Source of the DNA: Erysipelotrichaceae bacterium
GTDB taxonomy: Bacteria > Bacillota_I > Bacilli_A > ML615J-28 > CAG-313
DNA: 64,000 bases
Assembly: GCA_015059015.1 (NCBI GenBank)
Contig: SVBG01000003.1
Span: 62,001 to 126,000, forward strand
Direction of reading: 5' to 3'
Shown here piece by piece: positions 1 to 64,000 of this stretch (its first letter is position 1; every line of letters starts with the position of its first letter). The position numbers and the translations under genes are program-made. The notes under the pieces are model-generated. The model did not search any database. It was not told the origin of the DNA and saw only the letters and a program-made list of their open reading frames with translations.

Positions 1-3000
1 GAAATATCCATTATAAGAAAGTATCAATATGAAATTATCGCTGATGAAATTGTTGTATATGTTGGTACAAAAATGGAAAAATCTGTAGTAGAAGCACAAT
101 GTAAATTAATTAAGAAGTTTTTTGATAACTATGGGCTTGTAGAAATTAACTTTTTTGTTGATATTAATGATGATGGAACTGATTTTAAGGCAGAGCATGA
201 GAAAGAATTACAAATTTTAGAAAATCATAATATTGCAGTAGGGATGGAAAATTATAAGCGTATTCAGCTAGATGCCGCAAGTAATACAACAGGTAGTACT
301 TATACTGGATATTACAAAAATAAACCATTAGAAATAACGATTGATGAAATACCACTTACTAGTATAGAAATTCAAGAATTTAGTCAAATTAATGGTACTA
401 CTAAAGTTATAGTTAATGGGGTGCTTGTAAAAGGTGAAGTTAAGCATTTAAAGAGTAAAAAGACTGGTAAAGAGCTAAATCTTTATACTGGTATAATTAC
501 TAATTATAAAGATTCAATCATGTTTAAACGCTTTTATAAAGATGATGATGCAAACATTTTTGAAAAAGAATTAAAAACTGGTAAATATTTAGAAATTGCT
601 GGTTCAATTGAGTGGGATGATTTTGCTAAATCAGTTGTAATCATGTGTAATAGTTTAAGTATTCAAGGAGTTGATTCATATCGTGTTAGATTTGATGGAC
701 AGCCTGAAAAACGTATTGAACTTCATGCTCATACAAAAATGAGTGTTTTAGATAGTATTTTAAATGTTGATGAATATGTTGCTCAAGCTAGTAGATATGG
801 TCATTCTGCCGTTGCTGTAACTGATCATGAAAATTGTCATGTTTTTCCAGAATTTTTTAATGCCTGTAAAAAACATAATATTAAACCAATTGCAGGATTA
901 GAAGCAAATTATATCAACTTAGATGATATTAAAATTGCGTTAACAACTGAAGATATTAATTTAAATGATGCTACATTTGTTGTATTTGATATTGAAACCA
1001 CTGGTTTTTGTGCTAATTATCATGAAATTATTGAAATTGGTGGCGTAAAAATTAAAAGTGGAATGATAATTGATACATTTTCTGAATTTGTAAAACCTAC
1101 AAAACGTATTTCAGAGTCTATTTCTAAATTGACTTCCATTACTAATGATACTGTTTTTGATGCTTTACCAATTGAAGAAGTATTACCTGAATTTAAAAAG
1201 TTTATTGATGGATGTGTTTTAGTTGCTCACAATGCTCCATTTGATACTGATTTTATTTATACAAAAATGAAAGATTTAGGCATTTTTGAAAAAAAATACC
1301 CTTGTATTGATACAATTATTATTGCTCGTAGCTTATACCCAGAACAGGGACTTAAAAGATTTAATTTAGGAGCTTGTGCTAAGTTTTTAAAAGTTGAAAT
1401 TGAACAACAACACCGTGCTATTCATGATGCTAAGACTACTTCTAATGTATTTATGAAAATGCTAGGTGATATTGCAGAACTTGGTGTTACTAATTATAAG
1501 AATTTAAACTCTTTAATTGATTCAAAACAAATTTATAAACACTATATTCCAACACATCTTAATTTACTTGTTAAAAACAATGTTGGTTTAAAAAATTTAT
1601 ATAAAATTATTTCTGATTCACATACTAATCACTTTAGTCGTAATGCAAGAGTTATGCATCATGTATTAGAACAACATCGTGAGGGAATATTAGTTGGTAG
1701 TGGATGTGTAAATGGTGAAGTATTTAGAGCGGCTTTAGAAAAAACTGAAGATATTCTTCGTGAAAAAATTAGAAAATATGATTATATTGAAGTTCAACCT
1801 CCAAAATCATATCAATTCTTATTTGATGAAGAAGATTTAGGTGCTAATGATTATGTTTTAAATACAATTAAATTAATTATTAAAGTTGCAAAAGAAGAAG
1901 GTAAGATTGTAGTTGCTACTGGGGATGTCCATGAACTTATTCCTGAAGATTCTGAATTTAGAAAAATTTATTTATCAGTTGCTCGTCCTAATGGTGGTGG
2001 TCCACATGAACTAGCTAGTTATAAAGGAACGCTTGATATGCATTTTAGATCAACAACGGAAATGTTAAATGAATTTAGCTTTTTAGGTAATGATCTTGCA
2101 TATGAAATTGTTGTTACAAATACTAATCTAATTAATAATATGATTGAAACGTTTGATTTGTTTCCTAAAAAATTATTTGTACCACGTGATGATTTTAGAA
2201 AAGAATATGGCGTTCCATCAATGAAACAGGCTATTTATGATATTTGTGATCAAACTGCCCATGAAATGTATGGACCTAATATTCCAGAATACGTTAAAGA
2301 ACGTTTAGATCGTGAATTAAAAGCTATTATTGGGCACGGATATTTTTCTGTTTATTATATTTCACATTTACTTGTAAAAGATTCAAACGATAATGGTTAT
2401 GTTGTAGGAAGTCGTGGATCAGTTGGTAGTAGTTTTGCTGCTACAATGATGAAAATTACTGAAGTTAATCCTTTAACACCACACTATGTATGTCCACATT
2501 GTTATTTTAGTGCTTTTAAATTTACTGAAGATGAAAAGAAAAAATATGGTCAAACAAATATTCCATCACATATTGAAGAAGCATTAGATAATGTTAATAA
2601 TGGTTTTGATTTACCAGATTATAATTGTCCTGTTTGTGGTCATAAAATGAACCGTGATGGTATGAGTATTGCTTTTGAAACATTCCTTGGATTTACTGGT
2701 GAAAAATGTCCTGATATTGACCTTAATTTCTCAGGTGAATATCAAGCAAAAGCTCATACATTTACACAGCAAATGTTTGGTAAAGATTATGCATTTAGAG
2801 CAGGTACTTGTTCAACTGTAATGGATAAAACGGCATTTGCATATGTTCGTGATTATTATAATGATAAAGGCATTGTTAAACGTCAAAGTGAAATTGATAG
2901 ACTTGCATCATTTATTGCTGGTTCTAAAAAAACTACAGGTCAACATCCTGGTGGTATAGTTGTTGTTCCTGATGATATTGAAATTTATGATGTTACACCG

Positions 3001-4200
3001 ATTCAATTTCCACCTGTATCTGAAAAAGATGATTTGACACAAATGCAATGGCGTACTTCACACTACGATTATCATAGTTTTGAAGCAAATCTTTTAAAAT
3101 TAGATATTTTAGGTCATGATGATCCAACGTTAATTAAAAAATTAATTGAATATGTTCAAGCAAGACCTGATGAATTCCCGTTTAGTACTGTTGAAGGAAT
3201 TCCATTTATTGATAATGATGTAATTTCTTTATTTAGTTCTAAAGATGCACTTAAAATTAAAGGTGATGATTTAGATATTCTATCAAGTGGTACAATTGGC
3301 ATGCCCGAATTTGGTACTAAATTTGTAAGAGGTATGCTTGAAACAATTAAACCAAGTACATACAATGATATTATTAAAGTTTCAGGATTGTCACATGGTA
3401 CAGATGTGTGGAGTGGTAATGCAGAAGCTTTAGTTAAAAATGAAATTCCGGGTTTTCCTCAAGTTGAATTTAAGGATGTAATCGGGTGTCGTGATGATAT
3501 TATGATTTATCTTATTGCGAAAGGAGTTCCTGCTGCTGATTCATTTAAAATTATGGAATCAGTTCGTAAAGGAAAAGGAATTACAAAAGAACAAGAACAG
3601 TTGATGCTTGATAACAATGTACCTGATTGGTTTGTATGGACTTGTAAAAAAATTAAATATCTATTCCCAAAAGCACATGCTACAGCTTACGTTATTATGG
3701 CTTTAAGAATTGGTTGGTTTAAAGTCCATCGTCCAATTTATTATTATGCAGTGTATTTTTCAGTTCGTGCTAAGGAATATGATGCTGAAATATTTGCACT
3801 TGGTAAAAATGCGATTAGAAATAAAATTCAAGAGATTGAAAAGAAAATTCAAAATCATGATGTAACTAATAAAGAAGAAAATTTATTAGATGAACTTAGA
3901 ATTGCTCTTGAAATGGTTTTAAGGGGATATACGTTTAAACAAATAGATATTAATAAGTCACTTGCGACTGATTTTGTTATATCTGATGATAAAGAATCAT
4001 TATATTTACCATTTATTACAGTTCCAAACCTTGGTGAAGCTGTTGCAAAATCAATTGTTGAAGCAAGAAATGTTCGTCCATTTACATCGAAAAAAGATGT
4101 TGAAAGAAGAACTGCAATCAACAAAACACAATTTGCTAAATTACAAATGTTAGGTGTATTTGATGATTTACAAGAAGATGATGAAAATACTTTATTTTAG
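1..4200 (+). CDS. polC: DNA polymerase III alpha subunit, PolC type (5' end outside window)
   Basis: PolC is the Gram-positive leading-strand replicase with built-in 3'-5' proofreading. The frame is open from base 1 through an internal ATG at 73 with no stop, so the true start lies upstream; 1399 codons are visible, against about 1430-1450 in the family. Domains in order: OB-fold around residues 138-185; PHP domain opening with HAHTKMS near 241; DEDD exonuclease inserted in the PHP domain (FDIETTGF near 329, VAHNAPFDTDF near 408); a zinc module with CPHC near 831 and CPVCG near 877; the polymerase palm with PDIDLNFS near 904; GQHPGG near 980; and C-terminal helix-hairpin-helix/tau-binding parts. 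No key residue is seen to be lost. The stop codon overlaps the ribosome binding site of the next gene, suggesting cotranscription. Confidence 0.97.
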   Translation, partial: EISIIRKYQYEIIADEIVVYVGTKMEKSVVEAQCKLIKKFFDNYGLVEINFFVDINDDGTDFKAEHEKELQILENHNIAVGMENYKRIQLDAASNTTGSTYTGYYKNKPLEITIDEIPLTSIEIQEFSQINGTTKVIVNGVLVKGEVKHLKSKKTGKELNLYTGIITNYKDSIMFKRFYKDDDANIFEKELKTGKYLEIAGSIEWDDFAKSVVIMCNSLSIQGVDSYRVRFDGQPEKRIELHAHTKMSVLDSILNVDEYVAQASRYGHSAVAVTDHENCHVFPEFFNACKKHNIKPIAGLEANYINLDDIKIALTTEDINLNDATFVVFDIETTGFCANYHEIIEIGGVKIKSGMIIDTFSEFVKPTKRISESISKLTSITNDTVFDALPIEEVLPEFKKFIDGCVLVAHNAPFDTDFIYTKMKDLGIFEKKYPCIDTIIIARSLYPEQGLKRFNLGACAKFLKVEIEQQHRAIHDAKTTSNVFMKMLGDIAELGVTNYKNLNSLIDSKQIYKHYIPTHLNLLVKNNVGLKNLYKIISDSHTNHFSRNARVMHHVLEQHREGILVGSGCVNGEVFRAALEKTEDILREKIRKYDYIEVQPPKSYQFLFDEEDLGANDYVLNTIKLIIKVAKEEGKIVVATGDVHELIPEDSEFRKIYLSVARPNGGGPHELASYKGTLDMHFRSTTEMLNEFSFLGNDLAYEIVVTNTNLINNMIETFDLFPKKLFVPRDDFRKEYGVPSMKQAIYDICDQTAHEMYGPNIPEYVKERLDRELKAIIGHGYFSVYYISHLLVKDSNDNGYVVGSRGSVGSSFAATMMKITEVNPLTPHYVCPHCYFSAFKFTEDEKKKYGQTNIPSHIEEALDNVNNGFDLPDYNCPVCGHKMNRDGMSIAFETFLGFTGEKCPDIDLNFSGEYQAKAHTFTQQMFGKDYAFRAGTCSTVMDKTAFAYVRDYYNDKGIVKRQSEIDRLASFIAGSKKTTGQHPGGIVVVPDDIEIYDVTPIQFPPVSEKDDLTQMQWRTSHYDYHSFEANLLKLDILGHDDPTLIKKLIEYVQARPDEFPFSTVEGIPFIDNDVISLFSSKDALKIKGDDLDILSSGTIGMPEFGTKFVRGMLETIKPSTYNDIIKVSGLSHGTDVWSGNAEALVKNEIPGFPQVEFKDVIGCRDDIMIYLIAKGVPAADSFKIMESVRKGKGITKEQEQLMLDNNVPDWFVWTCKKIKYLFPKAHATAYVIMALRIGWFKVHRPIYYYAVYFSVRAKEYDAEIFALGKNAIRNKIQEIEKKIQNHDVTNKEENLLDELRIALEMVLRGYTFKQIDINKSLATDFVISDDKESLYLPFITVPNLGEAVAKSIVEARNVRPFTSKKDVERRTAINKTQFAKLQMLGVFDDLQEDDENTLF

Positions 4201-4212
4201 GAGGATAAATTA

Positions 4213-4974
4213 ATGAGAACAAATAATGTTGTTTTTAGAAAATTAAGAAACTTTGATAATGATTCTCAAGAATCTGCATCAATGAATAGTGTAGGTATTA
4301 AAAGTGGAATATTACTTTTAATATGTTTAGTTTCAGCTTGCTTATCAATAATCTTTTTTAAGACAATTAGTGTTGAAATGTTTTTAATATATGGTGCTGC
4401 TATTATAGCAACAATTGTTTTCCAATTAATAATTACTTTTAAACCACATACAGCAAAGTCATTATCAATACCATATGTTGTTTGTGAAGGTATTACAATT
4501 GGAGTTATATGTGATTTATTGGAACTTGCGTTACCTGGTGAAGGCTTCGTAATAGCTGGTGGTGCATTAATGATCACGCTTGGTATTGTGGTTGCTGCAT
4601 GTATTTTATATTCGCATGCAGGGTTAAGAGCGAAACCTGGTTTTATTAAGTTTTTTATAATTGTTATACTTGGTATTTCAATTGCTTCAGTATTCTTTGC
4701 ACTTACTTCATTGGTTCTTGCATTAACTACAGGAATTAGTTTGTGGTCAATGTATTTAGGATCTTCATTATCAATTCTTATATCAGTAATTATGGTTATC
4801 ATTTCCTCAATTTATGTATTTATTACAATTCAACAAACTGATGAAATTGTAAGTTCTGGTATTAATAAAGTTTATGAATGGTATGCTGCATTTGGTATTG
4901 CAATATCAGTAATTTGGTTGTTCCTTGAAGTGTTAGAATTATTATTAAGAATAGTAGCCAGAAATAGGGATTAA
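4213..4974 (+). CDS. Bax inhibitor-1/YccA-family membrane protein
   Basis: A 253-residue protein with about seven hydrophobic segments (first at residues 29-48). The N-terminus (NVVFRKL) and the C-terminal EWYAAFGI...VIWLFLEVLELLLRI block match the bacterial Bax inhibitor-1/YccA family, integral membrane proteins of uncertain role, with some members reported as pH-sensitive calcium leak channels. The start follows a clear GGAGG that overlaps the polC stop codon, and a rho-independent terminator follows directly, so it probably ends the polC transcript. The family call rests on these motif similarities and the hydrophobic profile. Confidence 0.75.
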   Translation: MRTNNVVFRKLRNFDNDSQESASMNSVGIKSGILLLICLVSACLSIIFFKTISVEMFLIYGAAIIATIVFQLIITFKPHTAKSLSIPYVVCEGITIGVICDLLELALPGEGFVIAGGALMITLGIVVAACILYSHAGLRAKPGFIKFFIIVILGISIASVFFALTSLVLALTTGISLWSMYLGSSLSILISVIMVIISSIYVFITIQQTDEIVSSGINKVYEWYAAFGIAISVIWLFLEVLELLLRIVARNRD

Positions 4975-4980
4975 TTAGTA

Positions 4981-5017
4981 AAAATAGAGTAATCGTGTTC
5001 GATTTACTCTATTTTTT
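4981..5017 (+). terminator. Rho-independent terminator after the YccA-family gene
   Basis: Inverted repeat AAAATAGAGTAA...TTACTCTATTTT (one bulged base) with a T-rich 3' side, directly after the stop codon at 4974. Confidence 0.85.
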
Positions 5018-5064
5018 ATAATATACTATGTTTTTGCATAAACTATTAATGTGAGGTACATTTT

Positions 5065-6090
5065 ATGAAACTAAGTGTTAATAGTCTTTTAAAAGTATTT
5101 ATTAGTGTTTTAATCTTATTAAGTTGCATACTATTATATAAGTATTTGGAAAGTTTTATTTTTGGAATTATAGGTATAATAATACCGTTTTTAATAGCTT
5201 TTACAATAAGTTTTATTGTATCACCTTGGATAAAGTATTTAGAAAAGAAGAATGTTAGACATAATGTAGCAGTTTTAATTGTTATAATTTTTTTACTAAG
5301 TTTATTAGTCTTATTTTCTATTTTTTTAGTTCCATTAATAGGTGATGAATTAAATTATTTTATTGATAGTTTTCCTGCTTTTATAGACCGAATTAATGAA
5401 TTGTTTAATTCTGTTTCTATTTTTAAAAAATTAGGTCTTGAATTTAAAACAGTAATTAGTTATTTTATTAAGTCAAATAGTAATTTAATAACAAAAATAT
5501 TAGAATTTGTCACAACGATTTTTTCCTCCTTTATACCAACTATTACTACTCCGATATTAATAGTTTATTTCATAATTTATTATGATAGATTAGAAAATTG
5601 GATTAGAAATAAAGCAATAAAAAATGATGATTTGTATATAATTCTAAGAGAAATTAAAATTTCTATGCATGCATATTTTAAGTCTTATTTAATTATTACA
5701 ATTTTATTATCTTTTTTTAGTAGTATAGCATTTTGGTTTTTAGATATTGATTATTTTATAATATGGGGATTAGTGATTGGTATTACAAATATAATTCCTT
5801 ATATTGGTCAGTATATTGGTGGGATTATTGTTGGACTATATGTATTAGCATCAAGCCCTGAATTATTGGTATATGTGATTATAATTATTGTGTGTTTACA
5901 GATAATTGAAAGTAATTTTTTAACACCAAAAATACAAGGAGATGTATTAGAAATTAATCCGATTTTAGTTGTTTTTTCTGTTACATTATTTGGTAAATTA
6001 TTAGGAATTTTTGGCATGATTATTGCGGTACCAATTATAAGAATTATCCAAATTGTGGTAAAAGTAAAGAAAATTAATAAAAAAAGATAA
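5065..6090 (+). CDS. AI-2E family transporter (PerM/YtvI-like)
   Basis: A 341-residue polytopic membrane protein of the AI-2E/UPF0118 family, typical of it in length and pattern: two N-terminal hydrophobic segments (residues 10-55), a third around 65-90, an amphipathic central region, and a C-terminal bundle containing the characteristic ITNIIPYIGQYIGGI and the late helix with NPILVV. Members export small molecules or act as ion antiporters; the substrate cannot be told from sequence. GTGAGG precedes the ATG. It stands alone between a terminator and the promoter of the next gene. Confidence 0.85.
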   Translation: MKLSVNSLLKVFISVLILLSCILLYKYLESFIFGIIGIIIPFLIAFTISFIVSPWIKYLEKKNVRHNVAVLIVIIFLLSLLVLFSIFLVPLIGDELNYFIDSFPAFIDRINELFNSVSIFKKLGLEFKTVISYFIKSNSNLITKILEFVTTIFSSFIPTITTPILIVYFIIYYDRLENWIRNKAIKNDDLYIILREIKISMHAYFKSYLIITILLSFFSSIAFWFLDIDYFIIWGLVIGITNIIPYIGQYIGGIIVGLYVLASSPELLVYVIIIIVCLQIIESNFLTPKIQGDVLEINPILVVFSVTLFGKLLGIFGMIIAVPIIRIIQIVVKVKKINKKR

Positions 6091-6096
6091 AATCAT

Positions 6097-6125
6097 TTTA
6101 CAAAATTAATAAAATGTGATATAAT
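6097..6125 (+). promoter_or_regulatory. Sigma-A-type promoter for the first coiled-coil membrane protein gene
   Basis: TTTACA (6097-6102), a 17-bp spacer and TATAAT (6120-6125), close to the housekeeping consensus and about 70 bp before the ATG at 6194. Confidence 0.75.
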
Positions 6126-6193
6126 AAAGTCATAAAATGTGTATAAAAAACCAACAAAATATTTATATGCTTATGGCAAAAGGAGAGAAAATT

Positions 6194-7831
6194 ATGTTAA
6201 CAAAAGCAAACAAAGTAGTAATGTATATCCTTAGTATTGTTACTATTATACTTGGACTTGTTACAGCAATCCCATTTAGAACATTACCATTCGCAAGCGA
6301 ATGTCCTAATATTTTAAGTGTTGAATTTTTTGTAAAGTTCTTGATTATTCCAGAATATGCATTAGGAGCTTGTATTTTTCCAAATATAGTAAAATATAAA
6401 CAAATTAAAAATAGATTAGAAAGAAGTAAAGTGGCTAATATTCTTAGTTATTTACCAATCTTCGTTGTTATTATTGGACAATTACTTTTATTAGTTCACA
6501 CTTTAACTTTCAAATACTATCCAATGTCAGCTGGTGCTCATGCTGTATTATTAGCTATTTGTGTATGTTATCTAGTATTTATGATTTGTGCTTTACTTGT
6601 TGTTAATAAAGTAACTGTTAGTTTATCTAAAAAATCAAATTATATTTTTGATGTTATTGTTGGGGCATCACTTATTGTATTTGTTCTTTTATCTTGGAGA
6701 ATTTTAGATGCATATGCTGCAACTTATGGTGTTGCAGATGGTTATATTTATGGTGCTTCAAATTATGATCCTTATTTATTTGTTTTATATGCTGTTCTTA
6801 TTTTAGTTACAGTATTTTATATCAAGAGTATTGTTAAGATGATCAAAGCTAATGAAACATTAGTTTATTCTTCTAAACTTTCTAATGTTCAAATTGATGA
6901 TATAATTCATGAAGAATTCAATAATGCATACAATGATATTCTAAATGAATTTGAAACTTATTTTGTTGAACAAGATTTAGAAGATGTTGAACAGGAAGAT
7001 CAAGTAGAAGAAGTTGATCAAGTAGAAGAAGTTGAACAAGTAGAACAAATTGAAGAAGTAGAACAAGTTGAAGAATCTCAACCTGAAGAAATTGAAGACG
7101 ATAAAACTGAACTTGAGGAGTTTAAAGTTGAATCATTAGAAGATTTAGATGAATTAAATGATTTATTAGTTCAAACTGATACTAAGAATGATGAAAAAGT
7201 AGCAGAACAAGCAGAAAACATTAAAAAACAAATTGAAAATGAAAAGAATGCTTTAACTAAGGAACGTGAAGAATTAGAAACATATCGTGTTAGTGCTACA
7301 GCTGAAGTTGCAGCATTACTTGCTAAATTAGAAGAAATTGAAGATGTTGAAGAGGAAGTTGTTGTTGAAAAGGAAACTCCTAAGAAAAAAGTATTTAAAC
7401 CAACATTTGAACAAGTTGTTGCTTTTGCTAAATCTCTACAAGAAGAAGATTGGAAAGTTGCAGAAAACATTAAAGAAAATGGTACTGGTACTATTAAATT
7501 TACTAAAGGTAAAGTTCAATTCTTAATTCTTCAATGTACTAATAGTGATTATCGTATTACATTCTTAGCAACTGAAAAGAAATGGTCTACTATTTTAACA
7601 GGTGTTAAAGGAGTTACTATTCCTAAAAATGCTAAAGGTAATAAGTGGTTAAAATATGTTAATAAGGGTGTTGGAGAAACTTCTGTTATTAAATCATTCA
7701 TTAGAGAATCAGTTAAGGGTGCTAATGAAGAAATTGCTAACATTTTAAAAGCAAAAGAAGAAGAAAAACAACGTCGTGCTGAAGCTAAAAAATTAGCTAA
7801 AGAGCAAAAAGCACAAGAAGAAAATAAATAG
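6194..7831 (+). CDS. Six-TM membrane protein with acidic repeat/coiled-coil tail and C-terminal globular domain (paralog 1)
   Basis: Not a family I can name. The start chosen is the ATG at 6194, seven bases after AAAGGAGA; an in-frame ATG at 6137 lacks a ribosome binding site. The 545-residue product has about six hydrophobic segments in its first 215 residues, then a strongly acidic stretch rich in VEQVEE/VDQVEE repeats (residues about 255-320), a coiled coil (about 330-385), and a C-terminal domain (about 400-520) with NSDYRITFLA. The same architecture and a related terminal domain (NNDYRISFLA) occur in the next gene, so the two are a tandem duplication. The charged tail is predicted to be cytoplasmic. 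It could be an envelope scaffold or sensor; no catalytic motif is seen. Confidence 0.8.
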   Translation: MLTKANKVVMYILSIVTIILGLVTAIPFRTLPFASECPNILSVEFFVKFLIIPEYALGACIFPNIVKYKQIKNRLERSKVANILSYLPIFVVIIGQLLLLVHTLTFKYYPMSAGAHAVLLAICVCYLVFMICALLVVNKVTVSLSKKSNYIFDVIVGASLIVFVLLSWRILDAYAATYGVADGYIYGASNYDPYLFVLYAVLILVTVFYIKSIVKMIKANETLVYSSKLSNVQIDDIIHEEFNNAYNDILNEFETYFVEQDLEDVEQEDQVEEVDQVEEVEQVEQIEEVEQVEESQPEEIEDDKTELEEFKVESLEDLDELNDLLVQTDTKNDEKVAEQAENIKKQIENEKNALTKEREELETYRVSATAEVAALLAKLEEIEDVEEEVVVEKETPKKKVFKPTFEQVVAFAKSLQEEDWKVAENIKENGTGTIKFTKGKVQFLILQCTNSDYRITFLATEKKWSTILTGVKGVTIPKNAKGNKWLKYVNKGVGETSVIKSFIRESVKGANEEIANILKAKEEEKQRRAEAKKLAKEQKAQEENK

Positions 7832-7847
7832 AAAGGACTAGCAAAAT

Positions 7848-9653
7848 ATGTTATTAGAACGTGATCGTAAATTATTTCACCTTTTTGCAGTAATTTCTAT
7901 TGCATTAAGTTTATTAGTTTGTATTCCATATTCACTTGAAAAAGTAACATTATTTGAAATAATTGTTAAATATATGGTAATTCCTTTTGCTGTTGCAGTA
8001 TTTACTTTTATGGGATGGTCTGCTAAATATCGTAGTTATCGTCCATCTGTAAAGTTTACTTCAATTGTTACGTATGTTCCACTATTCTCATATAGTGCTG
8101 CAATTATTTTTAATACTGTTTTATTATTAGTTAGAAATAGTGCTGTTTATGACCAATTAAAATATACTGTTTTAATTATTGGTTTAGCTGCAATTTTAGT
8201 TTTAGTAATTGCATTAAGTCATGGTTATTATAAGTTTGTTATTAAACTATCTAAAAATGAATCATTAATAGCTGATGGTATTTTTGCTATTCTAGCACTT
8301 GCATATACATTTGGTGGTGCTGCTATTGCACTTGATTATCGTGCATTTGGTGGCTTGGAATCAAAATCTGTATTCTTTATTTTAATTCCTCTTGTTTTGG
8401 GAATTGGTGCTGCTTGGTTACACATTTTAGTTGTTAATCATGCTGCAAATGAAAAAGAAGAGTACGTTGTAAAGAGTCGTCAAGAATTATATGATTTATG
8501 GGAAAGTAATTGTCTAACTGCTAAGAAAATTTATGAAACAGTTAGAGAGTATATTTTAGAATCTTTATTAAATTATAATCTTGATGCTTTAGGTTTTGAA
8601 GAAATTGAAGAGAATGATACAGAAACAAATGCTGATGTCCAAATAGTTGCTGATCCAGAACTTGAAAATAAAGTTAATGAACTTGAAAACAAGAATGAAA
8701 CTTTATCAGCAGAAAAACAAGCTTTAATTGATCAAAATAAAGCGTTAAAAGAACAATTGGATGAAGCATTAGCTATTATCGCTCAATCAAAAGAAAAGAT
8801 TGTTGACACATTACAAAAATGTGCTGATAATGATGCTGATTTAATTATGGATTCATTACAACATTCACTTGATGTTATTAAATCAGAACGTGAAGTTGTT
8901 GCAGAAACTCGTAAGAAATTAGAAGCTGAAATTGAAGCACAAAAAGCTGAGATTCAAGCTAAACTTGATGCACATGCTGAAAAAGTTGCTCTTGAAGAAA
9001 AAGCTAAAGCTGAAGCAGAAGAAAAAGCTCGTCTTGATGCTGAACGTCGTGCAAAAGAAGCTGAAGAGCGTGCTAAAGAGAAAAAACCTATTGAACCTGA
9101 CTTTACTAAGGTTGTTGAATTTGCAGTTAGTGTAGGTAAAGATCGTGATGATGTTGAGCTTTCTGTTAATGAAAAACAAACTATGTATAAGTTTGCTCAT
9201 AATGGCACTGCATTTATCGTTCTTCAAAAAACTAATAATGATTATCGTATTTCATTCCTTGCAAAAACTGAAGAAATGCGTCAATTATTATATGAATATA
9301 ATGGCGTTGTAAGTTTTGATAAAGTTGTTGAATTTGATAAAGCTAAATATACTGTTCAGCAATTAAAAGCTGTTTATAAAGGTGATGAAACTATTTCAAT
9401 TGAAGCTGTTCAAAACTTATTAGTAAATTCTCTTGCAGTATTACTTGAAGCTGAAGATTTAGAAGCACAAGCAATTGCTAAAGAACAAGCTGCTAAAGAA
9501 CGTGCAAAACTTGCTGAACAAGCATTAAGAGAAAAAGAAAAAGCTTTAGCTAAAGAAGAAGCTAAACGTCAAAAAGAATTACAAAAAGCTGAAGAATTAG
9601 CTCAAAAGGAACAAGAAAGTTCTGATGATGCAAATCCTGAAGAAGCTGCATAA
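7848..9653 (+). CDS. Six-TM membrane protein with long coiled-coil tail and C-terminal globular domain (paralog 2)
   Basis: Paralog of the preceding gene, 16 bp downstream with AAAGGA before its ATG, so the two form an operon. The 601-residue product has six hydrophobic segments in residues 10-205, a coiled-coil region (about 275-420) rich in Ala/Glu/Lys, a domain of about 110 residues (about 430-540) containing FIVLQKTNNDYRISFLAK, and a second Ala/Lys/Glu helix to the C-terminus. Paralog 1 has an acidic VEQVEE repeat tract where this one has a longer coiled coil. The function is unknown. The duplicated terminal domain suggests a shared partner. Confidence 0.8.
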   Translation: MLLERDRKLFHLFAVISIALSLLVCIPYSLEKVTLFEIIVKYMVIPFAVAVFTFMGWSAKYRSYRPSVKFTSIVTYVPLFSYSAAIIFNTVLLLVRNSAVYDQLKYTVLIIGLAAILVLVIALSHGYYKFVIKLSKNESLIADGIFAILALAYTFGGAAIALDYRAFGGLESKSVFFILIPLVLGIGAAWLHILVVNHAANEKEEYVVKSRQELYDLWESNCLTAKKIYETVREYILESLLNYNLDALGFEEIEENDTETNADVQIVADPELENKVNELENKNETLSAEKQALIDQNKALKEQLDEALAIIAQSKEKIVDTLQKCADNDADLIMDSLQHSLDVIKSEREVVAETRKKLEAEIEAQKAEIQAKLDAHAEKVALEEKAKAEAEEKARLDAERRAKEAEERAKEKKPIEPDFTKVVEFAVSVGKDRDDVELSVNEKQTMYKFAHNGTAFIVLQKTNNDYRISFLAKTEEMRQLLYEYNGVVSFDKVVEFDKAKYTVQQLKAVYKGDETISIEAVQNLLVNSLAVLLEAEDLEAQAIAKEQAAKERAKLAEQALREKEKALAKEEAKRQKELQKAEELAQKEQESSDDANPEEAA

Positions 9654-9664
9654 ATAAAATCAAT

Positions 9665-9881
9665 GATAGAAGATAAGTAGATATATTGAATTATTATAGA
9701 GAAAAGCTGGTTGGTGAAAAGCTAATAATTGATATATTGAAGCTACTTCTTTAGATGGGACTAATCCTCTCCGCTTGTAGCGTTAAAACAATAACTAAGC
9801 GTATAAATTTTAATTTATAAACTAGGATGGTACCGCGAATTTTAGTTCGTTCCTATGATTTTTTAGGAGCGAACTTTTTTT
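9665..9881 (+). promoter_or_regulatory. T-box riboswitch, alanine (GCU specifier), controlling alaS
   Basis: The leader has the tRNA-sensing T-box layout. The stem I apical region carries GCTGGTTGGTGAAAAGC (about 9705-9722). The specifier loop has GAA-GCT-A with GCT (alanine) at 9742-9744. The T-box sequence AGGATGGTACCGCG lies at 9824-9837. A terminator hairpin (GTTCGTTCCTA/TAGGAGCGAAC plus T-run) follows at 9845-9881. Uncharged tRNA-Ala should pair with the specifier and the T-box bulge, favouring the antiterminator and transcription of alaS. The codon matches the downstream gene. Confidence 0.95.
9845..9881 (+). terminator. T-box-controlled terminator upstream of alaS
   Basis: Stem GTTCGTTCCTA (9845-9855) / TAGGAGCGAAC (9864-9874) followed by seven T. 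Its 5' arm lies just after the T-box sequence, as expected for a mutually exclusive antiterminator. Confidence 0.92.
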
Positions 9882-9908
9882 ATGAATGATTAATTGAAAG
9901 GATTATAT

Positions 9909-12614
9909 ATGAAAAAGTTAAAAGGTTATGAAATAAGACAATTATGGCTTGATTTTTTTAAAACTAAAGGTCATGCTGTAATTCCTAGTGCACCACTTGT
10001 ACCACATGATGATCCAACATTGCTTTGGATTAATGCTGGTGTTGCACCGCTAAAAAAATATTTTGATGGGCGTGAAAAACCTACTAATCCACGTATGTGT
10101 AATGCTCAAAAATCAATTAGAACTAATGATATTGATAATGTTGGTAGAACATCACGTCATCATACATTCTTTGAAATGTTAGGGAATTTTTCTATTGGTG
10201 ATTATTTTAGAGATGAAGTAATACCTTGGGCCACTGAACTTTTATTTGATGAAAAATGGTTTGGTTTTCCTAAAGAAAAAATTTATATCACATATTACCC
10301 TGATGATACTGAAACATTTAATAGATGGGTTGAAAATGGTGTTGACAAATCACATTTAATTCCTCTTCCTGGAAATTTCTGGGAAATAGGTGAAGGACCA
10401 TGTGGACCAGATACGGAAATTTTCTTCGATCGTGGCGAAAAGTATGATCCTGAAAAATTAGGAATAAAAATGCTTGAAGAAGATATGGATAATGAACGCT
10501 ATATTGAAATTTGGAATATTGTTCTTAGTCAATTTAACTCAGTTACAAATCTTTCAAGAGAAGAATATCCAGAACTTCCTAGTAAAAATATCGATACTGG
10601 TTCTGGATTAGAACGTCTTGCATGTATTTTCCAAGAAACAGAAACTAACTATGAAACTGACTTGTTCTTACCTTTAATTAATTTTGTAGAAAATTATACA
10701 GGCATTAAATACGAAGGTGATAACAAAATGGCATTTAGAGTTATTGCAGATCATGTGAGAAGCGTAAGTTTTGCTGTTGCAGATGGTGCAATAATTTCTA
10801 ATGAGGGAAGAGGTTATGTTTTACGTAGAATTCTTCGTCGTGCTGTAAGATATGGTAAGAAATTAGGTATTAATGAACCATTCCTTTATAAAATGGTTTC
10901 TATTGTAGTAGAAATAATGAAAGAATATTATGGTTATTTAGTTGAAAAACAACCTATTATTGAAAAAATTATTAAAACTGAAGAAGAAAACTTCTTAAGA
11001 ACACTTGAAACTGGAGAAAAGAAATTAAATGAAATTATTAATAATAATAAGAATAAAGGATTAGATACTATTTCTGGCCGTGATGCGTTCTTATTGTATG
11101 ATACATTTGGATTCCCAATTGAACTTACTGAAGAAATTTCTTCAGAAGCTTCGTTCAAGGTAGATATTGAAGGATTTAAAGAAGAACTGAATGCTCAAAA
11201 AATGCGTGCTCGTGCTGCAAGAAGTGATATGCAATCAATGAATACACAAAATGAAGCATATTTAAATTTTGTAACTGAAAGCAAGTTTGTAGGTTATAAT
11301 AATTTAGAGGTTAATGCAAAAGTAATAGGTTTATTTAATAATAATTCATTACTTGTAAAGTCCTCTGGAAATACTGTTGTTGTATTTGATAAAACTGTAT
11401 TCTATGCAGAAATGGGGGGGCAAGTAGGCGATCAAGGTGAAATAATAGTTGGAAATGAAGCATTTAAAGTATTAAATACATTTAAACTTCCTAATGGTCA
11501 ACATGCACATTTAGTAAATTTTGGTAATTTTAGTATTAGTGTCAATGATGAAGTGCTATTAAAAGTAAGTGAAGAATTTAGAAATAATGTATGTTCAAAT
11601 CACTCTGCTACTCACCTTTTAAATGAAAGTTTACGTAGAGTTTTAGGTAGTCATGTTGTTCAACAAGGTTCACTTGTATCTGATGATCGTCTTAGATTTG
11701 ACTTTAATCACTATAACAATTTAACAAATGATGAAATATTAGAAATTGAAAATCTTGTTAATGAACAAATTTCTGCTAAGACTGAAGTTAAAATTCTAGA
11801 ATTATCTAAAGAAGATGCTTTAAAAACAGGTGCTCAAGCTGCATTTGGTGAAAAATATGGTGATATTGTCAGAGTTGTTGATATGACTTTCTCTAAAGAA
11901 CTATGTGGTGGAACACATGTAAGTAACACTAAAGAAATTGGTAAGTTTGCAATTGTATCCATTGAATCAAAAGGGTCTGGTATTTTTAGAATTGAAGCAT
12001 TAACAGGTGATAATGTTTTAAAGTCTTTAAATGAATATTTAAGTGCTAGTAAAGATGAAATTACTGTTTTAATCTCTAAAGCAAATGAAATAGTCAATAA
12101 AGCAAATAAAGATGATTTTAAACTTGATATGCCTAAGTTTAATATTCCTGTACTTACTGGAAGTTATCAAGATATAATTAATTATCGCGAAGCTGTAGAA
12201 GTATCTAGAAAACTAGTTAAAGAGTTAGAAAAAGCATATGATAATATGTTTAGAAGTAAAAATTCATCATCATATAAATCATATTTTGACGAAGTAGAAA
12301 CTATTAATGGTATTAGTGTCTTAGTTAAAAAAGTAGAAAATATTAATAATGATGTATTAAAGGATATTATTGATAAAGTTTCTGCAGAACTTAGTAAGTG
12401 TGTTGTGTTCTTTGCAAATATAATTAATAATGAAAAAATTATTTTTGTTGCAAAATCAAAGGAAAATGCTGCAAATTGTGGTATGCTTGTAAAGAATGCT
12501 GCAATTATTACTGGAGGTAATGGTGGAGGAAGACCTGATTTTGCTCAAGCTGGTGGTAAAGATGTTACTAAAGTTGATGAAGCATTACAAATGGTAAAGG
12601 ATTCAATTAAATAA
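9909..12614 (+). CDS. alaS: Alanine--tRNA ligase
   Basis: AlaRS charges tRNA-Ala and edits Ser/Gly mischarging. The ATG at 9909 is preceded at good spacing by GAAAGGA; an in-frame TTG at 9894 has none. The 901-residue length is slightly above the usual 870-880. The class II catalytic core is at the N-terminus (HHTFFEMLGNFSIGDYF near residue 83). The editing domain has the zinc-binding pairs HSATH near 564 and CGGTH near 666. The C-Ala domain ends with GGRPDFAQAGGKD. An alanine T-box precedes it and ruvX overlaps its stop codon by one base, giving an operon with the DUF1292 gene. Confidence 0.98.
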   Translation: MKKLKGYEIRQLWLDFFKTKGHAVIPSAPLVPHDDPTLLWINAGVAPLKKYFDGREKPTNPRMCNAQKSIRTNDIDNVGRTSRHHTFFEMLGNFSIGDYFRDEVIPWATELLFDEKWFGFPKEKIYITYYPDDTETFNRWVENGVDKSHLIPLPGNFWEIGEGPCGPDTEIFFDRGEKYDPEKLGIKMLEEDMDNERYIEIWNIVLSQFNSVTNLSREEYPELPSKNIDTGSGLERLACIFQETETNYETDLFLPLINFVENYTGIKYEGDNKMAFRVIADHVRSVSFAVADGAIISNEGRGYVLRRILRRAVRYGKKLGINEPFLYKMVSIVVEIMKEYYGYLVEKQPIIEKIIKTEEENFLRTLETGEKKLNEIINNNKNKGLDTISGRDAFLLYDTFGFPIELTEEISSEASFKVDIEGFKEELNAQKMRARAARSDMQSMNTQNEAYLNFVTESKFVGYNNLEVNAKVIGLFNNNSLLVKSSGNTVVVFDKTVFYAEMGGQVGDQGEIIVGNEAFKVLNTFKLPNGQHAHLVNFGNFSISVNDEVLLKVSEEFRNNVCSNHSATHLLNESLRRVLGSHVVQQGSLVSDDRLRFDFNHYNNLTNDEILEIENLVNEQISAKTEVKILELSKEDALKTGAQAAFGEKYGDIVRVVDMTFSKELCGGTHVSNTKEIGKFAIVSIESKGSGIFRIEALTGDNVLKSLNEYLSASKDEITVLISKANEIVNKANKDDFKLDMPKFNIPVLTGSYQDIINYREAVEVSRKLVKELEKAYDNMFRSKNSSSYKSYFDEVETINGISVLVKKVENINNDVLKDIIDKVSAELSKCVVFFANIINNEKIIFVAKSKENAANCGMLVKNAAIITGGNGGGRPDFAQAGGKDVTKVDEALQMVKDSIK

Positions 12615-13030
12615 TGAGATATATTGGACTTGATCTTGGTAATAGAACTTGTGGACTCGCAATAAGTGATGCACTTGGAATGATTGCTACTTCACTTTTT
12701 ACAGTTAGATTTTTTGAAAAAGATTTAAATACCGCTTTGGAAGAAGTTGTAAAAGTAATTGAAGAAAAGAAAGCAGAAAAGATTGTTATGGGGTATCCTC
12801 TAAATATGAATGGCACATTGGGTCCACAATCTGAGTATGTTTTAGAGTTTAAAAAAATGCTTGAAGAAAGAACTAAATTAGAAGTAATTCTTTATGATGA
12901 AAGACTTACTACTTTAGAAGTTCAAAAAGTTATGATTTCTGCAGATGTAAGCAGAAATAAAAGAAAAAAAGTGGTTGATACTTTAGCGGCTACGTTAATA
13001 TTACAATCATATTTAGATAGTATTAGATAA
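12614..13030 (+). CDS. ruvX: Putative pre-16S rRNA nuclease / Holliday junction resolvase-like YqgF
   Basis: A 138-residue RNase H-fold protein of the YqgF/RuvX family, which processes the 16S rRNA 5' end. Visible motifs: YIGLDLGNRTCGLAISD (residues 3-19), GYPLNMNGTLGPQSE (about 59-73), YDERLTT (about 96-102) and the acidic end motif VDTLAATLILQSYLD, giving the usual catalytic Asp, Glu and Asp. The ATG overlaps the alaS stop (TAATG). The alaS-ruvX-DUF1292 order matches Bacillus, except that the small ireB (yrzL) gene normally between alaS and ruvX is absent. Confidence 0.93.
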   Translation: MRYIGLDLGNRTCGLAISDALGMIATSLFTVRFFEKDLNTALEEVVKVIEEKKAEKIVMGYPLNMNGTLGPQSEYVLEFKKMLEERTKLEVILYDERLTTLEVQKVMISADVSRNKRKKVVDTLAATLILQSYLDSIR

Positions 13031-13044
13031 GGAGAAAAATTAAA

Positions 13045-13341
13045 ATGGAACAAAATGAAAATAAAATTATTATTGTTGATGAACAAGGTAGAGAAAGAGT
13101 GTGTGAAATCTTATTTACATATCAACATCCTGAAACAGAAAAAAATTATGTCGTTTTATATCCAATCGATGAGCTTGATTCTGATGAAGAAGAAATGGAT
13201 TTATTTGCTTATTCATTTATTGAAAATGAAGATGGTGATGGTGAATTATTTACACTAGAAACTGATGAAGAATATGATATGATTAATGAAGTAATTGATC
13301 AATTTTATGAAGATCAATTAGAAGGAGCTGATGAAGAATAA
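13045..13341 (+). CDS. DUF1292 family protein (YrzB-like)
   Basis: A 98-residue, highly acidic protein. It has the DUF1292 pattern of an N-terminal beta-rich segment (IIIVDEQGRERVCEILFTY, residues 7-25), a central LYPIDE, and an acidic C-terminus. Its place directly downstream of ruvX is the conserved yrzB position. No biochemical role is established for the family. AAGGAGAA precedes the ATG; the stop overlaps the next start by one base. Confidence 0.88.
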   Translation: MEQNENKIIIVDEQGRERVCEILFTYQHPETEKNYVVLYPIDELDSDEEEMDLFAYSFIENEDGDGELFTLETDEEYDMINEVIDQFYEDQLEGADEE

Positions 13342-13565
13342 TGCTTAAAGGCTTTGTTTCTTCAATCTCATCTGATGGAGATGAAACTACCGCAGTCATT
13401 ATTTTAGAAAATCAAAGGTCATTTATTTTGCCAATTGAAATGTTACCTAGAAACATTGAAATTGATGATTTTGTAATTATTGAAAATGGTATTGTAACTA
13501 TCGATCCTGAAACAGATGAAAAAAAAGAACTTTTAAGAAGTACATTAGAAAAATTATTAAATTAA
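13341..13565 (+). CDS. Small DUF3006-like protein
   Basis: 74 residues, starting in a TAATG overlap with the DUF1292 gene, so translationally coupled. The pattern AVIILENQRSFILPIEMLP followed by an IEIDDFVIIENG turn resembles the small beta-barrel DUF3006 family (ligand unknown). The product is acidic and soluble with no signal peptide. The family assignment is tentative; that it is a real gene is supported by the coupling and spacing. Confidence 0.6.
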   Translation: MLKGFVSSISSDGDETTAVIILENQRSFILPIEMLPRNIEIDDFVIIENGIVTIDPETDEKKELLRSTLEKLLN

Positions 13566-13625
13566 TAATATTTCGACACAATTTTTTATATATTTTTGTT
13601 TTAAAGTAAAGGAGAAAATATAAAT

Positions 13626-13931
13626 ATGAACAGTAAAAAAATAATAACATTAATTAATTATATATTTTCGAGCATTGCTTGGTTGTTAACTTTATTATTT
13701 TTCTTATTCAATTTATTTGGTTTATTTGATCTTTGGCATTTAACTGGTTATTTATTTATTTTTTATATGCCTATTTCTATAGTATTATCCGTTATTGCTA
13801 CAATAATATCAGTTAATAATTATATTAAACTTACAGATGTAAAGTATCTTTTTTGGAATTTTATGTCTTTGATGATTACGACTATATCTATTATATTTAC
13901 TATATTTGTATCTGCAAATTGGTTTTGGTAA
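13626..13931 (+). CDS. Small membrane protein, three predicted TM segments
   Basis: 101 residues with hydrophobic stretches at about 8-30, 37-62 and 73-97, and no recognisable family. AAAGGAG precedes the ATG and a bidirectional terminator follows the stop. It lies 60 bp beyond the alaS operon, so it may be the last gene of that transcript or have its own promoter. Function unknown. Confidence 0.65.
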   Translation: MNSKKIITLINYIFSSIAWLLTLLFFLFNLFGLFDLWHLTGYLFIFYMPISIVLSVIATIISVNNYIKLTDVKYLFWNFMSLMITTISIIFTIFVSANWFW

Positions 13932-13933
13932 AA

Positions 13934-13962
13934 AAAACTCAACAGGTTCTCTGTTGAGTTTT
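13934..13962. terminator. Bidirectional terminator
   Basis: AAAACTCAACAG...CTGTTGAGTTTT with A-run on one side and T-run on the other. It serves the small membrane protein gene on + and the end of mrp on -. Confidence 0.88.
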
Positions 13963-14962
13963 AATTACTTTTATATATAATAAATTCAGTAATATCATCG
14001 TAAATTTTACCATTTTCTTCATCAATTTCATATAAATCTTGATGATATTTAGGACGATTAATTGGAAGTTCTGCAATTAATTCAGTATCTAAAGTATTTG
14101 ATACCTTATATCCACCACCTTTTCCAAAGATGTATTCTTTTTCTTTATTTACAGGGTTGATGTAATATGACATATTTTCGATAACACCTAAAATTTCATG
14201 ACCAAGAGTTTTAACGGCTAAGCCCGCTTTTACTGCAACGTGAGATGCAGATACGTTTGGTGTCGTAACGATAATCATTTTTGTTTGTGGAACGATGTTT
14301 TTAACATCTAATATAATGTCACCTGTTCCAGGTGGAAAATCAATAATTACATACTCAGTATCGGAATGCCATTTTATATCATAGAAGAAGTGTGATAACA
14401 TACTGTTTAACATGCTTCCACGCCAAATTACAGGTTGACCGGGATCTGTGAAAAATTCTGTAGAAATAAGTTCTATTCCATCTTTTTCGATTGGAATAAT
14501 TTTTTTATCGTCATCATAATTTGGATTTTGGTGTGGAATTTCTAGAACCGTTGGTAAACTTGAACCATAAATATCTGCATCAATCATACCTACACGAATA
14601 CCTTTTTTTGATAAACGATATGCAATATTAGCCGCAACACTACTTTTTCCTACTCCACCTTTTCCACTAATAATACCAATAAATTTTATGTCTTTTTTTG
14701 TAATACTATTGTAGATTTTTGATTCTTCTAATTGAAGACGAATTCCAGTATAACCACAATCTATTTTTACTACTCTTGCAATTTGACGACGAATTGTTTT
14801 TTCTCCATCTCCACCAAGTTTTCCAATTGATACAATAAGTGTCACGACATCTTTTTCATCATCATAACCAATATGTTTAATACCATATGTTTCTTTTAAA
14901 GTTTTATTAACTGTTGGATCGATTATTTGTTCTAACAGTTGTTTTAATTCATCCATTGTCAT
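13961..14962 (-). CDS. mrp: Mrp/NBP35-family P-loop ATPase (ApbC/SalA-like)
   Basis: A 333-residue Mrp-family ATPase, linked to iron-sulfur cluster carriage. The N-terminal 85 residues form the MIP18/DUF59-like domain (IIDPTVNKTL). The deviant Walker A GKGGVGKSS is at 100-108, followed by MIDADIYGSSLP and DFPPGTGD. In the stretch ENMSYYINPVNKEKEYIFGKGGG the CxxC normally bridging an Fe-S cluster is missing, so cluster carriage in the usual way is doubtful. It follows tmcAL by three bases and is probably cotranscribed with it. Confidence 0.9.
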   Translation of the reverse strand: MTMDELKQLLEQIIDPTVNKTLKETYGIKHIGYDDEKDVVTLIVSIGKLGGDGEKTIRRQIARVVKIDCGYTGIRLQLEESKIYNSITKKDIKFIGIISGKGGVGKSSVAANIAYRLSKKGIRVGMIDADIYGSSLPTVLEIPHQNPNYDDDKKIIPIEKDGIELISTEFFTDPGQPVIWRGSMLNSMLSHFFYDIKWHSDTEYVIIDFPPGTGDIILDVKNIVPQTKMIIVTTPNVSASHVAVKAGLAVKTLGHEILGVIENMSYYINPVNKEKEYIFGKGGGYKVSNTLDTELIAELPINRPKYHQDLYEIDEENGKIYDDITEFIIYKSN

Positions 14963-14965
14963 AAA

Positions 14966-16114
14966 TTAGTCCTTTCTAATTGGTAGTTGATATTCTTTTA
15001 TAATTAATTCATTGTTATTAGTGATTAATGAATATAGTTTAGTAGCTAGAAGTTCTATTTCTAATATATTATAACACATTTGGTCGCTATTTATTTCTTT
15101 AACACTTGAAAAAATTAGTTTTTTTACTTCTTTATTTAAAGTATTAATATATTTTAGACCTATATTATCAGTACCAAGTATTCTTAGATAAATTTTATTA
15201 TGATAAAAATTATTTATGTTTAGTAGCATATAAAGAATTGTTCTATTAATTCTTGATTTAGAATAGCGTTTATTGCATAGATTATTAATAAATTCATCAT
15301 AGGAAGTGGTATGCTTATAATTATTAATAATGTAATTGATTATGCCTTCAGTGTTTATAGTACTACTGTAATTTGTAGTGATTAAACATGCATAATTAAC
15401 TAGTGTCATTAATTTATTATACGCATAATTTAAATCAATAAGATTTTCATCAAATGGCAAGTATTGTGAATAATCGAGATTTTTAATTCTTGCGTTTCTA
15501 ATAGCTTTAGCGGATACAATATTCGAGTCTAAATTTTCATCATCATAACTATTAGTTCTCTTAATTAATGATATTTGGATATTTGGATAATTATATTTTA
15601 TTGTTTTGTAATATTGATAAGCAAGTGTAAAGTTAGGTTTACTGAATAATTCAATTAGAGAAGAATTAATATTTAATTCTTTTAATGTATTTTCAAATGT
15701 TTGTTTATAGGAATTATGTTTTTTTAAGTTTTCTTTAAATAAATTAATAAATTGAGTAGTGTTTTCTAAATCGTAAAAAGTTTTGAAATTATCAATGTTA
15801 TCATTTTCACAGCCACAAATTATGTGGTTTACACCAATTGAATTTAAAATAGTTAAAGCATTTGATGCGAAATAGTCACAACTTTGTGTCGATAAGATAA
15901 ACGGAAATTCCAAAACTAAATTGACACCTGCTTTTAGAAGCGCAGAAGTTTTGTCAAACTTATTAATAACGGATACTTCACCACGCATCGTAAAAGAAGT
16001 AGAAGTAACCGCAATAAGCACATCTGGATTATATTTGTTTTTTATCTCATCAATAAAATACTTATGTCCGTTATGAAGTGGATTAGTCTCAATGATTATT
16101 CCAATAATATTCAT
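14966..16114 (-). CDS. tmcAL: tRNA(Met) cytidine acetate ligase TmcAL (YlbM family)
   Basis: TmcAL makes N4-acetylcytidine at the wobble base of elongator tRNA-Met from acetate and ATP. The start chosen is the ATG at 16114, after GAGGG, giving 382 residues (usual about 390-400); an upstream in-frame ATG at 16168 has no ribosome binding site. The nucleotidyltransferase signature GIIIETNPLHNGHKY is at residues 4-18, with SFTMRGEVSVINKFDK next and NIVSAKAIRNARI near 200. First gene of a two-gene minus-strand unit with mrp, divergent from the pilus region. Confidence 0.92.
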   Translation of the reverse strand: MNIIGIIIETNPLHNGHKYFIDEIKNKYNPDVLIAVTSTSFTMRGEVSVINKFDKTSALLKAGVNLVLEFPFILSTQSCDYFASNALTILNSIGVNHIICGCENDNIDNFKTFYDLENTTQFINLFKENLKKHNSYKQTFENTLKELNINSSLIELFSKPNFTLAYQYYKTIKYNYPNIQISLIKRTNSYDDENLDSNIVSAKAIRNARIKNLDYSQYLPFDENLIDLNYAYNKLMTLVNYACLITTNYSSTINTEGIINYIINNYKHTTSYDEFINNLCNKRYSKSRINRTILYMLLNINNFYHNKIYLRILGTDNIGLKYINTLNKEVKKLIFSSVKEINSDQMCYNILEIELLATKLYSLITNNNELIIKEYQLPIRKD

Positions 16115-16176
16115 ATAATTACCCTCTTTACTATTTAATATTATACCAAAATTCGTGTGTTTTTGCAAATAAAGAA

Positions 16177-16185
16177 TGTTATAAT
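16177..16185 (+). promoter_or_regulatory. Extended -10 promoter
   Basis: TG-T-TATAAT (16177-16185) about 18 bp before the ATG at 16204. No good -35 at 17 bp, consistent with an extended -10 type. Confidence 0.5.
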
Positions 16186-16203
16186 ATAAGTGGGAGAAGT
16201 AAT

Positions 16204-16518
16204 ATGATTATAAATACGAATATTAATAAGATAAAATCACTAATAAATAATAAAAAAAGTTTTATTATATGTACTTATCATATAGATGCATATAGCAAAA
16301 TCTATTCTGCAAGGTTAAATCTATTATTAAATAAAGATTTAATTAATGTATATTATTTAAATATAGAAGATTTTATGTGTGTTTGTAATCTAAATAAGCG
16401 TATTTTTCCAATCTTTTGTATATTTATTAAGGGTGAGTTATCGTGGAAAAAATGTGGATTTATTGAATATAATGAACTTTTTAATGAATATACGAAAAAA
16501 GAAGTTCTTTTTTCATAA
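16204..16518 (+). CDS. Small protein, possible degenerate thioredoxin-fold
   Basis: 104 residues, start after GGGAGAAG. The pattern looks like a thioredoxin fold: strand FIICTYHIDAY where WCxxC would be, a second strand INVYYLNIED, a proline before a strand (FPIFCIFIKGE, Pro69, like the cis-Pro loop), then a turn and a final helix. The redox CxxC is absent. It lies just upstream of the pilus operon but is separated from it by a terminator. The fold call is my inference from pattern only. Confidence 0.5.
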   Translation: MIINTNINKIKSLINNKKSFIICTYHIDAYSKIYSARLNLLLNKDLINVYYLNIEDFMCVCNLNKRIFPIFCIFIKGELSWKKCGFIEYNELFNEYTKKEVLFS

Positions 16519-16539
16519 TTTAAATTTTTTATTTCCTAA

Positions 16540-16581
16540 AAAAAGAGTAATTTGTGTAAGAGCAAATTACTCTTTTTTTTT
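16540..16581 (+). terminator. Rho-independent terminator before the pilus operon
   Basis: AAAAAGAGTAATTTG (16540-16554) / CAAATTACTCTTTTT (16563-16577), followed by further T. Confidence 0.9.
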
Positions 16582-16606
16582 AATTATATAAGTGAGGAGA
16601 AAGTGT

Positions 16607-17005
16607 ATGAAAAAAGGATTTACGTTAATAGAAATGTTAGTAACAACTATTATTTTTGGTTTATTTATTATTATTTGTTATCCTTTATTAAATAATTTAA
16701 CAAAAAATCTTAATTTAATAAATGAACTACAAATTAATAATTTAAATGAAATGAGACTTTATCAAAAGTTAAATCTAATTAATAATATTAATTCAGATAT
16801 TTATTATAGTAATCAAAATGGTTTGAAAATTAAGATTGACGAAAATGAAATTATCTTCAATAATGAGTGTTATATTAATGATGTTTATTACAATGTAATA
16901 TTACAGGATTATGTAATAGGAGAAAAAATAATAATTCTTAATTTTTCTAATGGTAAAGAAAGTATTAAATTTGTACTTAGAGGGAATGTTTATGCGATTA
17001 GTTGA
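16607..17005 (+). CDS. Type IV prepilin-like protein (minor pseudopilin)
   Basis: 132 residues. The ATG at 16607 follows GAGGAGA; the upstream GTG at 16592 is not supported. It begins with a short class-III leader, MKKG, cleavage expected before F5, then FTLIEMLV with Glu at +5 and a hydrophobic helix to about residue 30, as recognised by prepilin peptidases. The remainder is a small beta-rich domain like minor pseudopilins (ComGD/ComGF size). First gene of the pilus operon; it overlaps the next gene by 14 bases. Confidence 0.82.
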   Translation: MKKGFTLIEMLVTTIIFGLFIIICYPLLNNLTKNLNLINELQINNLNEMRLYQKLNLINNINSDIYYSNQNGLKIKIDENEIIFNNECYINDVYYNVILQDYVIGEKIIILNFSNGKESIKFVLRGNVYAIS

Positions 17006-17786
17006 GGTGAAAATATTTAATTTAGAAAATGAATATTTTGTTTATATTGAAAAATTGAAATTTAATAATAATGTGAAAGTTGTCGAACAAGAATATTATC
17101 AAAGTTTCAATATGATTAATGAGGTTCAATATTACCTAACTAATATATTAAATACACCCGAATTTAGGAAAAATAAAATATTTATTAATTATATTAGTAA
17201 TGATGTTTTAATTGAAACTATTAATAATAATTTAAATACAAAAATTAATGTAAAAAAAGAATTGAATGTGTATTATCCAAATTATCATTTAGAGTATTCA
17301 TTACTCAGTGGTGAAATTAAATTAAATACAAAAAATAAAAAAGTTGTATGTGCATTAGTTAAACATGATATTATGAATAAAATTAAGTCATTAGTCTCAT
17401 TCGTAGGAAAAAAGGAAGTGTATTTTGGAATAGATATTTTGATGCTTCAATGTTATATAAATAAAAATTTGTTTTTATTTAATAAAAAATATGTGTTATT
17501 ACTTCAAAAAAATAATAAGTTTTATAGAATTTATCAAATATTAAATAGTAAAATTATTAATTATTTAGTTTTAAATGAAGATAATATTGAATTTAATAAA
17601 ATATATAACTCCATAATAAAGTCAATTGATAATAAAATTGATGAAGTAATTTTTGAGGGAAATTATATGGAATATCACAGCTTAGTTGAGAAATTATTTA
17701 ATGTTAATGTTATTTTAACTGAATACATGGAAAATGTAAAATATTTAGATGAAAGAAAATTGAAATATGGGAAAAATAAAATTTAA
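16992..17786 (+). CDS. Cytoplasmic pilus-assembly protein, possibly PilM/GspL-like actin fold
   Basis: 264 residues with no TM segment. The ATG at 16992 has AGAGGG seven bases upstream; an ATG at 16950 in the same frame lies deep in the preceding gene. The second half resembles the distal lobe of PilM-type actin-like proteins: a GIDILMLQCYI segment, a strand pair (KYVLLLQKNNKFYRIYQI), then a helix and VIFEGNYMEYHSLVEKLF, where PilM has a GGG motif and then the helix. The ATP-binding glycine motifs of PilM are not seen. The PilM reading is inference; the context inside a pilus operon is firm. Confidence 0.65.
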   Translation: MRLVEVKIFNLENEYFVYIEKLKFNNNVKVVEQEYYQSFNMINEVQYYLTNILNTPEFRKNKIFINYISNDVLIETINNNLNTKINVKKELNVYYPNYHLEYSLLSGEIKLNTKNKKVVCALVKHDIMNKIKSLVSFVGKKEVYFGIDILMLQCYINKNLFLFNKKYVLLLQKNNKFYRIYQILNSKIINYLVLNEDNIEFNKIYNSIIKSIDNKIDEVIFEGNYMEYHSLVEKLFNVNVILTEYMENVKYLDERKLKYGKNKI

Positions 17787-18141
17787 AAAAGGGATTACTT
17801 TAATAGAAGTAATTGTAAGTATGTTATTAATATTTACTTTAATATTTACATTTACATTTATAATCCCTAAAATATATTCAAATGTAAATAAAAGTAGGGA
17901 TAATTTAACAGAATCTATATTCATAGAAAATAGTTATAAAATATTTACAAGTGATCCAGGTAATTTTAAGAACAATATAAATATTATTTATAATATTAAT
18001 TTAATTAATGATGAAGTAACTAAAACAATGTTTGAAAGTATCGCTATGGAATATTATGAAAATAACTTGGAGATTAGTGTAAAAATTTTTTATAATGAAG
18101 AGGAGATTGAAATATGGAAAAGAAGAAAGGTAATACAATAA
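17767..18141 (+). CDS. Type IV prepilin-like protein (minor pseudopilin)
   Basis: 124 residues starting with a basic leader and KKG|ITLIEVIVSMLLIF (cleavage after Gly9, Glu at +5), followed by a single hydrophobic helix: a class-III prepilin signal. The rest is a short domain without recognisable similarity. It overlaps both neighbours (20 bases with the PilM-like gene, 28 with the next), so translation is coupled across the operon. Confidence 0.8.
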   Translation: MGKIKFKKGITLIEVIVSMLLIFTLIFTFTFIIPKIYSNVNKSRDNLTESIFIENSYKIFTSDPGNFKNNINIIYNINLINDEVTKTMFESIAMEYYENNLEISVKIFYNEEEIEIWKRRKVIQ

Positions 18142-18419
18142 TAATTACATTAATGTTATTATTTATATTTTGTTCATATATAGGATGTATTTTTATTTTT
18201 AATACTAAAATCAATAATCAAATTACAAATATTACAAATGATATTGAAAATGATAGGATTTTAGAAGAAAAAGCATATAATTTTTACATTAGTAATGAAC
18301 TTGAAAATGATTTGTTTTACATAAAAGATAATACAATATATTATAAAAATGATTTAAATATTGTATTTGATATATTTATTGAAGATAATTTAATTAATAT
18401 TAAAAGGAGAAAAGTATAA
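18114..18419 (+). CDS. Small pilin-like membrane protein (ComGG/PilX-like position)
   Basis: 101 residues: basic start MEKKKG, then a hydrophobic segment (about 8-30) and a hydrophilic tail. It resembles the class-III leader but lacks the +5 glutamate (NTIII follows the Gly), like atypical last-in-line minor pilins such as GspK or ComGG. Whether prepilin peptidase cleaves it is uncertain. It overlaps the genes on both sides (one base with the GspF-like gene, TAATG). Confidence 0.65.
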   Translation: MEKKKGNTIIITLMLLFIFCSYIGCIFIFNTKINNQITNITNDIENDRILEEKAYNFYISNELENDLFYIKDNTIYYKNDLNIVFDIFIEDNLINIKRRKV

Positions 18420-19624
18420 TGACAAAATTTTATTATGTTGCAAGATTACCTACAGGTAGAAAGATAAAAGGTTATCTACAAGTAGAAGATGAAAATGAGT
18501 TAATAAAAATTTTATTGAAACATGATTATAAATTAATCAAATATAAAAAATATAAAAATAAAAAACAATTATTTACTTTTATTTCTGTAAATAAAAAAGA
18601 TATATTAAGTTTTTGTGAAAATATTAATATGATGTTAAAAGCAGGTTTAACTTTAAAAGAAGCAATTCATCTTACAAAAGATGTTGTTCAAAAAGCAGAA
18701 TTTAAAAATGTGTTAATTGAAATTGAAAAAGAAATATCTAAAGGAAAATCATTTTATAATGCAATTGCCAATTATCCTAATATTTTTCCTGTTTTTTTTA
18801 GGACGATGATTAATTTAGCTGAAATAAGTGGTAATTTAAGAAGTATTTTTGAACATTTAATTTCATATTATCGTTTTGAAATAAGTATTAAGAAAAAAAT
18901 AGTTAATACAATGTTTTATCCTTGTTTGTTATTACTATTATGTTTTATTGTAATTATTGTAATTTCAACAGTTATAGTACCATCTTTTGTAAAAATTTTC
19001 ACAGAGCTTAAAGTTGATTTGCCGTTAATGACAAAAATTATAATATTAATTAGCACGTTTATTTCAAATTATTTTATATACATATTGATTGGAAGTATAA
19101 TTTTATTTATTTGTTTAATGTTATATTCTAAAACTCAAAAAGGAAAATATTTTATAGATAAGATTAAAACAAAATTAATAATTTATAAAAATTTCTTCAT
19201 AATCAATAGTACAAGTAAGTTTTGTAAATGCTTTAAAATATTAATTGATAGTGGTATACCAGTTGTTACGAGTATTGATATTTGTTCAACGCTAATTAAT
19301 AATTTATATATAAAAGAAAAATTTATATTTGCAATAGATGAGATAAAATCTGGTTCTACAATCTCACAAGCTTTATTTTTATTAGATTTTTTTCCACATC
19401 TAGTAATTGAAACTATTTATATAAGTGAAAAAACAGCAAACTTAAGTTATTCGTTAGATATACTTGGTAATATTTATGAAGAAGAATTTCATAATAGGAT
19501 TCAACGGCTTACTACAATTTTAGAACCCGCATTGATATTATTTATTGCGGGGGTAGTAATAATTTTGATTATTGCAATATTTATTCCTTTATTTTCAATG
19601 TTAAATAATATAGGGGGAATGTAA
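18419..19624 (+). CDS. Type II secretion/type IV pilus inner-membrane platform protein (GspF/PilC/ComGB family)
   Basis: 401 residues, the usual length of GspF/PilC. It has two T2SSF helical repeats (about residues 58-180 and 262-385) and three hydrophobic segments (about 160-190, 208-238, 372-397). The conserved repeat starts, FCENINMMLKAGLTLKEAI and FCKCFKILIDSGIPVVTSI, are visible. It forms the platform onto which the assembly ATPase docks. Starts in a one-base overlap with the preceding gene and ends one base into the ATPase gene. Confidence 0.92.
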   Translation: MTKFYYVARLPTGRKIKGYLQVEDENELIKILLKHDYKLIKYKKYKNKKQLFTFISVNKKDILSFCENINMMLKAGLTLKEAIHLTKDVVQKAEFKNVLIEIEKEISKGKSFYNAIANYPNIFPVFFRTMINLAEISGNLRSIFEHLISYYRFEISIKKKIVNTMFYPCLLLLLCFIVIIVISTVIVPSFVKIFTELKVDLPLMTKIIILISTFISNYFIYILIGSIILFICLMLYSKTQKGKYFIDKIKTKLIIYKNFFIINSTSKFCKCFKILIDSGIPVVTSIDICSTLINNLYIKEKFIFAIDEIKSGSTISQALFLLDFFPHLVIETIYISEKTANLSYSLDILGNIYEEEFHNRIQRLTTILEPALILFIAGVVIILIIAIFIPLFSMLNNIGGM

Positions 19625-21129
19625 TGAAAATTTTAGAAATTGATTATAGAGACTTAACAAAAGATATAAAGTGCTTAACTATTTTACCCATTGAGTTTAT
19701 TGAAAAATATGGATGCTTAATTTATTGTAAACATAATAATGGATATGTAGTGCTAATTACAAGTAATTTTGAGTATTATAATATAAATAAATTATCTTTT
19801 TTTATAAAAGAAGAAATTTATTTATGTTATGTAAATGATAATAGTTGGAGTGAAATATTAAAAAGTATTAAATTAAGTGATAATAGAAGTCAAGCAATTA
19901 ATAAATTTAAGATTAAAACTGATCTTTCATCTCAAAATGCACTTAATGATGATAGTACTAAGTTTTATGATATTGAAATTGAAAATTCTCCAATTGTTAA
20001 AATTGTTGAGTCTATTATTGAAGAAGGAATTAATCTAGGGTGTAGTGACATCCATTTTGAACCCCAAGAAAAAATAGTTAAAGTGAGATTTAGGATAGAT
20101 GGAAAACTTCAAGAAAGATCGGAACTTCCAATTGAATCTTTACCTGAAATTTCTACAAGAATAAAAGTTTTATCTAATTTAGATATCACGAAAAAATTTA
20201 TTCCACAAGATGGTAAATTAAATTTTGAATATGAGAATAAAATTTATGATATTAGAGTATCTATAATTCCTGGTATTTTTGGTGAAAGATTAGCACTTAG
20301 AATATTAGATCTTCATAAAGGTTTAATGAAATTAGAAGATTTAAAATTAAATAAATATGTATATGGAGAAATTAATAAAATAATTAATTTAAGTTCCGGT
20401 TTAGTTTTAGTAGTTGGTCCTACTGGAAGTGGGAAGTCTACAACTCTTCATGCTTTTTTGGAAAAAAACTTAGAAAGAAATGAAAATATTATAACAGTTG
20501 AAGATCCAGTTGAGTATACAATTCCTGGTATAACTCAAGTGCAAGTTAATAATGAAGCTGGTCTTGACTTTGCGACTTGTTTAAAAACAATATTAAGGCA
20601 AGATCCTAATATTATTATGATAGGAGAAATTAGAGATTTAGAAACTGCACAAATAGCCTGTCGAGCTTCAATTACGGGTCACTTAGTTTATTCTACCTTG
20701 CATACTAATACTTCAGTCGGTGTTATAAATAGATTAAAAGATATGAATGTTGAACCATATTTACTAGTTGATGCTTTAAGGGCTGTGATTTCTCAACGAT
20801 TAGTTAGATGTTTATGTGATAAGTGCAAAGAAAAAGTTAAAATTACTAAAATAGATGCAAAGTTTTTAAATGTTGATGAAGATATAAGTGTGTTTATTCC
20901 AAAGGGATGTAATTACTGTAATATGACAGGGTATAGTGGAAGATGTGGAGTTTATGAAGTTATTGTTTTTGATGATGATTTTAGAAAATTAATCATTGAA
21001 AATTCATCTATAAATAAGTTTTGGAATTTGATTAAAAAGAAAAAAATAGAAAAAATGATAGATTATGGAAGGGAATTAATTATAAATGGTATTACTTCAA
21101 TAGAAGAAGTACAATCTATATTAAATTAG
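19624..21129 (+). CDS. Type IV pilus/T2SS assembly ATPase (GspE/PilB family)
   Basis: 501 residues. An N-terminal domain (about 1-110), absent from the short ComGA of Bacillus, precedes the core: DIHFEPQE near residue 142, Walker A GPTGSGKST at about 262-270, the Asp box ITVEDPVEY, Walker B IMIGEIRD near 330, and the His box GHLVYSTLHTN near 355. The C-terminal zinc motif is complete (CDKC and CNYC...GRCG). It powers pilin polymerisation at the cytoplasmic face of the GspF platform. The long form with zinc motif is PilB/GspE-like rather than ComGA-like. Confidence 0.95.
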   Translation: MKILEIDYRDLTKDIKCLTILPIEFIEKYGCLIYCKHNNGYVVLITSNFEYYNINKLSFFIKEEIYLCYVNDNSWSEILKSIKLSDNRSQAINKFKIKTDLSSQNALNDDSTKFYDIEIENSPIVKIVESIIEEGINLGCSDIHFEPQEKIVKVRFRIDGKLQERSELPIESLPEISTRIKVLSNLDITKKFIPQDGKLNFEYENKIYDIRVSIIPGIFGERLALRILDLHKGLMKLEDLKLNKYVYGEINKIINLSSGLVLVVGPTGSGKSTTLHAFLEKNLERNENIITVEDPVEYTIPGITQVQVNNEAGLDFATCLKTILRQDPNIIMIGEIRDLETAQIACRASITGHLVYSTLHTNTSVGVINRLKDMNVEPYLLVDALRAVISQRLVRCLCDKCKEKVKITKIDAKFLNVDEDISVFIPKGCNYCNMTGYSGRCGVYEVIVFDDDFRKLIIENSSINKFWNLIKKKKIEKMIDYGRELIINGITSIEEVQSILN

Positions 21130-21141
21130 GAGGAAAATATA

Positions 21142-21564
21142 ATGAATAAAAAATTAAAAAAAGGTTTTACATTAGTTGAAATGTTAGTTGTTGTTGCTAT
21201 AATAGGTATTTTAAGTACTATATTATATTCAAGTTATAAAAGGTATATTCAAACTACAAAGATTACGGTTGCACAATCAGAAGTGTTAACTATTGTTCAA
21301 TGTTTTGAAGCAGCAATGGTTACAAATGCAAGAGCACAATATAAAGATGATGATTTAACTCCAGAATCATTTACAGATTTTGATGGGTTGTTTGAATTAG
21401 ATTTAGTAGCTACATATAATTATGTAAGCGATATAGATTTACCAAGTTATATAAAACTTGAATCAACTGAAGATGGATGTTTAATATATATTAATACTTT
21501 TGATGGAATAGAAATAGCTTTTGATCCTAAAACAAGAAATTTTGTATATACTAATGTTTATTAA
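21142..21564 (+). CDS. Major (pseudo)pilin, ComGC/PilA-like
   Basis: 140 residues, strong AGGAGG ribosome binding site. Class-III leader MNKKLKKG, cleavage before F9, then FTLVEMLVVVAIIGILSTI: a canonical pilin helix with Glu at +5. Its best match to the consensus, strong ribosome binding site and last place in the operon suggest it is the main subunit, made in excess. The C-terminal part has a single Cys pair candidate (CFEAAM...DGCLIYI). A bidirectional terminator follows. No prepilin peptidase or PilT lies in this window. Confidence 0.9.
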   Translation: MNKKLKKGFTLVEMLVVVAIIGILSTILYSSYKRYIQTTKITVAQSEVLTIVQCFEAAMVTNARAQYKDDDLTPESFTDFDGLFELDLVATYNYVSDIDLPSYIKLESTEDGCLIYINTFDGIEIAFDPKTRNFVYTNVY

Positions 21565-21565
21565 A

Positions 21566-21604
21566 AAATAAGAGAAATTCATTTTTTATGAATTTCTCTT
21601 ATTT
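21566..21604. terminator. Bidirectional terminator between the pilus operon and the AroC-like gene
   Basis: AAATAAGAGAAATTCAT (21566-21582) / ATGAATTTCTCTTATTT (21588-21604), a 17-bp stem; its right arm includes the stop region of the minus-strand gene. Confidence 0.92.
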
Positions 21605-22603
21605 CATTCTTATCATTTCATATATCGAAATAGCAGTTAGGGCTTCTACTTGGAAAATATTTTTATGCATTGTAAAATATTCTTGTTTAATTGGTTCAAT
21701 ATATGTATTCTCTAATGTTTTATAATTAATACTTATACTATTTTTTTGATAAATTAGTGGTGGGATAAAATGAGTGTTAAAATAAACAAAGTCTCCAGTG
21801 GTTATTCCTTGTTCAACACCATAATAAATATTTGAATCATATAATAATTTGTCATCTACAAAGGAAATATTTTTTATAGGTTGAATTAATTCGTTGTTTA
21901 TTTTATAAACGTTAGAAAATTCTAATGATTTTAATGAAGGAATTAGATATAATATTTTTGAAATACTGCTTTCAAATAAATTAAAATATGGATATCCTAA
22001 ACCTTTTGGTAAATTATAAATAATAGTTTGAAGACTTCCGCTTATGGATTTTTTTTCATTAATTGTTTTGTTAAGTAATTTTTGCATCATAATTTTAGCT
22101 CTAGAATCAACAATTGGTAATTTGTCATTTTTAAATTTGTATAAATCAATAAGTAATTTATTATAATCATTTACTGTGTCATAGATGTTTCCAATTGAAT
22201 TTATATGAGTAAAAATAGTAATTTTATATTTGTTAAGAAGAATTTCTTTAATAATTAATCCAACAATACAAATAGCAATAACATTATACTTTAATATCAT
22301 ATTGTTTGTAATTGTTGTATTATATTGGTCCAAATAATATAAATGATTGTTTTCTGGATTTATAATTTCATGAGATGTTTCTTGATTAATTAGGGTTAAG
22401 ATTATTAAAAAATTTTTATTGTTTTTTCGTTCCTGAAAATTAATAAATTCAATTTTGATATTTGGATATATTTCATAAATGATTTTTTTAATATTTTCTA
22501 AATCAATATAAAAATCAATTTTTAAGTTTTCTATATTAACTATTATTTTATTATTTTCATACCTAGATAATGTAATACTTAAAAAGGAAAATAAGTTTTG
22601 CAT
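21599..22603 (-). CDS. Degenerate chorismate synthase homolog (probable pseudoenzyme)
   Basis: 334 residues, GAGGA before the ATG. The fold signature of chorismate synthase (AroC) runs along its length. Residues 4-13 (LFSFLSITLS) sit where AroC begins. Residues 186-207 keep the SxxG...PKGLGYPYF element (AroC: DSIGG...P-GLGEPVF). Residues 221-229 (IPSLKSLEF) match IPAVKGVEF. Residues 265-270 (QGITTG) match GGISNG, and the C-terminal VEALTAISIYEM matches PVVEAMAALVL. The residues that bind FMN and EPSP are gone: no FGESHG, RPGHAD, GRSSARET or GRHDP. The frame is open at near-normal length, so it is probably expressed as a non-catalytic protein. No shikimate-pathway gene is nearby. Confidence 0.75.
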   Translation of the reverse strand: MQNLFSFLSITLSRYENNKIIVNIENLKIDFYIDLENIKKIIYEIYPNIKIEFINFQERKNNKNFLIILTLINQETSHEIINPENNHLYYLDQYNTTITNNMILKYNVIAICIVGLIIKEILLNKYKITIFTHINSIGNIYDTVNDYNKLLIDLYKFKNDKLPIVDSRAKIMMQKLLNKTINEKKSISGSLQTIIYNLPKGLGYPYFNLFESSISKILYLIPSLKSLEFSNVYKINNELIQPIKNISFVDDKLLYDSNIYYGVEQGITTGDFVYFNTHFIPPLIYQKNSISINYKTLENTYIEPIKQEYFTMHKNIFQVEALTAISIYEMIRMK

Positions 22604-22642
22604 AAAAAGTCCTCGCTTATAATATATTATAATTTATTTAAA

Positions 22643-22671
22643 TTGAAAAAAATATCATTTTATGGTAAACT
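22643..22671 (+). promoter_or_regulatory. Promoter for truB-ribF
   Basis: TTGAAA (22643-22648), 17-bp spacer, extended -10 TG-G-TAAACT (22663-22671), about 20 bp before the truB ATG. Confidence 0.6.
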
Positions 22672-22692
22672 AGTAATATAATGAGGGATTTT

Positions 22693-23577
22693 ATGGATAA
22701 AATAATTGTTGTTAACAAATCAATTGGTATGACTAGTCATGACGTAGTCAATAAAATTAGAAGGATTTTTAATACAAAAAAAGTTGGACATACTGGAACT
22801 CTAGATCCAGATGCTAGTGGTGTGTTAGTTGTTTGCATAAATGAAGCTACGAAGCTTGTACAATTTCTTGAAAATGATTCTAAAGAATACATTGCTGAAA
22901 TATTAATAGGTAGAAGTACTGATACTTTTGATAAAACTGGTAATACTACAAATGATGTAACTGTTAATCTACTTACAAATGAAGAAGTTGATAATTGTTT
23001 AAAAATGTTTGTAGGAAAAATTGAGCAATTTCCACCAATTTATTCTGCTATCAAGGTAAATGGAAAAAAACTTTATGAATATGCTAGAAAAAATGAAATT
23101 GTTGAAATAAAACCACGTAATGTAGAAATCTTTGAATTATCGCGAATTTCTAATGTAATAAAAGAAGAAAATTATTATAAGTTTTCTATTAAAACACTCG
23201 TTTCTAAAGGTACATATATAAGGTCATTATGTGTAGATATTGCTAAAAAACTAGGATATCCTGGCTTAATGAATAGTTTAATAAGGACAAAATGTGGTGT
23301 ATGGAGAATTGAAAAAAGCAACACATTAGATGAAATAAGTATGGGAAAATTTAATTGTTATTCTATGCTAGAAACACTTAAAAATTACGTGTTAATTGAT
23401 GATGATGATTGTATTTATAAAGCACTTCATGGTATGAAAATATCACCAAGTAAAATAAAAGAAATTATTGGTGAAACACCAGAGCGTATTGTAATAAAGA
23501 AAGAGGATAAATTAATTGCAATATATGAACTTGATAAAACGATTTATGGGTATAAGGCGGTAAGAGTATGGAATTAA
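22693..23577 (+). CDS. truB: tRNA pseudouridine(55) synthase
   Basis: TruB makes pseudouridine 55 in the T loop of tRNAs. The ATG at 22693 follows GAGGG; the ATG at 22681 lies inside that Shine-Dalgarno and was rejected. 294 residues, usual length. Motif GHTGTLDPDASGVL (about 32-45) contains the catalytic Asp38; FPPIYSAIKVNGKKLYEYAR near 112 and GTYIRSL near 172 are family signatures. The C-terminal 80 residues are a small PUA-like tail. It overlaps ribF by 10 bases, and truB-ribF-rpsO-pnp is the conserved Bacilli order. Confidence 0.96.
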   Translation: MDKIIVVNKSIGMTSHDVVNKIRRIFNTKKVGHTGTLDPDASGVLVVCINEATKLVQFLENDSKEYIAEILIGRSTDTFDKTGNTTNDVTVNLLTNEEVDNCLKMFVGKIEQFPPIYSAIKVNGKKLYEYARKNEIVEIKPRNVEIFELSRISNVIKEENYYKFSIKTLVSKGTYIRSLCVDIAKKLGYPGLMNSLIRTKCGVWRIEKSNTLDEISMGKFNCYSMLETLKNYVLIDDDDCIYKALHGMKISPSKIKEIIGETPERIVIKKEDKLIAIYELDKTIYGYKAVRVWN

Positions 23578-24500
23578 TTTATTTTGATGAATACTTAAAA
23601 AAGGAAAAATATCCACTTGTTGTTACAATTGGTTCATTTGATGGAATACATCTCGGACACCAAAAGTTAATTAAAGAAACTGTTAAACTTTCGAAAATAA
23701 AAGGTTATAAATCAGCAGTTATAACATTTGATCCTCATCCTTTAACTATCATTAATAAAATTAATCGATTAAACATATTAACTCTGTCAGATAAATTTAA
23801 GTTAATAGAAAAATTTGATGTTGATTTTTTAATTGTAATAAAATTTGATGAACAATTTTTAAAAATTTCAAAAAATGATTTTGTAACTAAATACTTATTA
23901 AAATTGAATACAAAAGATGTTGTTGTAGGAGATGATTTTAAATTTGGTTATAAAGGAGAAGGAAAAGCTGTTGAGATAACAGAACTTAGTAACAATTTAA
24001 TAACTACTAAAATTATTGAAATTGTAAAAATAGATAATGAAAAAATAGGTAGTACAAAAATTATTAAATTATTAAATAATGGTAATATTGAACAAGTAAA
24101 TAATTTACTTGGATATAATTATAATTTTATAGGAAATGTTATAAAAGGTAAACAAATAGGAAGAAAAATCGGTTTTCCTACTGCAAATATAAATAATGAT
24201 GATGTAAAAAGAATGTTAAAAACTGGTGTTTATGGAGTTAATGTTTATTTTAATAATAAGTCATTTCTTGGAATGATGAATATAGGGCATAATCCAACTT
24301 GCAATTTTACTGATAATTTATCAATAGAAATAAATTTATTTGATGTAGATATAAATTTATATGATCAAACTTTAAAAATTGAGGTATTTTGTTTTATAAG
24401 AGATGAACTTAAATTCAATAATGTTGATGAATTAATAGCTCAATTAGAAAAAGATAAAAAAAATATAATAAATAAAAACCTTATGCTTGCAAAAAAATGA
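23568..24500 (+). CDS. ribF: Bifunctional riboflavin kinase/FAD synthetase
   Basis: 310 residues; makes FMN and then FAD from riboflavin. N-terminal nucleotidyltransferase with IGSFDGIHLGH (residues 21-31) and TFDPHP near 60. C-terminal flavokinase with GRKIGFPTANI near 199-209, the TGVYGVNV strand and the NIGHNPTC turn. All expected binding motifs are present. Its start lies in the 3' end of truB (10-base overlap). The rpsO promoter overlaps its stop codon. Confidence 0.96.
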   Translation: MELIYFDEYLKKEKYPLVVTIGSFDGIHLGHQKLIKETVKLSKIKGYKSAVITFDPHPLTIINKINRLNILTLSDKFKLIEKFDVDFLIVIKFDEQFLKISKNDFVTKYLLKLNTKDVVVGDDFKFGYKGEGKAVEITELSNNLITTKIIEIVKIDNEKIGSTKIIKLLNNGNIEQVNNLLGYNYNFIGNVIKGKQIGRKIGFPTANINNDDVKRMLKTGVYGVNVYFNNKSFLGMMNIGHNPTCNFTDNLSIEINLFDVDINLYDQTLKIEVFCFIRDELKFNNVDELIAQLEKDKKNIINKNLMLAKK

Positions 24501-24515
24501 AAAAAGTAGTATAAT
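24487..24515 (+). promoter_or_regulatory. rpsO promoter
   Basis: TTGCAA (24487-24492), 17-bp spacer, TATAAT (24510-24515), spanning the ribF stop codon. Start expected near 24522, leaving a leader of about 95 nt before rpsO. Confidence 0.8.
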
Positions 24516-24521
24516 ATATTC

Positions 24522-24617
24522 GACCTATACAAAGTTTATCGATTCTTCCGACGATATACATTGTATTGGCATATTAATCGTATTAAGTTACGAAATTATA
24601 ATAAGGAGGACAAGAAA
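24522..24617 (+). promoter_or_regulatory. rpsO 5' leader, possible S15 autoregulatory site
   Basis: About 95 nt of untranslated leader between the predicted start site and GGAGG of rpsO. S15 autoregulates through mRNA leaders in several bacteria, with structures that differ by lineage. Local pairings such as CGATTCTTCCGACG can be seen, but I cannot fold it fully, so the regulatory role is inference. Confidence 0.3.
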
Positions 24618-24890
24618 ATGGCTTGTATTACAAAAGAAGAAAAAGCCGCAATTATTGCAAAATTTGCGCGTGCTGAAGGTGACACTGGTTCTACTGAAGT
24701 TCAAATTGCTATTTTAACTGCAGAAATCAACAAACTTAATGGCCACATGAAACAACATCCTCATGATTTCCACTCACATCGTGGATTAATGAAGAAAATT
24801 GGTCATCGTCGTAACCTTTTAAACTATTTAAAAGCTAAAGACGTTCAAAGTTACCGTGAAGTTATTGCCAAATTAGGTTTAAGAAAATAA
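24618..24890 (+). CDS. rpsO: 30S ribosomal protein S15
   Basis: 90 residues, the normal size. The ATG at 24618 has AAGGAGG at ideal spacing; an upstream in-frame start at 24561 lies in the leader. Core signature [37 protein letters not shown] (in two halves around residues 22-58) and the end [14 protein letters not shown] are intact. S15 binds the 16S central domain early in 30S assembly. It has its own promoter and terminator ahead of pnp. Confidence 0.98.
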
Positions 24891-24894
24891 GTCT

Positions 24895-24918
24895 AAAGGG
24901 CACACTTTGTGCCCTTTT
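24895..24918 (+). terminator. Terminator (possibly leaky) after rpsO
   Basis: AAAGGGCACA (24895-24904) / TGTGCCCTTTT (24908-24918), a GC-rich stem but only four T, so partial read-through into pnp is possible. Confidence 0.75.
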
Positions 24919-24987
24919 AGTCTTGTTTACATGAGTAGGTAAAAAAATAAATAATTTATATATAAAAATTTGAAAGGAAAAGAAAAA

Positions 24988-27210
24988 ATGGAAAAACATG
25001 TTTTTGAATACGTTCAACGCGACCGAAAATTTGTTGTTGAAGTTGGCGAACTTGCTAAGCAAGCAAATGGTGCAGTTTTAGTGAGATACGATGATACAGC
25101 AGTTTTAAGTTCTGCCGTTTGTAGTAATCAAGTAATGGCTACTGACTTTTTTCCACTTACAGTTCTATATCAAGAAAAACTTTATGCTGGTGGTAAAATT
25201 CCTGGTGGCTTTTTAAAAAGAGAATCTCGTCCTACTGAACATGAAACTTTAGTTTCACGTTTAATTGACAGACCAATTAGACCATTATTTGCTGATGGTT
25301 ATCGTAATGAAGTTCAAGTTATTAATATGGTATTAAGTGCTGATCCAAACTGTTCTCCTGCTATGGCTGCAATGCTTGGTGCATCACTTTCACTTGGTGT
25401 ATCTGATATTCCATTCCAAGGTCCTATTGCTGGTGTAGTTGTTGGTCGTATAAATGGTGAATATATTTTAAATCCAAGTGTTGAAGAACTTGAAGCTTCT
25501 GATATTAATTTAACAGTTGCTGGTACAATTAAAGCTATTAATATGGTTGAAGCTGGCGCAAAACAAGTATCTGAAGATGATATGCTTGGTGCACTTAAGT
25601 TTGCTCATGATGAAATTAAAAAATTATGTGCATGGCAAATGGAAGTAATTGCTGCTTGCGGAAAAGAAAAACAAGTACCAGATTTATTTAAAATTCCAGA
25701 AGAATTGGAAAATGCAATTCGTGAATATGCATTTGAAGATTTAAAAGTTGCAATTTCTACATATGATAAGTTGGAAAGAGAAGCAAATATTGAAGCAGTT
25801 AATGAAAAAACAAGAGTTCATTTTGATGAAATTTTTGCTGGTGAATCTTTAGAACCTACTGAACTTGCTGAAAAACAAGGATATGTTAATATGGTATTAG
25901 AACATATGCTTGCTGAAGAAGTTCGTCGTTTAATTACTGAAGATAAGATTCGTCCTGATGGAAGAGGTGTTGATGAAATTAGACCACTTTCTTCACGCGT
26001 AGATTTATTTGAAAGAACTCATGGTTCTGCTTTATTTACTCGTGGACAAACTCAAAGTTGTTCTATTGTAACACTTGGTTCTTTAACTGAATTCCAAATT
26101 ATTGATGGTTTAGGTGTAGAAGAAGGTAAAAGATTTATGCTTCACTATAACTTCCCTCAATTTGCAGTAGGTTCAACTGGTCGTTATGGAGCTCCTGGAC
26201 GTAGAGAAATTGGTCATGGTGCTTTAGGTGAAAGAGCAATTCTTCAAGTTATTCCATCTGAAGATGAATTCCCATATACAATAAGAGTTGTATCTGAAAT
26301 TTTAGAATCTAATGGTTCATCTAGCCAAGCTTCAATTTGTGCTGGTACAATGGCTCTTATGGCTGCAGGTGTTCCAATTAAGGCTCCAGTTGCTGGTATC
26401 GCAATGGGATTAATCAGCCAAGATGATGAATGTTCTAAATATACAATTCTTACAGATATTCAAGGTTTAGAAGATCACTATGGAGATATGGACTTTAAAG
26501 TAGCTGGTACTAAAGATGGTATCACTGCACTTCAAATGGATATTAAATGTAAAGGTATTACATTTGAAATCTTAAAAGAAGCTTTAGCACAAGCTAAAAA
26601 AGGTCGTATGCAAATTCTTGATCATATGATGAGTACTATTTCTGAAGTTCGTCCTACAGTTTCTAAATATGCTCCAAAAGTTAAGATGATTAAGATTGAT
26701 CCTGAAAAAATTCGTGAAGTTATCGGTAGTGGTGGTAAAAATATTCAAGACATTATTGAAAAATGTAATCAAGTTAAGATTGACATTGAACAAGATGGTA
26801 GAGTATTTATTATGCATGCTGAACTTGAATGGATTGATAAAGCAGTTGAATTAATTGAAAATATTTGTCGTGAACCTGAACTTAATGCAATTTATCCTGC
26901 TAAAGTAATTAAAGTACTTGAAATTGGTGCTGTTGTTGAAATTTGGCCTGGATGCGAAGGATTGGTTCATATTAGTAATCTGGCTTGGAGAAGAGTTGCT
27001 AAGGTTGAAGATGAAGTTAAAGAAGGCGATGAAATTGTTGTTAAATTAATTGAAGTTGGTCAAGGTGGTAAACTAAGATTCTCAAGAAAAGACACAATGC
27101 CTAAACCTGAAAAATCTGAAGATGATAGACGTGCTAAAAAACAACGCCAACCTAAAGAAAAAATTGAAAAGGTTGAATCTGAAGAAAATGCTGAAAACAA
27201 CGAAGAATAA
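24988..27210 (+). CDS. pnp: Polyribonucleotide nucleotidyltransferase (PNPase)
   Basis: PNPase degrades RNA 3'-5' by phosphorolysis. The ATG at 24988 follows GAAAGGAAA; the in-frame TTG at 24970 is rejected. 740 residues. Two RNase PH domains: the first with [10 protein letters not shown] near 72; the second with FTRGQTQS near 350, [17 protein letters not shown] around 395 and the catalytic-site stretch [20 protein letters not shown] near 492. Then come a KH domain with [12 protein letters not shown] near 578 and an S1 domain from about 635 with GLVHIS. The end is a charged Lys/Glu tail. Confidence 0.98.
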
Positions 27211-27231
27211 TATTATAAATATAAATTATTA

Positions 27232-27602
27232 AAATATTTAATACGGAAAGATAACTGAGCACATTTTATGTGTTAGGAAAGTCCATACTAGCACAATCTG
27301 CGATGATTGTAGTGTTTGCGCTTAACGAAAAAATAAGTTAAGGAACTAATTTATTAGTTACGGCGGATGAAACCTAAAGCTTAATGCCATGGTGTAGTCC
27401 TGAAAGTGCCACAGAGACGAGTTTCTTTTGGAAACAAAAGAGTGGAACGGGTAAACCCCACAAGCTAGCAACCCAAATTTTGGTAGGGGCATGATTTTAG
27501 GGAGAAATGAATCCACTAAAATTACACTTGTTTATAGTGAGATAAATGGTTATCCCTTCTTATAGAAGGACAGAATATGGCTTACAAAGTATTTAAATAT
27601 TT
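27232..27602 (+). ncRNA. rnpB: RNase P RNA, Bacillus class B
   Basis: The catalytic RNA of tRNA 5' maturation. P1 is formed by AAATATTTAATAC at the 5' end with GTATTTAAATATTT at 27589-27602. Universally conserved stretches: AGGAAAGTCC at 27275-27284; GAAAGTGCCACAGAGACGAG around 27402-27421; GGTAAACCCC near 27450; AAGCTAGCAACCCAAATTTTGGTAGGGGC (type-B form, in two parts around 27461-27490); and the 3' GGACAGAATATGGCTTAC near 27568-27585. Layout and order match the B-type RNA. A terminator follows at once. It occupies the 470-bp gap between pnp and engB. Confidence 0.96.
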
Positions 27603-27605
27603 AAA

Positions 27606-27630
27606 CCATGAGATTACTCATGGTTTTTTT
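27606..27630 (+). terminator. rnpB terminator
   Basis: CCATGAG / CTCATGG with an ATTA loop and seven T, four bases after the P1 helix. Confidence 0.93.
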
Positions 27631-27680
27631 AATGCAAAACTATTTGTTTTTTGATATAATATATTTCGAGGTATAAAAAC

Positions 27681-28262
27681 ATGGTTATTAAAAGTAGTGA
27701 ATATGTTATAAGTTGTGTAAAAAAAGAACAATATCCAAATAAAAATAATTTACCTGAATTTGTATTTTTAGGCAGAAGTAATGTTGGAAAAAGTAGTTTT
27801 ATTAATGCACTAACTAATCGTAAAAATTTAGCATATACATCTAGTAAACCTGGTAAAACATTAACACTTAATTTTTATTTAATTAATAAAGAATTTTATT
27901 TTGTAGATGTTCCTGGGTATGGTTATGCACAAAGAGAAATGAAACAGCGTATGGATTTTGGAAAAATGATTGAAGAATATTTAGAAAAGTCAGAAAACTT
28001 AAAAAAATGTTTTTTAATTGTAGATTCAAGACATAATCCTACAGAAGATGATATTTTAATGTTTAATTATTTAAAACATTTTAATATAGATGTTGTTGTC
28101 ATCGCAACAAAATGTGATAAAATTCCAAAGACGCATATGCAAAAGCATTTTAAGGCAGTATGCGATGCTTTAGGAATAACTAAAGATGAAGCAATCTTAG
28201 TTTCTTCTGAAACAAAATTTGGAATTGATAAAGTTCATTTTATAATTGAAGAATATTTATGA
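27681..28262 (+). CDS. engB: Ribosome biogenesis GTPase EngB/YsxC
   Basis: 193 residues, usual size; an essential GTPase acting late in 50S assembly. G1 GRSNVGKSS at 31-39, G2 threonine in the SSKPGKTLT switch, G3 DVPGYGYA near 76, G4 TKCDK near 146, and a G5-like SSETKFG near 176. GAGG precedes the ATG, with a TATAAT (27655-27660) and a weak -35 just upstream. Its place before spoVID-ysxE recalls Bacillus, although hemA to hemL, which lie between them there, are absent here. Confidence 0.96.
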   Translation: MVIKSSEYVISCVKKEQYPNKNNLPEFVFLGRSNVGKSSFINALTNRKNLAYTSSKPGKTLTLNFYLINKEFYFVDVPGYGYAQREMKQRMDFGKMIEEYLEKSENLKKCFLIVDSRHNPTEDDILMFNYLKHFNIDVVVIATKCDKIPKTHMQKHFKAVCDALGITKDEAILVSSETKFGIDKVHFIIEEYL

Positions 28263-28303
28263 AAGTTGATAATGAAGTTAGATGACTTCGTATCAACTTT
28301 TTT
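28262..28303 (+). terminator. engB terminator
   Basis: AAAGTTGATA (28262-28271) / TATCAACTTT (28291-28300) with an internal GAAGT/ACTTC hairpin and T-run, starting at the engB stop codon. Confidence 0.85.
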
Positions 28304-28355
28304 ATTAATTTTTTAAATTTTTCCTCATATAATTTTTATGATGGAGGAATATAAA

Positions 28356-29114
28356 ATGATAATTAATAAAACGTTTAAAAACATTATAAAAATTAAAGAT
28401 TTAGCCTATATTAATGATTTAGGTTGTGAAATAATTGAGTATTATCCTAATAATAATACTTTAAATGGAAGAGTATATGTTACTGGTGCGTATCATTCTT
28501 CAAAAACTGATGAAGTAAAATTGATATCTGAGGACTTAGAATTTTTATTTGAATTAGATAGCAACGATTTTTATGTCGAAGACATTGAATGTATTAATTT
28601 TGAATATTCTATCTTAGAAGGTGTAGGTATTAATGTATTATATGAAATTAAGTTAAATTCAGATATACAGCATGATCTTGATATAGAAAATGAAGTTGGT
28701 ATACAAGATGAAGTTGATGAACAATTAAAAGAATATGATGAAAAATTTGAAAACTTAGATGAGTTAGAATCTTTTGACGAAGTAGATAATACGGATATCA
28801 TTGAGACAAGAGAATGTATTAATGAATCATATGAAGATAGTTTAGAAAAAGTTAAAGAAGTAATTAATAAGGATGTAGATCAAAAATTAAGTAATAAATT
28901 AGAAATTGTCAATGATAATATACCCCAGAACGAGGTAGTGTTTAGATCAATTAAAGATGAAAATAGTGTTATTAAAGTAGTTTATTTTAGTGATGAAAAA
29001 CAGTTGAATGAAATTGCTGAAAGTAACAATATATCAATTGATTCTTTATTTAAGAGTAATAAAAAAACTGATTTTAATAATAAAAAGCGTGTAATAATTA
29101 AATATGGAAAATAA
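28356..29114 (+). CDS. SpoVID-like spore coat assembly protein with C-terminal LysM
   Basis: 252 residues from the ATG at 28356, directly after GGAGGAA; an ATG pair at 28338-28341 precedes that Shine-Dalgarno. An N-terminal beta-rich domain (about 1-110) is followed by a very acidic linker (about 115-195). The C-terminus is LysM-like: VVYFSDEKQLNEIAESNNIS...RVIIKY at about 207-250. SpoVID encases the forespore outer membrane in coat proteins through such a layout. B. subtilis SpoVID is about twice as long, mostly through its linker. The next gene being ysxE-like, as in Bacillus, supports the call. A CATATAAT box at 28326-28333 could be a sigma-E -10. Confidence 0.72.
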   Translation: MIINKTFKNIIKIKDLAYINDLGCEIIEYYPNNNTLNGRVYVTGAYHSSKTDEVKLISEDLEFLFELDSNDFYVEDIECINFEYSILEGVGINVLYEIKLNSDIQHDLDIENEVGIQDEVDEQLKEYDEKFENLDELESFDEVDNTDIIETRECINESYEDSLEKVKEVINKDVDQKLSNKLEIVNDNIPQNEVVFRSIKDENSVIKVVYFSDEKQLNEIAESNNISIDSLFKSNKKTDFNNKKRVIIKYGK

Positions 29115-30063
29115 TATTCGAAAATTAACAAGTTCATTAGTAGAATATTATGAGATACCTTTAGAATATATAATGAAACTAGGTTCTAAAAGTTTTAAAT
29201 ATAAAGATGAAACTAGTAAGGAGTATTTTCTAAAGGTTTCTCCTTTTAATACTTCTGAAAAATATAAATTTTTAGAAAGTTTAGGGGTTGATAATATTAT
29301 TTATCCACACTTAAATAAAGAAAATGAATATTTAACTAAACAAAAAGGTAACTCATATTATTTGATGGATTTTTATAAACAAAATAATATTATTTCTGAA
29401 GTTAAAGCGCAAAATATGTTAAATGAACTTAATAGGCTTCATAACACTACAGTTATAAAAAGACAATTATCATCAAGGCTTGCAAGACCTAAATTTGAAG
29501 AAATTACAAAAGAGCTTGATTATAAATTTAAGATTATTGAAAATTATGTTAGAAGTATTGAGTATGAAGATTTAAATGTTTTTTCAATGCCTATTCTTGG
29601 TAATTATCAATATATTTTAGATGCTAAAAAAGAACTTGTTATGTTACAAAAGAGAATTATTAATTTTGTTAAAGCAAAAGAAAAAGTCGAATATGTTTAT
29701 GTACATAATCGACCAAGTCTTGATCACTTATTAAATATTAAAGGTATTAATTATTTAGTAAGTGCTGAAAATGGTAAAATCGGAATTAGTAGTTTAGATC
29801 TTGCAAAATTTTATTTAGAAAATGAAGATTTAGATATTGATTTTGAAGAATTAATTGTTAATAATATTTTAAAAAATCAAAGTCCTTTTTATTATGATTA
29901 TTTTAGATTTTTAGTTTTATATATTTTAATCAAAAAGATTGTTATATCTAGTGAGAAGTATCTAACTGCTCAAAGTTTTATAAATGTATCTGATTCTATT
30001 AAAAAATATTTTAGCACTTTCTTAGATCATAATAAAAATGTTAGTAATCAAGATGAATCCTAA
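29104..30063 (+). CDS. YsxE/CotS-family spore coat kinase-like protein (active site lost)
   Basis: 319 residues, overlapping the spoVID-like gene by 11 bases with no clear Shine-Dalgarno, so probably translationally coupled. The fold is that of aminoglycoside-phosphotransferase/CotS kinases: a beta-3-like lysine in YFLKVSP (Lys44), helix LNELNRLHN (about 107-114), and a catalytic-loop position YVHNRPSLDHLL (199-210). There the family's HGDxxxxN has become HNRPSLDH, and the metal-binding IDFE position is VSAE (219-222). It is therefore likely a pseudokinase with a structural role in the spore coat. Adjacency to spoVID is as in Bacillus. Confidence 0.75.
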   Translation: MENNIRKLTSSLVEYYEIPLEYIMKLGSKSFKYKDETSKEYFLKVSPFNTSEKYKFLESLGVDNIIYPHLNKENEYLTKQKGNSYYLMDFYKQNNIISEVKAQNMLNELNRLHNTTVIKRQLSSRLARPKFEEITKELDYKFKIIENYVRSIEYEDLNVFSMPILGNYQYILDAKKELVMLQKRIINFVKAKEKVEYVYVHNRPSLDHLLNIKGINYLVSAENGKIGISSLDLAKFYLENEDLDIDFEELIVNNILKNQSPFYYDYFRFLVLYILIKKIVISSEKYLTAQSFINVSDSIKKYFSTFLDHNKNVSNQDES

Positions 30064-30207
30064 GATTAATAAAATAATTAAGTTTGTTGAACTAAACCAA
30101 AAAATTGTTAAAAATAATTGATAACAAAATAGCCAAATAATAAAAGTTCTTATTTTAGCAAAAGAAACTTTTAGATTTCTAATTAAATTTATAAGTTTTG
30201 TTTTCAT
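30022..30207 (-). CDS. Small two-TM membrane protein (tentative)
   Basis: 61 residues from the ATG at 30207, with GGTGAT upstream and a TATAAT-like -10 on the minus strand (plus 30223-30228). Hydrophobic segments at about 20-35 and 42-60. It overlaps the 3' end of the convergent ysxE-like gene by 42 bases. No family recognised. It could be a chance frame; the ribosome binding site and start arrangement favour a real small gene. Confidence 0.4.
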   Translation of the reverse strand: MKTKLINLIRNLKVSFAKIRTFIIWLFCYQLFLTIFWFSSTNLIILLILGFILITNIFIMI

Positions 30208-30309
30208 AATATCACCATTACAATTATATGTAAGAATTAAGTTTATAAGCACTTTTTAAGTAAAAAAATAGATAGTTTAGTAAAATATATTCAAATGGAG
30301 GAAAATTAC

Positions 30310-31719
30310 ATGAAAGAATTTGATTTTATAACTAAAAATAATGCTAAAGAAATTCTTGATATTGCACTTTCTACTGGTGGTGATTTTGCAGAAGTATTCA
30401 TGGAAAATGGTACTAGTGAAGTATTTGAAATGACATTAGGTAAAGTCTCACAAGTAACTTACCGCAATGTAAGTGGTGCAGCAATTAGAATTATTAAAGA
30501 TGGTACTGAGGTTAATACTTCAATTACTGATTATTCACTTGAAAATTTAAAAAAGGCAGCTAAAGTCCTTGCTACAAGTTTTGTTGGTGAAAAGCAAGTT
30601 GAAGTATGTGATTTTAAAGAAAAAGAAGTTGAATTAATTTGTAATCCAACTCGTGTTTCGAGTGTTGATGCAAGTGAAGAGATTGCTCTTTTAACTAAAG
30701 CATCTAATGCTGCACTTAATGCACACGCGGAAATTAAACAAGTAATTTGTGGATTAACAAGAAAATTACAAAATATTTTTGTTTTTGCAAGTGATGGAAC
30801 ATATCAAAAAGATGCTCGTTGTAATATGAGATTATCAGTTAACTGTATCGCAAGTGATGGTGTTAACATGCATTCAATAGGTAAAACAAGTGGTAAGGCA
30901 GTTGGCTTAGAACAATATGATACAGTTGATGTTGAAGAATTTGCAAAAGGTGTTGCACTAGATGCAGTTGAAATGTTACATGCAGATCCAATGGTTGGTG
31001 GAGAAATGCCTGTTGTTATTCATAATGGATTTGGTGGAGTAATTTTACATGAAGCCTGTGTTCACGGATTAGAGGCTACTAGTGTTGCAAAAGGTATGAG
31101 TGTTTTCTGTGGTAAGATTGGTGAAAAGATTGCAAGTGATATTGTAAATGCTGTTGATGATGGAACTAATCTTAATGCGTGGGGGTCTATTAATGTTGAT
31201 GATGAAGGAACTCCATCAAACTGTAATGTCCTAATTGAAAATGGTATTTTAAAATCATATCTTGTTGATAAACGTAATGCAAAAATTATGAATCATAAGA
31301 TTACTGGTAATAGTAGAAGAGAATCTTATAAATATCAAACTACTTCTAGAATGACTAATACTTATTTCTTAAATGGTAAATCTACATTTGATGAAATTAT
31401 CGCAAATACAAAATATGGTTTATTTGCTAAGGAAATGGGTGGCGGTAGTGTAAATCCTGCTACTGGTGAATTTAACTTTGCCGTTAATGTTGGTTATTTA
31501 ATTGAAGATGGTAAAATTACTAAACCTGTTAAAGGTGCAACACTAGTTGGATCAGGTCGTGATGTATTACTTCGTATTGATATGATCGGTGATAATTTAT
31601 CATGTGGTCATGGTATGTGTGGATCAATGAGCGGAAGTGTTCCTACTAACGTTGGTCAACCCACAATCAGAGTATCATCTATGACAGTTGGTGGTAGTGG
31701 TAAAGGAGGTAACAAATAA
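30310..31719 (+). CDS. tldD: TldD metalloprotease subunit
   Basis: 469 residues from the ATG at 30310, six bases after GGAGGAAA; the ATG at 30295 contains that Shine-Dalgarno. The zinc motif LHEACVHGLE (HExxxH, His247) is intact. TldD and TldE form a heterodimeric protease that removes leader peptides, for example from microcins, and degrades unfolded peptides. The C-terminus keeps the Gly-rich family end CGHGMCGSMSGSVP. It overlaps tldE by one base (TAATG). No modified-peptide precursor is seen next to it. Confidence 0.95.
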   Translation: MKEFDFITKNNAKEILDIALSTGGDFAEVFMENGTSEVFEMTLGKVSQVTYRNVSGAAIRIIKDGTEVNTSITDYSLENLKKAAKVLATSFVGEKQVEVCDFKEKEVELICNPTRVSSVDASEEIALLTKASNAALNAHAEIKQVICGLTRKLQNIFVFASDGTYQKDARCNMRLSVNCIASDGVNMHSIGKTSGKAVGLEQYDTVDVEEFAKGVALDAVEMLHADPMVGGEMPVVIHNGFGGVILHEACVHGLEATSVAKGMSVFCGKIGEKIASDIVNAVDDGTNLNAWGSINVDDEGTPSNCNVLIENGILKSYLVDKRNAKIMNHKITGNSRRESYKYQTTSRMTNTYFLNGKSTFDEIIANTKYGLFAKEMGGGSVNPATGEFNFAVNVGYLIEDGKITKPVKGATLVGSGRDVLLRIDMIGDNLSCGHGMCGSMSGSVPTNVGQPTIRVSSMTVGGSGKGGNK

Positions 31720-33044
31720 TGACTTATCAAGATATTATTAATTTAGGACTTAAAAAAGGTATCTCTGAAATTGAACTTTATGCAAAAACATCTACGGATA
31801 AAACATTAAAAGTATTTAATGGTAGCTTAGAATCTTATAACGCTAAAGAACTTTATTCACTTAGTATTAGAGGCTTATATAATGGTAAGATGGGTTATGC
31901 ATCTTGTGAATCTTTAAATGAAAATGTTATTAATGAAGCATTAGATAAATTAATTACTTCATGTGGACTTCTTACTAGTACTGAAGTAGAAGAAATTTTT
32001 GGTGAAAAAGTTGAATATGAAAAACTAGAAGAGGTTTTTAGTGATGCAACTCTTTATCCACTTTCTGAAAAAATTGAATTATTAAAATCTTTAGAACAAG
32101 AAACTTTAGCATCTGATGAAAGAATTAAGAAAATTGGTTATTGTCAATATGTAGAAACAGAAGGAAAAGTTGAAATTATTAATTCAAAAGGTATTAACTT
32201 ACATCGTAACTTCTCTTATATCGTTGTTGTACTTGGTGCTCTTGGAATGGAAAATGGACAAACTAATGTAGGGTACGTTCATCAAATTGAAACAAGTTTT
32301 AAAAATATAAATAAAGAAAAATTAATTAAAGATGTAGTTGAAAAAACTGTTTCAGGTTTATGTGCTGGAAGTGTTAAAACTGGTGAATATCCTGTAGTTT
32401 TAGAACAAGAAGTTGCTACTGATTTAATTCAAGCATTTTCATCGCTTTTCTCTGGTTATGCTGCAATGAAAAACATGACAATGTTAAATGGCAAAAAGGG
32501 AGAAAAAGTATTTGGTGATAATATTACACTTATAGATGATCCATTCTGTGAAACATCGCTAATTAAAGTTGCATTTGATGATGAAGCATATCCATGTAAA
32601 AAACGTAATGTAGTAGAAAATGGTGTATTTACAGGATTCTATCACTCTTTAAAAACAGCTAAATTCTTTAATGAAGCACCTACTGGTAATGGTTTTAGAA
32701 GTGGTAATCAAATTATTCCAAGTCCAACTAATCTTTATATGTTACCAGGAGAATATTCTAAAGAACAGTTATTTGAAGGAATTAGTGAAGGTGTTTTAAT
32801 TACTGAAGTTGGTGGACTTCATGCAGGACTAAATGTTGTTGCGGGGACATTTAATATTCAATCTAGTGGATATATGATTAGAGATGGTAAAAAAGCAGAA
32901 CCTGTTACTTTATTTGTAGTATCTGGTAATTTCTTTGATATGTTAAATAATGTAGAAAAGATTGGTAATGATTTACCAGAAAAGATTAATGATGTTGCAA
33001 TACCATCACTTCTTGTAAAAGGTTTAATGATTTCAGGGAAATAA
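31719..33044 (+). CDS. tldE: TldE/PmbA metalloprotease partner subunit
   Basis: 441 residues, the non-catalytic partner of TldD. No HExxxH is present, as normal for TldE/PmbA. Family signatures: FNGSLESYNAKELYSLSIRG near residues 33-52 and the C-terminal VGGLHAGLNVVAGTFNIQSSG (about 365-385). Starts in a TAATG overlap with tldD, so the two subunits should be made in step. Confidence 0.94.
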   Translation: MTYQDIINLGLKKGISEIELYAKTSTDKTLKVFNGSLESYNAKELYSLSIRGLYNGKMGYASCESLNENVINEALDKLITSCGLLTSTEVEEIFGEKVEYEKLEEVFSDATLYPLSEKIELLKSLEQETLASDERIKKIGYCQYVETEGKVEIINSKGINLHRNFSYIVVVLGALGMENGQTNVGYVHQIETSFKNINKEKLIKDVVEKTVSGLCAGSVKTGEYPVVLEQEVATDLIQAFSSLFSGYAAMKNMTMLNGKKGEKVFGDNITLIDDPFCETSLIKVAFDDEAYPCKKRNVVENGVFTGFYHSLKTAKFFNEAPTGNGFRSGNQIIPSPTNLYMLPGEYSKEQLFEGISEGVLITEVGGLHAGLNVVAGTFNIQSSGYMIRDGKKAEPVTLFVVSGNFFDMLNNVEKIGNDLPEKINDVAIPSLLVKGLMISGK

Positions 33045-33071
33045 TAGAGTTATATAAATAGGGGGATTTTT

Positions 33072-34544
33072 ATGCTATTAATTGAAGAAATTTTTAAAGA
33101 TGAAAATAAGAATATTGAATTTAAAGAATCACTACCAAATGATAATAAAAAGTATTTAAAAACAATTTGCAGTTATGCAAATTCTTATGGTGGTAAACTA
33201 ATAATTGGTGTAGAAGATAATACTAAAAAAATTATTGGGGTTGAAAAAGAATTAATTCACTTTCTAATAGATAAACTTACAAATGTTATTTCTGATTCAA
33301 TAACTCCTCAAATTATACCTAATATTTATTATGAAGAACTAATTGATAATGGGTGTAGTAAATATTTAATAATTTGTGAAATATATTGTGGTTCTAGTAC
33401 ACCTTATTTTATTAAATCTTTAGGGAAAGAAAAAGGGACTTTTGTTAGAACAGCTGGTTCTACAAGACCAGTAGATGAATCATTATTAAAAGAATTGGAA
33501 TTAAGGGGAAGATTAAAGTCATTTGATGAACAAATTTATCATATGATTCCTTTAACAGAAAAAGAAATTAATAAATTTTGTTATGATTTAACTGAGTTTG
33601 CTAAAAATAATGCAAAAAATGAAAATGAAAAAAATGCGACAAAAGTTTTGACAATTAATCAACTATTATCTTGGGGAGCTATTAAGGAAATTGATGGAAA
33701 ATATTATCCAACTAATGCTTATATGTTGTTATCAGATAATAATCCTTTTGAATTTAATATGATTCAGTGTGGTTTATTTAAAGGTAATACTAGAAAAATA
33801 TTTATTGATAAAAAAGATTATAGTGGTGCCATTTACAAACAAATTGATGAAGCATATCAATTTGTGTTAAAACATATAAATTTTGGTTTTGATTTTAAAG
33901 GTCTTTATCGAGTAGAAAGTTATGAATTACCAGAAAGAATGGTTCGAGAAATAATTTGTAATGCTGTATGTCATAGACAAATAATGTCCAATTCAGCAAT
34001 TCAAGTTGCGGTATATGATAATAGAGTAGAAATTACTTCACCTGGCACTTTATATGGTGGTCTTACTATATCAATGATAAAAAGTGGTAGAACGGCAATT
34101 AGAAATAAAGTTATTGCAAATGCTTTAAAGTATTTACATTTCATAGAACAATGGGGACTTGGAATAATTTCATCTATTGAAGAGTGCATAGAAAGAAATA
34201 TTCGTATTCCTGAGTTTATTGAAATGTCTGAAGCTTTTAGAGTAAATCTTTATAGACCTAGTTACACCCAACAAGATACCCAACAAGATACCCAACAAGA
34301 TGTCCTACAAGATAGTTATCTTATCATGTATAACTTAACCAGTGATATGAAGAAAATTTTAACTTTTTGTATTATTCCTAGAACTTTAAATGAAATAATG
34401 ATTCATATTGATAAGTCTGATAGAGTTAATGTTAAATATAATATGATTGATAAACTAATTGAAATGAAATTATTAAGTATGACCATTCCTGATAAACCTA
34501 CTAGTAAGAATCAAAGATATATTACAATAAATAAAAATGTATAA
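33072..34544 (+). CDS. AlbA_2 (Schlafen-type) domain ATP-binding/transcriptional regulator-like protein
   Basis: 490 residues. The N-terminal AlbA_2 domain (NIEFKESLPNDNKKYLKTICSYANSYGG split around residues 14-40; LIIGVEDN) is followed by a GHKL-like C-terminal ATPase region (REIICNAVCHRQI near 296, NRVEITSPG near 318, GLGII near 363). Then come a tandem TQQD repeat (residues 399-414) and a winged-helix end (about 420-490). This architecture is common in gut Bacillota and annotated as ATP-binding or RNA-binding; physiological substrates are unknown. The start follows AGGGGG. The 12-bp DNA repeat under TQQD may vary in copy number. Terminator downstream. Confidence 0.82.
   Translation: MLLIEEIFKDENKNIEFKESLPNDNKKYLKTICSYANSYGGKLIIGVEDNTKKIIGVEKELIHFLIDKLTNVISDSITPQIIPNIYYEELIDNGCSKYLIICEIYCGSSTPYFIKSLGKEKGTFVRTAGSTRPVDESLLKELELRGRLKSFDEQIYHMIPLTEKEINKFCYDLTEFAKNNAKNENEKNATKVLTINQLLSWGAIKEIDGKYYPTNAYMLLSDNNPFEFNMIQCGLFKGNTRKIFIDKKDYSGAIYKQIDEAYQFVLKHINFGFDFKGLYRVESYELPERMVREIICNAVCHRQIMSNSAIQVAVYDNRVEITSPGTLYGGLTISMIKSGRTAIRNKVIANALKYLHFIEQWGLGIISSIEECIERNIRIPEFIEMSEAFRVNLYRPSYTQQDTQQDTQQDVLQDSYLIMYNLTSDMKKILTFCIIPRTLNEIMIHIDKSDRVNVKYNMIDKLIEMKLLSMTIPDKPTSKNQRYITINKNV
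34266..34313 (+). repeat. 12-bp tandem repeat, 3 perfect plus 1 degenerate unit
   Basis: ACCCAACAAGAT at 34266-34277, 34278-34289 and 34290-34301, then a degenerate GTCCTACAAGAT (34302-34313). In frame, each unit encodes TQQD or a variant, so copy changes keep the frame and alter the linker length. Confidence 0.95.
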
Positions 34545-34547
34545 TTA

Positions 34548-34589
34548 AATAAGCTATTTCTATATTTTAGAAATAGCTTATTATTTTTT
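34548..34589 (+). terminator. Terminator after the AlbA_2 gene
   Basis: AATAAGCTATTTCTA (34548-34562) / TAGAAATAGCTTATT (34568-34582), followed by ATTTTTT. Confidence 0.9.
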
Positions 34590-34620
34590 ATGTAATTTTT
34601 AACTATTTTAATGCAAAATA

Positions 34621-34629
34621 TGGTATACT
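34621..34629 (+). promoter_or_regulatory. Extended -10 promoter for proS
   Basis: TG-G-TATACT (34621-34629), 32 bp before the proS ATG, without a good -35. No T-box is seen in the short leader, in contrast to alaS. Confidence 0.5.
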
Positions 34630-34661
34630 ATATCTGAATTTATACGAGGAGATGTATTAAT

Positions 34662-36371
34662 ATGAAAGCAAGTAGAATGTTAATAGCAACATTAAAAGAA
34701 GCTCCACAAGAAGCAATTATTTCAAGTCATATCTTACTTATTCGTGCAGGTATGATTAGAAAACTAGTTTCTGGTGTTTATAATTATTTACCACTAGGAC
34801 TAAAAACTTTACAAAAAATTGAAAATATTATTCGTGAAGAAATGGATAATGCAGGTTCTTTAGAAATTTTATCATCTGCTATTCAACCTAAAGAATTATG
34901 GGAAGAGTCAGGTCGTTGGCAAAAGTATGGTCCTGAACTTATGCGTTTTAAAGATCGTCATGAAAGAGAATTTTGTTTAGGCCCAACACATGAAGAAATC
35001 TTTACAGATTTAGTTCGTACAGAAATTAAATCAAGAAAGAACCTTCCAATGTCTTTATATCAAATTCAAACTAAGTATCGTGATGAATTACGTCCTCGTT
35101 TTGGTTTAATGAGAGGAAGAGAATTTATTATGAAAGATGCCTATTCATTTGATTTAGATGCTCAAGGCCTTGATGAATCATATAAAATTATGTATGATGC
35201 ATATTGTAAAATTTTTGATAGACTTGGAATTGATTATAAAATAGTTCTTGCAGATACTGGTGCAATTGGTGGAACTGGATCTCATCAATTTATGGCAATT
35301 AGTGATGTAGGTGAAAGTAATATTGTTTATTGTAATTGTGGCTATGCTGCTGATGAAGAAAAGGCTGAGAGTATGCCTGAAGCATATAACAATGACGAAA
35401 ACTTTAAAGAAGTTGAAAAAGTTCATACTCCAAAACAAAAAACTATTGAAGAAATTTCTAACTTCTTAAATGTATCACCTAAGAAGATAGTTAAATCTTT
35501 AGTATATCGTGACTATGCAAATGATAAGTTTGTTGTTGTTCTAGTTAGAGGTGACAGAGAAGTCAATGAGATAAAAGTAATCAACCATTTAGGTATTGCA
35601 GAACATGAAATTGCTCTTGCAAGCTATGATGATATTAAATCAATAGGTTCTGTTGAAGGATTTGTTGGACCTGTTAATCTTTCTAATATTGAAATCTTAG
35701 TTGATGAAGAAGTAACAATGATAAAAAACTTTGTAGTTGGCGCAAACGAACATGATTATCATTTAATAAATGTAAACTATGGTCGTGACTTTACAGGTAC
35801 AGTTAAAATGTTTAGATGTGCTTCAACTGGTGATAAATGTCCAATATGCGGTCTTCCTTTAGAAATGGAACGTGGTATAGAAGTTGGTCAAATCTTTAAA
35901 CTAGGTACAAAATATTCTGCAAGCATGAACTGTACTTATACAGATGAAGCAGGTAAAAATGTTCCAATGGTTATGGGATGTTATGGTATTGGTGTAACTC
36001 GTACATTATCTAGTATCATCGAACAACATCATGATGAATTTGGTATTAAATGGCCATTAAACGTTGCACCGTATCATGCAGTAGTAGTTCCAATTAACTA
36101 TAAAGATGAAACTATGAAAACTGGTGCCGAAAAGATTTATCAAGAATTAAAATCTCATGGTGTTGAAGTAATCCTTGATGATCGTGATGCAAAACCAGGG
36201 TTTAAATTTAAAGACTGGGAATTAATTGGTATTCCATATATTATTACTGTAGGACGCCTTGCAGGTGATGAAATTTGCGAATTTAAGACAAGAAGTACAA
36301 TGGAAAAAGTTGAACTTCCTTTTGCTGATGCTATTACAACTGTCATTGATGCTGTTAAAAATATAAAATAG
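34662..36371 (+). CDS. proS: Proline--tRNA ligase (bacterial type with editing domain)
   Basis: 569 residues, the full bacterial length. Class II core motifs at the N-terminus (GVYNYLPLGLKTLQKIENIIREEM split around 39-60; the GPTHEEIFTDL stretch near 107; RFGLMRGREFIMKDAYSFD near 146). The YbaK-like INS editing insertion, which removes Ala-tRNA-Pro, spans about 225-385 (KSLVYRD, VLVRGDREVNEIK). Motif 3 is GCYGIGVTRTL near 440, followed by the anticodon-binding domain to the end (VILDDRDAKPGFKFKDWELIG in two parts near 505). GAGGAG precedes the ATG; a terminator follows. Confidence 0.97.
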   Translation: MKASRMLIATLKEAPQEAIISSHILLIRAGMIRKLVSGVYNYLPLGLKTLQKIENIIREEMDNAGSLEILSSAIQPKELWEESGRWQKYGPELMRFKDRHEREFCLGPTHEEIFTDLVRTEIKSRKNLPMSLYQIQTKYRDELRPRFGLMRGREFIMKDAYSFDLDAQGLDESYKIMYDAYCKIFDRLGIDYKIVLADTGAIGGTGSHQFMAISDVGESNIVYCNCGYAADEEKAESMPEAYNNDENFKEVEKVHTPKQKTIEEISNFLNVSPKKIVKSLVYRDYANDKFVVVLVRGDREVNEIKVINHLGIAEHEIALASYDDIKSIGSVEGFVGPVNLSNIEILVDEEVTMIKNFVVGANEHDYHLINVNYGRDFTGTVKMFRCASTGDKCPICGLPLEMERGIEVGQIFKLGTKYSASMNCTYTDEAGKNVPMVMGCYGIGVTRTLSSIIEQHHDEFGIKWPLNVAPYHAVVVPINYKDETMKTGAEKIYQELKSHGVEVILDDRDAKPGFKFKDWELIGIPYIITVGRLAGDEICEFKTRSTMEKVELPFADAITTVIDAVKNIK

Positions 36372-36378
36372 AAATAAA

Positions 36379-36420
36379 AAAAGTTAATATGGATCATTTA
36401 AAGCCATATTAACTTTTAAT
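36379..36420 (+). terminator. proS terminator
   Basis: AAAAGTTAATATGG (36379-36392) / CCATATTAACTTTT (36404-36417). Confidence 0.88.
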
Positions 36421-36606
36421 TTTATTTAATATTTGTAATATAAGTTCTCAAATCTATACCTTTATGCGTTACTTAATTATATCAAAATAATCTAACATGT
36501 TTGGATATTATAATATTTCATTAAATGACGGTGTTATTGTATATTATGATTTGGATTTAACAAAATATTATTCATTAGATTTTAAACCATTATTTTAAAA
36601 AAGAGT

Positions 36607-36647
36607 AAAAAAAGAAGTATAGAACTTTTAGGTTTTATACTTCTTTT
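36607..36647 (-). terminator. Terminator for the minus-strand pair ending at 36646
   Basis: On the minus strand AAAAGAAGTATA / TATACTTCTTTT is followed by a T-run (plus-strand A-run 36607-36613); the stem begins at the stop codon of the gene at 36646-37002. Confidence 0.82.
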
Positions 36648-37002
36648 AAATTATATAGTCTTCATTACATAGATGACATTGATAATGTTCATCGTGACAA
36701 AGTTCAATTTTCTTATCACTGTATTTTGAAACAACTTTATTGATATATTTTTCCATGCATGGATCAAAATATATTAAATATGTATCATCAGTTATGCGGT
36801 AAACAACTCTTCCTCTTGGGTAAAAGTCGAAATCTACTTTATACTTTTCTTCATAATATTTCATCCATATTTGAAAGTGGCTATAAGGATAGTTATAAAA
36901 ATCTCCATATTTTTCACTGTGTTCGAGATTAGTATAGTGAAATAATAGTTTTCCATTTACACAAAAGAATAAACTTGGACCAATTTGATTATTTTGATTC
37001 AT
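36646..37002 (-). CDS. Hypothetical protein with C-terminal Cys/His cluster
   Basis: 118 residues from the ATG at 37002 (GAGGT five bases upstream); a longer in-frame start at 37059 would lie deep in the neighbour. Overlaps the upstream gene by 14 bases, so coupled. The C-terminus has LCHDEHYQCHLC, a possible metal-binding cluster, and the core has several Tyr/Trp-rich strands. No known family recognised. Confidence 0.6.
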   Translation of the reverse strand: MNQNNQIGPSLFFCVNGKLLFHYTNLEHSEKYGDFYNYPYSHFQIWMKYYEEKYKVDFDFYPRGRVVYRITDDTYLIYFDPCMEKYINKVVSKYSDKKIELCHDEHYQCHLCNEDYII

Positions 37003-37513
37003 ATGGTACCTCAAATATTTTAGTATTTCCAAGTCCGATAAGTCTTGTTCCGTATACATCAGTATAAGGTGTTACAAATACAATTTCACATTCATTGATG
37101 TATTTTACAATCTTTTTTGGATTTGGTGTTGCGATAACAAGTTTTATTTCGTTATCTTGTGGAGTATAATTCATGAAGTTTTCAATATCTTTTAAATATT
37201 TTTTATATGGTTGAGCTTTACCTGGGGTATTACCTGCACCATATTTAATTTCCCATGTAACTTTATTATTAATTTGAATTTCTGCGTATTCTGGGATTTT
37301 AATTATTTTAACAATAAAAGTTATTTCTGAATTTTTGATGATTTGATCATAACATTTATTTTCAATATTTGTTATTTCGTAACCTAATGTTTTAATTTTG
37401 TTATAAAATGATTCTTCAATACTTGATTTAATATTAGCATTTTTTGTAAATACTAAAATTAATACAACTGCTGTTATAACTGCTAGTACAATAAAAATAA
37501 TAATATCATCCAT
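36989..37513 (-). CDS. Membrane-anchored hypothetical protein
   Basis: 174 residues with one N-terminal TM helix (about 3-24) and a soluble domain. Segments VTWEIKYGAGNTPGKAQPYKKYL and IKLVIATPNPKKIVKYI alternate strand and helix, faintly like a restriction-endonuclease-type or Rossmann-like core; a WEIKYG motif is suggestive of a D/ExK site but this is weak. The first gene of a two-gene unit with the Cys/His-cluster protein. Function unknown. Confidence 0.6.
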   Translation of the reverse strand: MDDIIIFIVLAVITAVVLILVFTKNANIKSSIEESFYNKIKTLGYEITNIENKCYDQIIKNSEITFIVKIIKIPEYAEIQINNKVTWEIKYGAGNTPGKAQPYKKYLKDIENFMNYTPQDNEIKLVIATPNPKKIVKYINECEIVFVTPYTDVYGTRLIGLGNTKIFEVPYESK

Positions 37514-37612
37514 ATAATTTATACCTCTATTAATAGTATATCATTATTTTATATTTTTATAAAGAAATAAACATTTAATATAAGTTTATCATATTATAAA
37601 TATGGTGATAAA

Positions 37613-37924
37613 ATGATTATAATTATTGGTGTGATGGATAACAGAATGAGAGAGTTTATTAAGAATCATAAGTTTCATGATAAAATAGTTGTTGCGTATA
37701 AAATATGTAATATTAAACATATTAAAGCACCTTGTGAGGTAATTATTCCTTTTGGTTATATTATGAATAATGATTTAATAAGCAATACGTATATTCAATT
37801 TTATGAATTATTATTGACACTTGATATTAAAAAAATTTATTATTATAATGAATATAATATTGATAGACTTAAAACTTTAGCTTTAGAGTTTAATGTAGAA
37901 GTTGTAAAAAAATATAATGAATAA
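37613..37924 (+). CDS. Hypothetical protein, 103 aa
   Basis: A small basic alpha/beta protein (MIIIIGVMDNRMREFI start, IIPFGYIM centre) without recognised family. The ATG follows GGTGATAA. It stands alone between divergent minus-strand genes and the next promoter. Strand-helix alternation suggests a small Rossmann-like domain. Function unknown. Confidence 0.6.
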   Translation: MIIIIGVMDNRMREFIKNHKFHDKIVVAYKICNIKHIKAPCEVIIPFGYIMNNDLISNTYIQFYELLLTLDIKKIYYYNEYNIDRLKTLALEFNVEVVKKYNE

Positions 37925-37934
37925 TTTAAAATTA

Positions 37935-37963
37935 TTGCAAAAGCATATAAATTAGTGTATAAT
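37935..37963 (+). promoter_or_regulatory. Sigma-A-type promoter before the three-TM protein and lepA
   Basis: TTGCAA (37935-37940), 17-bp spacer, TATAAT preceded by TG (37958-37963), 22 bp before the ATG at 37985. Confidence 0.8.
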
Positions 37964-37984
37964 AAATAAAAAGAGGTACAAACG

Positions 37985-38278
37985 ATGGATATTTTTATTT
38001 CAATTATTATTTTAATTTTATTATGTTTTATTTTTTATAAAGAATATAAAAGTGATAAACCTGTAGATTTATTTATTAATGTGGTAATTTCTTGTGTGTG
38101 TATTATTACTCCGCTTTTTACTTTTTTAATAGAGGGGTTTGATTTTGCTAATGAAGCTCACATTATTTATCTTGTTGTAATGGTTATTTCAGTTATATTT
38201 ACTGTATATTATTTAATCAAATATAATAAAAATAAAGATAAAAATCAAATTGACGAAGAAAATAAAGAACAAGAATAA
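37985..38278 (+). CDS. Small membrane protein, three predicted TM segments
   Basis: 97 residues with hydrophobic segments at about 2-18, 28-48 and 58-78 and a Lys/Glu-rich tail. AAGAGG precedes the ATG, with a strong promoter just upstream. It lies 51 bp before lepA, so probably shares its transcript. No family recognised. Confidence 0.65.
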   Translation: MDIFISIIILILLCFIFYKEYKSDKPVDLFINVVISCVCIITPLFTFLIEGFDFANEAHIIYLVVMVISVIFTVYYLIKYNKNKDKNQIDEENKEQE

Positions 38279-38329
38279 GAATAAGAATTAATTAAATATT
38301 TGTAGTTTATAATAGAAAGGTTATAGGAC

Positions 38330-40159
38330 ATGATTCCTTCAAGAAAAGAATTATTAGAAAGACAAAAGAAAATTAGAAATTTTTCAATCATTGCTCATAT
38401 TGACCATGGTAAAAGCACGCTTGCTGATAGAATTTTAGAAGCAACAAGAACTTTAGAATCTAGAGAAATGAAAGAACAAATTTTAGACTCGATGGATCTA
38501 GAACGTGAAAGAGGGATTACAATTAAACTAAATTCAATTGAACTTGAATATACTGCTGATGATGGTGAAACGTATATTCTTCATTTGATAGATACTCCTG
38601 GACATGTCGATTTTACTTATGAAGTGTCGCGTAGTCTTGCTGCTTGTGAGGGGGCAGTGCTTGTTGTTGATGCTGCTCAAGGAATTGAGGCTCAAACACT
38701 TGCTAATGTGTATTTAGCACTTGAAAATGATTTAGAGATTTTACCAATGATCAATAAAATTGATTTACCTAGTGCTGATCCTGATAAAGTTAAAGCAGAA
38801 ATTGAAGATGTTATTGGACTTGATGCAAGTGATGCAGTGCTTGGCTCTGCTAAAGAAGGTATTGGTATTCATGAACTTTTAGAACAAATTATTGAAAAAG
38901 TTCCTTCACCTGTTGGTGACCCAACGGGGCCTGTTCAAGCATTAATATTTGATTCTTATTATGATCCATACCGTGGGGTAATTCCACTAATTAGAGTAGT
39001 ATCAGGTACAATTAAAAAAGGTGATCATATTAAAACATTTAATAGTGATCAAGTATATGAAGTTATTGAACTTGGTGTAACAACTCCTAAGGAAAAGAAA
39101 AAAGAGTATTTATCCGCAGGGGATGTTGGGTGGATAGCTGGTAGTATTAAAGATATTCTTACTGTACAAGTTGGGGATACGATGACTACAGTTGAAAATG
39201 AAAGTAAAGAGTCTCTTCCAGGGTATCGAAAAATGAACTCAATGGTTTTCTGTGGTATTTATCCACTTGAAACTAATAAATATGATGAATTAAAAGAAGC
39301 ACTTGGAAAATTAAAATTAAATGATGCTGCACTTGTATTTGAACCAGAAACTTCTCAAGCCCTTGGGTTTGGTTTTAGAACTGGATTTTTAGGACTTTTA
39401 CATATGGATGTAATACAAGAGCGAATTGAACGTGAATTTAAAATTCCGTTAATTGCAACAGCACCAAGTGTTGAATATCATGTTCATTTAACTAATGGAA
39501 CAATGATTAAAATTGATAATCCTAACGATTTACCAGAACTAACTCAAGTAAAAAAAATAGAAGAACCTTATGTTCACGCGACACTTATGATGCCTAAAGA
39601 ATATATTGGTTCAATTATGGAAATATGTCAATTTAGACGTGGTACTTATGTATCGATGAGTTATATTGATGATAATCGTGTTTCTTTATTATATGATTTA
39701 CCTTTATCTGAGATTGTGTATGATTTCTTTGATAAAATTAAATCTACATCACGTGGCTATGCATCGTTTGACTATGAACTTGCTGATTATAGAGAATCAA
39801 ATTTAGTAAAACTTGATATTTTATTAAATGGTGAAAAAGTAGATGCATTAAGTGTGATTGTCCATAAAGATTTTGCATACGCAAGAGGTCGTCAATTAGT
39901 TAAGAAACTTCGTGGTTTAATTCCTAGACAGCTTTTTGAGGTTCCAATTCAAGCAGCTATTAATACAAAGATTATTGCACGTGAAACTTTATCTGCTTTA
40001 AGAAAAGATGTTATCGCAAAATGTTATGGTGGTGACATTTCAAGAAAACGTAAATTATTAGAAAAACAAAAAGAAGGAAAGAAGCGAATGAAACAAGTAG
40101 GTAGTGTTGAAGTACCTCAAGAAGCATTCCTTGCGATATTAAAACTTGATGATGAATAA
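38330..40159 (+). CDS. lepA: Elongation factor 4 (LepA)
   Basis: 609 residues, normal length; a ribosome-bound back-translocase-like GTPase. G1 AHIDHGKST at 22-30, switch [11 protein letters not shown]3 DTPGH near 85, and G4 NKIDLPSAD near 139. Then follow EF-G-like domains II, III and V and the LepA-specific C-terminal domain ending [22 protein letters not shown] (in two parts). AAAGG precedes the ATG. Its last codons overlap the hemW start. Confidence 0.98.
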
Positions 40160-41288
40160 AAAATTAGGTTTATATATTCATATTCCTTTTTGTAACAAGG
40201 TTTGTCCATATTGTGATTTTCATAAAATGGTTGCAAGCGATAATTTAAAAGAAAAATATATTAAAGCCTTAATTAAAGAATTAAAACTTAAAGGCATTTC
40301 TAAATATGATTTATCCACACTATATATTGGAGGAGGGACTCCATCTAGTTTAAAGATGGATCTATTAGAAATGCTTTTTTCTTCTTTAAATAATGAAATA
40401 AATTTAAAAAATTTATTAGAATTTACGTTTGAATGTAATCCAGAAGATATAAGTAAAGAGTTATTAACACTACTTAAAAAATATCACATAACTCGTCTTA
40501 GTATTGGAATACAAACTTTAAATGAAAGTTTTCAACATCACATTAATAGAATGTTTTCAGATGAAAAGTTATCCACAGTAGTTAATCTTTTAAATGAATG
40601 TGGATTTGAGAATTATAGTTTTGATTTAATGTATGGTTTTTTAAATCAAACAATATCTGATATAAAATCAGATATTGATAAATTAGTTAGCTTAAATCCT
40701 AAACATATTTCAATTTATTCACTTATTGTAGAAGACCATACTATATTTGGTAAACTAATGCGTGATGGAATGGTTTTAGAATCTAGTGATGAAGAACAAG
40801 CAAAAGAGTATTTATTTATAATTGATTATTTAAAAAAATTTGGATATCATCAATATGAAACTAGTAATTTTGCGAAAATGGGTTTTGAATCAAAGCATAA
40901 TTTAATTTATTGGGATCATGATGAGTATTTATGTCTTGGTAGTGGTGCTAGTTCATTTATTGATGATGTTAGAAGTGTAACAACAACTAGTATTCATAAT
41001 TATATTAATAATTTAAATAATGATTTGTTACCAGATGTCGATAGTGAATTACTAGACTTTGAAGATATTACTGATGAGTTTGTAATGATGGCTTTAAGAA
41101 AAAATAAAGGTATTGACACTTTAGAATTTTATAATAAATTTGGTGTGGATATCTATGAGTATTATCCAAATGTTTCTTATTTATTAGACAACGATATAAT
41201 AGAGCAAAAAAGTCATTATTTATCAATAAAAAAAGAATTTAGATATGTTGCAAATAGTGTAATAGTAAAATTTATATCTGATTTTTAG
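40149..41288 (+). CDS. hemW: Radical SAM protein HemW (heme chaperone; formerly HemN-like)
   Basis: 379 residues, the usual size. The radical-SAM [10 protein letters not shown] (C15-x3-C-x2-C) and IGGGTPSSL are intact. HemW lacks coproporphyrinogen oxidase activity and inserts heme into respiratory enzymes; [21 protein letters not shown] (two parts, near 257-277) is the family's heme/HNxYW region. Overlaps lepA by 11 bases; several starts in a row (TTG 40146, ATG 40149, ATG 40152) are possible. lepA-hemW is a conserved pair. Confidence 0.94.
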
Positions 41289-41298
41289 GAGAATATAA

Positions 41299-42195
41299 AT
41301 GGAAGAATTAATTTTAGAATATCGTAATTATTTAGTATCTGAAAAAATGCGTAGTAGTAATACGGTTGATTCATATGTTAGTGATTTACAAAACTATGTT
41401 TATTATTTAACTAATAATTTGAATATTGATGATGTTAAATTAATTGAAGCAGAACATATAAAAAAATATTTAAGTTATATGAAAAGTTTAGGTTATACTG
41501 CTGCATCAATGTCTAGAGCACTTAGTAGTATTAAAAGTTTTCATAAGTATTTACTGATTGAAGAAATTTGTGTTTCAAATCCAGCTGCGGCAATTACTAG
41601 TCCTAAAAAGCCTAAAAAACTTCCTGCAGTTTTAAGCGTTGAGGAAGTAATGTTGCTTTTAGACAGTTTAAATAACGATACACCAATAAATTCAAGAAAC
41701 CAAGTAATGGTAGAATTAATTTATGCGTGTGGTCTACGTGTGTCTGAACTTGTTGATTTAAAACTTGGTGATCTTCGTATGACTTCGAAAATGATTTCTA
41801 CTCGTGGAAAAGGCTCTAAAGAAAGACTTATTCCTGTAAATGATTATTGTTTAAAACTTTTAAGAAATTATATTATTAATGATCGTCCTAAACTTTGTAA
41901 GGCGGTTGATCCTGGATTTGTCTTTTTAAATGCACAAGGTGGACATTATTCTCGTCAAAGTTTCTTTTTGTTTTTAAAAGATAAATGCAAAGAAGTAGGT
42001 ATTACAAAAGAGATCTCGCCGCATACGCTTCGTCATTCTTTTGCAACTCATCTATTAGAAGCAGGAACTGATCTTAGAATTATTCAAGAATTACTTGGAC
42101 ATGAGTCAATTAGTACAACACAAATTTATACACATATAAATAATAAAACAATTAAAAATATTTATGATAAAGCTCATCCTAGAGGAGGTAAATAA
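41299..42195 (+). CDS. xerD: Tyrosine site-specific recombinase XerD
   Basis: 298 residues. N-terminal SAM-like core-binding domain (TVDSYVSDLQNYVYYL near residues 20-35). The catalytic domain has Arg in YACGLRVSEL (about 147), Lys in GKGSKERLIPV (about 173), HTLRHSFATHLL (HxxR near 247), LGHESISTTQIYTH (His and Tyr nucleophile near 278). XerC/XerD resolve chromosome dimers at dif; a dif candidate lies 2.7 kb downstream. xerD-deoB is the Bacillus order. AGGAGA precedes the ATG. Confidence 0.95.
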   Translation: MEELILEYRNYLVSEKMRSSNTVDSYVSDLQNYVYYLTNNLNIDDVKLIEAEHIKKYLSYMKSLGYTAASMSRALSSIKSFHKYLLIEEICVSNPAAAITSPKKPKKLPAVLSVEEVMLLLDSLNNDTPINSRNQVMVELIYACGLRVSELVDLKLGDLRMTSKMISTRGKGSKERLIPVNDYCLKLLRNYIINDRPKLCKAVDPGFVFLNAQGGHYSRQSFFLFLKDKCKEVGITKEISPHTLRHSFATHLLEAGTDLRIIQELLGHESISTTQIYTHINNKTIKNIYDKAHPRGGK

Positions 42196-42196
42196 A

Positions 42197-43378
42197 ATGT
42201 TATATAAAAGAATATTTGTTCTCGTTACTGATTCAATGGGAATAGGTGAGGCGAAAGATGCGTCTAAATATAATGATGCAGGCGCTAATACATTTGGTCA
42301 TATTGCAGACCTATCTTTAAATTTTAACGTTCCAACACTAGAGTGGTTAGGAATTGGAAATATTTGTAAAAATGCAAAAATAGCTCCAAATAAGGCTTTA
42401 AATGGCGTTGTAGCACGCATGCATGAGTTAAGTGTAGGAAAAGACACACTTACAGGGCATTTTGAAATAATGGGTTTAAATGTCCTTACACCTTATCCAT
42501 CTTTTACTGATACAGGTTTTCCAGATGAACTAATTAAGATGTTAGAAGAATTTAGTGGCCGTAAAGTAATTGGTAACATTTCTGCAAGTGGAACTGAAAT
42601 TATTAAAGATTTAGGAGAAGTTCAACTAGAAACTGGGGCATTAATTGTTTATACATCAGCTGACTCAGTATTACAGATTGCTGCAAATGAAGAAATTATT
42701 CCACTTGAAGAATTATATAGAATTTGTGAATACGCACGTAAAATTACAATAGAAAATAAAGATTGGCAAGTAGGAAGAATCATTGCACGTCCGTTTGTAG
42801 GAAGATCTAAAGATACATTTAAACGTACAACAAATCGCCATGACTATGCGCTTGATCCATTTGATGAAACAGTTTTAGATACATTAAAAGATAATAATTA
42901 TGATGTAATCGCAGTTGGTAAGATTAATGATATCTTTAATGGAAAAGGTGTGACTAAAGCACTTAGAACTGTATCTAATCATGATGGAATGATTAAAACA
43001 ATTAATCTTTTAAATGAAGAATTTACAGGAATTTGTTTTACTAATCTTGTAGATTTTGATGCGTTATATGGTCACAGACGTGATTTAGAAGGTTATAAAA
43101 AAGCAATTGAAGAATTTGACCTAGATTTAAAATCATTCATTGATAAAATGAATGATGATGATTTAGTAATTGTTGTTGCAGATCATGGTAATGATCCAGT
43201 ACACCACGGAACTGATCATACAAGAGAAATTGTTCCATTTATTGCATACAGTAAAAAATTAACTGGTAAAGTACTTGCTGATTTTGAAACATTCGCTTGC
43301 GTTGGCGCAACAATCGCTGATAACTTTAATGTAAAAGCACCTAAAATTGGTAAAAGTGTATTAGAAGAATTAAAATAA
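42197..43378 (+). CDS. deoB: Phosphopentomutase
   Basis: 393 residues, the usual length; interconverts (deoxy)ribose 1- and 5-phosphate. The ATG at 42197 follows GGAGGTAAATAAA; an in-frame start at 42164 inside xerD is rejected. Alkaline-phosphatase-fold metal motifs are present: VTDSMGIGEAKDA (13 residues in, first Asp), the GKDTLTGHFEIMG loop with the phosphorylated Thr near 90, DFDALYGHRRD near 287, ADHGNDPVHHGTDHTRE (two parts, near 327-343). Immediately downstream of xerD and 10 bp before the lipase gene. Confidence 0.97.
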   Translation: MLYKRIFVLVTDSMGIGEAKDASKYNDAGANTFGHIADLSLNFNVPTLEWLGIGNICKNAKIAPNKALNGVVARMHELSVGKDTLTGHFEIMGLNVLTPYPSFTDTGFPDELIKMLEEFSGRKVIGNISASGTEIIKDLGEVQLETGALIVYTSADSVLQIAANEEIIPLEELYRICEYARKITIENKDWQVGRIIARPFVGRSKDTFKRTTNRHDYALDPFDETVLDTLKDNNYDVIAVGKINDIFNGKGVTKALRTVSNHDGMIKTINLLNEEFTGICFTNLVDFDALYGHRRDLEGYKKAIEEFDLDLKSFIDKMNDDDLVIVVADHGNDPVHHGTDHTREIVPFIAYSKKLTGKVLADFETFACVGATIADNFNVKAPKIGKSVLEELK

Positions 43379-43388
43379 AATAATAAAT

Positions 43389-44294
43389 ATGAAAGAAGTA
43401 ATTATAAAAAGTTATAAAGAAAATTATCCTAACATCGTAGGATTTAAAATAGAAAAAGAAAATATCACAAAAAAAGCTTGTATTCTTTTTACTCATGGTA
43501 TGGCAGAACATATTAATAGATATGTTGGTCTTGCAAAGTACCTTTCTAATGCAGGATATATTTGTTATGGATTTGATCTTTTAGGACATGGTAAAAGCGT
43601 ATTTAAAGATGAAAAAGTTGGAATAATTAAAGCACCTGATTTTTTTGATGCGGTAATAGAATGTATGGAATATGAATATAACTTTATAAAAGAAGAAAAT
43701 AAAGATTTAGACGTATATTTATTTGCTCATTCAATGAGTTCAATGATCGCACAAAATTACATCCAAAAAAATCCAGGTCATTTTAACAAAGTTATCTTAT
43801 CAGGTACTGATATAGGGTCGGTTAAATATAAATTACTTGGAACACTTTTAAAACAACCAGTAAATAAGTACGGACCATATTATTATTCAAAAACTGTCCA
43901 AAAGTTATCACTTGATGCTTTTGATAAACCATTTAAGAAAAAACTTGCTTGGCTTTCTATTAATGAACAAAATATAATTAATTATATTAATGATCCATTA
44001 TGTAATGAATCATACCCAGTAGGATATTTTTATAGTCTTGCAACACATCTATATGAATCTTCAAAACTAAAAAATATCAAAAGAGTAAAACTTGATAAAA
44101 TACTATTTTTAACAGGTGAAAATGACCCTGTAACAAACTTTTCTAAATCAACAAAGAAGATTTATAAAAAATATAAAAAAGCTAATCTTAATTCTTTTAT
44201 TGAAATATTGCCAAATCTTCGTCATGAAACCTTCCATGAAGATGATGAAACTAACTTATTAGTTTATAATATAATTGAAGAGTTTTATAATTAA
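43389..44294 (+). CDS. Alpha/beta hydrolase, monoacylglycerol lipase-like
   Basis: 301 residues. The oxyanion loop HGMAEHINRY (near 35-44) and FDLLGHGKS (near 60) are typical of serine aminopeptidase S33/monoglyceride lipases. The nucleophile elbow reads FAHSMSS rather than GHSMGG, so both flanking glycines are replaced; the Ser remains. The acid GENDPV near 241 and the His in LRHETFHE near 278 complete a triad. No clear Shine-Dalgarno; probably cotranscribed with deoB. A terminator follows. Soluble, no signal peptide. Confidence 0.88.
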   Translation: MKEVIIKSYKENYPNIVGFKIEKENITKKACILFTHGMAEHINRYVGLAKYLSNAGYICYGFDLLGHGKSVFKDEKVGIIKAPDFFDAVIECMEYEYNFIKEENKDLDVYLFAHSMSSMIAQNYIQKNPGHFNKVILSGTDIGSVKYKLLGTLLKQPVNKYGPYYYSKTVQKLSLDAFDKPFKKKLAWLSINEQNIINYINDPLCNESYPVGYFYSLATHLYESSKLKNIKRVKLDKILFLTGENDPVTNFSKSTKKIYKKYKKANLNSFIEILPNLRHETFHEDDETNLLVYNIIEEFYN

Positions 44295-44328
44295 ATAGTA
44301 TTCACAAATTATTAATCTTAAATTTTTG

Positions 44329-44356
44329 CACTCTATTAATTTAGAGTGTTTTTTTT
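44329..44356 (+). terminator. Terminator of the last + strand gene before the terminus
   Basis: CACTCTA (44329-44335) / TAGAGTG (44342-44348) followed by eight T. Confidence 0.9.
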
Positions 44357-44365
44357 ATTACTTAT

Positions 44366-44770
44366 ATTCTATAAGAAGATGAAATTTAATATATACATTA
44401 AAGTCCTATAAAAAAGATATCCAAGGCTCTCTTTTGAGAAGTTGAAATAAAAATGGATTAATAATTTATCATTAGAGTTCTAAAATCAAAGTTTTCCACA
44501 TGCCAATTTATAAAATGTTCTAATGTTAAAAATAATTTTTATCCACGCACAGTTTTAAATAAAGCGACTTAATACGAATATTTGTCGTTCTATTTGCTTT
44601 GTGTGAGAGGATGAAATAAAATAAGACGAATAATTAATAATTCAAGTTTTAAAATATGGGTTAGATTAAAATTAGTAGAACATAATTTATAGCGGATGAA
44701 TAAATATTTATTAGATATTTATTCATCCGTTTTTTTACATATTTGAAACTAATTTGTAAGAAGGTGAAAT
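44366..44770 (-). repeat. Dispersed repeat: four degenerate copies left of dif
   Basis: Copies at 44366-44385, 44423-44448, 44597-44617 and 44751-44770. On the minus strand each starts ATTTCA and keeps CTTCT/CCTCT and TTAYA/TCACA elements, but all have lost the AGAAGGG core seen right of dif. Copy 3 also retains a decayed form of the hairpin sequence (GACGAATAATTA). Confidence 0.6.
44693..44736 (+). terminator. Orphan terminator-like hairpin in the terminus region
   Basis: CGGATGAATAAATA (44693-44706) / TATTTATTCATCCG (44716-44729), 14 bp perfect stem, then seven T. No gene or recognised RNA precedes it on the + strand. Its GATGAATAAATAT resembles the hairpin of the dispersed repeat, so it may be a relative of it rather than a functional gene end. 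Confidence 0.75.
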
Positions 44771-44931
44771 ATGATAAACAAGTAGTATTAGTTTTCAACA
44801 TCTGGTGATAAAATTAAAGAATAATCAACAAGTTATACACAGCAGGAAAAGAGCAGAGTAAAACTTATTTTAATAATTATTAACGTTCAAATTAATATAA
44901 TTTTATCGTGGTTTTACTTATCTTTTTTATT

Positions 44932-44959
44932 GGTTAACATAATATATATTATAGGAAGT
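44932..44959. other. dif: Candidate dif site (XerC/XerD chromosome dimer resolution)
   Basis: 28 bp in dif layout: one 11-bp arm GGTTAACATAA, a 6-bp centre TATATA, and the other arm TTATAGGAAGT. Read on the minus strand the arms are ACTTCCTATAA and TTATGTTAACC; the Firmicutes consensus as I know it from S. aureus and B. subtilis has ACTTCCTATAA/ACTTCCTAGAA and TTATGTAAACT. 26 of 28 positions match the staphylococcal form. It lies in a gene-free region at the convergent polarity switch, 2.7 kb from xerD. Confidence 0.88.
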
Positions 44960-45204
44960 AAAAGGCAAATGTATTTGTAGATATAATTATTTCTCTAATC
45001 GTTATTTTATGACATAATGGTTCGTTCTTTTGCCATATAATCACATATCAGCTGTTATTAAACTATGTCATTTTATTTATGATGAGTTAGTTTTTTTGGT
45101 TCTTTTTTCGACAAAAAACCTCTCCTTTTTCAACACCACTTTTCGTTACATATTATACTTTTGAATAATTATCCTCATCTTATCCACTACTGGAAAATAA
45201 AAAA

Positions 45205-45229
45205 AGCCCTCCTGTGAGGACTTGAAAAT
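45205..45229 (-). repeat. Dispersed repeat, copy 5
   Basis: Minus strand ATTTTCAAGTCC-TCACAGGAGGGCT. First copy right of dif; the AGGAGGG core is present, followed on + by an AT-rich stretch without the clean hairpin. Confidence 0.65.
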
Positions 45230-45343
45230 ATATTTTATTAATAACTAATCATTTAATTTGTTTAAATTTAGTTTATTAACACCAATTAATTATATTATTC
45301 TACAATTATAAGATCATCTAATATTTATTAATAATAATGTCGT

Positions 45344-45370
45344 AATAACCCTTCTGTGAGCAGTTGAATT
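45344..45370 (-). repeat. Dispersed repeat, copy 6
   Basis: Minus strand AATTCAACTGC-TCACAGAAGGGTTATT, a near-consensus box; the adjoining AATTATTTATTT...AATAATT is a weak hairpin. Confidence 0.65.
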
Positions 45371-45490
45371 ATTTATTTGTGAATAATTAATCATTTGATT
45401 GGTTTAAAACAGTCTAATTTAAGTTATTATTCAAAAACTTAAATTAGTACTATTTCATCAGGTAATAATTATATTTAAGTTAGTATGTTT

Positions 45491-45518
45491 TATCTTCTCT
45501 TCTGTGAACGTTTGAGTT
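45491..45518 (-). repeat. Dispersed repeat, copy 7
   Basis: Minus strand AACTCAAACG-TTCACAGAAGAGAAGATA; core changed to AGAAGAG; no clean hairpin. Confidence 0.55.
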
Positions 45519-45597
45519 AATTTTTTATGAATTATCATTGGGTTACTTATAAATTATTTTAATTATAAATATAAACTTATAATTTATGTAAAACAAA

Positions 45598-45630
45598 AAA
45601 ACCTCAAAAATGGTCTTTTTTTGAGGTTTT
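45598..45630. terminator. Bidirectional terminator at the end of the minus-strand operon
   Basis: AAAACCTCAAAAA (45598-45610) / TTTTTGAGGTTTT (45618-45630), about 90 bp after the PHP phosphatase stop. Confidence 0.85.
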
Positions 45631-45718
45631 ACTTTATATTATTAATTATTAATAAATTCTTTTAAAGTTTAAAAAACACTTGTTTTTAAGCTTTATTTCT
45701 TATAATAAAAGTACTTTA

Positions 45719-46540
45719 TTAAAGTTTATTTACAATGTTTAAACCTAGTTTTTCAGCTAGTTCATAAGCTTTAATAGTAGATTCATCTGATAAATGATCT
45801 GGATCATGAGCATCATCATTGATCATTAATTTAACTTTAGTATCTGCACATAGCTTAAAGAACTCAATATTAGGGTATGCCCAATTATGTGCATCTTTTA
45901 TCTTTCTATCACCACTTGGAACTGTTATATAACGATGTGATTTTTCACAGTTTCTAATACCATTTGCATTAATCTCTAATATAACATCATTTTTTATTGC
46001 GGCATCAATAATGCGTTTTGATGCATTTATGCATTCTTCATCCCAAAATGGGTAACCCCAGTTAAATACATCAGGATGGGCAAAAATTTTAAAATAACCT
46101 GTGTTTAGAGCTTCTATTACTGTATCAGCATAAATCTTAATCATTTCATCAGACAGTTGTGAATAAACAGATAAATATTTATTATTATATTTAAAGTAAT
46201 GTTGTCCAAGAATCATATAATCTAATTTTTTACTTAATAGAGGATAAAATTCTTTAAATTCATCAAAATATTCAATCTCTACAGCACTATGAATGTTAAT
46301 AATATCTTTATATTTTGTTTTAGCTGCTTCTAATTCAGGTAAATAGATATTAATAAAGTCATCCATATTCATTCTTTTTGAATAAATTAACTTTTCTAAC
46401 TCTTGTGTAAAAGGACAGTGATCGGAAATACCAATATCTGTATATCCAAGTTCTATAGCACGGTCTACATAGTCTTCGATTGTTCCTCTTGCATGTTTAC
46501 AAAGGTATGTATGAGTATGATAATTAGTCGTTATTTTCAT
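45719..46540 (-). CDS. PHP-family phosphatase, HisJ/HisK-type histidinol-phosphatase
   Basis: 273 residues, like B. subtilis HisJ. PHP metal motifs: YHTHTYLCKHARGT (HxH near 8-10), SDHCPF near 40, a Glu in VEIEYFDEF near 98, ILGQHYFK near 130, FAHPDVFN near 172 and NDDAHDPDHL near 240. Known members dephosphorylate histidinol phosphate, but no histidine genes are in the window, so another phosphoester substrate is possible. Last gene of the rluB-PAP2-Fic-like-PHP operon; its start overlaps the Fic-like gene by 17 bases. Confidence 0.88.
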   Translation of the reverse strand: MKITTNYHTHTYLCKHARGTIEDYVDRAIELGYTDIGISDHCPFTQELEKLIYSKRMNMDDFINIYLPELEAAKTKYKDIINIHSAVEIEYFDEFKEFYPLLSKKLDYMILGQHYFKYNNKYLSVYSQLSDEMIKIYADTVIEALNTGYFKIFAHPDVFNWGYPFWDEECINASKRIIDAAIKNDVILEINANGIRNCEKSHRYITVPSGDRKIKDAHNWAYPNIEFFKLCADTKVKLMINDDAHDPDHLSDESTIKAYELAEKLGLNIVNKL

Positions 46541-47576
46541 CTTTAGACACTCCTACAGCGTATTCTTTTTTCTTTGGGTCATATAATTTCTTCCATTTTG
46601 CACTACGCCCTGTACCAAGTGGAATAATATAATTCATTTCATGTAGTTTTTTAAGAACTCTCATAATTGTTGATGGACTAACACCTGGATTTAGTCTTGC
46701 TACATCTTCTTTTGAAAATAAATCAGGAAGATTATTAAGAATAGAGTCTTGTATTACATCACTTTTTTGAGCAGTTTTGCTTAATTTTTTATTTTCTATT
46801 TTTTCAAGTTCTAAAACAGCATTATTAATTAATTTTAAGGTAAATTTAACAAAATCATTAAAGAAAATAATCCCTTGATCGTAATTAATGCTACCTCTAC
46901 TTATTAAATTAAATGCTTCTTCTTTATTATTTATGAACATTTTGAAGAAACTAACAAAATTAAAACTAACAATACCACATTTTAATAATAAATAATAATA
47001 AGTAAACATAAGTGCAAGCTCATTATATTCAGAATATGGTTTAATATTGTACATTTCCATAATTAAAATTGAAGATAAAATAATCGGTTCATGTAATTTT
47101 TGATCAATAGCTTTATCATAATCATCTAAAATTGTATTAAATTTATATCGAACGCTCTTATTTTTAGCACCTTGAATAGTAAAATCATTACTATTTATTT
47201 TAATAGTTGGTCCATAAATACGTTTTAATAAGTCTAAAATATCAATACTATTAATAGGATGTTTATCAATAAAAGCATTTGTACGAATTGATTTAATAAT
47301 TCTTTTAATTGCAGCAACCATTTTTTCTTCTTTAGTTTTAGGTGTATAATCTTTAGTAATTATTAGTCTTTGTCTTTCAAAACTAACCTTGATACCTAAA
47401 TATTTAACAATTTCAAAAGTATCTTCTTCTAATGAATTGTTATAATCTACTAAATAGTCATCTTTATAGATTTTACTATACGTTTCAGATTTACCAATTG
47501 TTTTGTATAAATCTAATAATTCTAAAAATAAATCACCTGGAATTTGGTAATTTTTAAGATAATCAAAATTATTCAT
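46524..47576 (-). CDS. Fic-fold protein with degenerate active site and C-terminal winged helix
   Basis: 350 residues. The middle has the Fic helical core: HEPIILSSILIMEMYNIKP (162-180) where Fic proteins have a helix ending in IHPF, then YSEYNELALMFTYYYLL in place of xDGNGRTGRLL, and NKEEAFNLISR...FFNDFVKFTL as the later helices. The HPFxxGNGR motif is thus IKPYSEYNEL (178-187): catalytic His and the phosphate-binding Gly/Arg are lost, so AMP transfer is not expected. The C-terminus (about 285-332) is a winged helix (SPSTIMRVLKKLHEMNYIIPLGTGRSAKW, in parts), as in Fic-wHTH regulators. Likely a DNA-binding or sensing pseudoenzyme. Confidence 0.7.
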   Translation of the reverse strand: MNNFDYLKNYQIPGDLFLELLDLYKTIGKSETYSKIYKDDYLVDYNNSLEEDTFEIVKYLGIKVSFERQRLIITKDYTPKTKEEKMVAAIKRIIKSIRTNAFIDKHPINSIDILDLLKRIYGPTIKINSNDFTIQGAKNKSVRYKFNTILDDYDKAIDQKLHEPIILSSILIMEMYNIKPYSEYNELALMFTYYYLLLKCGIVSFNFVSFFKMFINNKEEAFNLISRGSINYDQGIIFFNDFVKFTLKLINNAVLELEKIENKKLSKTAQKSDVIQDSILNNLPDLFSKEDVARLNPGVSPSTIMRVLKKLHEMNYIIPLGTGRSAKWKKLYDPKKKEYAVGVSKDENND

Positions 47577-47579
47577 AGT

Positions 47580-48503
47580 TTATCGGTCCTTTAAAAAAGG
47601 TATTTTTTTAAATAAATATGGAACAACAACAATCGCAATGATTGCTAAAAATGTATGAGTTACTAAATTAGATGTCATTAATAACCAATGATATTGTTCA
47701 ATAAAGTTTAAATGATTAATAACATGAATACCTAAATATACAAATAGCATAACACAAATGCCCACTAAATATCTTAGGATATTAATTTTTTTATTTTTAG
47801 CTACTTCAAAATTAACATATTTTTCTTCTAATATTAATCCTAATAAACAACCTATTAAGATACCCATTCCTTTATAGAAGTCTTTACCCATATTTTTAAA
47901 GAATAAAAAAGGAATAAAACAGAGTGTTGTAATAATAAATAATAATACTTTTTTATGATAAAACTTGTCTATAAGCGTTCCAAATATAATTGTTGTGATA
48001 ATTCCTATACCAACTCCTACAATAACGTCTCCTGGGAAATGTACACCAAGATAAAGTCTTGAAATTGGAACAATTATTAACATTAATATACTACAAATTA
48101 TTACCCAGTTCTTCTTGAAATATCTTATAATACTAGAATATAATGTTCCAGAATTTTGGCTATGACCACTTGGAAATGATGTTCCTGTTGCGGAAGCATC
48201 TAAAGAAGTACCAGCAAAGCGATCTAAATATGATTTTCCAGGATATTGAAATGGTCTTAAAGCAAGAATTAATCCTTTTAATACACCATTTAAGTTAATA
48301 CTAACAATACTAATAAAAGCAACTTTAATGCCTTTTTCTTTGTTAATACACCAGTAAACAATAGTCATTAGTATTAAGATTCCAATACTTCCTCCAATTT
48401 GTGCAATAACATAAAAGAAATAATCTAAGAATTTAGAATCAATACTATTAAACCATTCTAAAATATCCCATTCAAAATTAAAACGATACACATCTAAAAA
48501 CAT
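47580..48503 (-). CDS. PAP2-family membrane phosphatase
   Basis: 307 residues with about seven TM segments. The PAP2 tripartite site is complete: KGLILALRP (K-x6-RP, near 69-78), SFPSGHS near 108, and SRLYLGVHFPGD (SR-x5-H-x3-D near 147). Members dephosphorylate undecaprenyl pyrophosphate or phosphatidate on the outer face of the membrane. Spaced three bases from each neighbour in the rluB operon. Confidence 0.92.
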   Translation of the reverse strand: MFLDVYRFNFEWDILEWFNSIDSKFLDYFFYVIAQIGGSIGILILMTIVYWCINKEKGIKVAFISIVSINLNGVLKGLILALRPFQYPGKSYLDRFAGTSLDASATGTSFPSGHSQNSGTLYSSIIRYFKKNWVIICSILMLIIVPISRLYLGVHFPGDVIVGVGIGIITTIIFGTLIDKFYHKKVLLFIITTLCFIPFLFFKNMGKDFYKGMGILIGCLLGLILEEKYVNFEVAKNKKINILRYLVGICVMLFVYLGIHVINHLNFIEQYHWLLMTSNLVTHTFLAIIAIVVVPYLFKKIPFLKDR

Positions 48504-48506
48504 AAA

Positions 48507-49262
48507 TTAATTCTCCTTATGTTTAGTGATATCTTTAGACTGTTTAGAAAGAGCATATAAAGTTTTAACATCATGAATAGTTAAAACTCTAACTTCTCCT
48601 TCTTTTAGATTATTAATTGTAATATGACCAAATCTAACTCTTGTTAATTTTTTAACTTCATGCCCAGTAGCTTTAAACATTTCTTTAACTTGATGGTAAT
48701 TACCCTCAGTAATAATTATTCTTACTAAACTAGATCCATGTTCACGGTCTAGTGATTCAATAGTAACAACCGCAGGAAGTGTTTTTTTACCATTAATAAC
48801 AATACCTTCTGATAATTTTTTAATATCTGTAAAAGTAAAAATCCCCTTTACACGCGCAAGATATTCTTTTTCAAGACCACTTTTAGGACCAACTAAAGTA
48901 TTCATAAACTCACCATCATTAGTAAGTAATAGTACCCCTTTAGTATCGTAATCAAGTCTACCTACTGAATATAATCTTTCTTTCTTTAAAACTTCAGGTA
49001 AAATATCAATAATCGTAGTTCTACCTCTATCATCACTAGATGTACAAACAACTCCACGTGGTTTATTAATCACATAATATTTTTTTGTTTCTTTTTCAAT
49101 GATTTTACCGTTTACTTCAATAACATCATCATATGATACTTTAGTACCAAGTATAGTAATCACTTCACCATTAACTTTAACATACCCTGCTAAAATTAAT
49201 TCTTCCGCTTTTCTTCTACTACAAATACCACATTCAGCAATTCTTTTTTGTAATCTTTCCAT
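48507..49262 (-). CDS. rluB: Pseudouridine synthase, RsuA/RluB type
   Basis: 251 residues from the ATG at 49262 (AAAGGA upstream); an in-frame start at 49325 has no ribosome binding site. N-terminal S4 domain (MERLQKRIAECGICSRRKAEEL, two parts, residues 1-60), then KPRGVVCT near 67 and the catalytic GRLDYDTKGVLLLTND with Asp104. Family members modify 23S (RluB, U2605) or 16S rRNA; sequence alone slightly favours RluB. First gene of a four-gene operon. Confidence 0.93.
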   Translation of the reverse strand: MERLQKRIAECGICSRRKAEELILAGYVKVNGEVITILGTKVSYDDVIEVNGKIIEKETKKYYVINKPRGVVCTSSDDRGRTTIIDILPEVLKKERLYSVGRLDYDTKGVLLLTNDGEFMNTLVGPKSGLEKEYLARVKGIFTFTDIKKLSEGIVINGKKTLPAVVTIESLDREHGSSLVRIIITEGNYHQVKEMFKATGHEVKKLTRVRFGHITINNLKEGEVRVLTIHDVKTLYALSKQSKDITKHKEN

Positions 49263-49346
49263 ATTTAGTATCCTTTTTTTATAAATATTCAAATCTATTA
49301 TACTAAAAATCATCATTTTTTTCAAGGTAATTAATAATATAGATAA

Positions 49347-49406
49347 AATAACCCTTCTGTAAGAGGATGAAACAAAAAAAGATGAGTAAATATCTACTCA
49401 TCTTCT
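49347..49406 (-). repeat. Dispersed repeat, copy 8, with terminator hairpin
   Basis: Hairpin AAGATGAGTA (49379-49388) / TACTCATCTT (49395-49404) with a T-run on the minus strand, then GTTTCATCCTC-TTACAGAAGGGTTATT. It ends the membrane protein gene at 49427 and lies upstream of rluB. Complete copy. Confidence 0.85.
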
Positions 49407-49426
49407 AAAAACTTATCAAACAAATA

Positions 49427-50035
49427 CTAATTTATTTTTAATCTAACTAATAATCCACAATTAAATATATATCCAATTATACAAACAATGACAGTTAGAT
49501 AATGCATCTTAATATTATACTCATTACTATTAACTGCTATTAATGTATTAGTTAAAGTCAAAATAGAAATAACTACATCCATTAAGTTAATAGTTCTTAA
49601 TTCTTTTATCAAAATATTAGTTTCACTTCTTCGTATAAATTGTTCTATAACGATAATTGATTTAATAGTAACGTATAATGCAACACAAATAGATGGAATT
49701 AAAGTCATTTCTATGATTCTTTTATCATTGATTAATAATATAATTGGAAAAATCAAAAATATATTTAGAATAATTAATAAAACTTTAATTATTTTAAACT
49801 TTACTAAATAATTGTTGTGGTTTTTATAAATAAAAATTAATAACAAACCTTTAATTAATACTAACAATAAATAGTAAATACTAATAGTTTCATGCCACAT
49901 AGAGTGTTTAATTATACCTAATATTCTATTAAATATAGAAAATAATAATGTAAGAATTGAAGATATTATATAAATTATTTTCTTATTAGTATTAATAATT
50001 GTCTTTAATTTAATTAAATAATTATTTAGTTTCAT
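49427..50035 (-). CDS. Six-TM membrane protein, TetR-linked
   Basis: 202 residues, about six hydrophobic segments (about 20-40, 50-70, 82-102, 112-132, 150-167, 178-196). No family recognised. It starts 14 bases inside the TetR gene and is coupled to it; TetR regulators commonly control the membrane protein next to them. Terminator in repeat copy 8. Confidence 0.7.
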   Translation of the reverse strand: MKLNNYLIKLKTIINTNKKIIYIISSILTLLFSIFNRILGIIKHSMWHETISIYYLLLVLIKGLLLIFIYKNHNNYLVKFKIIKVLLIILNIFLIFPIILLINDKRIIEMTLIPSICVALYVTIKSIIVIEQFIRRSETNILIKELRTINLMDVVISILTLTNTLIAVNSNEYNIKMHYLTVIVCIIGYIFNCGLLVRLKIN

Positions 50036-50597
50036 AGTTAATAACTTTTTTCATAATATTAGCTATTTTATTAACATCATCAATGCAGTCTTTTTCTATC
50101 CATTTTTGGATAACCGCAACAAGGCCTAAACTATAATAGGAGAAAATATATTCTTGTTCATCAAGTGGTACTTGGTAAATATCTAATATTTTAGAAAACA
50201 ATTGTTCATACATTTTTTCAAAAGTAATTTGTTTTTTAAAAATATAAGGTTTTTCATGTATAAGCTTATAAATTTTTTTATTTTGTTTAATAAAATTTAA
50301 ATAAGGAATTAAATAATCATCATTTATTAGAAATAAACTATTTTTTGTAGCTTTATTTATATCAATCGTTTTATTATTAAATGTATTATGAAATCTTTTA
50401 TTAATCATTTCTAAAGTTTCATATAATAAATCATCTATAGATAAATAATGCAAATAAAAAGTAGATCTATTTACACCAGCTTTTTTACAAATTTCAGTTA
50501 CTGTTATAAATTCATAATCTTTTGTTTCTAATAATAAAAGGAGAGCTTCATTCATTAGTAAAGCAGTATTAAAATATTTACTTTCTGATTTATTCAT
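50022..50597 (-). CDS. TetR/AcrR-family transcriptional regulator
   Basis: 191 residues. The N-terminal helix-turn-helix FITVTEICKKAGVNRSTFYLHYLSIDDLLYETL (in parts, residues 30-62) is typical TetR, followed by an all-helical ligand/dimer domain. Such regulators usually repress their own operon, here the six-TM membrane protein. GGAGGAGA precedes the ATG. Ligand unknown. Confidence 0.93.
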   Translation of the reverse strand: MNKSESKYFNTALLMNEALLLLLETKDYEFITVTEICKKAGVNRSTFYLHYLSIDDLLYETLEMINKRFHNTFNNKTIDINKATKNSLFLINDDYLIPYLNFIKQNKKIYKLIHEKPYIFKKQITFEKMYEQLFSKILDIYQVPLDEQEYIFSYYSLGLVAVIQKWIEKDCIDDVNKIANIMKKVINYETK

Positions 50598-50614
50598 CTT
50601 CTCCTCCTAATTAA

Positions 50615-50968
50615 TTATTCATTTACTATTTCTTGAGCTAATTTGATAATATCGCTGCCGTATTTTTGTTTTCCTTTTTCAAGTAATTTTTTATAAATGA
50701 GGTAGTTTATTGAGACAAAAAATATTCCAATTATTCCTATTATAATTCCGATAATCATTGTAATATTGGAATTATCTCCTATTACGCCCATTGCAAAACT
50801 CATTCCTGTTCCCAAAATTAAAGCTCCAATTATTCCAATAACTAAAGAAACAATTTCTGCTGTTTGTTTTGCTTTTTTATCTAACTTCTTTAACGCAACA
50901 ATTTTACTTGTCTTTTTTGGTGCATATTCACCTGCTATTTTTTCTGCAATAATTTTATCAGTGTTCAT
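50615..50968 (-). CDS. Small two-TM membrane protein
   Basis: 117 residues: a basic N-terminal segment (IAEKIAGEYAPKKTSK...), two closely spaced Gly-rich TM helices (about 40-62 and 70-92), and an amphipathic end. Proteins of this form are widespread in Bacillota and sometimes annotated, without good support, as dihydropteridine reductase. GGAGGAC precedes the ATG. It is 17 bp upstream of the TetR gene, on the same strand. Confidence 0.72.
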   Translation of the reverse strand: MNTDKIIAEKIAGEYAPKKTSKIVALKKLDKKAKQTAEIVSLVIGIIGALILGTGMSFAMGVIGDNSNITMIIGIIIGIIGIFFVSINYLIYKKLLEKGKQKYGSDIIKLAQEIVNE

Positions 50969-51050
50969 ATTCTGTCCTCCTTTACTGACATTTTAATTAT
51001 ATCAATACAAAAAAGGATTATGAACAACACAATTTATTTAAACTGTTGAA

Positions 51051-51443
51051 TTATAATCTTACCAAATTACTATTAAGTATTTTTCCTGTTTCTTCATCAA
51101 CAATGTTTAATGCAACATTACCTAAAAACTTATATTCTTTTAAAGTTTGTAAAACTATTTCTGTATTTTTCTTACAAAATGGTTCATCACCAAACCATAA
51201 GATAACTTCTGAATAATTATTAATTTTTTTTAAAAAATTCAAAAACAAAGTTAATTTATTTACATATTCTTCTTTTGATACTTTATGAATAGTTGAACGT
51301 TCAATAATAAATTCCTCACTAAATAACTTAGTATTATATCCGCCTTTAACCATTGCTTCATTAAAAGGTATAAAAGTTTCATTAGGATATTTTTCTTGTA
51401 ATATTTTATTTAAACATTCACCAGCTGTAATATTTATTTTCAT
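51051..51443 (-). CDS. Hypothetical protein, possibly DUF1835-like
   Basis: 130 residues. N-terminal ITAGECLNKIL resembles the GDS/GES start of DUF1835 proteins, and VILWFGDEPFCKKN near 82 resembles their central motif; the family normally is longer, so this is a short version. GAGG before the ATG; a minus-strand TATACT -10 (plus 51475-51480) is just upstream. Function unknown. Confidence 0.5.
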   Translation of the reverse strand: MKINITAGECLNKILQEKYPNETFIPFNEAMVKGGYNTKLFSEEFIIERSTIHKVSKEEYVNKLTLFLNFLKKINNYSEVILWFGDEPFCKKNTEIVLQTLKEYKFLGNVALNIVDEETGKILNSNLVRL

Positions 51444-51513
51444 AAAAACCTCAAAATATATTTAATTATAGTATTAGTATATCATAACTTATTATTTATT
51501 ATTTAAATAAGAC

Positions 51514-51576
51514 AATAATTCCTCTTCTATAAGAGGATGAAACAAAAAAATATGAGTAAATATCTACTTATCTTCT
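51514..51576 (-). repeat. Dispersed repeat, copy 9, with terminator hairpin
   Basis: Minus strand AGAAGATAAGTAGATATTTA-CTCATATTTTTTTG, then TTTCATCCTCT-TATAGAAGAGG. Here the box itself forms a perfect 6-bp hairpin (CCTCTT/AAGAGG). It ends the 382-residue gene at 51564. Confidence 0.8.
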
Positions 51577-52712
51577 ATAAAGGGGAAATCTTTAATGATT
51601 TCTCTATTATTAATTTTCTTTGCAATAGTAATAGTATTAGAAGTTATTTCAAGTGTTGATAATATAATAGCAGTATTTGAAGATATAATTTCTTCTTTTC
51701 TTAATTCTTTAATTATTTTAATCATCTTATTTACAAAGTATTCTGATTCGTCAATTAAATCATCTATATTACAATTATTGTTAAATAATAAATCTTCAAA
51801 TGTTTGAATATGATTTTGTTCTTTAAATATTGCTTCTTCAGTATCTTCATAATAAGCTATGTTCCATTTTTCTTCGCAAGTCTTTTTCTCAGTAGTATAT
51901 TGCATTGTTAAATCTGTATTTTCACAATTTATCCAAATAACACTTATATCTAAACTTTTCCATTTATTTAAAATTTCAATCATATTTTCTTTAATGATTT
52001 TAAATACAGGAACTTTTTTAGGAAGAGGTATTTCTATTTTATTGCCATTGTCTAGTTTAAATCTTATGTGATGATAACCTTTTATATTATTTTCTTCATC
52101 TATATAATATAAAATATTATCTTTAATTTTCATATTAGTAATATCTTTTTTCTCATTTATAAATTTAAACTCTTTTGTTGGTTTAGTATATTTAATATAA
52201 GTAATAAAAGTTTCATCATCAAGATATTTAAAAATATGTTCTTCATAAATATTATTTTCGATAGGATTATACATAAATAGTACAGGAATTCCAATATGTT
52301 TTATGATTCTATTTTCTTTATCATAATATGATTTTGAAAGAGAATAGAAACCATTATTTAAGCTATAACAAATAAATTCTAAGATTTTATCTTCATAAAA
52401 ATAAAAGTTTAAATATTTTATCTTCCCATCGAGATATTTTTCAGATAAAATAATCTTATTATTTTCATCAAAAAAATATTTATAATTAAATCCTTTATCA
52501 ATATTTTTAATTTCTCTACCAATAGATTGATTAGTACACATTATTTCTGTTACATATGAAGGTTCATATAAACCTGCCATAAATCCCAATCCTTTACTAT
52601 ACTTAAGTATATTTGTATTTTTAATGATTTTATCATAATAAGTTATAAAATCGAAATCTTGATATTTTTGATAAAGTTCATATAGTTCTTTTTCAATGTT
52701 GTTAATATACAT
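51564..52712 (-). CDS. Hypothetical protein, 382 aa
   Basis: Soluble, acidic, Tyr/Asn/Lys-rich; no signal peptide or TM. Several repeating strand pairs of the form KIKYLNFYFYEDKIL / SKSYYDKENRIIKHI suggest a beta-repeat sheet of a toxin-immunity or RHS-like kind, but no family can be named. It begins after a short GGGAATCTCC leader (on + numbering 52705-52725) and is 13 bp downstream of the anchored protein gene, so they form a unit. Confidence 0.6.
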   Translation of the reverse strand: MYINNIEKELYELYQKYQDFDFITYYDKIIKNTNILKYSKGLGFMAGLYEPSYVTEIMCTNQSIGREIKNIDKGFNYKYFFDENNKIILSEKYLDGKIKYLNFYFYEDKILEFICYSLNNGFYSLSKSYYDKENRIIKHIGIPVLFMYNPIENNIYEEHIFKYLDDETFITYIKYTKPTKEFKFINEKKDITNMKIKDNILYYIDEENNIKGYHHIRFKLDNGNKIEIPLPKKVPVFKIIKENMIEILNKWKSLDISVIWINCENTDLTMQYTTEKKTCEEKWNIAYYEDTEEAIFKEQNHIQTFEDLLFNNNCNIDDLIDESEYFVNKMIKIIKELRKEEIISSNTAIILSTLEITSNTITIAKKINNREIIKDFPFIEDK

Positions 52713-52724
52713 GGGAATCTCCTA

Positions 52725-53159
52725 TTAATAATTTAACGTGAAATTATAGATGCCATATCCATTCTTATTATCGACTATTGTAAATGAAGCCTCAGCAGCT
52801 AGATCATTTACAACAATTTGGTATGTAAAAATATGTATACTTCCATTATATTCTCGATCATAAGCAGTATGAGAATAATCAGTTATTTTTTTAAATACAA
52901 TACCATTACTAAAATCCATATGATATTTTTTTTCTATTTTTAAAATATAGTTTTCAAGATCATCTTTTTTTATTTTTCCATCAGAATGTAACATTTTTTT
53001 TGCAGAATCATAATCATCTTCTACTATTGAATAACAAAACTCTTTTGCGAAATCTCTAGAATCTTTAATTTTACTAATAAAGTTTAAACATAATAAGGTA
53101 AGACATATCGATAATGATATAGTTATTATTAAAACTATAATAGTAGATTTTCTTTTCAT
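52725..53159 (-). CDS. Membrane-anchored/secreted hypothetical protein
   Basis: 144 residues. N-terminal basic KRK then a TM helix (about 6-27), then a domain with FAKEFCYSIVEDDYDSAKKML (about 39-59, a helix pair typical of small NTF2-like extracytoplasmic domains such as DUF4878) and a beta-rich end. The NTF2-like reading is inferred. AAGGAG precedes the ATG. Confidence 0.6.
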   Translation of the reverse strand: MKRKSTIIVLIITISLSICLTLLCLNFISKIKDSRDFAKEFCYSIVEDDYDSAKKMLHSDGKIKKDDLENYILKIEKKYHMDFSNGIVFKKITDYSHTAYDREYNGSIHIFTYQIVVNDLAAEASFTIVDNKNGYGIYNFTLNY

Positions 53160-53182
53160 TTAAAACTCCTTAAAATATTTTA

Positions 53183-53557
53183 TTATTTAATTTTTAATCC
53201 AAACGCAAGACGTCTTCCATCGATATCCTCAATTACAAATTCTTTATTTTGATAATCAGTAATATTTAAATGTGTTATAAACTTAACATCATTTTTGATA
53301 AATTCTTTTTCAAGTTCTTCTTGTTTATCTGTATAAAGGTATGCGTCATATCCATAACCATATAAAATATGATTAGGAATTACATCGCATTTACTAATTA
53401 ATAAAATAATTTCGGCATCATCTTTATAAAGACATACATGTGGTTGTGTAGATTCTAAATAATCTATTGATCTAAATCCTAATTTATTGACATAATAATC
53501 TTTAGTTTTTAAAATATCTGGAACTGGAAAAATACAACTTAAACCTCTTAGACTCAT
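53183..53557 (-). CDS. VOC-superfamily (glyoxalase/bleomycin-resistance-like) protein
   Basis: 124 residues, one VOC module pair. LSCIFPVPDILKTKDYYVNKLGF (in parts, residues 6-28) is the typical first strand and helix; HVCLYKDDAEIILLI and FVIEDIDGRRLAFGLK close the two beta-alpha-beta-beta-beta units. Could bind a metal or sequester a small hydrophobic compound; the substrate is unknown. Starts after AGGTGT. Confidence 0.82.
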   Translation of the reverse strand: MSLRGLSCIFPVPDILKTKDYYVNKLGFRSIDYLESTQPHVCLYKDDAEIILLISKCDVIPNHILYGYGYDAYLYTDKQEELEKEFIKNDVKFITHLNITDYQNKEFVIEDIDGRRLAFGLKIK

Positions 53558-53667
53558 TTTACACCTCGTTTATTATATTTACCACTAATTCTTTTTACTG
53601 TTTTATTGTAACATATTTTTTTATTTATGTTAATAATTTAAATAAATAATTTAAATAAATAATTGAT

Positions 53668-53728
53668 TTAGCCCTCCTATAAACGGTTAAAATAAAAAAG
53701 ATGAGTAAATATTCACTCATCTTCTATA
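53668..53728 (-). repeat. Dispersed repeat, copy 10, with terminator hairpin
   Basis: Hairpin AAGATGAGT (53698-53706) / ACTCATCTT (53715-53723), T-run on minus, then ATTTTAACCGTT-TATAGGAGGGCTA. It ends the gene at 53768. Confidence 0.82.
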
Positions 53729-53767
53729 ACTAAAGATTATATAAGTGTTTATTATATTTAAATAAAT

Positions 53768-54133
53768 TTATTTAAACATATGAATAAAGAAAAATGGACC
53801 AGTATATTGATTATATGCTTTCATATCTTTAATAGTACAAGCATTGTTAATTGATTTAATTAATTTATTAGCTGCATCAGATTTCCAACTTTTTCTTGGT
53901 GAACAAAATGAAAGATTTCCATTTTCAAGTTTACATTGCAACCAAAGGTTACCATTGCCAATCCCAAATTCAGCTTCTTTAAATTCAGTATAATTAATTG
54001 TTATAACTAATGATGTATCTTTTTTATTAGTACAAATCATTTTGTCTTCTAATACTTCTACTTCATATTCTGCCCATAAATTACCAGGTAGATAGTTATT
54101 TTCTTGACCTAAAATTAATATAAATTTTTCCAT
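53768..54133 (-). CDS. Hypothetical protein, 121 aa
   Basis: Soluble, beta-rich N-terminal 80 residues (YEVEVLEDKMICTNKKDTSLVITINY in parts) and a helical end. Unrecognised family. AAAGGAGC precedes the ATG; repeat copy 10 provides its terminator. It stands between VOC and the ABC transporters with its own leader. Confidence 0.6.
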   Translation of the reverse strand: MEKFILILGQENNYLPGNLWAEYEVEVLEDKMICTNKKDTSLVITINYTEFKEAEFGIGNGNLWLQCKLENGNLSFCSPRKSWKSDAANKLIKSINNACTIKDMKAYNQYTGPFFFIHMFK

Positions 54134-54206
54134 GTTTTGCTCCTTTAATATTGTTATATTACTAATATATCATATACATTTATTAACTTAAAGTTTAATA
54201 CTTTTT

Positions 54207-56795
54207 TTAAATATCATATTTTACTAGTATTTCAGATGGTGTTTTTCTTAGTAATGTAAATATTGGTAATAGGCCAAATAAAATATTTATTAAGTATATA
54301 ATTATTATTCCAAGTAATGGAATACCTAATCCTTTACTAAACAATTCACTATTATAATAATCGTTTATTGATTCAATTGCAGTTAGGTAACAAAAGATTA
54401 TAACTATGTAAGTAATTAGTGTTGTGAAAGAAACCATTATTATAATATCACAAAAATATTTTAAATAAATTTTTAATTTACTTGAACCTAAACTACGATA
54501 CACACCAATATTGTAAATGTCATTAATCATTTTACTTCGCATTAAGAAAAATACCATTATTGAAACTGCTATAAGACATACAATACCTAATAAACCAAAT
54601 ACAGTCATTTTTCTTGTATTAGTTTCTTTAATTGTATCATATTCATCTTGATACAATGTTTTTAAATTTAATTTAGAGTTGTTTATTGTAGCTAAAATAC
54701 CTTCTTCATTTTCAATAATGAAGATTTTTTTTGTATAATCTTGAACGCTTAAAGCACTTGTAGAAAATAAAACTCCTGCTTTAAGTAATTGAGTGTTAGC
54801 ATTATATCTACCTACGATTTTATATCCATTAATTGTATCACCAATTTGTTTGCTATTATATGTTGAAATTAAACATTCATTTTCTTTTTCAGGATTTCGA
54901 CCTTCAATTAATACATAATCTTCAACATTATAACTATATTTATAGACGTTTAAAAGTTCTTCTTTATAATTTTGATTTGATATGATTTCATCACTATAAT
55001 ATTCAATATTGTCTTTTAAACGATATACACCAACAACAAATCCTATGCCTGGTAAATCAGTATTGACTAAGTTTTCATATCCAGTAAATTTATCAGAGAT
55101 TAGTATTTTATCAGTATTAAGATCATCTTTTGTTAAATCTCTTCCTAAAATAACTTCATATGTATCATATTTTTTCTCTATTTCAAAATATCTAATTCTA
55201 TTATCATTTATATGGATATGTGAAGTTATAGTTTTTACATATTCTTCTTCACTTATATAAGACATTTTATTTTTACCATCAACTATTCCAACTAATTTAG
55301 AACCATCATAATCAATACTTAAATTAAATAAATCCTCATATGAATTACAGCAACTACTAAATTCTTCTAATAATACATCTGCTACAGCAAGACTAATTGC
55401 TACTTCATTACCAATTGGAGCTCTACCATATAAAACTTTATTAACATTTTCATTAAAATAAATTCTTTTAAAGGATTCGCTATATGTAATAGTTTCTACA
55501 TAATTTATTTTATAAGAAAAGTCTAAATATCTTTCTGTTAAGACTTGAAGCGATGAAATATTACCATTAATAATATTATTTTGTAATTCTTCAGAGTCTT
55601 CTTGATACCATATGTTACCACTACTTAATGTAGAGTAATTTAAATCAGCATTGATATTTGATGTATCAACTTTTACTGCGTTTGATATTGATACTGCACA
55701 TATTGCAAATAATACGCCTATTAAAGCAAGTGAAGTGTAAATTATTTTAATTTTTTTAGTTGGTTTAATAAAGTTTATAAATGAGTGTTTTATATTTGTA
55801 ATAAAATCAGAAAATATATTTTTGTTTTTAACAGAATTATTAAAAAATGAATCATCATAAGAATAATTATTAATTTCACTTTTTTCCACTGGTTTATAGT
55901 GATCATTAATTAATTTAATATTACTATTATCTAATAATTTGATATTTTTATTACTTCTTATATAGAATGTATTATTTCTTTCAACGATTTCTAATTCAAT
56001 ATCTTTTTGATCATTACTATAAAATTTAATACCTACACCTTCAATATTTCCTGATGTTAAATTCATATCTTTTAAATAGATAAAATTATCATTTTTGGTG
56101 TTTAGAACATCATTACTTATGTTTTCATATTGATTAATTATTTTACCATCTTCTATTTTATAGATATAGTTAGAATAAAAGTTAGCTAATTGTTCATTGT
56201 GAGTAACTAATAAAACTAAAGTTTTTTTAGATATACTTTTTAATATGTTCATTACTTCAATTGCATTAGCACTATCTAGATTACCAGTAGGCTCATCTGC
56301 GATTATTACTTTACAGTGTTTTATTAATGCTCTTGCAATAGCAATACGTTGTTGTTGCCCACCAGATAATTGACTTGCTTTTTTATTTCGATATTTATAC
56401 ATTCCTACACTTTTTAGGGCGTATTCAATACGATTTTGCGTTTCTTTAGCATCATAAATATTAATAAGTTCTAATGCTATTTTTAGATTATCATAAACAG
56501 TTTCATTTAATAATAAATTATACGATTGAAAAACATAACCAAAGTTTTCGTTTCGATATTTATCTATTTTAGACATTTCATATTTATTCATTTCAAAAAA
56601 GTCATATGAAATTGTACCTTGTGCTTTATCTAAACCACCGATAATATTTAATAGTGTTGTTTTACCACTACCTGAAGCGCCTAAAAATGAAATTAAACCA
56701 TGACTTGGTAGTTCTAATGTAACATCATTGATAACATGAATTTCATTTGTTTTATTTTTATTATAATACTTATTCAAGTTACTTACTTTAATCAT
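54207..56795 (-). CDS. Fused ABC ATPase/FtsX-type permease (MacB-like), second of pair
   Basis: 862 residues. N-terminal ABC domain: Walker A GASGSGKTT near 39, LSGGQQQRIAIARAL near 143, Walker B IIADEPTGNLDS near 164 and the His switch VTHNE near 198. Then comes a linker (about 225-340), TM1 near 350-372, a large extracellular domain (about 375-720) and three further TM segments (about 730-755, 778-805, 825-850) of FtsX type. Such mechanotransmission ABC exporters handle lipoproteins, peptides or antibiotics. Two bases after its partner gene; both ATPase domains look intact. Confidence 0.92.
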   Translation of the reverse strand: MIKVSNLNKYYNKNKTNEIHVINDVTLELPSHGLISFLGASGSGKTTLLNIIGGLDKAQGTISYDFFEMNKYEMSKIDKYRNENFGYVFQSYNLLLNETVYDNLKIALELINIYDAKETQNRIEYALKSVGMYKYRNKKASQLSGGQQQRIAIARALIKHCKVIIADEPTGNLDSANAIEVMNILKSISKKTLVLLVTHNEQLANFYSNYIYKIEDGKIINQYENISNDVLNTKNDNFIYLKDMNLTSGNIEGVGIKFYSNDQKDIELEIVERNNTFYIRSNKNIKLLDNSNIKLINDHYKPVEKSEINNYSYDDSFFNNSVKNKNIFSDFITNIKHSFINFIKPTKKIKIIYTSLALIGVLFAICAVSISNAVKVDTSNINADLNYSTLSSGNIWYQEDSEELQNNIINGNISSLQVLTERYLDFSYKINYVETITYSESFKRIYFNENVNKVLYGRAPIGNEVAISLAVADVLLEEFSSCCNSYEDLFNLSIDYDGSKLVGIVDGKNKMSYISEEEYVKTITSHIHINDNRIRYFEIEKKYDTYEVILGRDLTKDDLNTDKILISDKFTGYENLVNTDLPGIGFVVGVYRLKDNIEYYSDEIISNQNYKEELLNVYKYSYNVEDYVLIEGRNPEKENECLISTYNSKQIGDTINGYKIVGRYNANTQLLKAGVLFSTSALSVQDYTKKIFIIENEEGILATINNSKLNLKTLYQDEYDTIKETNTRKMTVFGLLGIVCLIAVSIMVFFLMRSKMINDIYNIGVYRSLGSSKLKIYLKYFCDIIIMVSFTTLITYIVIIFCYLTAIESINDYYNSELFSKGLGIPLLGIIIIYLINILFGLLPIFTLLRKTPSEILVKYDI

Positions 56796-56797
56796 TT

Positions 56798-58888
56798 TTA
56801 TTCACTCCCTTCTTTTATAGATTGGTAAACACTATATTTAAATATTTTAGAATTTAATCTATTTGAAGTTAATAATGCAAACAGTGACATTGCAATTAAA
56901 TAAAAAATAATTAAATACAAACTCATATATTTATACAAATCAGTTTTACTGATGATAATAATAAGATTAGTTAATATCGCTCCAATTATTGTAGAAAAAA
57001 GTGCTATAAAAACTACCTCAATATTTAATATTTTTTTAATATCTTTACTAATTAAACCTAAAGTTCTAAATATGGAATAATCTTTAGTTTTAGTTAAATA
57101 AATTCTTTGAATAATAGCAAATGAAATATAAAACATTATAATTAAAGCAACAATAACTAGTCCCATAGCCATATATAAAACAATTAAACTAGCTCCATTA
57201 TTATTTTCTACCATACTAGGAATACTAACATCATAACCTAATTTGGTAAGCTTTTTTGATAAATTTTTAACATTATCTGTATATACTGTAATTTCTTTTA
57301 TCCCATCAAATTTAGGTGTAATTTCACCGTTTAAATAAGCTTGATTAACTATCATAATCGGATAATTTACTTCATCAGTGTATACAACTTCTATGTCATA
57401 AGATACAGGATATAGATTTTGAATATTAAAATTAAATTCGATATCATCTTTTAATGAATTAGGAATCGCTATATAAGTTTTTGGAGCATTTACTACATGC
57501 ATTTTAGAAATAATTGTTCTAGTAGATTTAGTACTTGTAAACGATAAAGTTACATCATTATTAATAACAATATTAGTTAATTTTTCATTATATTTACCAA
57601 CTAAATATGTACTATGAATTTCATTAGATACTGCAACACCAGCTAATTTACCAATTGAGACAAAATAATCATCATCAGCATAAATTTTTATTTTTACTTC
57701 TTCTCCAATATAGGTTTCATCAATATTTATGTAATAATCTGATTTTGCAAATACTAAAACAAATTCATCATTAAGTATATCATTTGAACCAAATAATAAT
57801 TCATATTCCATTTCCTTAAAAGTAACAGCAGCATTAATATAACCTTGATCACCTATTTTAAAATCAGTATTTTTTTCTTCATAAAAAGCATTAGTATAAT
57901 ACTCAGAATCTTTTATGATTGGTTCTAATTGTACCATATCTAAAGAATTATGTTTATCATCATAAATAATCATACGATCTTCAGATATAATACCATATTC
58001 TTTATTATAAGTATAATTTTCATTATAAGATAATTGAATCATAAATAATGATAATAATAAAAGTATTAAACAAACAAAAGAAAATACTAATGTTGAAAAT
58101 ATTGTTTTTTTAGGTGTGGAGAAAATATTTAAAAAAGCTAATTTAAATAGTGTTTTAATAGATGGTCTTGAATCAACTAGTGATACATCTTTTTCTTCTT
58201 CGTCAATACCAACTTCAAATGTAATATCTTCAACCACTTCGCCATCTGATAATTTTATTTTTCTCGTACAAATATTTTTGATACTTTCATAATCATGAGT
58301 TACAATTAATACTAATTTATCTTTAGATACTTCTTTTATAAGTTTAATTATTTCTTCACTTGTTTTCTTATCTAAATTTCCGGTTGGTTCATCACATGCT
58401 AGAACAGGAGCATTATTTGCAATAGCACGAGCTATAACACAACGTTGTTTTTCTCCACCTGATAGTTTTGTTCCTTTATTATTTGTACGATGTTCTAGAC
58501 CAACTTTCTTGATAATTTCTAAAGCCTCTTTTTTTGCTTCTTCTTCTGGTGTCCCTTTTATTAATAAAGGGAGCATAACATTTTGTAAAACAGTATATGA
58601 ATCTACAATATTATATTTTTGAAAGATAAATGAAATATTGTTTTTTCTAAATACATCACTTTCATTTTGATTAAAATAGAAAGTTTCATTCCCATAATAT
58701 AATATTTCACCTTCATCATATGTATCAATTAATGATATGACATTTAATAAAGTAGATTTACCACAACCTGAATCACCAGTAATAGCTACAAACTCTCCCT
58801 TAGTAAACTTTAAATTAATATTACGTAAACCAATTGTTACAATACTATTATCAGTATAAAACTTACTTACATTTTTTAATTCAATCAT
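56798..58888 (-). CDS. Fused ABC ATPase/FtsX-type permease (MacB-like), first of pair
   Basis: 696 residues with the same architecture as its neighbour and a shorter extracellular part: Walker A GDSGCGKST near 37, LSGGEKQRCVIARAI near 142, ACDEPTGNLD near 163 and VTHDY near 198. TM1 near 262-283 is followed by an outer domain and three C-terminal TM segments (about 575-600, 628-650, 655-675). Probably forms a heterodimer with the other fusion. GAGGAGG precedes the ATG; a TATACT (plus 58996-59001) is a likely -10. No two-component system, which often controls such pairs, is adjacent. Confidence 0.92.
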   Translation of the reverse strand: MIELKNVSKFYTDNSIVTIGLRNINLKFTKGEFVAITGDSGCGKSTLLNVISLIDTYDEGEILYYGNETFYFNQNESDVFRKNNISFIFQKYNIVDSYTVLQNVMLPLLIKGTPEEEAKKEALEIIKKVGLEHRTNNKGTKLSGGEKQRCVIARAIANNAPVLACDEPTGNLDKKTSEEIIKLIKEVSKDKLVLIVTHDYESIKNICTRKIKLSDGEVVEDITFEVGIDEEEKDVSLVDSRPSIKTLFKLAFLNIFSTPKKTIFSTLVFSFVCLILLLLSLFMIQLSYNENYTYNKEYGIISEDRMIIYDDKHNSLDMVQLEPIIKDSEYYTNAFYEEKNTDFKIGDQGYINAAVTFKEMEYELLFGSNDILNDEFVLVFAKSDYYINIDETYIGEEVKIKIYADDDYFVSIGKLAGVAVSNEIHSTYLVGKYNEKLTNIVINNDVTLSFTSTKSTRTIISKMHVVNAPKTYIAIPNSLKDDIEFNFNIQNLYPVSYDIEVVYTDEVNYPIMIVNQAYLNGEITPKFDGIKEITVYTDNVKNLSKKLTKLGYDVSIPSMVENNNGASLIVLYMAMGLVIVALIIMFYISFAIIQRIYLTKTKDYSIFRTLGLISKDIKKILNIEVVFIALFSTIIGAILTNLIIIISKTDLYKYMSLYLIIFYLIAMSLFALLTSNRLNSKIFKYSVYQSIKEGSE

Positions 58889-59047
58889 ATTTATGACCTC
58901 CTCAAATAAGATATTGAAAAATTATCATATCAACACCTATTAAACAATTTAATTATTTAATTGTGACATAAAAGTTTTTTTAATTTTACTTAGTTAGTAT
59001 ATCACAAAATTTATTATTATTAGAAAAATAAATATAATTTTTATAAT

Positions 59048-59108
59048 AACCCTTCTCTAGGCGCTTGAAATAAAAAAAGATGAGTAAATATCAACTCATC
59101 TTCTTAAA
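59048..59108 (-). repeat. Dispersed repeat, copy 11, with terminator hairpin
   Basis: Hairpin AAGATGAGT (59077-59085) / ACTCATCTT (59094-59102), T-run on minus, then ATTTCAAGCGCC-TAGAGAAGGGTTAT; contains the exact octamer GAGAAGGG. It ends the DUF4143 ATPase gene. Confidence 0.85.
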
Positions 59109-59122
59109 TAAATAAACTTAAT

Positions 59123-60439
59123 TTATAAAAACATCGCATAATAAACAGGTATATAAATTATTTTATCATTTTGTTTTACAATTCTATCATTTGATATAAC
59201 GTATGCTTTTTTAATTTTATAATCATCGTTATGAACAAAATTATTTAAAGCACTATGAATAGTATAATCTTTACCTGATTTTACTTCAATTGGAACAACT
59301 GATAAAGTGTCATAATCATCAATTAAAAAATCTACTTCTCCTTTAGTTCTATTGTCATAATAGAATAATTTATGATTGTGAGCTATTAATTCACTTGCGA
59401 TTACTGTTTCATATACAGAACCAAGATTCACACTTTTTTCATTATCTAAAATTGCACGAATATTATTCTTATAAAGTATATTTGTTAATATCCCTACATC
59501 ATTTAAATATAATTTTAATAGATTTTTGCCTGCTGATTCAATTAGTGGAAACACGGGATTAGATATCGCTTGAACATTTAACGCAATACCAGCACTAATT
59601 AAGTAGTCAAATTCATCTGAATAATTATTAAATGTTTTACCTTTAAGGTTTTCTATTTCTTGAACAATAATACGTTTTTTCTTATTTTCCATATTTGATG
59701 GAATTAAATCATAAATTCTGCGAATTTTGAGTTTTCTCTCATTATCATATTTAGAAGCGTCAGCTTTATAATATTCTTGAATTTCAGTTTGAATTTCTCT
59801 AATTGTATGAATATTTTTGTCTTTGATGAATGAATTTACAGCATCTGGTAAACCACCGACTAATAAATATTTATGGAACAAGTCCATAAATTTATTATGT
59901 ACATTTTCTTCTAATGATTCTAGTTTTTCAAATTTTGACTTAATTGAAGAAATTACTAAATTGTTCATTCCATTAGCATATAAAAATTCTTCAAAATCAA
60001 GTGGAAACATTCTTACTTTTCTAATGCTTCCCATTGGAATTGATGGTGTCTCTGATAATGTTACTCCAAGTAACGAACCACTTGCGATATAAGTAAAACG
60101 GTTATCTTTTACTAAGAATTTTAACAAAGTAAGTAATACGGGATAGGTCTGTATTTCATCAAGAAAAATTAATGTATTTTCTTTTTGTTTCATTTTATCT
60201 CCAAAATGCATACTAACTTGAAGGTAAAAGTCATCTACTGTTTTAACTTTATCAAAAAGTTTTTCACCTAAGAAATCTTGCATTAAATCAATTTCTATGT
60301 AATTCTCAAATAATTTAGTTCCAACATGACGTATAATATACGATTTTCCGATTTGTCTAGCTCCATCTATTAATAAAACTTTTTGAGAATCTGATTTTAA
60401 ATGATTTTCAATTAGACTTTCAATTTTTCTAAATAGCAT
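59123..60439 (-). CDS. AAA-family ATPase with DUF4143 domain
   Basis: 438 residues. Walker A GARQIGKS (26-33), Walker B TLIFLDEIQT near 88, sensor-like ASGSLLGV near 120. The C-terminal DUF4143 part has GEVDFLIDDYDTLSVVPIEVKSGKDY (in parts, near 365-390), with E-VK as in restriction-like nuclease folds. The family is widespread and poorly understood; roles in defence or stress have been proposed. The start has AGAGGTGA. It is preceded by a near-consensus promoter set inside three 33-bp-spaced CTTTTCAA boxes. Confidence 0.88.
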   Translation of the reverse strand: MLFRKIESLIENHLKSDSQKVLLIDGARQIGKSYIIRHVGTKLFENYIEIDLMQDFLGEKLFDKVKTVDDFYLQVSMHFGDKMKQKENTLIFLDEIQTYPVLLTLLKFLVKDNRFTYIASGSLLGVTLSETPSIPMGSIRKVRMFPLDFEEFLYANGMNNLVISSIKSKFEKLESLEENVHNKFMDLFHKYLLVGGLPDAVNSFIKDKNIHTIREIQTEIQEYYKADASKYDNERKLKIRRIYDLIPSNMENKKKRIIVQEIENLKGKTFNNYSDEFDYLISAGIALNVQAISNPVFPLIESAGKNLLKLYLNDVGILTNILYKNNIRAILDNEKSVNLGSVYETVIASELIAHNHKLFYYDNRTKGEVDFLIDDYDTLSVVPIEVKSGKDYTIHSALNNFVHNDDYKIKKAYVISNDRIVKQNDKIIYIPVYYAMFL

Positions 60440-60457
60440 TATAAATCACCTCTTCAA

Positions 60458-60531
60458 CTTTTCAATAAAATTATACACTATTTTCGTTGGCTTTTCAAAT
60501 AAAAAAGTAATGTTTTTTATTGACTTTTCAA
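60458..60531 (-). promoter_or_regulatory. Three evenly spaced operator-like boxes over the DUF4143 ATPase promoter
   Basis: CTTTTCAA at 60458-60465, 60491-60498 and 60524-60531: exactly 33 bp apart, about three helical turns. The middle box contains the -35. Two of three are preceded by TTGA/TTGG, forming a short imperfect inverted repeat (TTGACTTTTCAA). No adjacent regulator gene is seen. Confidence 0.6.
60470..60498 (-). promoter_or_regulatory. Promoter of the DUF4143 ATPase gene
   Basis: Minus strand TTGAAA (plus 60493-60498), 17-bp spacer, TATAAT (plus 60470-60475) preceded by GTG. About 30 bp before the ATG at 60439. Confidence 0.8.
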
Positions 60532-60536
60532 TAATT

Positions 60537-60577
60537 AAAAAACAAAGATTAGTTTAAATACTAATTCTTTGTTTTCA
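60537..60577 (-). terminator. Terminator-like hairpin between lipoprotein and ATPase genes
   Basis: Minus strand AAAACAAAGAATTAGT...ACTAATCTTTGTTTT with one bulge and a T-run. It is 180 bp after the lipoprotein stop. The remaining 60578-60756 holds nothing I can recognise. Confidence 0.6.
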
Positions 60578-60756
60578 AATGATTTTATTAACCAATTTTA
60601 GTTTATAACTTAGATTTAAATTTTAGAATTATCGTTCGATTAAATCTTTGAATAATAACAAAAGTTAAATCAAATAATTAAATTCCAATTAATGTTATCG
60701 TAAACATCAAAACTAACTAAACCAATTTTCTCATACAAATAGAAATAATATTAGTA

Positions 60757-61566
60757 CTAATTCTGTTCAATTCTTACTTCATAAGTTTCTGTATTTAAAT
60801 AAATATTAATTGATCCATCTATTAATAAAGTTATTCCTTGTCTTTTTCTATTAGCATATTTTGCAATAGTATTTAAAGACTCAGTATTTAAATTAATTTT
60901 ATAATTTGATACATGTATTAAATTAAAGAAATATAAAGTAGTGTTGTTATTTACTGTATAATTTAATAACATTAATTCTTTAGAATTATTTGGATTTGTT
61001 TCCATTTTTGTATAATTTGCTTTTGAATCAATAAATTGACATACTTCACAATTTTTAATTTTAATATATTTGGCCTCTTTAATTTCATCTAAATAGATTA
61101 GATCAAATTGTTTAGTTTCTAAGTCAAAAATTATTCTATAAATTCCTTCTTTTTTTATTAAGATAGAATAATCTTCACCTTCTTCTATTTCTTTGACTGC
61201 ATAAATGTCGTTTACATTTTCAGATAAATCAGCATACCAGTCTTTTAAGTCTTCACTTAACATATAGAAATAGTCATTTTCATATAGGTAAATATTATCA
61301 TAAATTCTTATATTTTTATCAGTTTCATCAATTGTGAAATATTTAATTATTGTGTAAAAGCCATTTATTTCTACATTAAGATTTAAATCATTTGATTGAT
61401 AATAAGTTTTTGTATTATCTACGATAAATAAATCTTCACCTTGAACTGGTGAGGAAGTATTTAAATTATCGTTATTGTATTTATTTTCTGAATTATTTTG
61501 GTTAAATATATTACATCCTGTAAGAAGTAATAGCATTATGAATATTAAAATAGTATATCGTTTCAT
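60757..61566 (-). CDS. Lipoprotein of unknown function
   Basis: 269 residues with a clear lipoprotein signal: basic start, hydrophobic core and LLLLTGC (lipobox, Cys18). The mature part begins with an Asn/Ser-rich linker (about 19-45) and then beta strands (FTIDETDKNIRIYDNIYL and YRIIFDLETKQFDLIYL). No enzyme motif. Anchored on the outer face of the membrane. GAGGAAT precedes the ATG. Confidence 0.8.
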   Translation of the reverse strand: MKRYTILIFIMLLLLTGCNIFNQNNSENKYNNDNLNTSSPVQGEDLFIVDNTKTYYQSNDLNLNVEINGFYTIIKYFTIDETDKNIRIYDNIYLYENDYFYMLSEDLKDWYADLSENVNDIYAVKEIEEGEDYSILIKKEGIYRIIFDLETKQFDLIYLDEIKEAKYIKIKNCEVCQFIDSKANYTKMETNPNNSKELMLLNYTVNNNTTLYFFNLIHVSNYKINLNTESLNTIAKYANRKRQGITLLIDGSINIYLNTETYEVRIEQN

Positions 61567-61653
61567 TATAAATTCCTCTTTTATTAAATTGATTGATGTT
61601 AAAATTATAACATATTATTTTTTATTTTATCTTAATTTAAATAAAAGTATTTT

Positions 61654-62148
61654 TTAAAAAACAAATATAATAAAGAATAAACTTACAATAATAAAAGTTA
61701 AAATATCGGTAAGTAATCCTACTTTTAATGCATATTTATAATCTTTAATTTTAACACAAGAAAAATATAAAGTAACAATATAAAATGTTGTATCACTGCA
61801 ACCTTGAATTATAGATGATAATAATCCTAAATTACTATTAGTTCCGTAAGTATTAAATACTTTTAACATCATTACTAAAGCGCTAGATGAAGAAATAGGC
61901 TTCAAAAAGGCCTGAATTACGATTTCAATTGGAATACTTAATAAATTTACATATTTATTGAAAAGCTCAATAATACCACTATTTGTAAACACTTCTACTG
62001 CAAATACTAGTGCAAGTAAATTAGGAAAAATATCAAGTAAAATCCTATAATTACTACTTACACCATTTTTAAATGATTCATAGCAATTAACCTTTTTAAT
62101 AACGCCATATAAAATGATAAAACTTATATAAATAACAATTACAATCAT
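61654..62148 (-). CDS. spmB: Spore maturation protein SpmB
   Basis: 164 residues, four to five TM segments, of the nucleoside-recognition (Gate) domain family. The signature FPNLLALVFAVEVFTNSGI and KPISSSSALVMM near 88, then IIQGCSDTTFYIVTLYF near 115, match SpmB. With SpmA it lowers spore core water in B. subtilis. Overlaps spmA by four bases (ATGA), as in Bacillus. Confidence 0.93.
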   Translation of the reverse strand: MIVIVIYISFIILYGVIKKVNCYESFKNGVSSNYRILLDIFPNLLALVFAVEVFTNSGIIELFNKYVNLLSIPIEIVIQAFLKPISSSSALVMMLKVFNTYGTNSNLGLLSSIIQGCSDTTFYIVTLYFSCVKIKDYKYALKVGLLTDILTFIIVSLFFIIFVF

Positions 62149-62723
62149 AATTTACTTCTTTTATAAAATATACGATCTAATATTATCGCAAGAAAAGTTG
62201 AAATGGATGTTGTAGCAATCATCATTAGAATTAATCCAAAACTACTACTACCATTATTTAATTTTCTAAGACTAATAATAGTGGTAGGAACCAAAGTTAA
62301 ACAACTACAGTTTATCGCAATAAAAGTAAGCATACTTCTAGTCACCGTTTTTCCATTACTTGATTCTTTTGCCATTTCTTTAAAAGCTTTTAAACCTATA
62401 GGTGTTGCAGCAGCGCCAAGTCCTAAAATATTAGCAACCATATTTGAACAAATAAGTTCATAAGCATAACTATCCATATCAAGTTCAGGATAGATCTTTT
62501 TTAAAGGTTTCTTTAAATATTGACTAAATCTTTTTACCATTCCTGAATCAATCGCAATCTGAAATAAACCACCCCAAAATAAAATAAGGATTCCAGTTTG
62601 AAAAAAAATTTCAAAAGCTTTCCTACTTGAATCAATCATAATATTTCCAAGGTTATTTATATTACCAGTAAATATACTAATAAAAATTCCTACTATTAAT
62701 AGAAAACACCAAATCTTATTCAT
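62145..62723 (-). CDS. spmA: Spore maturation protein SpmA
   Basis: 192 residues, membrane-embedded Gate-domain protein. SSRKAFEIFFQTGILILFWGGLFQIAIDSG (in parts, near 33-62), the NMVANILGLGAAATPIGLKAF stretch (about 93-113) and the C-terminal TTIISLR region are diagnostic. The GGAGGG ribosome binding site lies inside the end of repeat copy 12. The order dacB-spmA-spmB is as in B. subtilis. Confidence 0.94.
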   Translation of the reverse strand: MNKIWCFLLIVGIFISIFTGNINNLGNIMIDSSRKAFEIFFQTGILILFWGGLFQIAIDSGMVKRFSQYLKKPLKKIYPELDMDSYAYELICSNMVANILGLGAAATPIGLKAFKEMAKESSNGKTVTRSMLTFIAINCSCLTLVPTTIISLRKLNNGSSSFGLILMMIATTSISTFLAIILDRIFYKRSKL

Positions 62724-62724
62724 A

Positions 62725-62795
62725 AACCCTCCTCAAATCGTTTGAAATAAAAAAGACGAATAAATATCCACTCAACTTCTTAGAATTCGTCTTTT
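62725..62795 (-). repeat. Dispersed repeat, copy 12, with a longer terminator stem, between dacB and spmA
   Basis: Minus strand GGATATTTATTCGTCTTTTTTA, then TTTCAAACGATTTGAGGAGGGT. A longer stem AAAGACGAAT (plus 62752-62761) pairs with ATTCGTCTTTT (62784-62794), reaching into the dacB stop. The box's AGGAGGG serves as the spmA ribosome binding site. Confidence 0.8.
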
Positions 62796-63623
62796 AATTT
62801 GACTAAAACCATATTCACTAAGTCTTTTATGTAAGTCCCAATCATTATATGCATCAAGTGTTACAACAACTACTTGATTAAATTCATTTTCAAATCCAGT
62901 AATTAAAGTTCGTCCTGCTTTTTTGGTATAACCAGTTTTTCCACCTAAACAGTTTTCTAAAGAGTGTACTAGACGATGTTTATTTCTAAAGTTCAATATT
63001 TTATATTCATAGTTTACACATCTATAGGTTTTGGTTCTAAAAACTTCTTTAAAAAAATTAATCTTATAACAAGCAGAATAAAGAATTGCTAAGTCATATG
63101 CAGTAGTATAGTTATTAGTAATACCATCTAAACCATGAGGATTTTCAAAAGATGAATCTTTCATTCCTAGTTTTTCTTTCGTCTTATTCATAAGAATAAT
63201 AAAATCGTCAAGCACACCACTATATTTATATGCAAGTGCAAGAGCAGCATCATTACCACTACAAAGGAGTAATCCATAAATTAAATCTTTAACGCTTATG
63301 ACATCTCCTACTTCTAAATAAATTCTTGAACCTTCAACATTAATCATATCATAAGTTATTACAACAAAATCATCTAAATCATAATATTTATAAGCAACAT
63401 ATGCAGTTAAAACTTTAGTAAGTGAGGCCGGTAACATTTTAGTATAAGCGTTATTTTCATATAAAATTTCATTATTATATAAGTCAAGAACAATTGAGGA
63501 TTTTGAAGTGTCATTAAATATATTTGTATTTACAACTTGATCTATTTTTGTTTCAGGAATACATAAACCAATCATTAATATAATTATAACCATTAATAAT
63601 GTACCAATTAATTTATATTTCAT
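62772..63623 (-). CDS. dacB: D-alanyl-D-alanine carboxypeptidase, DacB-like (spore cortex)
   Basis: 283 residues with a signal/TM segment (about 5-22). The penicillin-binding catalytic motifs are complete: SLTK (Ser67-Lys70), SGN (122-124) and KTG (229-231). It trims peptide side chains to control cortex cross-linking. It is much shorter than B. subtilis DacB (382), lacking the C-terminal PBP5-type domain and its amphipathic tail. Being next to spmA-spmB identifies it as the DacB equivalent. A CATATACT-like box upstream could be a sigma-E -10. Confidence 0.9.
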   Translation of the reverse strand: MKYKLIGTLLMVIIILMIGLCIPETKIDQVVNTNIFNDTSKSSIVLDLYNNEILYENNAYTKMLPASLTKVLTAYVAYKYYDLDDFVVITYDMINVEGSRIYLEVGDVISVKDLIYGLLLCSGNDAALALAYKYSGVLDDFIILMNKTKEKLGMKDSSFENPHGLDGITNNYTTAYDLAILYSACYKINFFKEVFRTKTYRCVNYEYKILNFRNKHRLVHSLENCLGGKTGYTKKAGRTLITGFENEFNQVVVVTLDAYNDWDLHKRLSEYGFSQIKRRILRS

Positions 63624-63661
63624 ACTAGCATCACCACTTAAGTATATGATTTAATGATAAT

Positions 63662-63690
63662 AAAAAGACCACAATAAAATATTGTGGTCT
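63662..63690 (-). terminator. Terminator of the partial gene at the window end
   Basis: Minus strand AGACCACAATA / TATTGTGGTCT (plus 63666-63690) followed by TTTTTA; about 20 bp after the partial gene's stop at 63711. Confidence 0.88.
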
Positions 63691-63710
63691 ACGGATAGAA
63701 AGGGATTCAA

Positions 63711-64000
63711 TTAATTTAATTTTTTTATCGTTATATCGCCTTTATCAACAATTTCTTTTACATCATCACCAACTTCTATTAAATTACCATTAGCATCATA
63801 ATATCCAACACCTTCAGTTAATAAGGAATTTAGAGTATTGAAACATTTTAATCCACCAATAAATGTTACACCGATTCCTTCATCATTAGTTCCGAAGTTG
63901 ATTGGTTTATCGCTATAAATATGATTTTTGTTACTTTCGATTGTTCCACCATTAATATAATTTGTACTTCTTAAATGAAGTCCTTCTGCAAATGGACCAT
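63711..64000 (-). CDS. C-terminal end of an unidentified protein (5' part outside window)
   Basis: An open minus-strand frame enters at the window edge and ends in TAA at 63711-63713; 95 residues are visible. The sequence is Gly/Asn/Thr-rich (LRSTNYINGGTIES, GIGVTFIGGLKCFN, GYYDANGNLIEVGDDV), resembling the end of a large surface or repeat protein. The terminator that follows supports a real gene end. Function cannot be told. Confidence 0.65.
   Translation of the reverse strand, partial: GPFAEGLHLRSTNYINGGTIESNKNHIYSDKPINFGTNDEGIGVTFIGGLKCFNTLNSLLTEGVGYYDANGNLIEVGDDVKEIVDKGDITIKKLN

Follow-up and report, generated by a model that had tools for sequence, protein, structure and literature searches.

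XerC and XerD recombine two dif copies once a chromosome dimer has arrived at the division septum, a reaction controlled by the FtsK translocase. The locus described here shares with dif/XerCD/FtsK systems of the B. subtilis and E. coli type a 28-bp two-arm site present in single copy at the GC-skew switch, and XerC, XerD and FtsK are encoded, with xerD close to the site. The site itself shows no difference that matters; in this family it is accompanied by partly conserved flanking motifs. This part of the finding, dif and the terminus, is ordinary. The other part is a family of repeats around dif. As in the MatP/matS system of E. coli and Vibrio, these are short, dispersed, non-coding sites that are confined to the terminus and conserved across species while the positions of the copies shift. 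Unlike matS, they measure 60–75 bp and are crowded into about 30 kb around dif, and their motif (alignment A1) is longer than the 13-bp matS motif and looks unlike it. With the fork traps Tus/ter and RTP/ter they have in common that a genome carries several terminus sites; they differ in that RTP is absent here and that the orientation of the repeats is not mirrored around dif in most genomes. We know of no sequence link between the repeats and the Tus/ter or RTP/ter sites.

The window, i.e., the whole stretch of 64,000 nucleotides that was analyzed, corresponds to bases 62001–126000 of contig C14 (254,343 bp) in a genome of 2,012,712 bp assembled in 14 contigs. The features of its terminus region are as follows:

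41299..42195, plus strand, xerD (TIGR02225, 338.5 bits against a cut-off of 329.6)
44295..45718, no strand, ORF-free terminus region of 1424 bp with dif, repeat copies and the GC-skew maximum at 45099
44901..44919, plus strand, box TTTTATCGTGGTTTTACTT, conserved in part among 10 family members, on the XerD-arm side of dif
44932..44959, minus strand, dif site ACTTCCTATAATATATATTATGTTAACC, single copy in the genome, same site in relatives
44932..44959, minus strand, parts of dif: ACTTCCTATAA, XerC-side arm; TATATA, centre; TTATGTTAACC, XerD-side arm
45059..45094, no strand, imperfect inverted repeat TAAACTATGTCAT..ATGATGAGTTAGTTT, with a counterpart at roughly the same place in relatives

The 28-bp element consists of two 11-bp arms and a 6-bp centre, which are conserved in relatives. 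We found a single match to it in the whole 2.01-Mb genome with up to 3 mismatches allowed, so that the search for a second copy proposed in the earlier note returned none, and 0 matches are expected in the shuffled window. Being the sole copy, located at the skew switch and conserved in relatives, the element is dif, as that note had read it. A dif of 28 bp was detected in 33 of 60 relatives, in one copy per genome, except for one genome where an additional, weaker match lies at the end of a contig. The commonest related form (ending in AACT) differs from the present site only in the last base, and two related genomes carry the identical sequence. The first 27 bases are matched exactly in 96 public records, mostly of Bacilli, Izemoplasma and Mollicutes-like bins. 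No dif was found in the assemblies of G003, G005 and G014; since these also lack the xerD orthologue (only Xer proteins of 37–39% identity are present), an assembly gap is likely. As dif modules, and elements that target dif, are known from elsewhere (PMC6449649, PMC10132070), the 28-mer could in principle be a copy carried by a Xer-exploiting element rather than the chromosomal dif. This is extremely improbable: it is contradicted by the uniqueness of the site, placed at the skew switch, and by the hemW-xerD-deoB neighborhood, which is kept in many relatives. As a separate observation, some contigs end 98–99 bp from a dif-like site (G009:C39:99-126, G039:C191:99-126, L085:100-126), a pattern like that of an assembly graph branching at dif; these ends could represent dif-carrying or dif-integrated elements.

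GC skew was computed on approximately 570 kb of contigs. On the 254-kb C14, the cumulative skew reaches its maximum at window position 45099, 140–167 bp from dif, and all 10-kb blocks are positive before the switch block and negative after it. The extremum had been anticipated at about 44.9 kb and was met 140 bp beyond dif. The opposite extremum, a minimum at C8:94988, is located near a dnaA domain at C8:98887, and in three complete genomes of the class the distance from dif to dnaA amounts to 0.48, 0.47 and 0.50 of the circle. With the skew peak at dif and the 28-mer unique, the anchoring of the window at the terminus holds, and none of the contrary outcomes named in the earlier note (a skew switch elsewhere, several copies of the site, oriC close by) was encountered. 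Skew, uniqueness and gene polarity show that dif marks the replication terminus. The claimed switch from plus- to minus-strand genes at dif is correct in the main, but its wording that all genes conform is too strong, as minus-strand ORFs exist left of dif (13961-16168, 21599-22603 and 36646-37513). Likewise, the 1.4-kb region described as gene-free is indeed ORF-free between 44295 and 45718, but it is not empty and holds at least four of the repeat copies. Two structured RNAs were recognized elsewhere in the window above the Rfam gathering score: a T-box leader at 9654-9857, upstream of an ORF at 9894, and class B RNase P RNA at 27248-27585.

As for the recombination proteins, the ORF at 41299-42195 encodes XerD and ends 2.7 kb from dif, in agreement with the distance given previously. 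A XerC-like protein is encoded on C13 behind a TrmFO-like ORF; XerC is its best model, 12 bits under the curated cut-off. FtsK is encoded on C12, with the FtsK domain over cut-off. Judging from these parts, dimer resolution would take place at the 28-mer by XerC and XerD under FtsK. Of the KOPS/SRS octamers, GAGAAGGG occurs once and GGGNAGGG not at all in about 570 kb, and the frequent, dif-skewed pattern was not observed. An SRS/KOPS reading of the CCCTTCTC arm was rejected, GAGAAGGG being virtually absent from the genome. The box at 44901-44919 and the inverted repeat at 45059-45094 may act as accessory sites, either for Xer recombination or for the terminus; the latter lies about 100–150 bp right of dif and is partly conserved in ten family members. 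A third tyrosine recombinase of 277 aa (G000:C1:32545-33012, L013) scores below all Xer cut-offs and adjoins an ORF resembling a mobile-element replication-initiation protein, where GC skew is locally reversed.

The ORF-free 1.4 kb around dif contains at least four copies of a repeat unit of approximately 60–75 bp with the core GAATAATTATCNATTC. Copies in and beyond the window are:

44424..44494, plus strand, terminus repeat copy, dif -473
44596..44662, plus strand, terminus repeat copy, dif -303
44687..44742, plus strand, weak terminus-repeat match (E 0.0015), also a terminator-like hairpin with T-run
45203..45272, plus strand, terminus repeat copy, dif +305
45345..45416, plus strand, terminus repeat copy, dif +448, best match to the relatives-only model (E 2e-10)
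45497..45554, plus strand, decayed terminus repeat copy
49348..49412, plus strand, terminus repeat copy, separated by 15 bp from the stop codon of ORF 49427-50035 (minus strand)
51520..51585, plus strand, terminus repeat copy overlapping the end of ORF 51564-52712
53669..53738, plus strand, terminus repeat copy
59046..59111, plus strand, terminus repeat copy, best match in the whole genome (E 2.6e-15)
62724..62793, plus strand, terminus repeat copy
Contig C14 127620, 133925 and 135206, three repeat copies outside the window

Five direct-repeat units were first detected in the 1.4 kb, the best pair scoring 28.1 against a shuffle maximum of 19.3 (n = 60). With a model of these five units, additional, weaker copies emerged as a cluster to the right of dif on C14; in relatives, too, dif is flanked by similar sequences. 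The final model, based on sequence only, was built from 29 copies (alignment A1). Its 12 best matches in the whole genome (E 2.6e-15 to 1e-9) are all located at C14 106426-135274, spanning -0.5 to +28 kb of dif or 1.4% of the genome, and the next-best match genome-wide has an E of 6e-4. When the model was restricted to copies from relatives, the 12 copies here were its 12 best matches, and nothing better than E 4.9 was obtained on reversed sequence. Thus, a terminus domain of about 30 kb carries a dispersed repeat whose strong copies are absent from the rest of the genome. The surroundings of dif are mostly gene-free, which by itself favors the discovery of non-coding repeats there. We hold with high confidence, as a joint statement, that the chromosomal dif is located at 44932-44959 and that the repeats are real and terminus-confined; what the repeats do lies outside this judgment.

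The position of the copies relative to genes brings transcription termination into consideration. Relative to the stop codon of the neighboring gene, right-arm copies range from 21 bp inside to about 40 bp beyond, those between codirectional genes adjoin the stop codon, and several copies here form a minus-strand hairpin (GATGAGTA..TACTCATC) followed by T-runs. The repeats could accordingly be intrinsic terminators or 3'-end elements of terminus genes, without a chromosome function. We regard this as unlikely, since the dif-flanking copies have no adjoining gene, the copies at +27 and +28 kb are reversed relative to the same gene direction, no common RNA structure was found by RNAalifold in the 29 copies, and ordinary terminators are not expected to be terminus-confined. 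No Rfam family was found at the repeats.

In relatives of the family, nearly all strong repeat copies are situated in the terminus region, either on the contig that carries dif or on others with terminus synteny. Strong repeats are borne by contigs syntenic with C14 96–144 kb (G010:C10, G014:C92 and C98, G008:C26, G001:C81) and by G003:C74, which is collinear with C14 128–153 kb. G007 has its strong copies on two contigs: C64, which includes dif, and C49, whose genes we could not place. The sole strong match without terminus synteny is G012:C23:16315-16371 (E 7.8e-7); translocation of a terminus fragment or misbinning of the contig could account for it. A comparison of this genome (G000) with that of the close species G003 did not reveal the repeats to be clearly more conserved than other intergenic DNA, the two being too close to discriminate. 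For a second family, we scanned 15 dif loci with a model whose training copies all came from the first family, taking matches with E up to 1. We counted 20 matches in the 40 kb within 1.5 kb of dif vs. 6 in the 153 kb further out, with near-dif repeats in 10 of 15 loci (binomial P 1.5e-9), and 0 matches in the reversed sequence of these loci. In the second-family version, TCTGAGAAGATTA...GGATAATTATCNATT, both arms are altered and the dyad symmetry is kept in the best copies, which are few. In turn, 17 sampled genomes from other families of the class gave no match at E up to 1e-5.

Several features would fit a functionless accumulation near the terminus, either of selfish elements in decay (hairpins or MITE-like) or of local duplications. 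A few copies are near-perfect palindromes of 65–70 nt (duplex z -8 to -12; G006:C6:46170, G008:C23:37706, G003:C74:49150), whereas most are not (median z -1.2) and have decayed right arms. Moreover, copies within one genome share variants and are partly alike, and G007 carries a short tandem array, hence local duplication contributes to the copies. As a full account of the repeats, such an origin appears rather unlikely: neutral copies would hardly stay recognizable and tied to the terminus in two families that share 30–40% identity in the Fic-fold proteins of this locus (see below), and there is no scatter through the genome. A viral or mobile origin was rejected, as one pattern hit two viral contigs, neither of which matches the repeat model, and we attribute these hits to chance.

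Being multi-copy, terminus-confined and mostly non-palindromic, the repeats might alternatively act as polar replication fork barriers, like the Ter sites of Tus or RTP; in the relative G009, strong copies on the left of dif are even oriented oppositely to those on the right. In known fork traps, ter sites point toward dif from both sides (PMC6549158). Here, the left copies and the right copies up to +21 kb are all on the plus strand, and in most genomes the orientation does not change from one side of dif to the other, contrary to what a mirrored trap would require. With RTP also absent from the genome (PF02334; the B. subtilis control was detected), a fork barrier seems very unlikely.

The reading that we tentatively favor, at not quite even likelihood, is that the repeats are candidate sites of a protein that would mark or organize the terminus, resembling matS in role and not in sequence. 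No earlier description of these terminus repeats was found in the open-licence literature; the terminus-confined family is well supported and, as far as our literature search reached, undescribed. It also illustrates that a "gene-free" dif region can be packed with conserved sites.

A possible binder of the repeats is encoded 1.6 kb from dif:

46524..47576, minus strand, Fic-fold protein without catalytic motif and with a C-terminal winged helix, conserved neighbor of dif

No Pfam or NCBIfam model recognizes this protein above its cut-off. When 15 homologs are combined into a profile, this matches the Fic-family protein PDB 8uqu with E 5e-29 over nearly the full length, winged helix included, and the AlphaFold2 model (pLDDT 79.8) retrieves 8uqu as the top Foldseek hit (E 1.1e-9, TM 0.82 by target). 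The Fido fold and C-terminal winged helix are thus common to it and to this Fic/Fido protein of Bordetella bronchiseptica. The catalytic motif of the Fic/Fido proteins is HPFx[D/E]GN[G/K]R (PMC2686095). Unlike 8uqu, the dif-adjacent family does not possess it (here KPYSEYNEL), and its His and Arg are absent in the aligned homologs. The winged helix is strongly conserved: in the homolog alignment, 17 of 29 invariant columns fall into the 58-residue winged-helix region (residues 271-328). We regard the protein as the best candidate for a terminus-binding protein and for the repeat binder, a speculative assignment that is rather unlikely to be correct.

Of the 60 relatives, 39 encode Fic-fold homologs. 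Among 23 dif loci of other families, all selected because they contain dif, 13 have the homolog no more than 7 kb from dif. Yet, in the complete genome G053 the gene is 175 kb from dif. We therefore rejected proximity as proof of linkage to dif, given this exception and the regional synteny which explains part of the nearness. The protein is also encoded in families where no repeats were seen; for this reason, and because of the partial explanation by synteny, its link with the repeats is put forward as a hypothesis. In its fullest form, this would mean that two families of a Mollicutes-like order possess a terminus-organizing system of their own, in which a dead Fic-fold winged-helix protein encoded beside dif binds an array of 60–75-bp sites within about 30 kb and marks the terminus for segregation or Xer recombination, as an independently arisen counterpart of MatP/matS. 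We consider this complete scenario rather doubtful. Repeats confined to the terminus over two Mollicutes-like families, with a candidate DNA-binding pseudo-enzyme often encoded beside dif, nevertheless make a concrete, testable candidate.

In the second family and in the groups f4 and f8, homologs of the gene at G000:C14:186019-188490 are neighbors of dif and the Fic-fold gene; in the present genome that gene is about 79 kb from dif. Since these homologs adjoin dif elsewhere, the right arm has been rearranged in this family, with the Fic-fold gene retaining its place at dif. A further group of the order has the end of the Fic-fold frame at a nearly constant distance of 316–372 bp from dif (loci L056, L069, L070, L079, L080, L094, L106, L114, L121 and L138).
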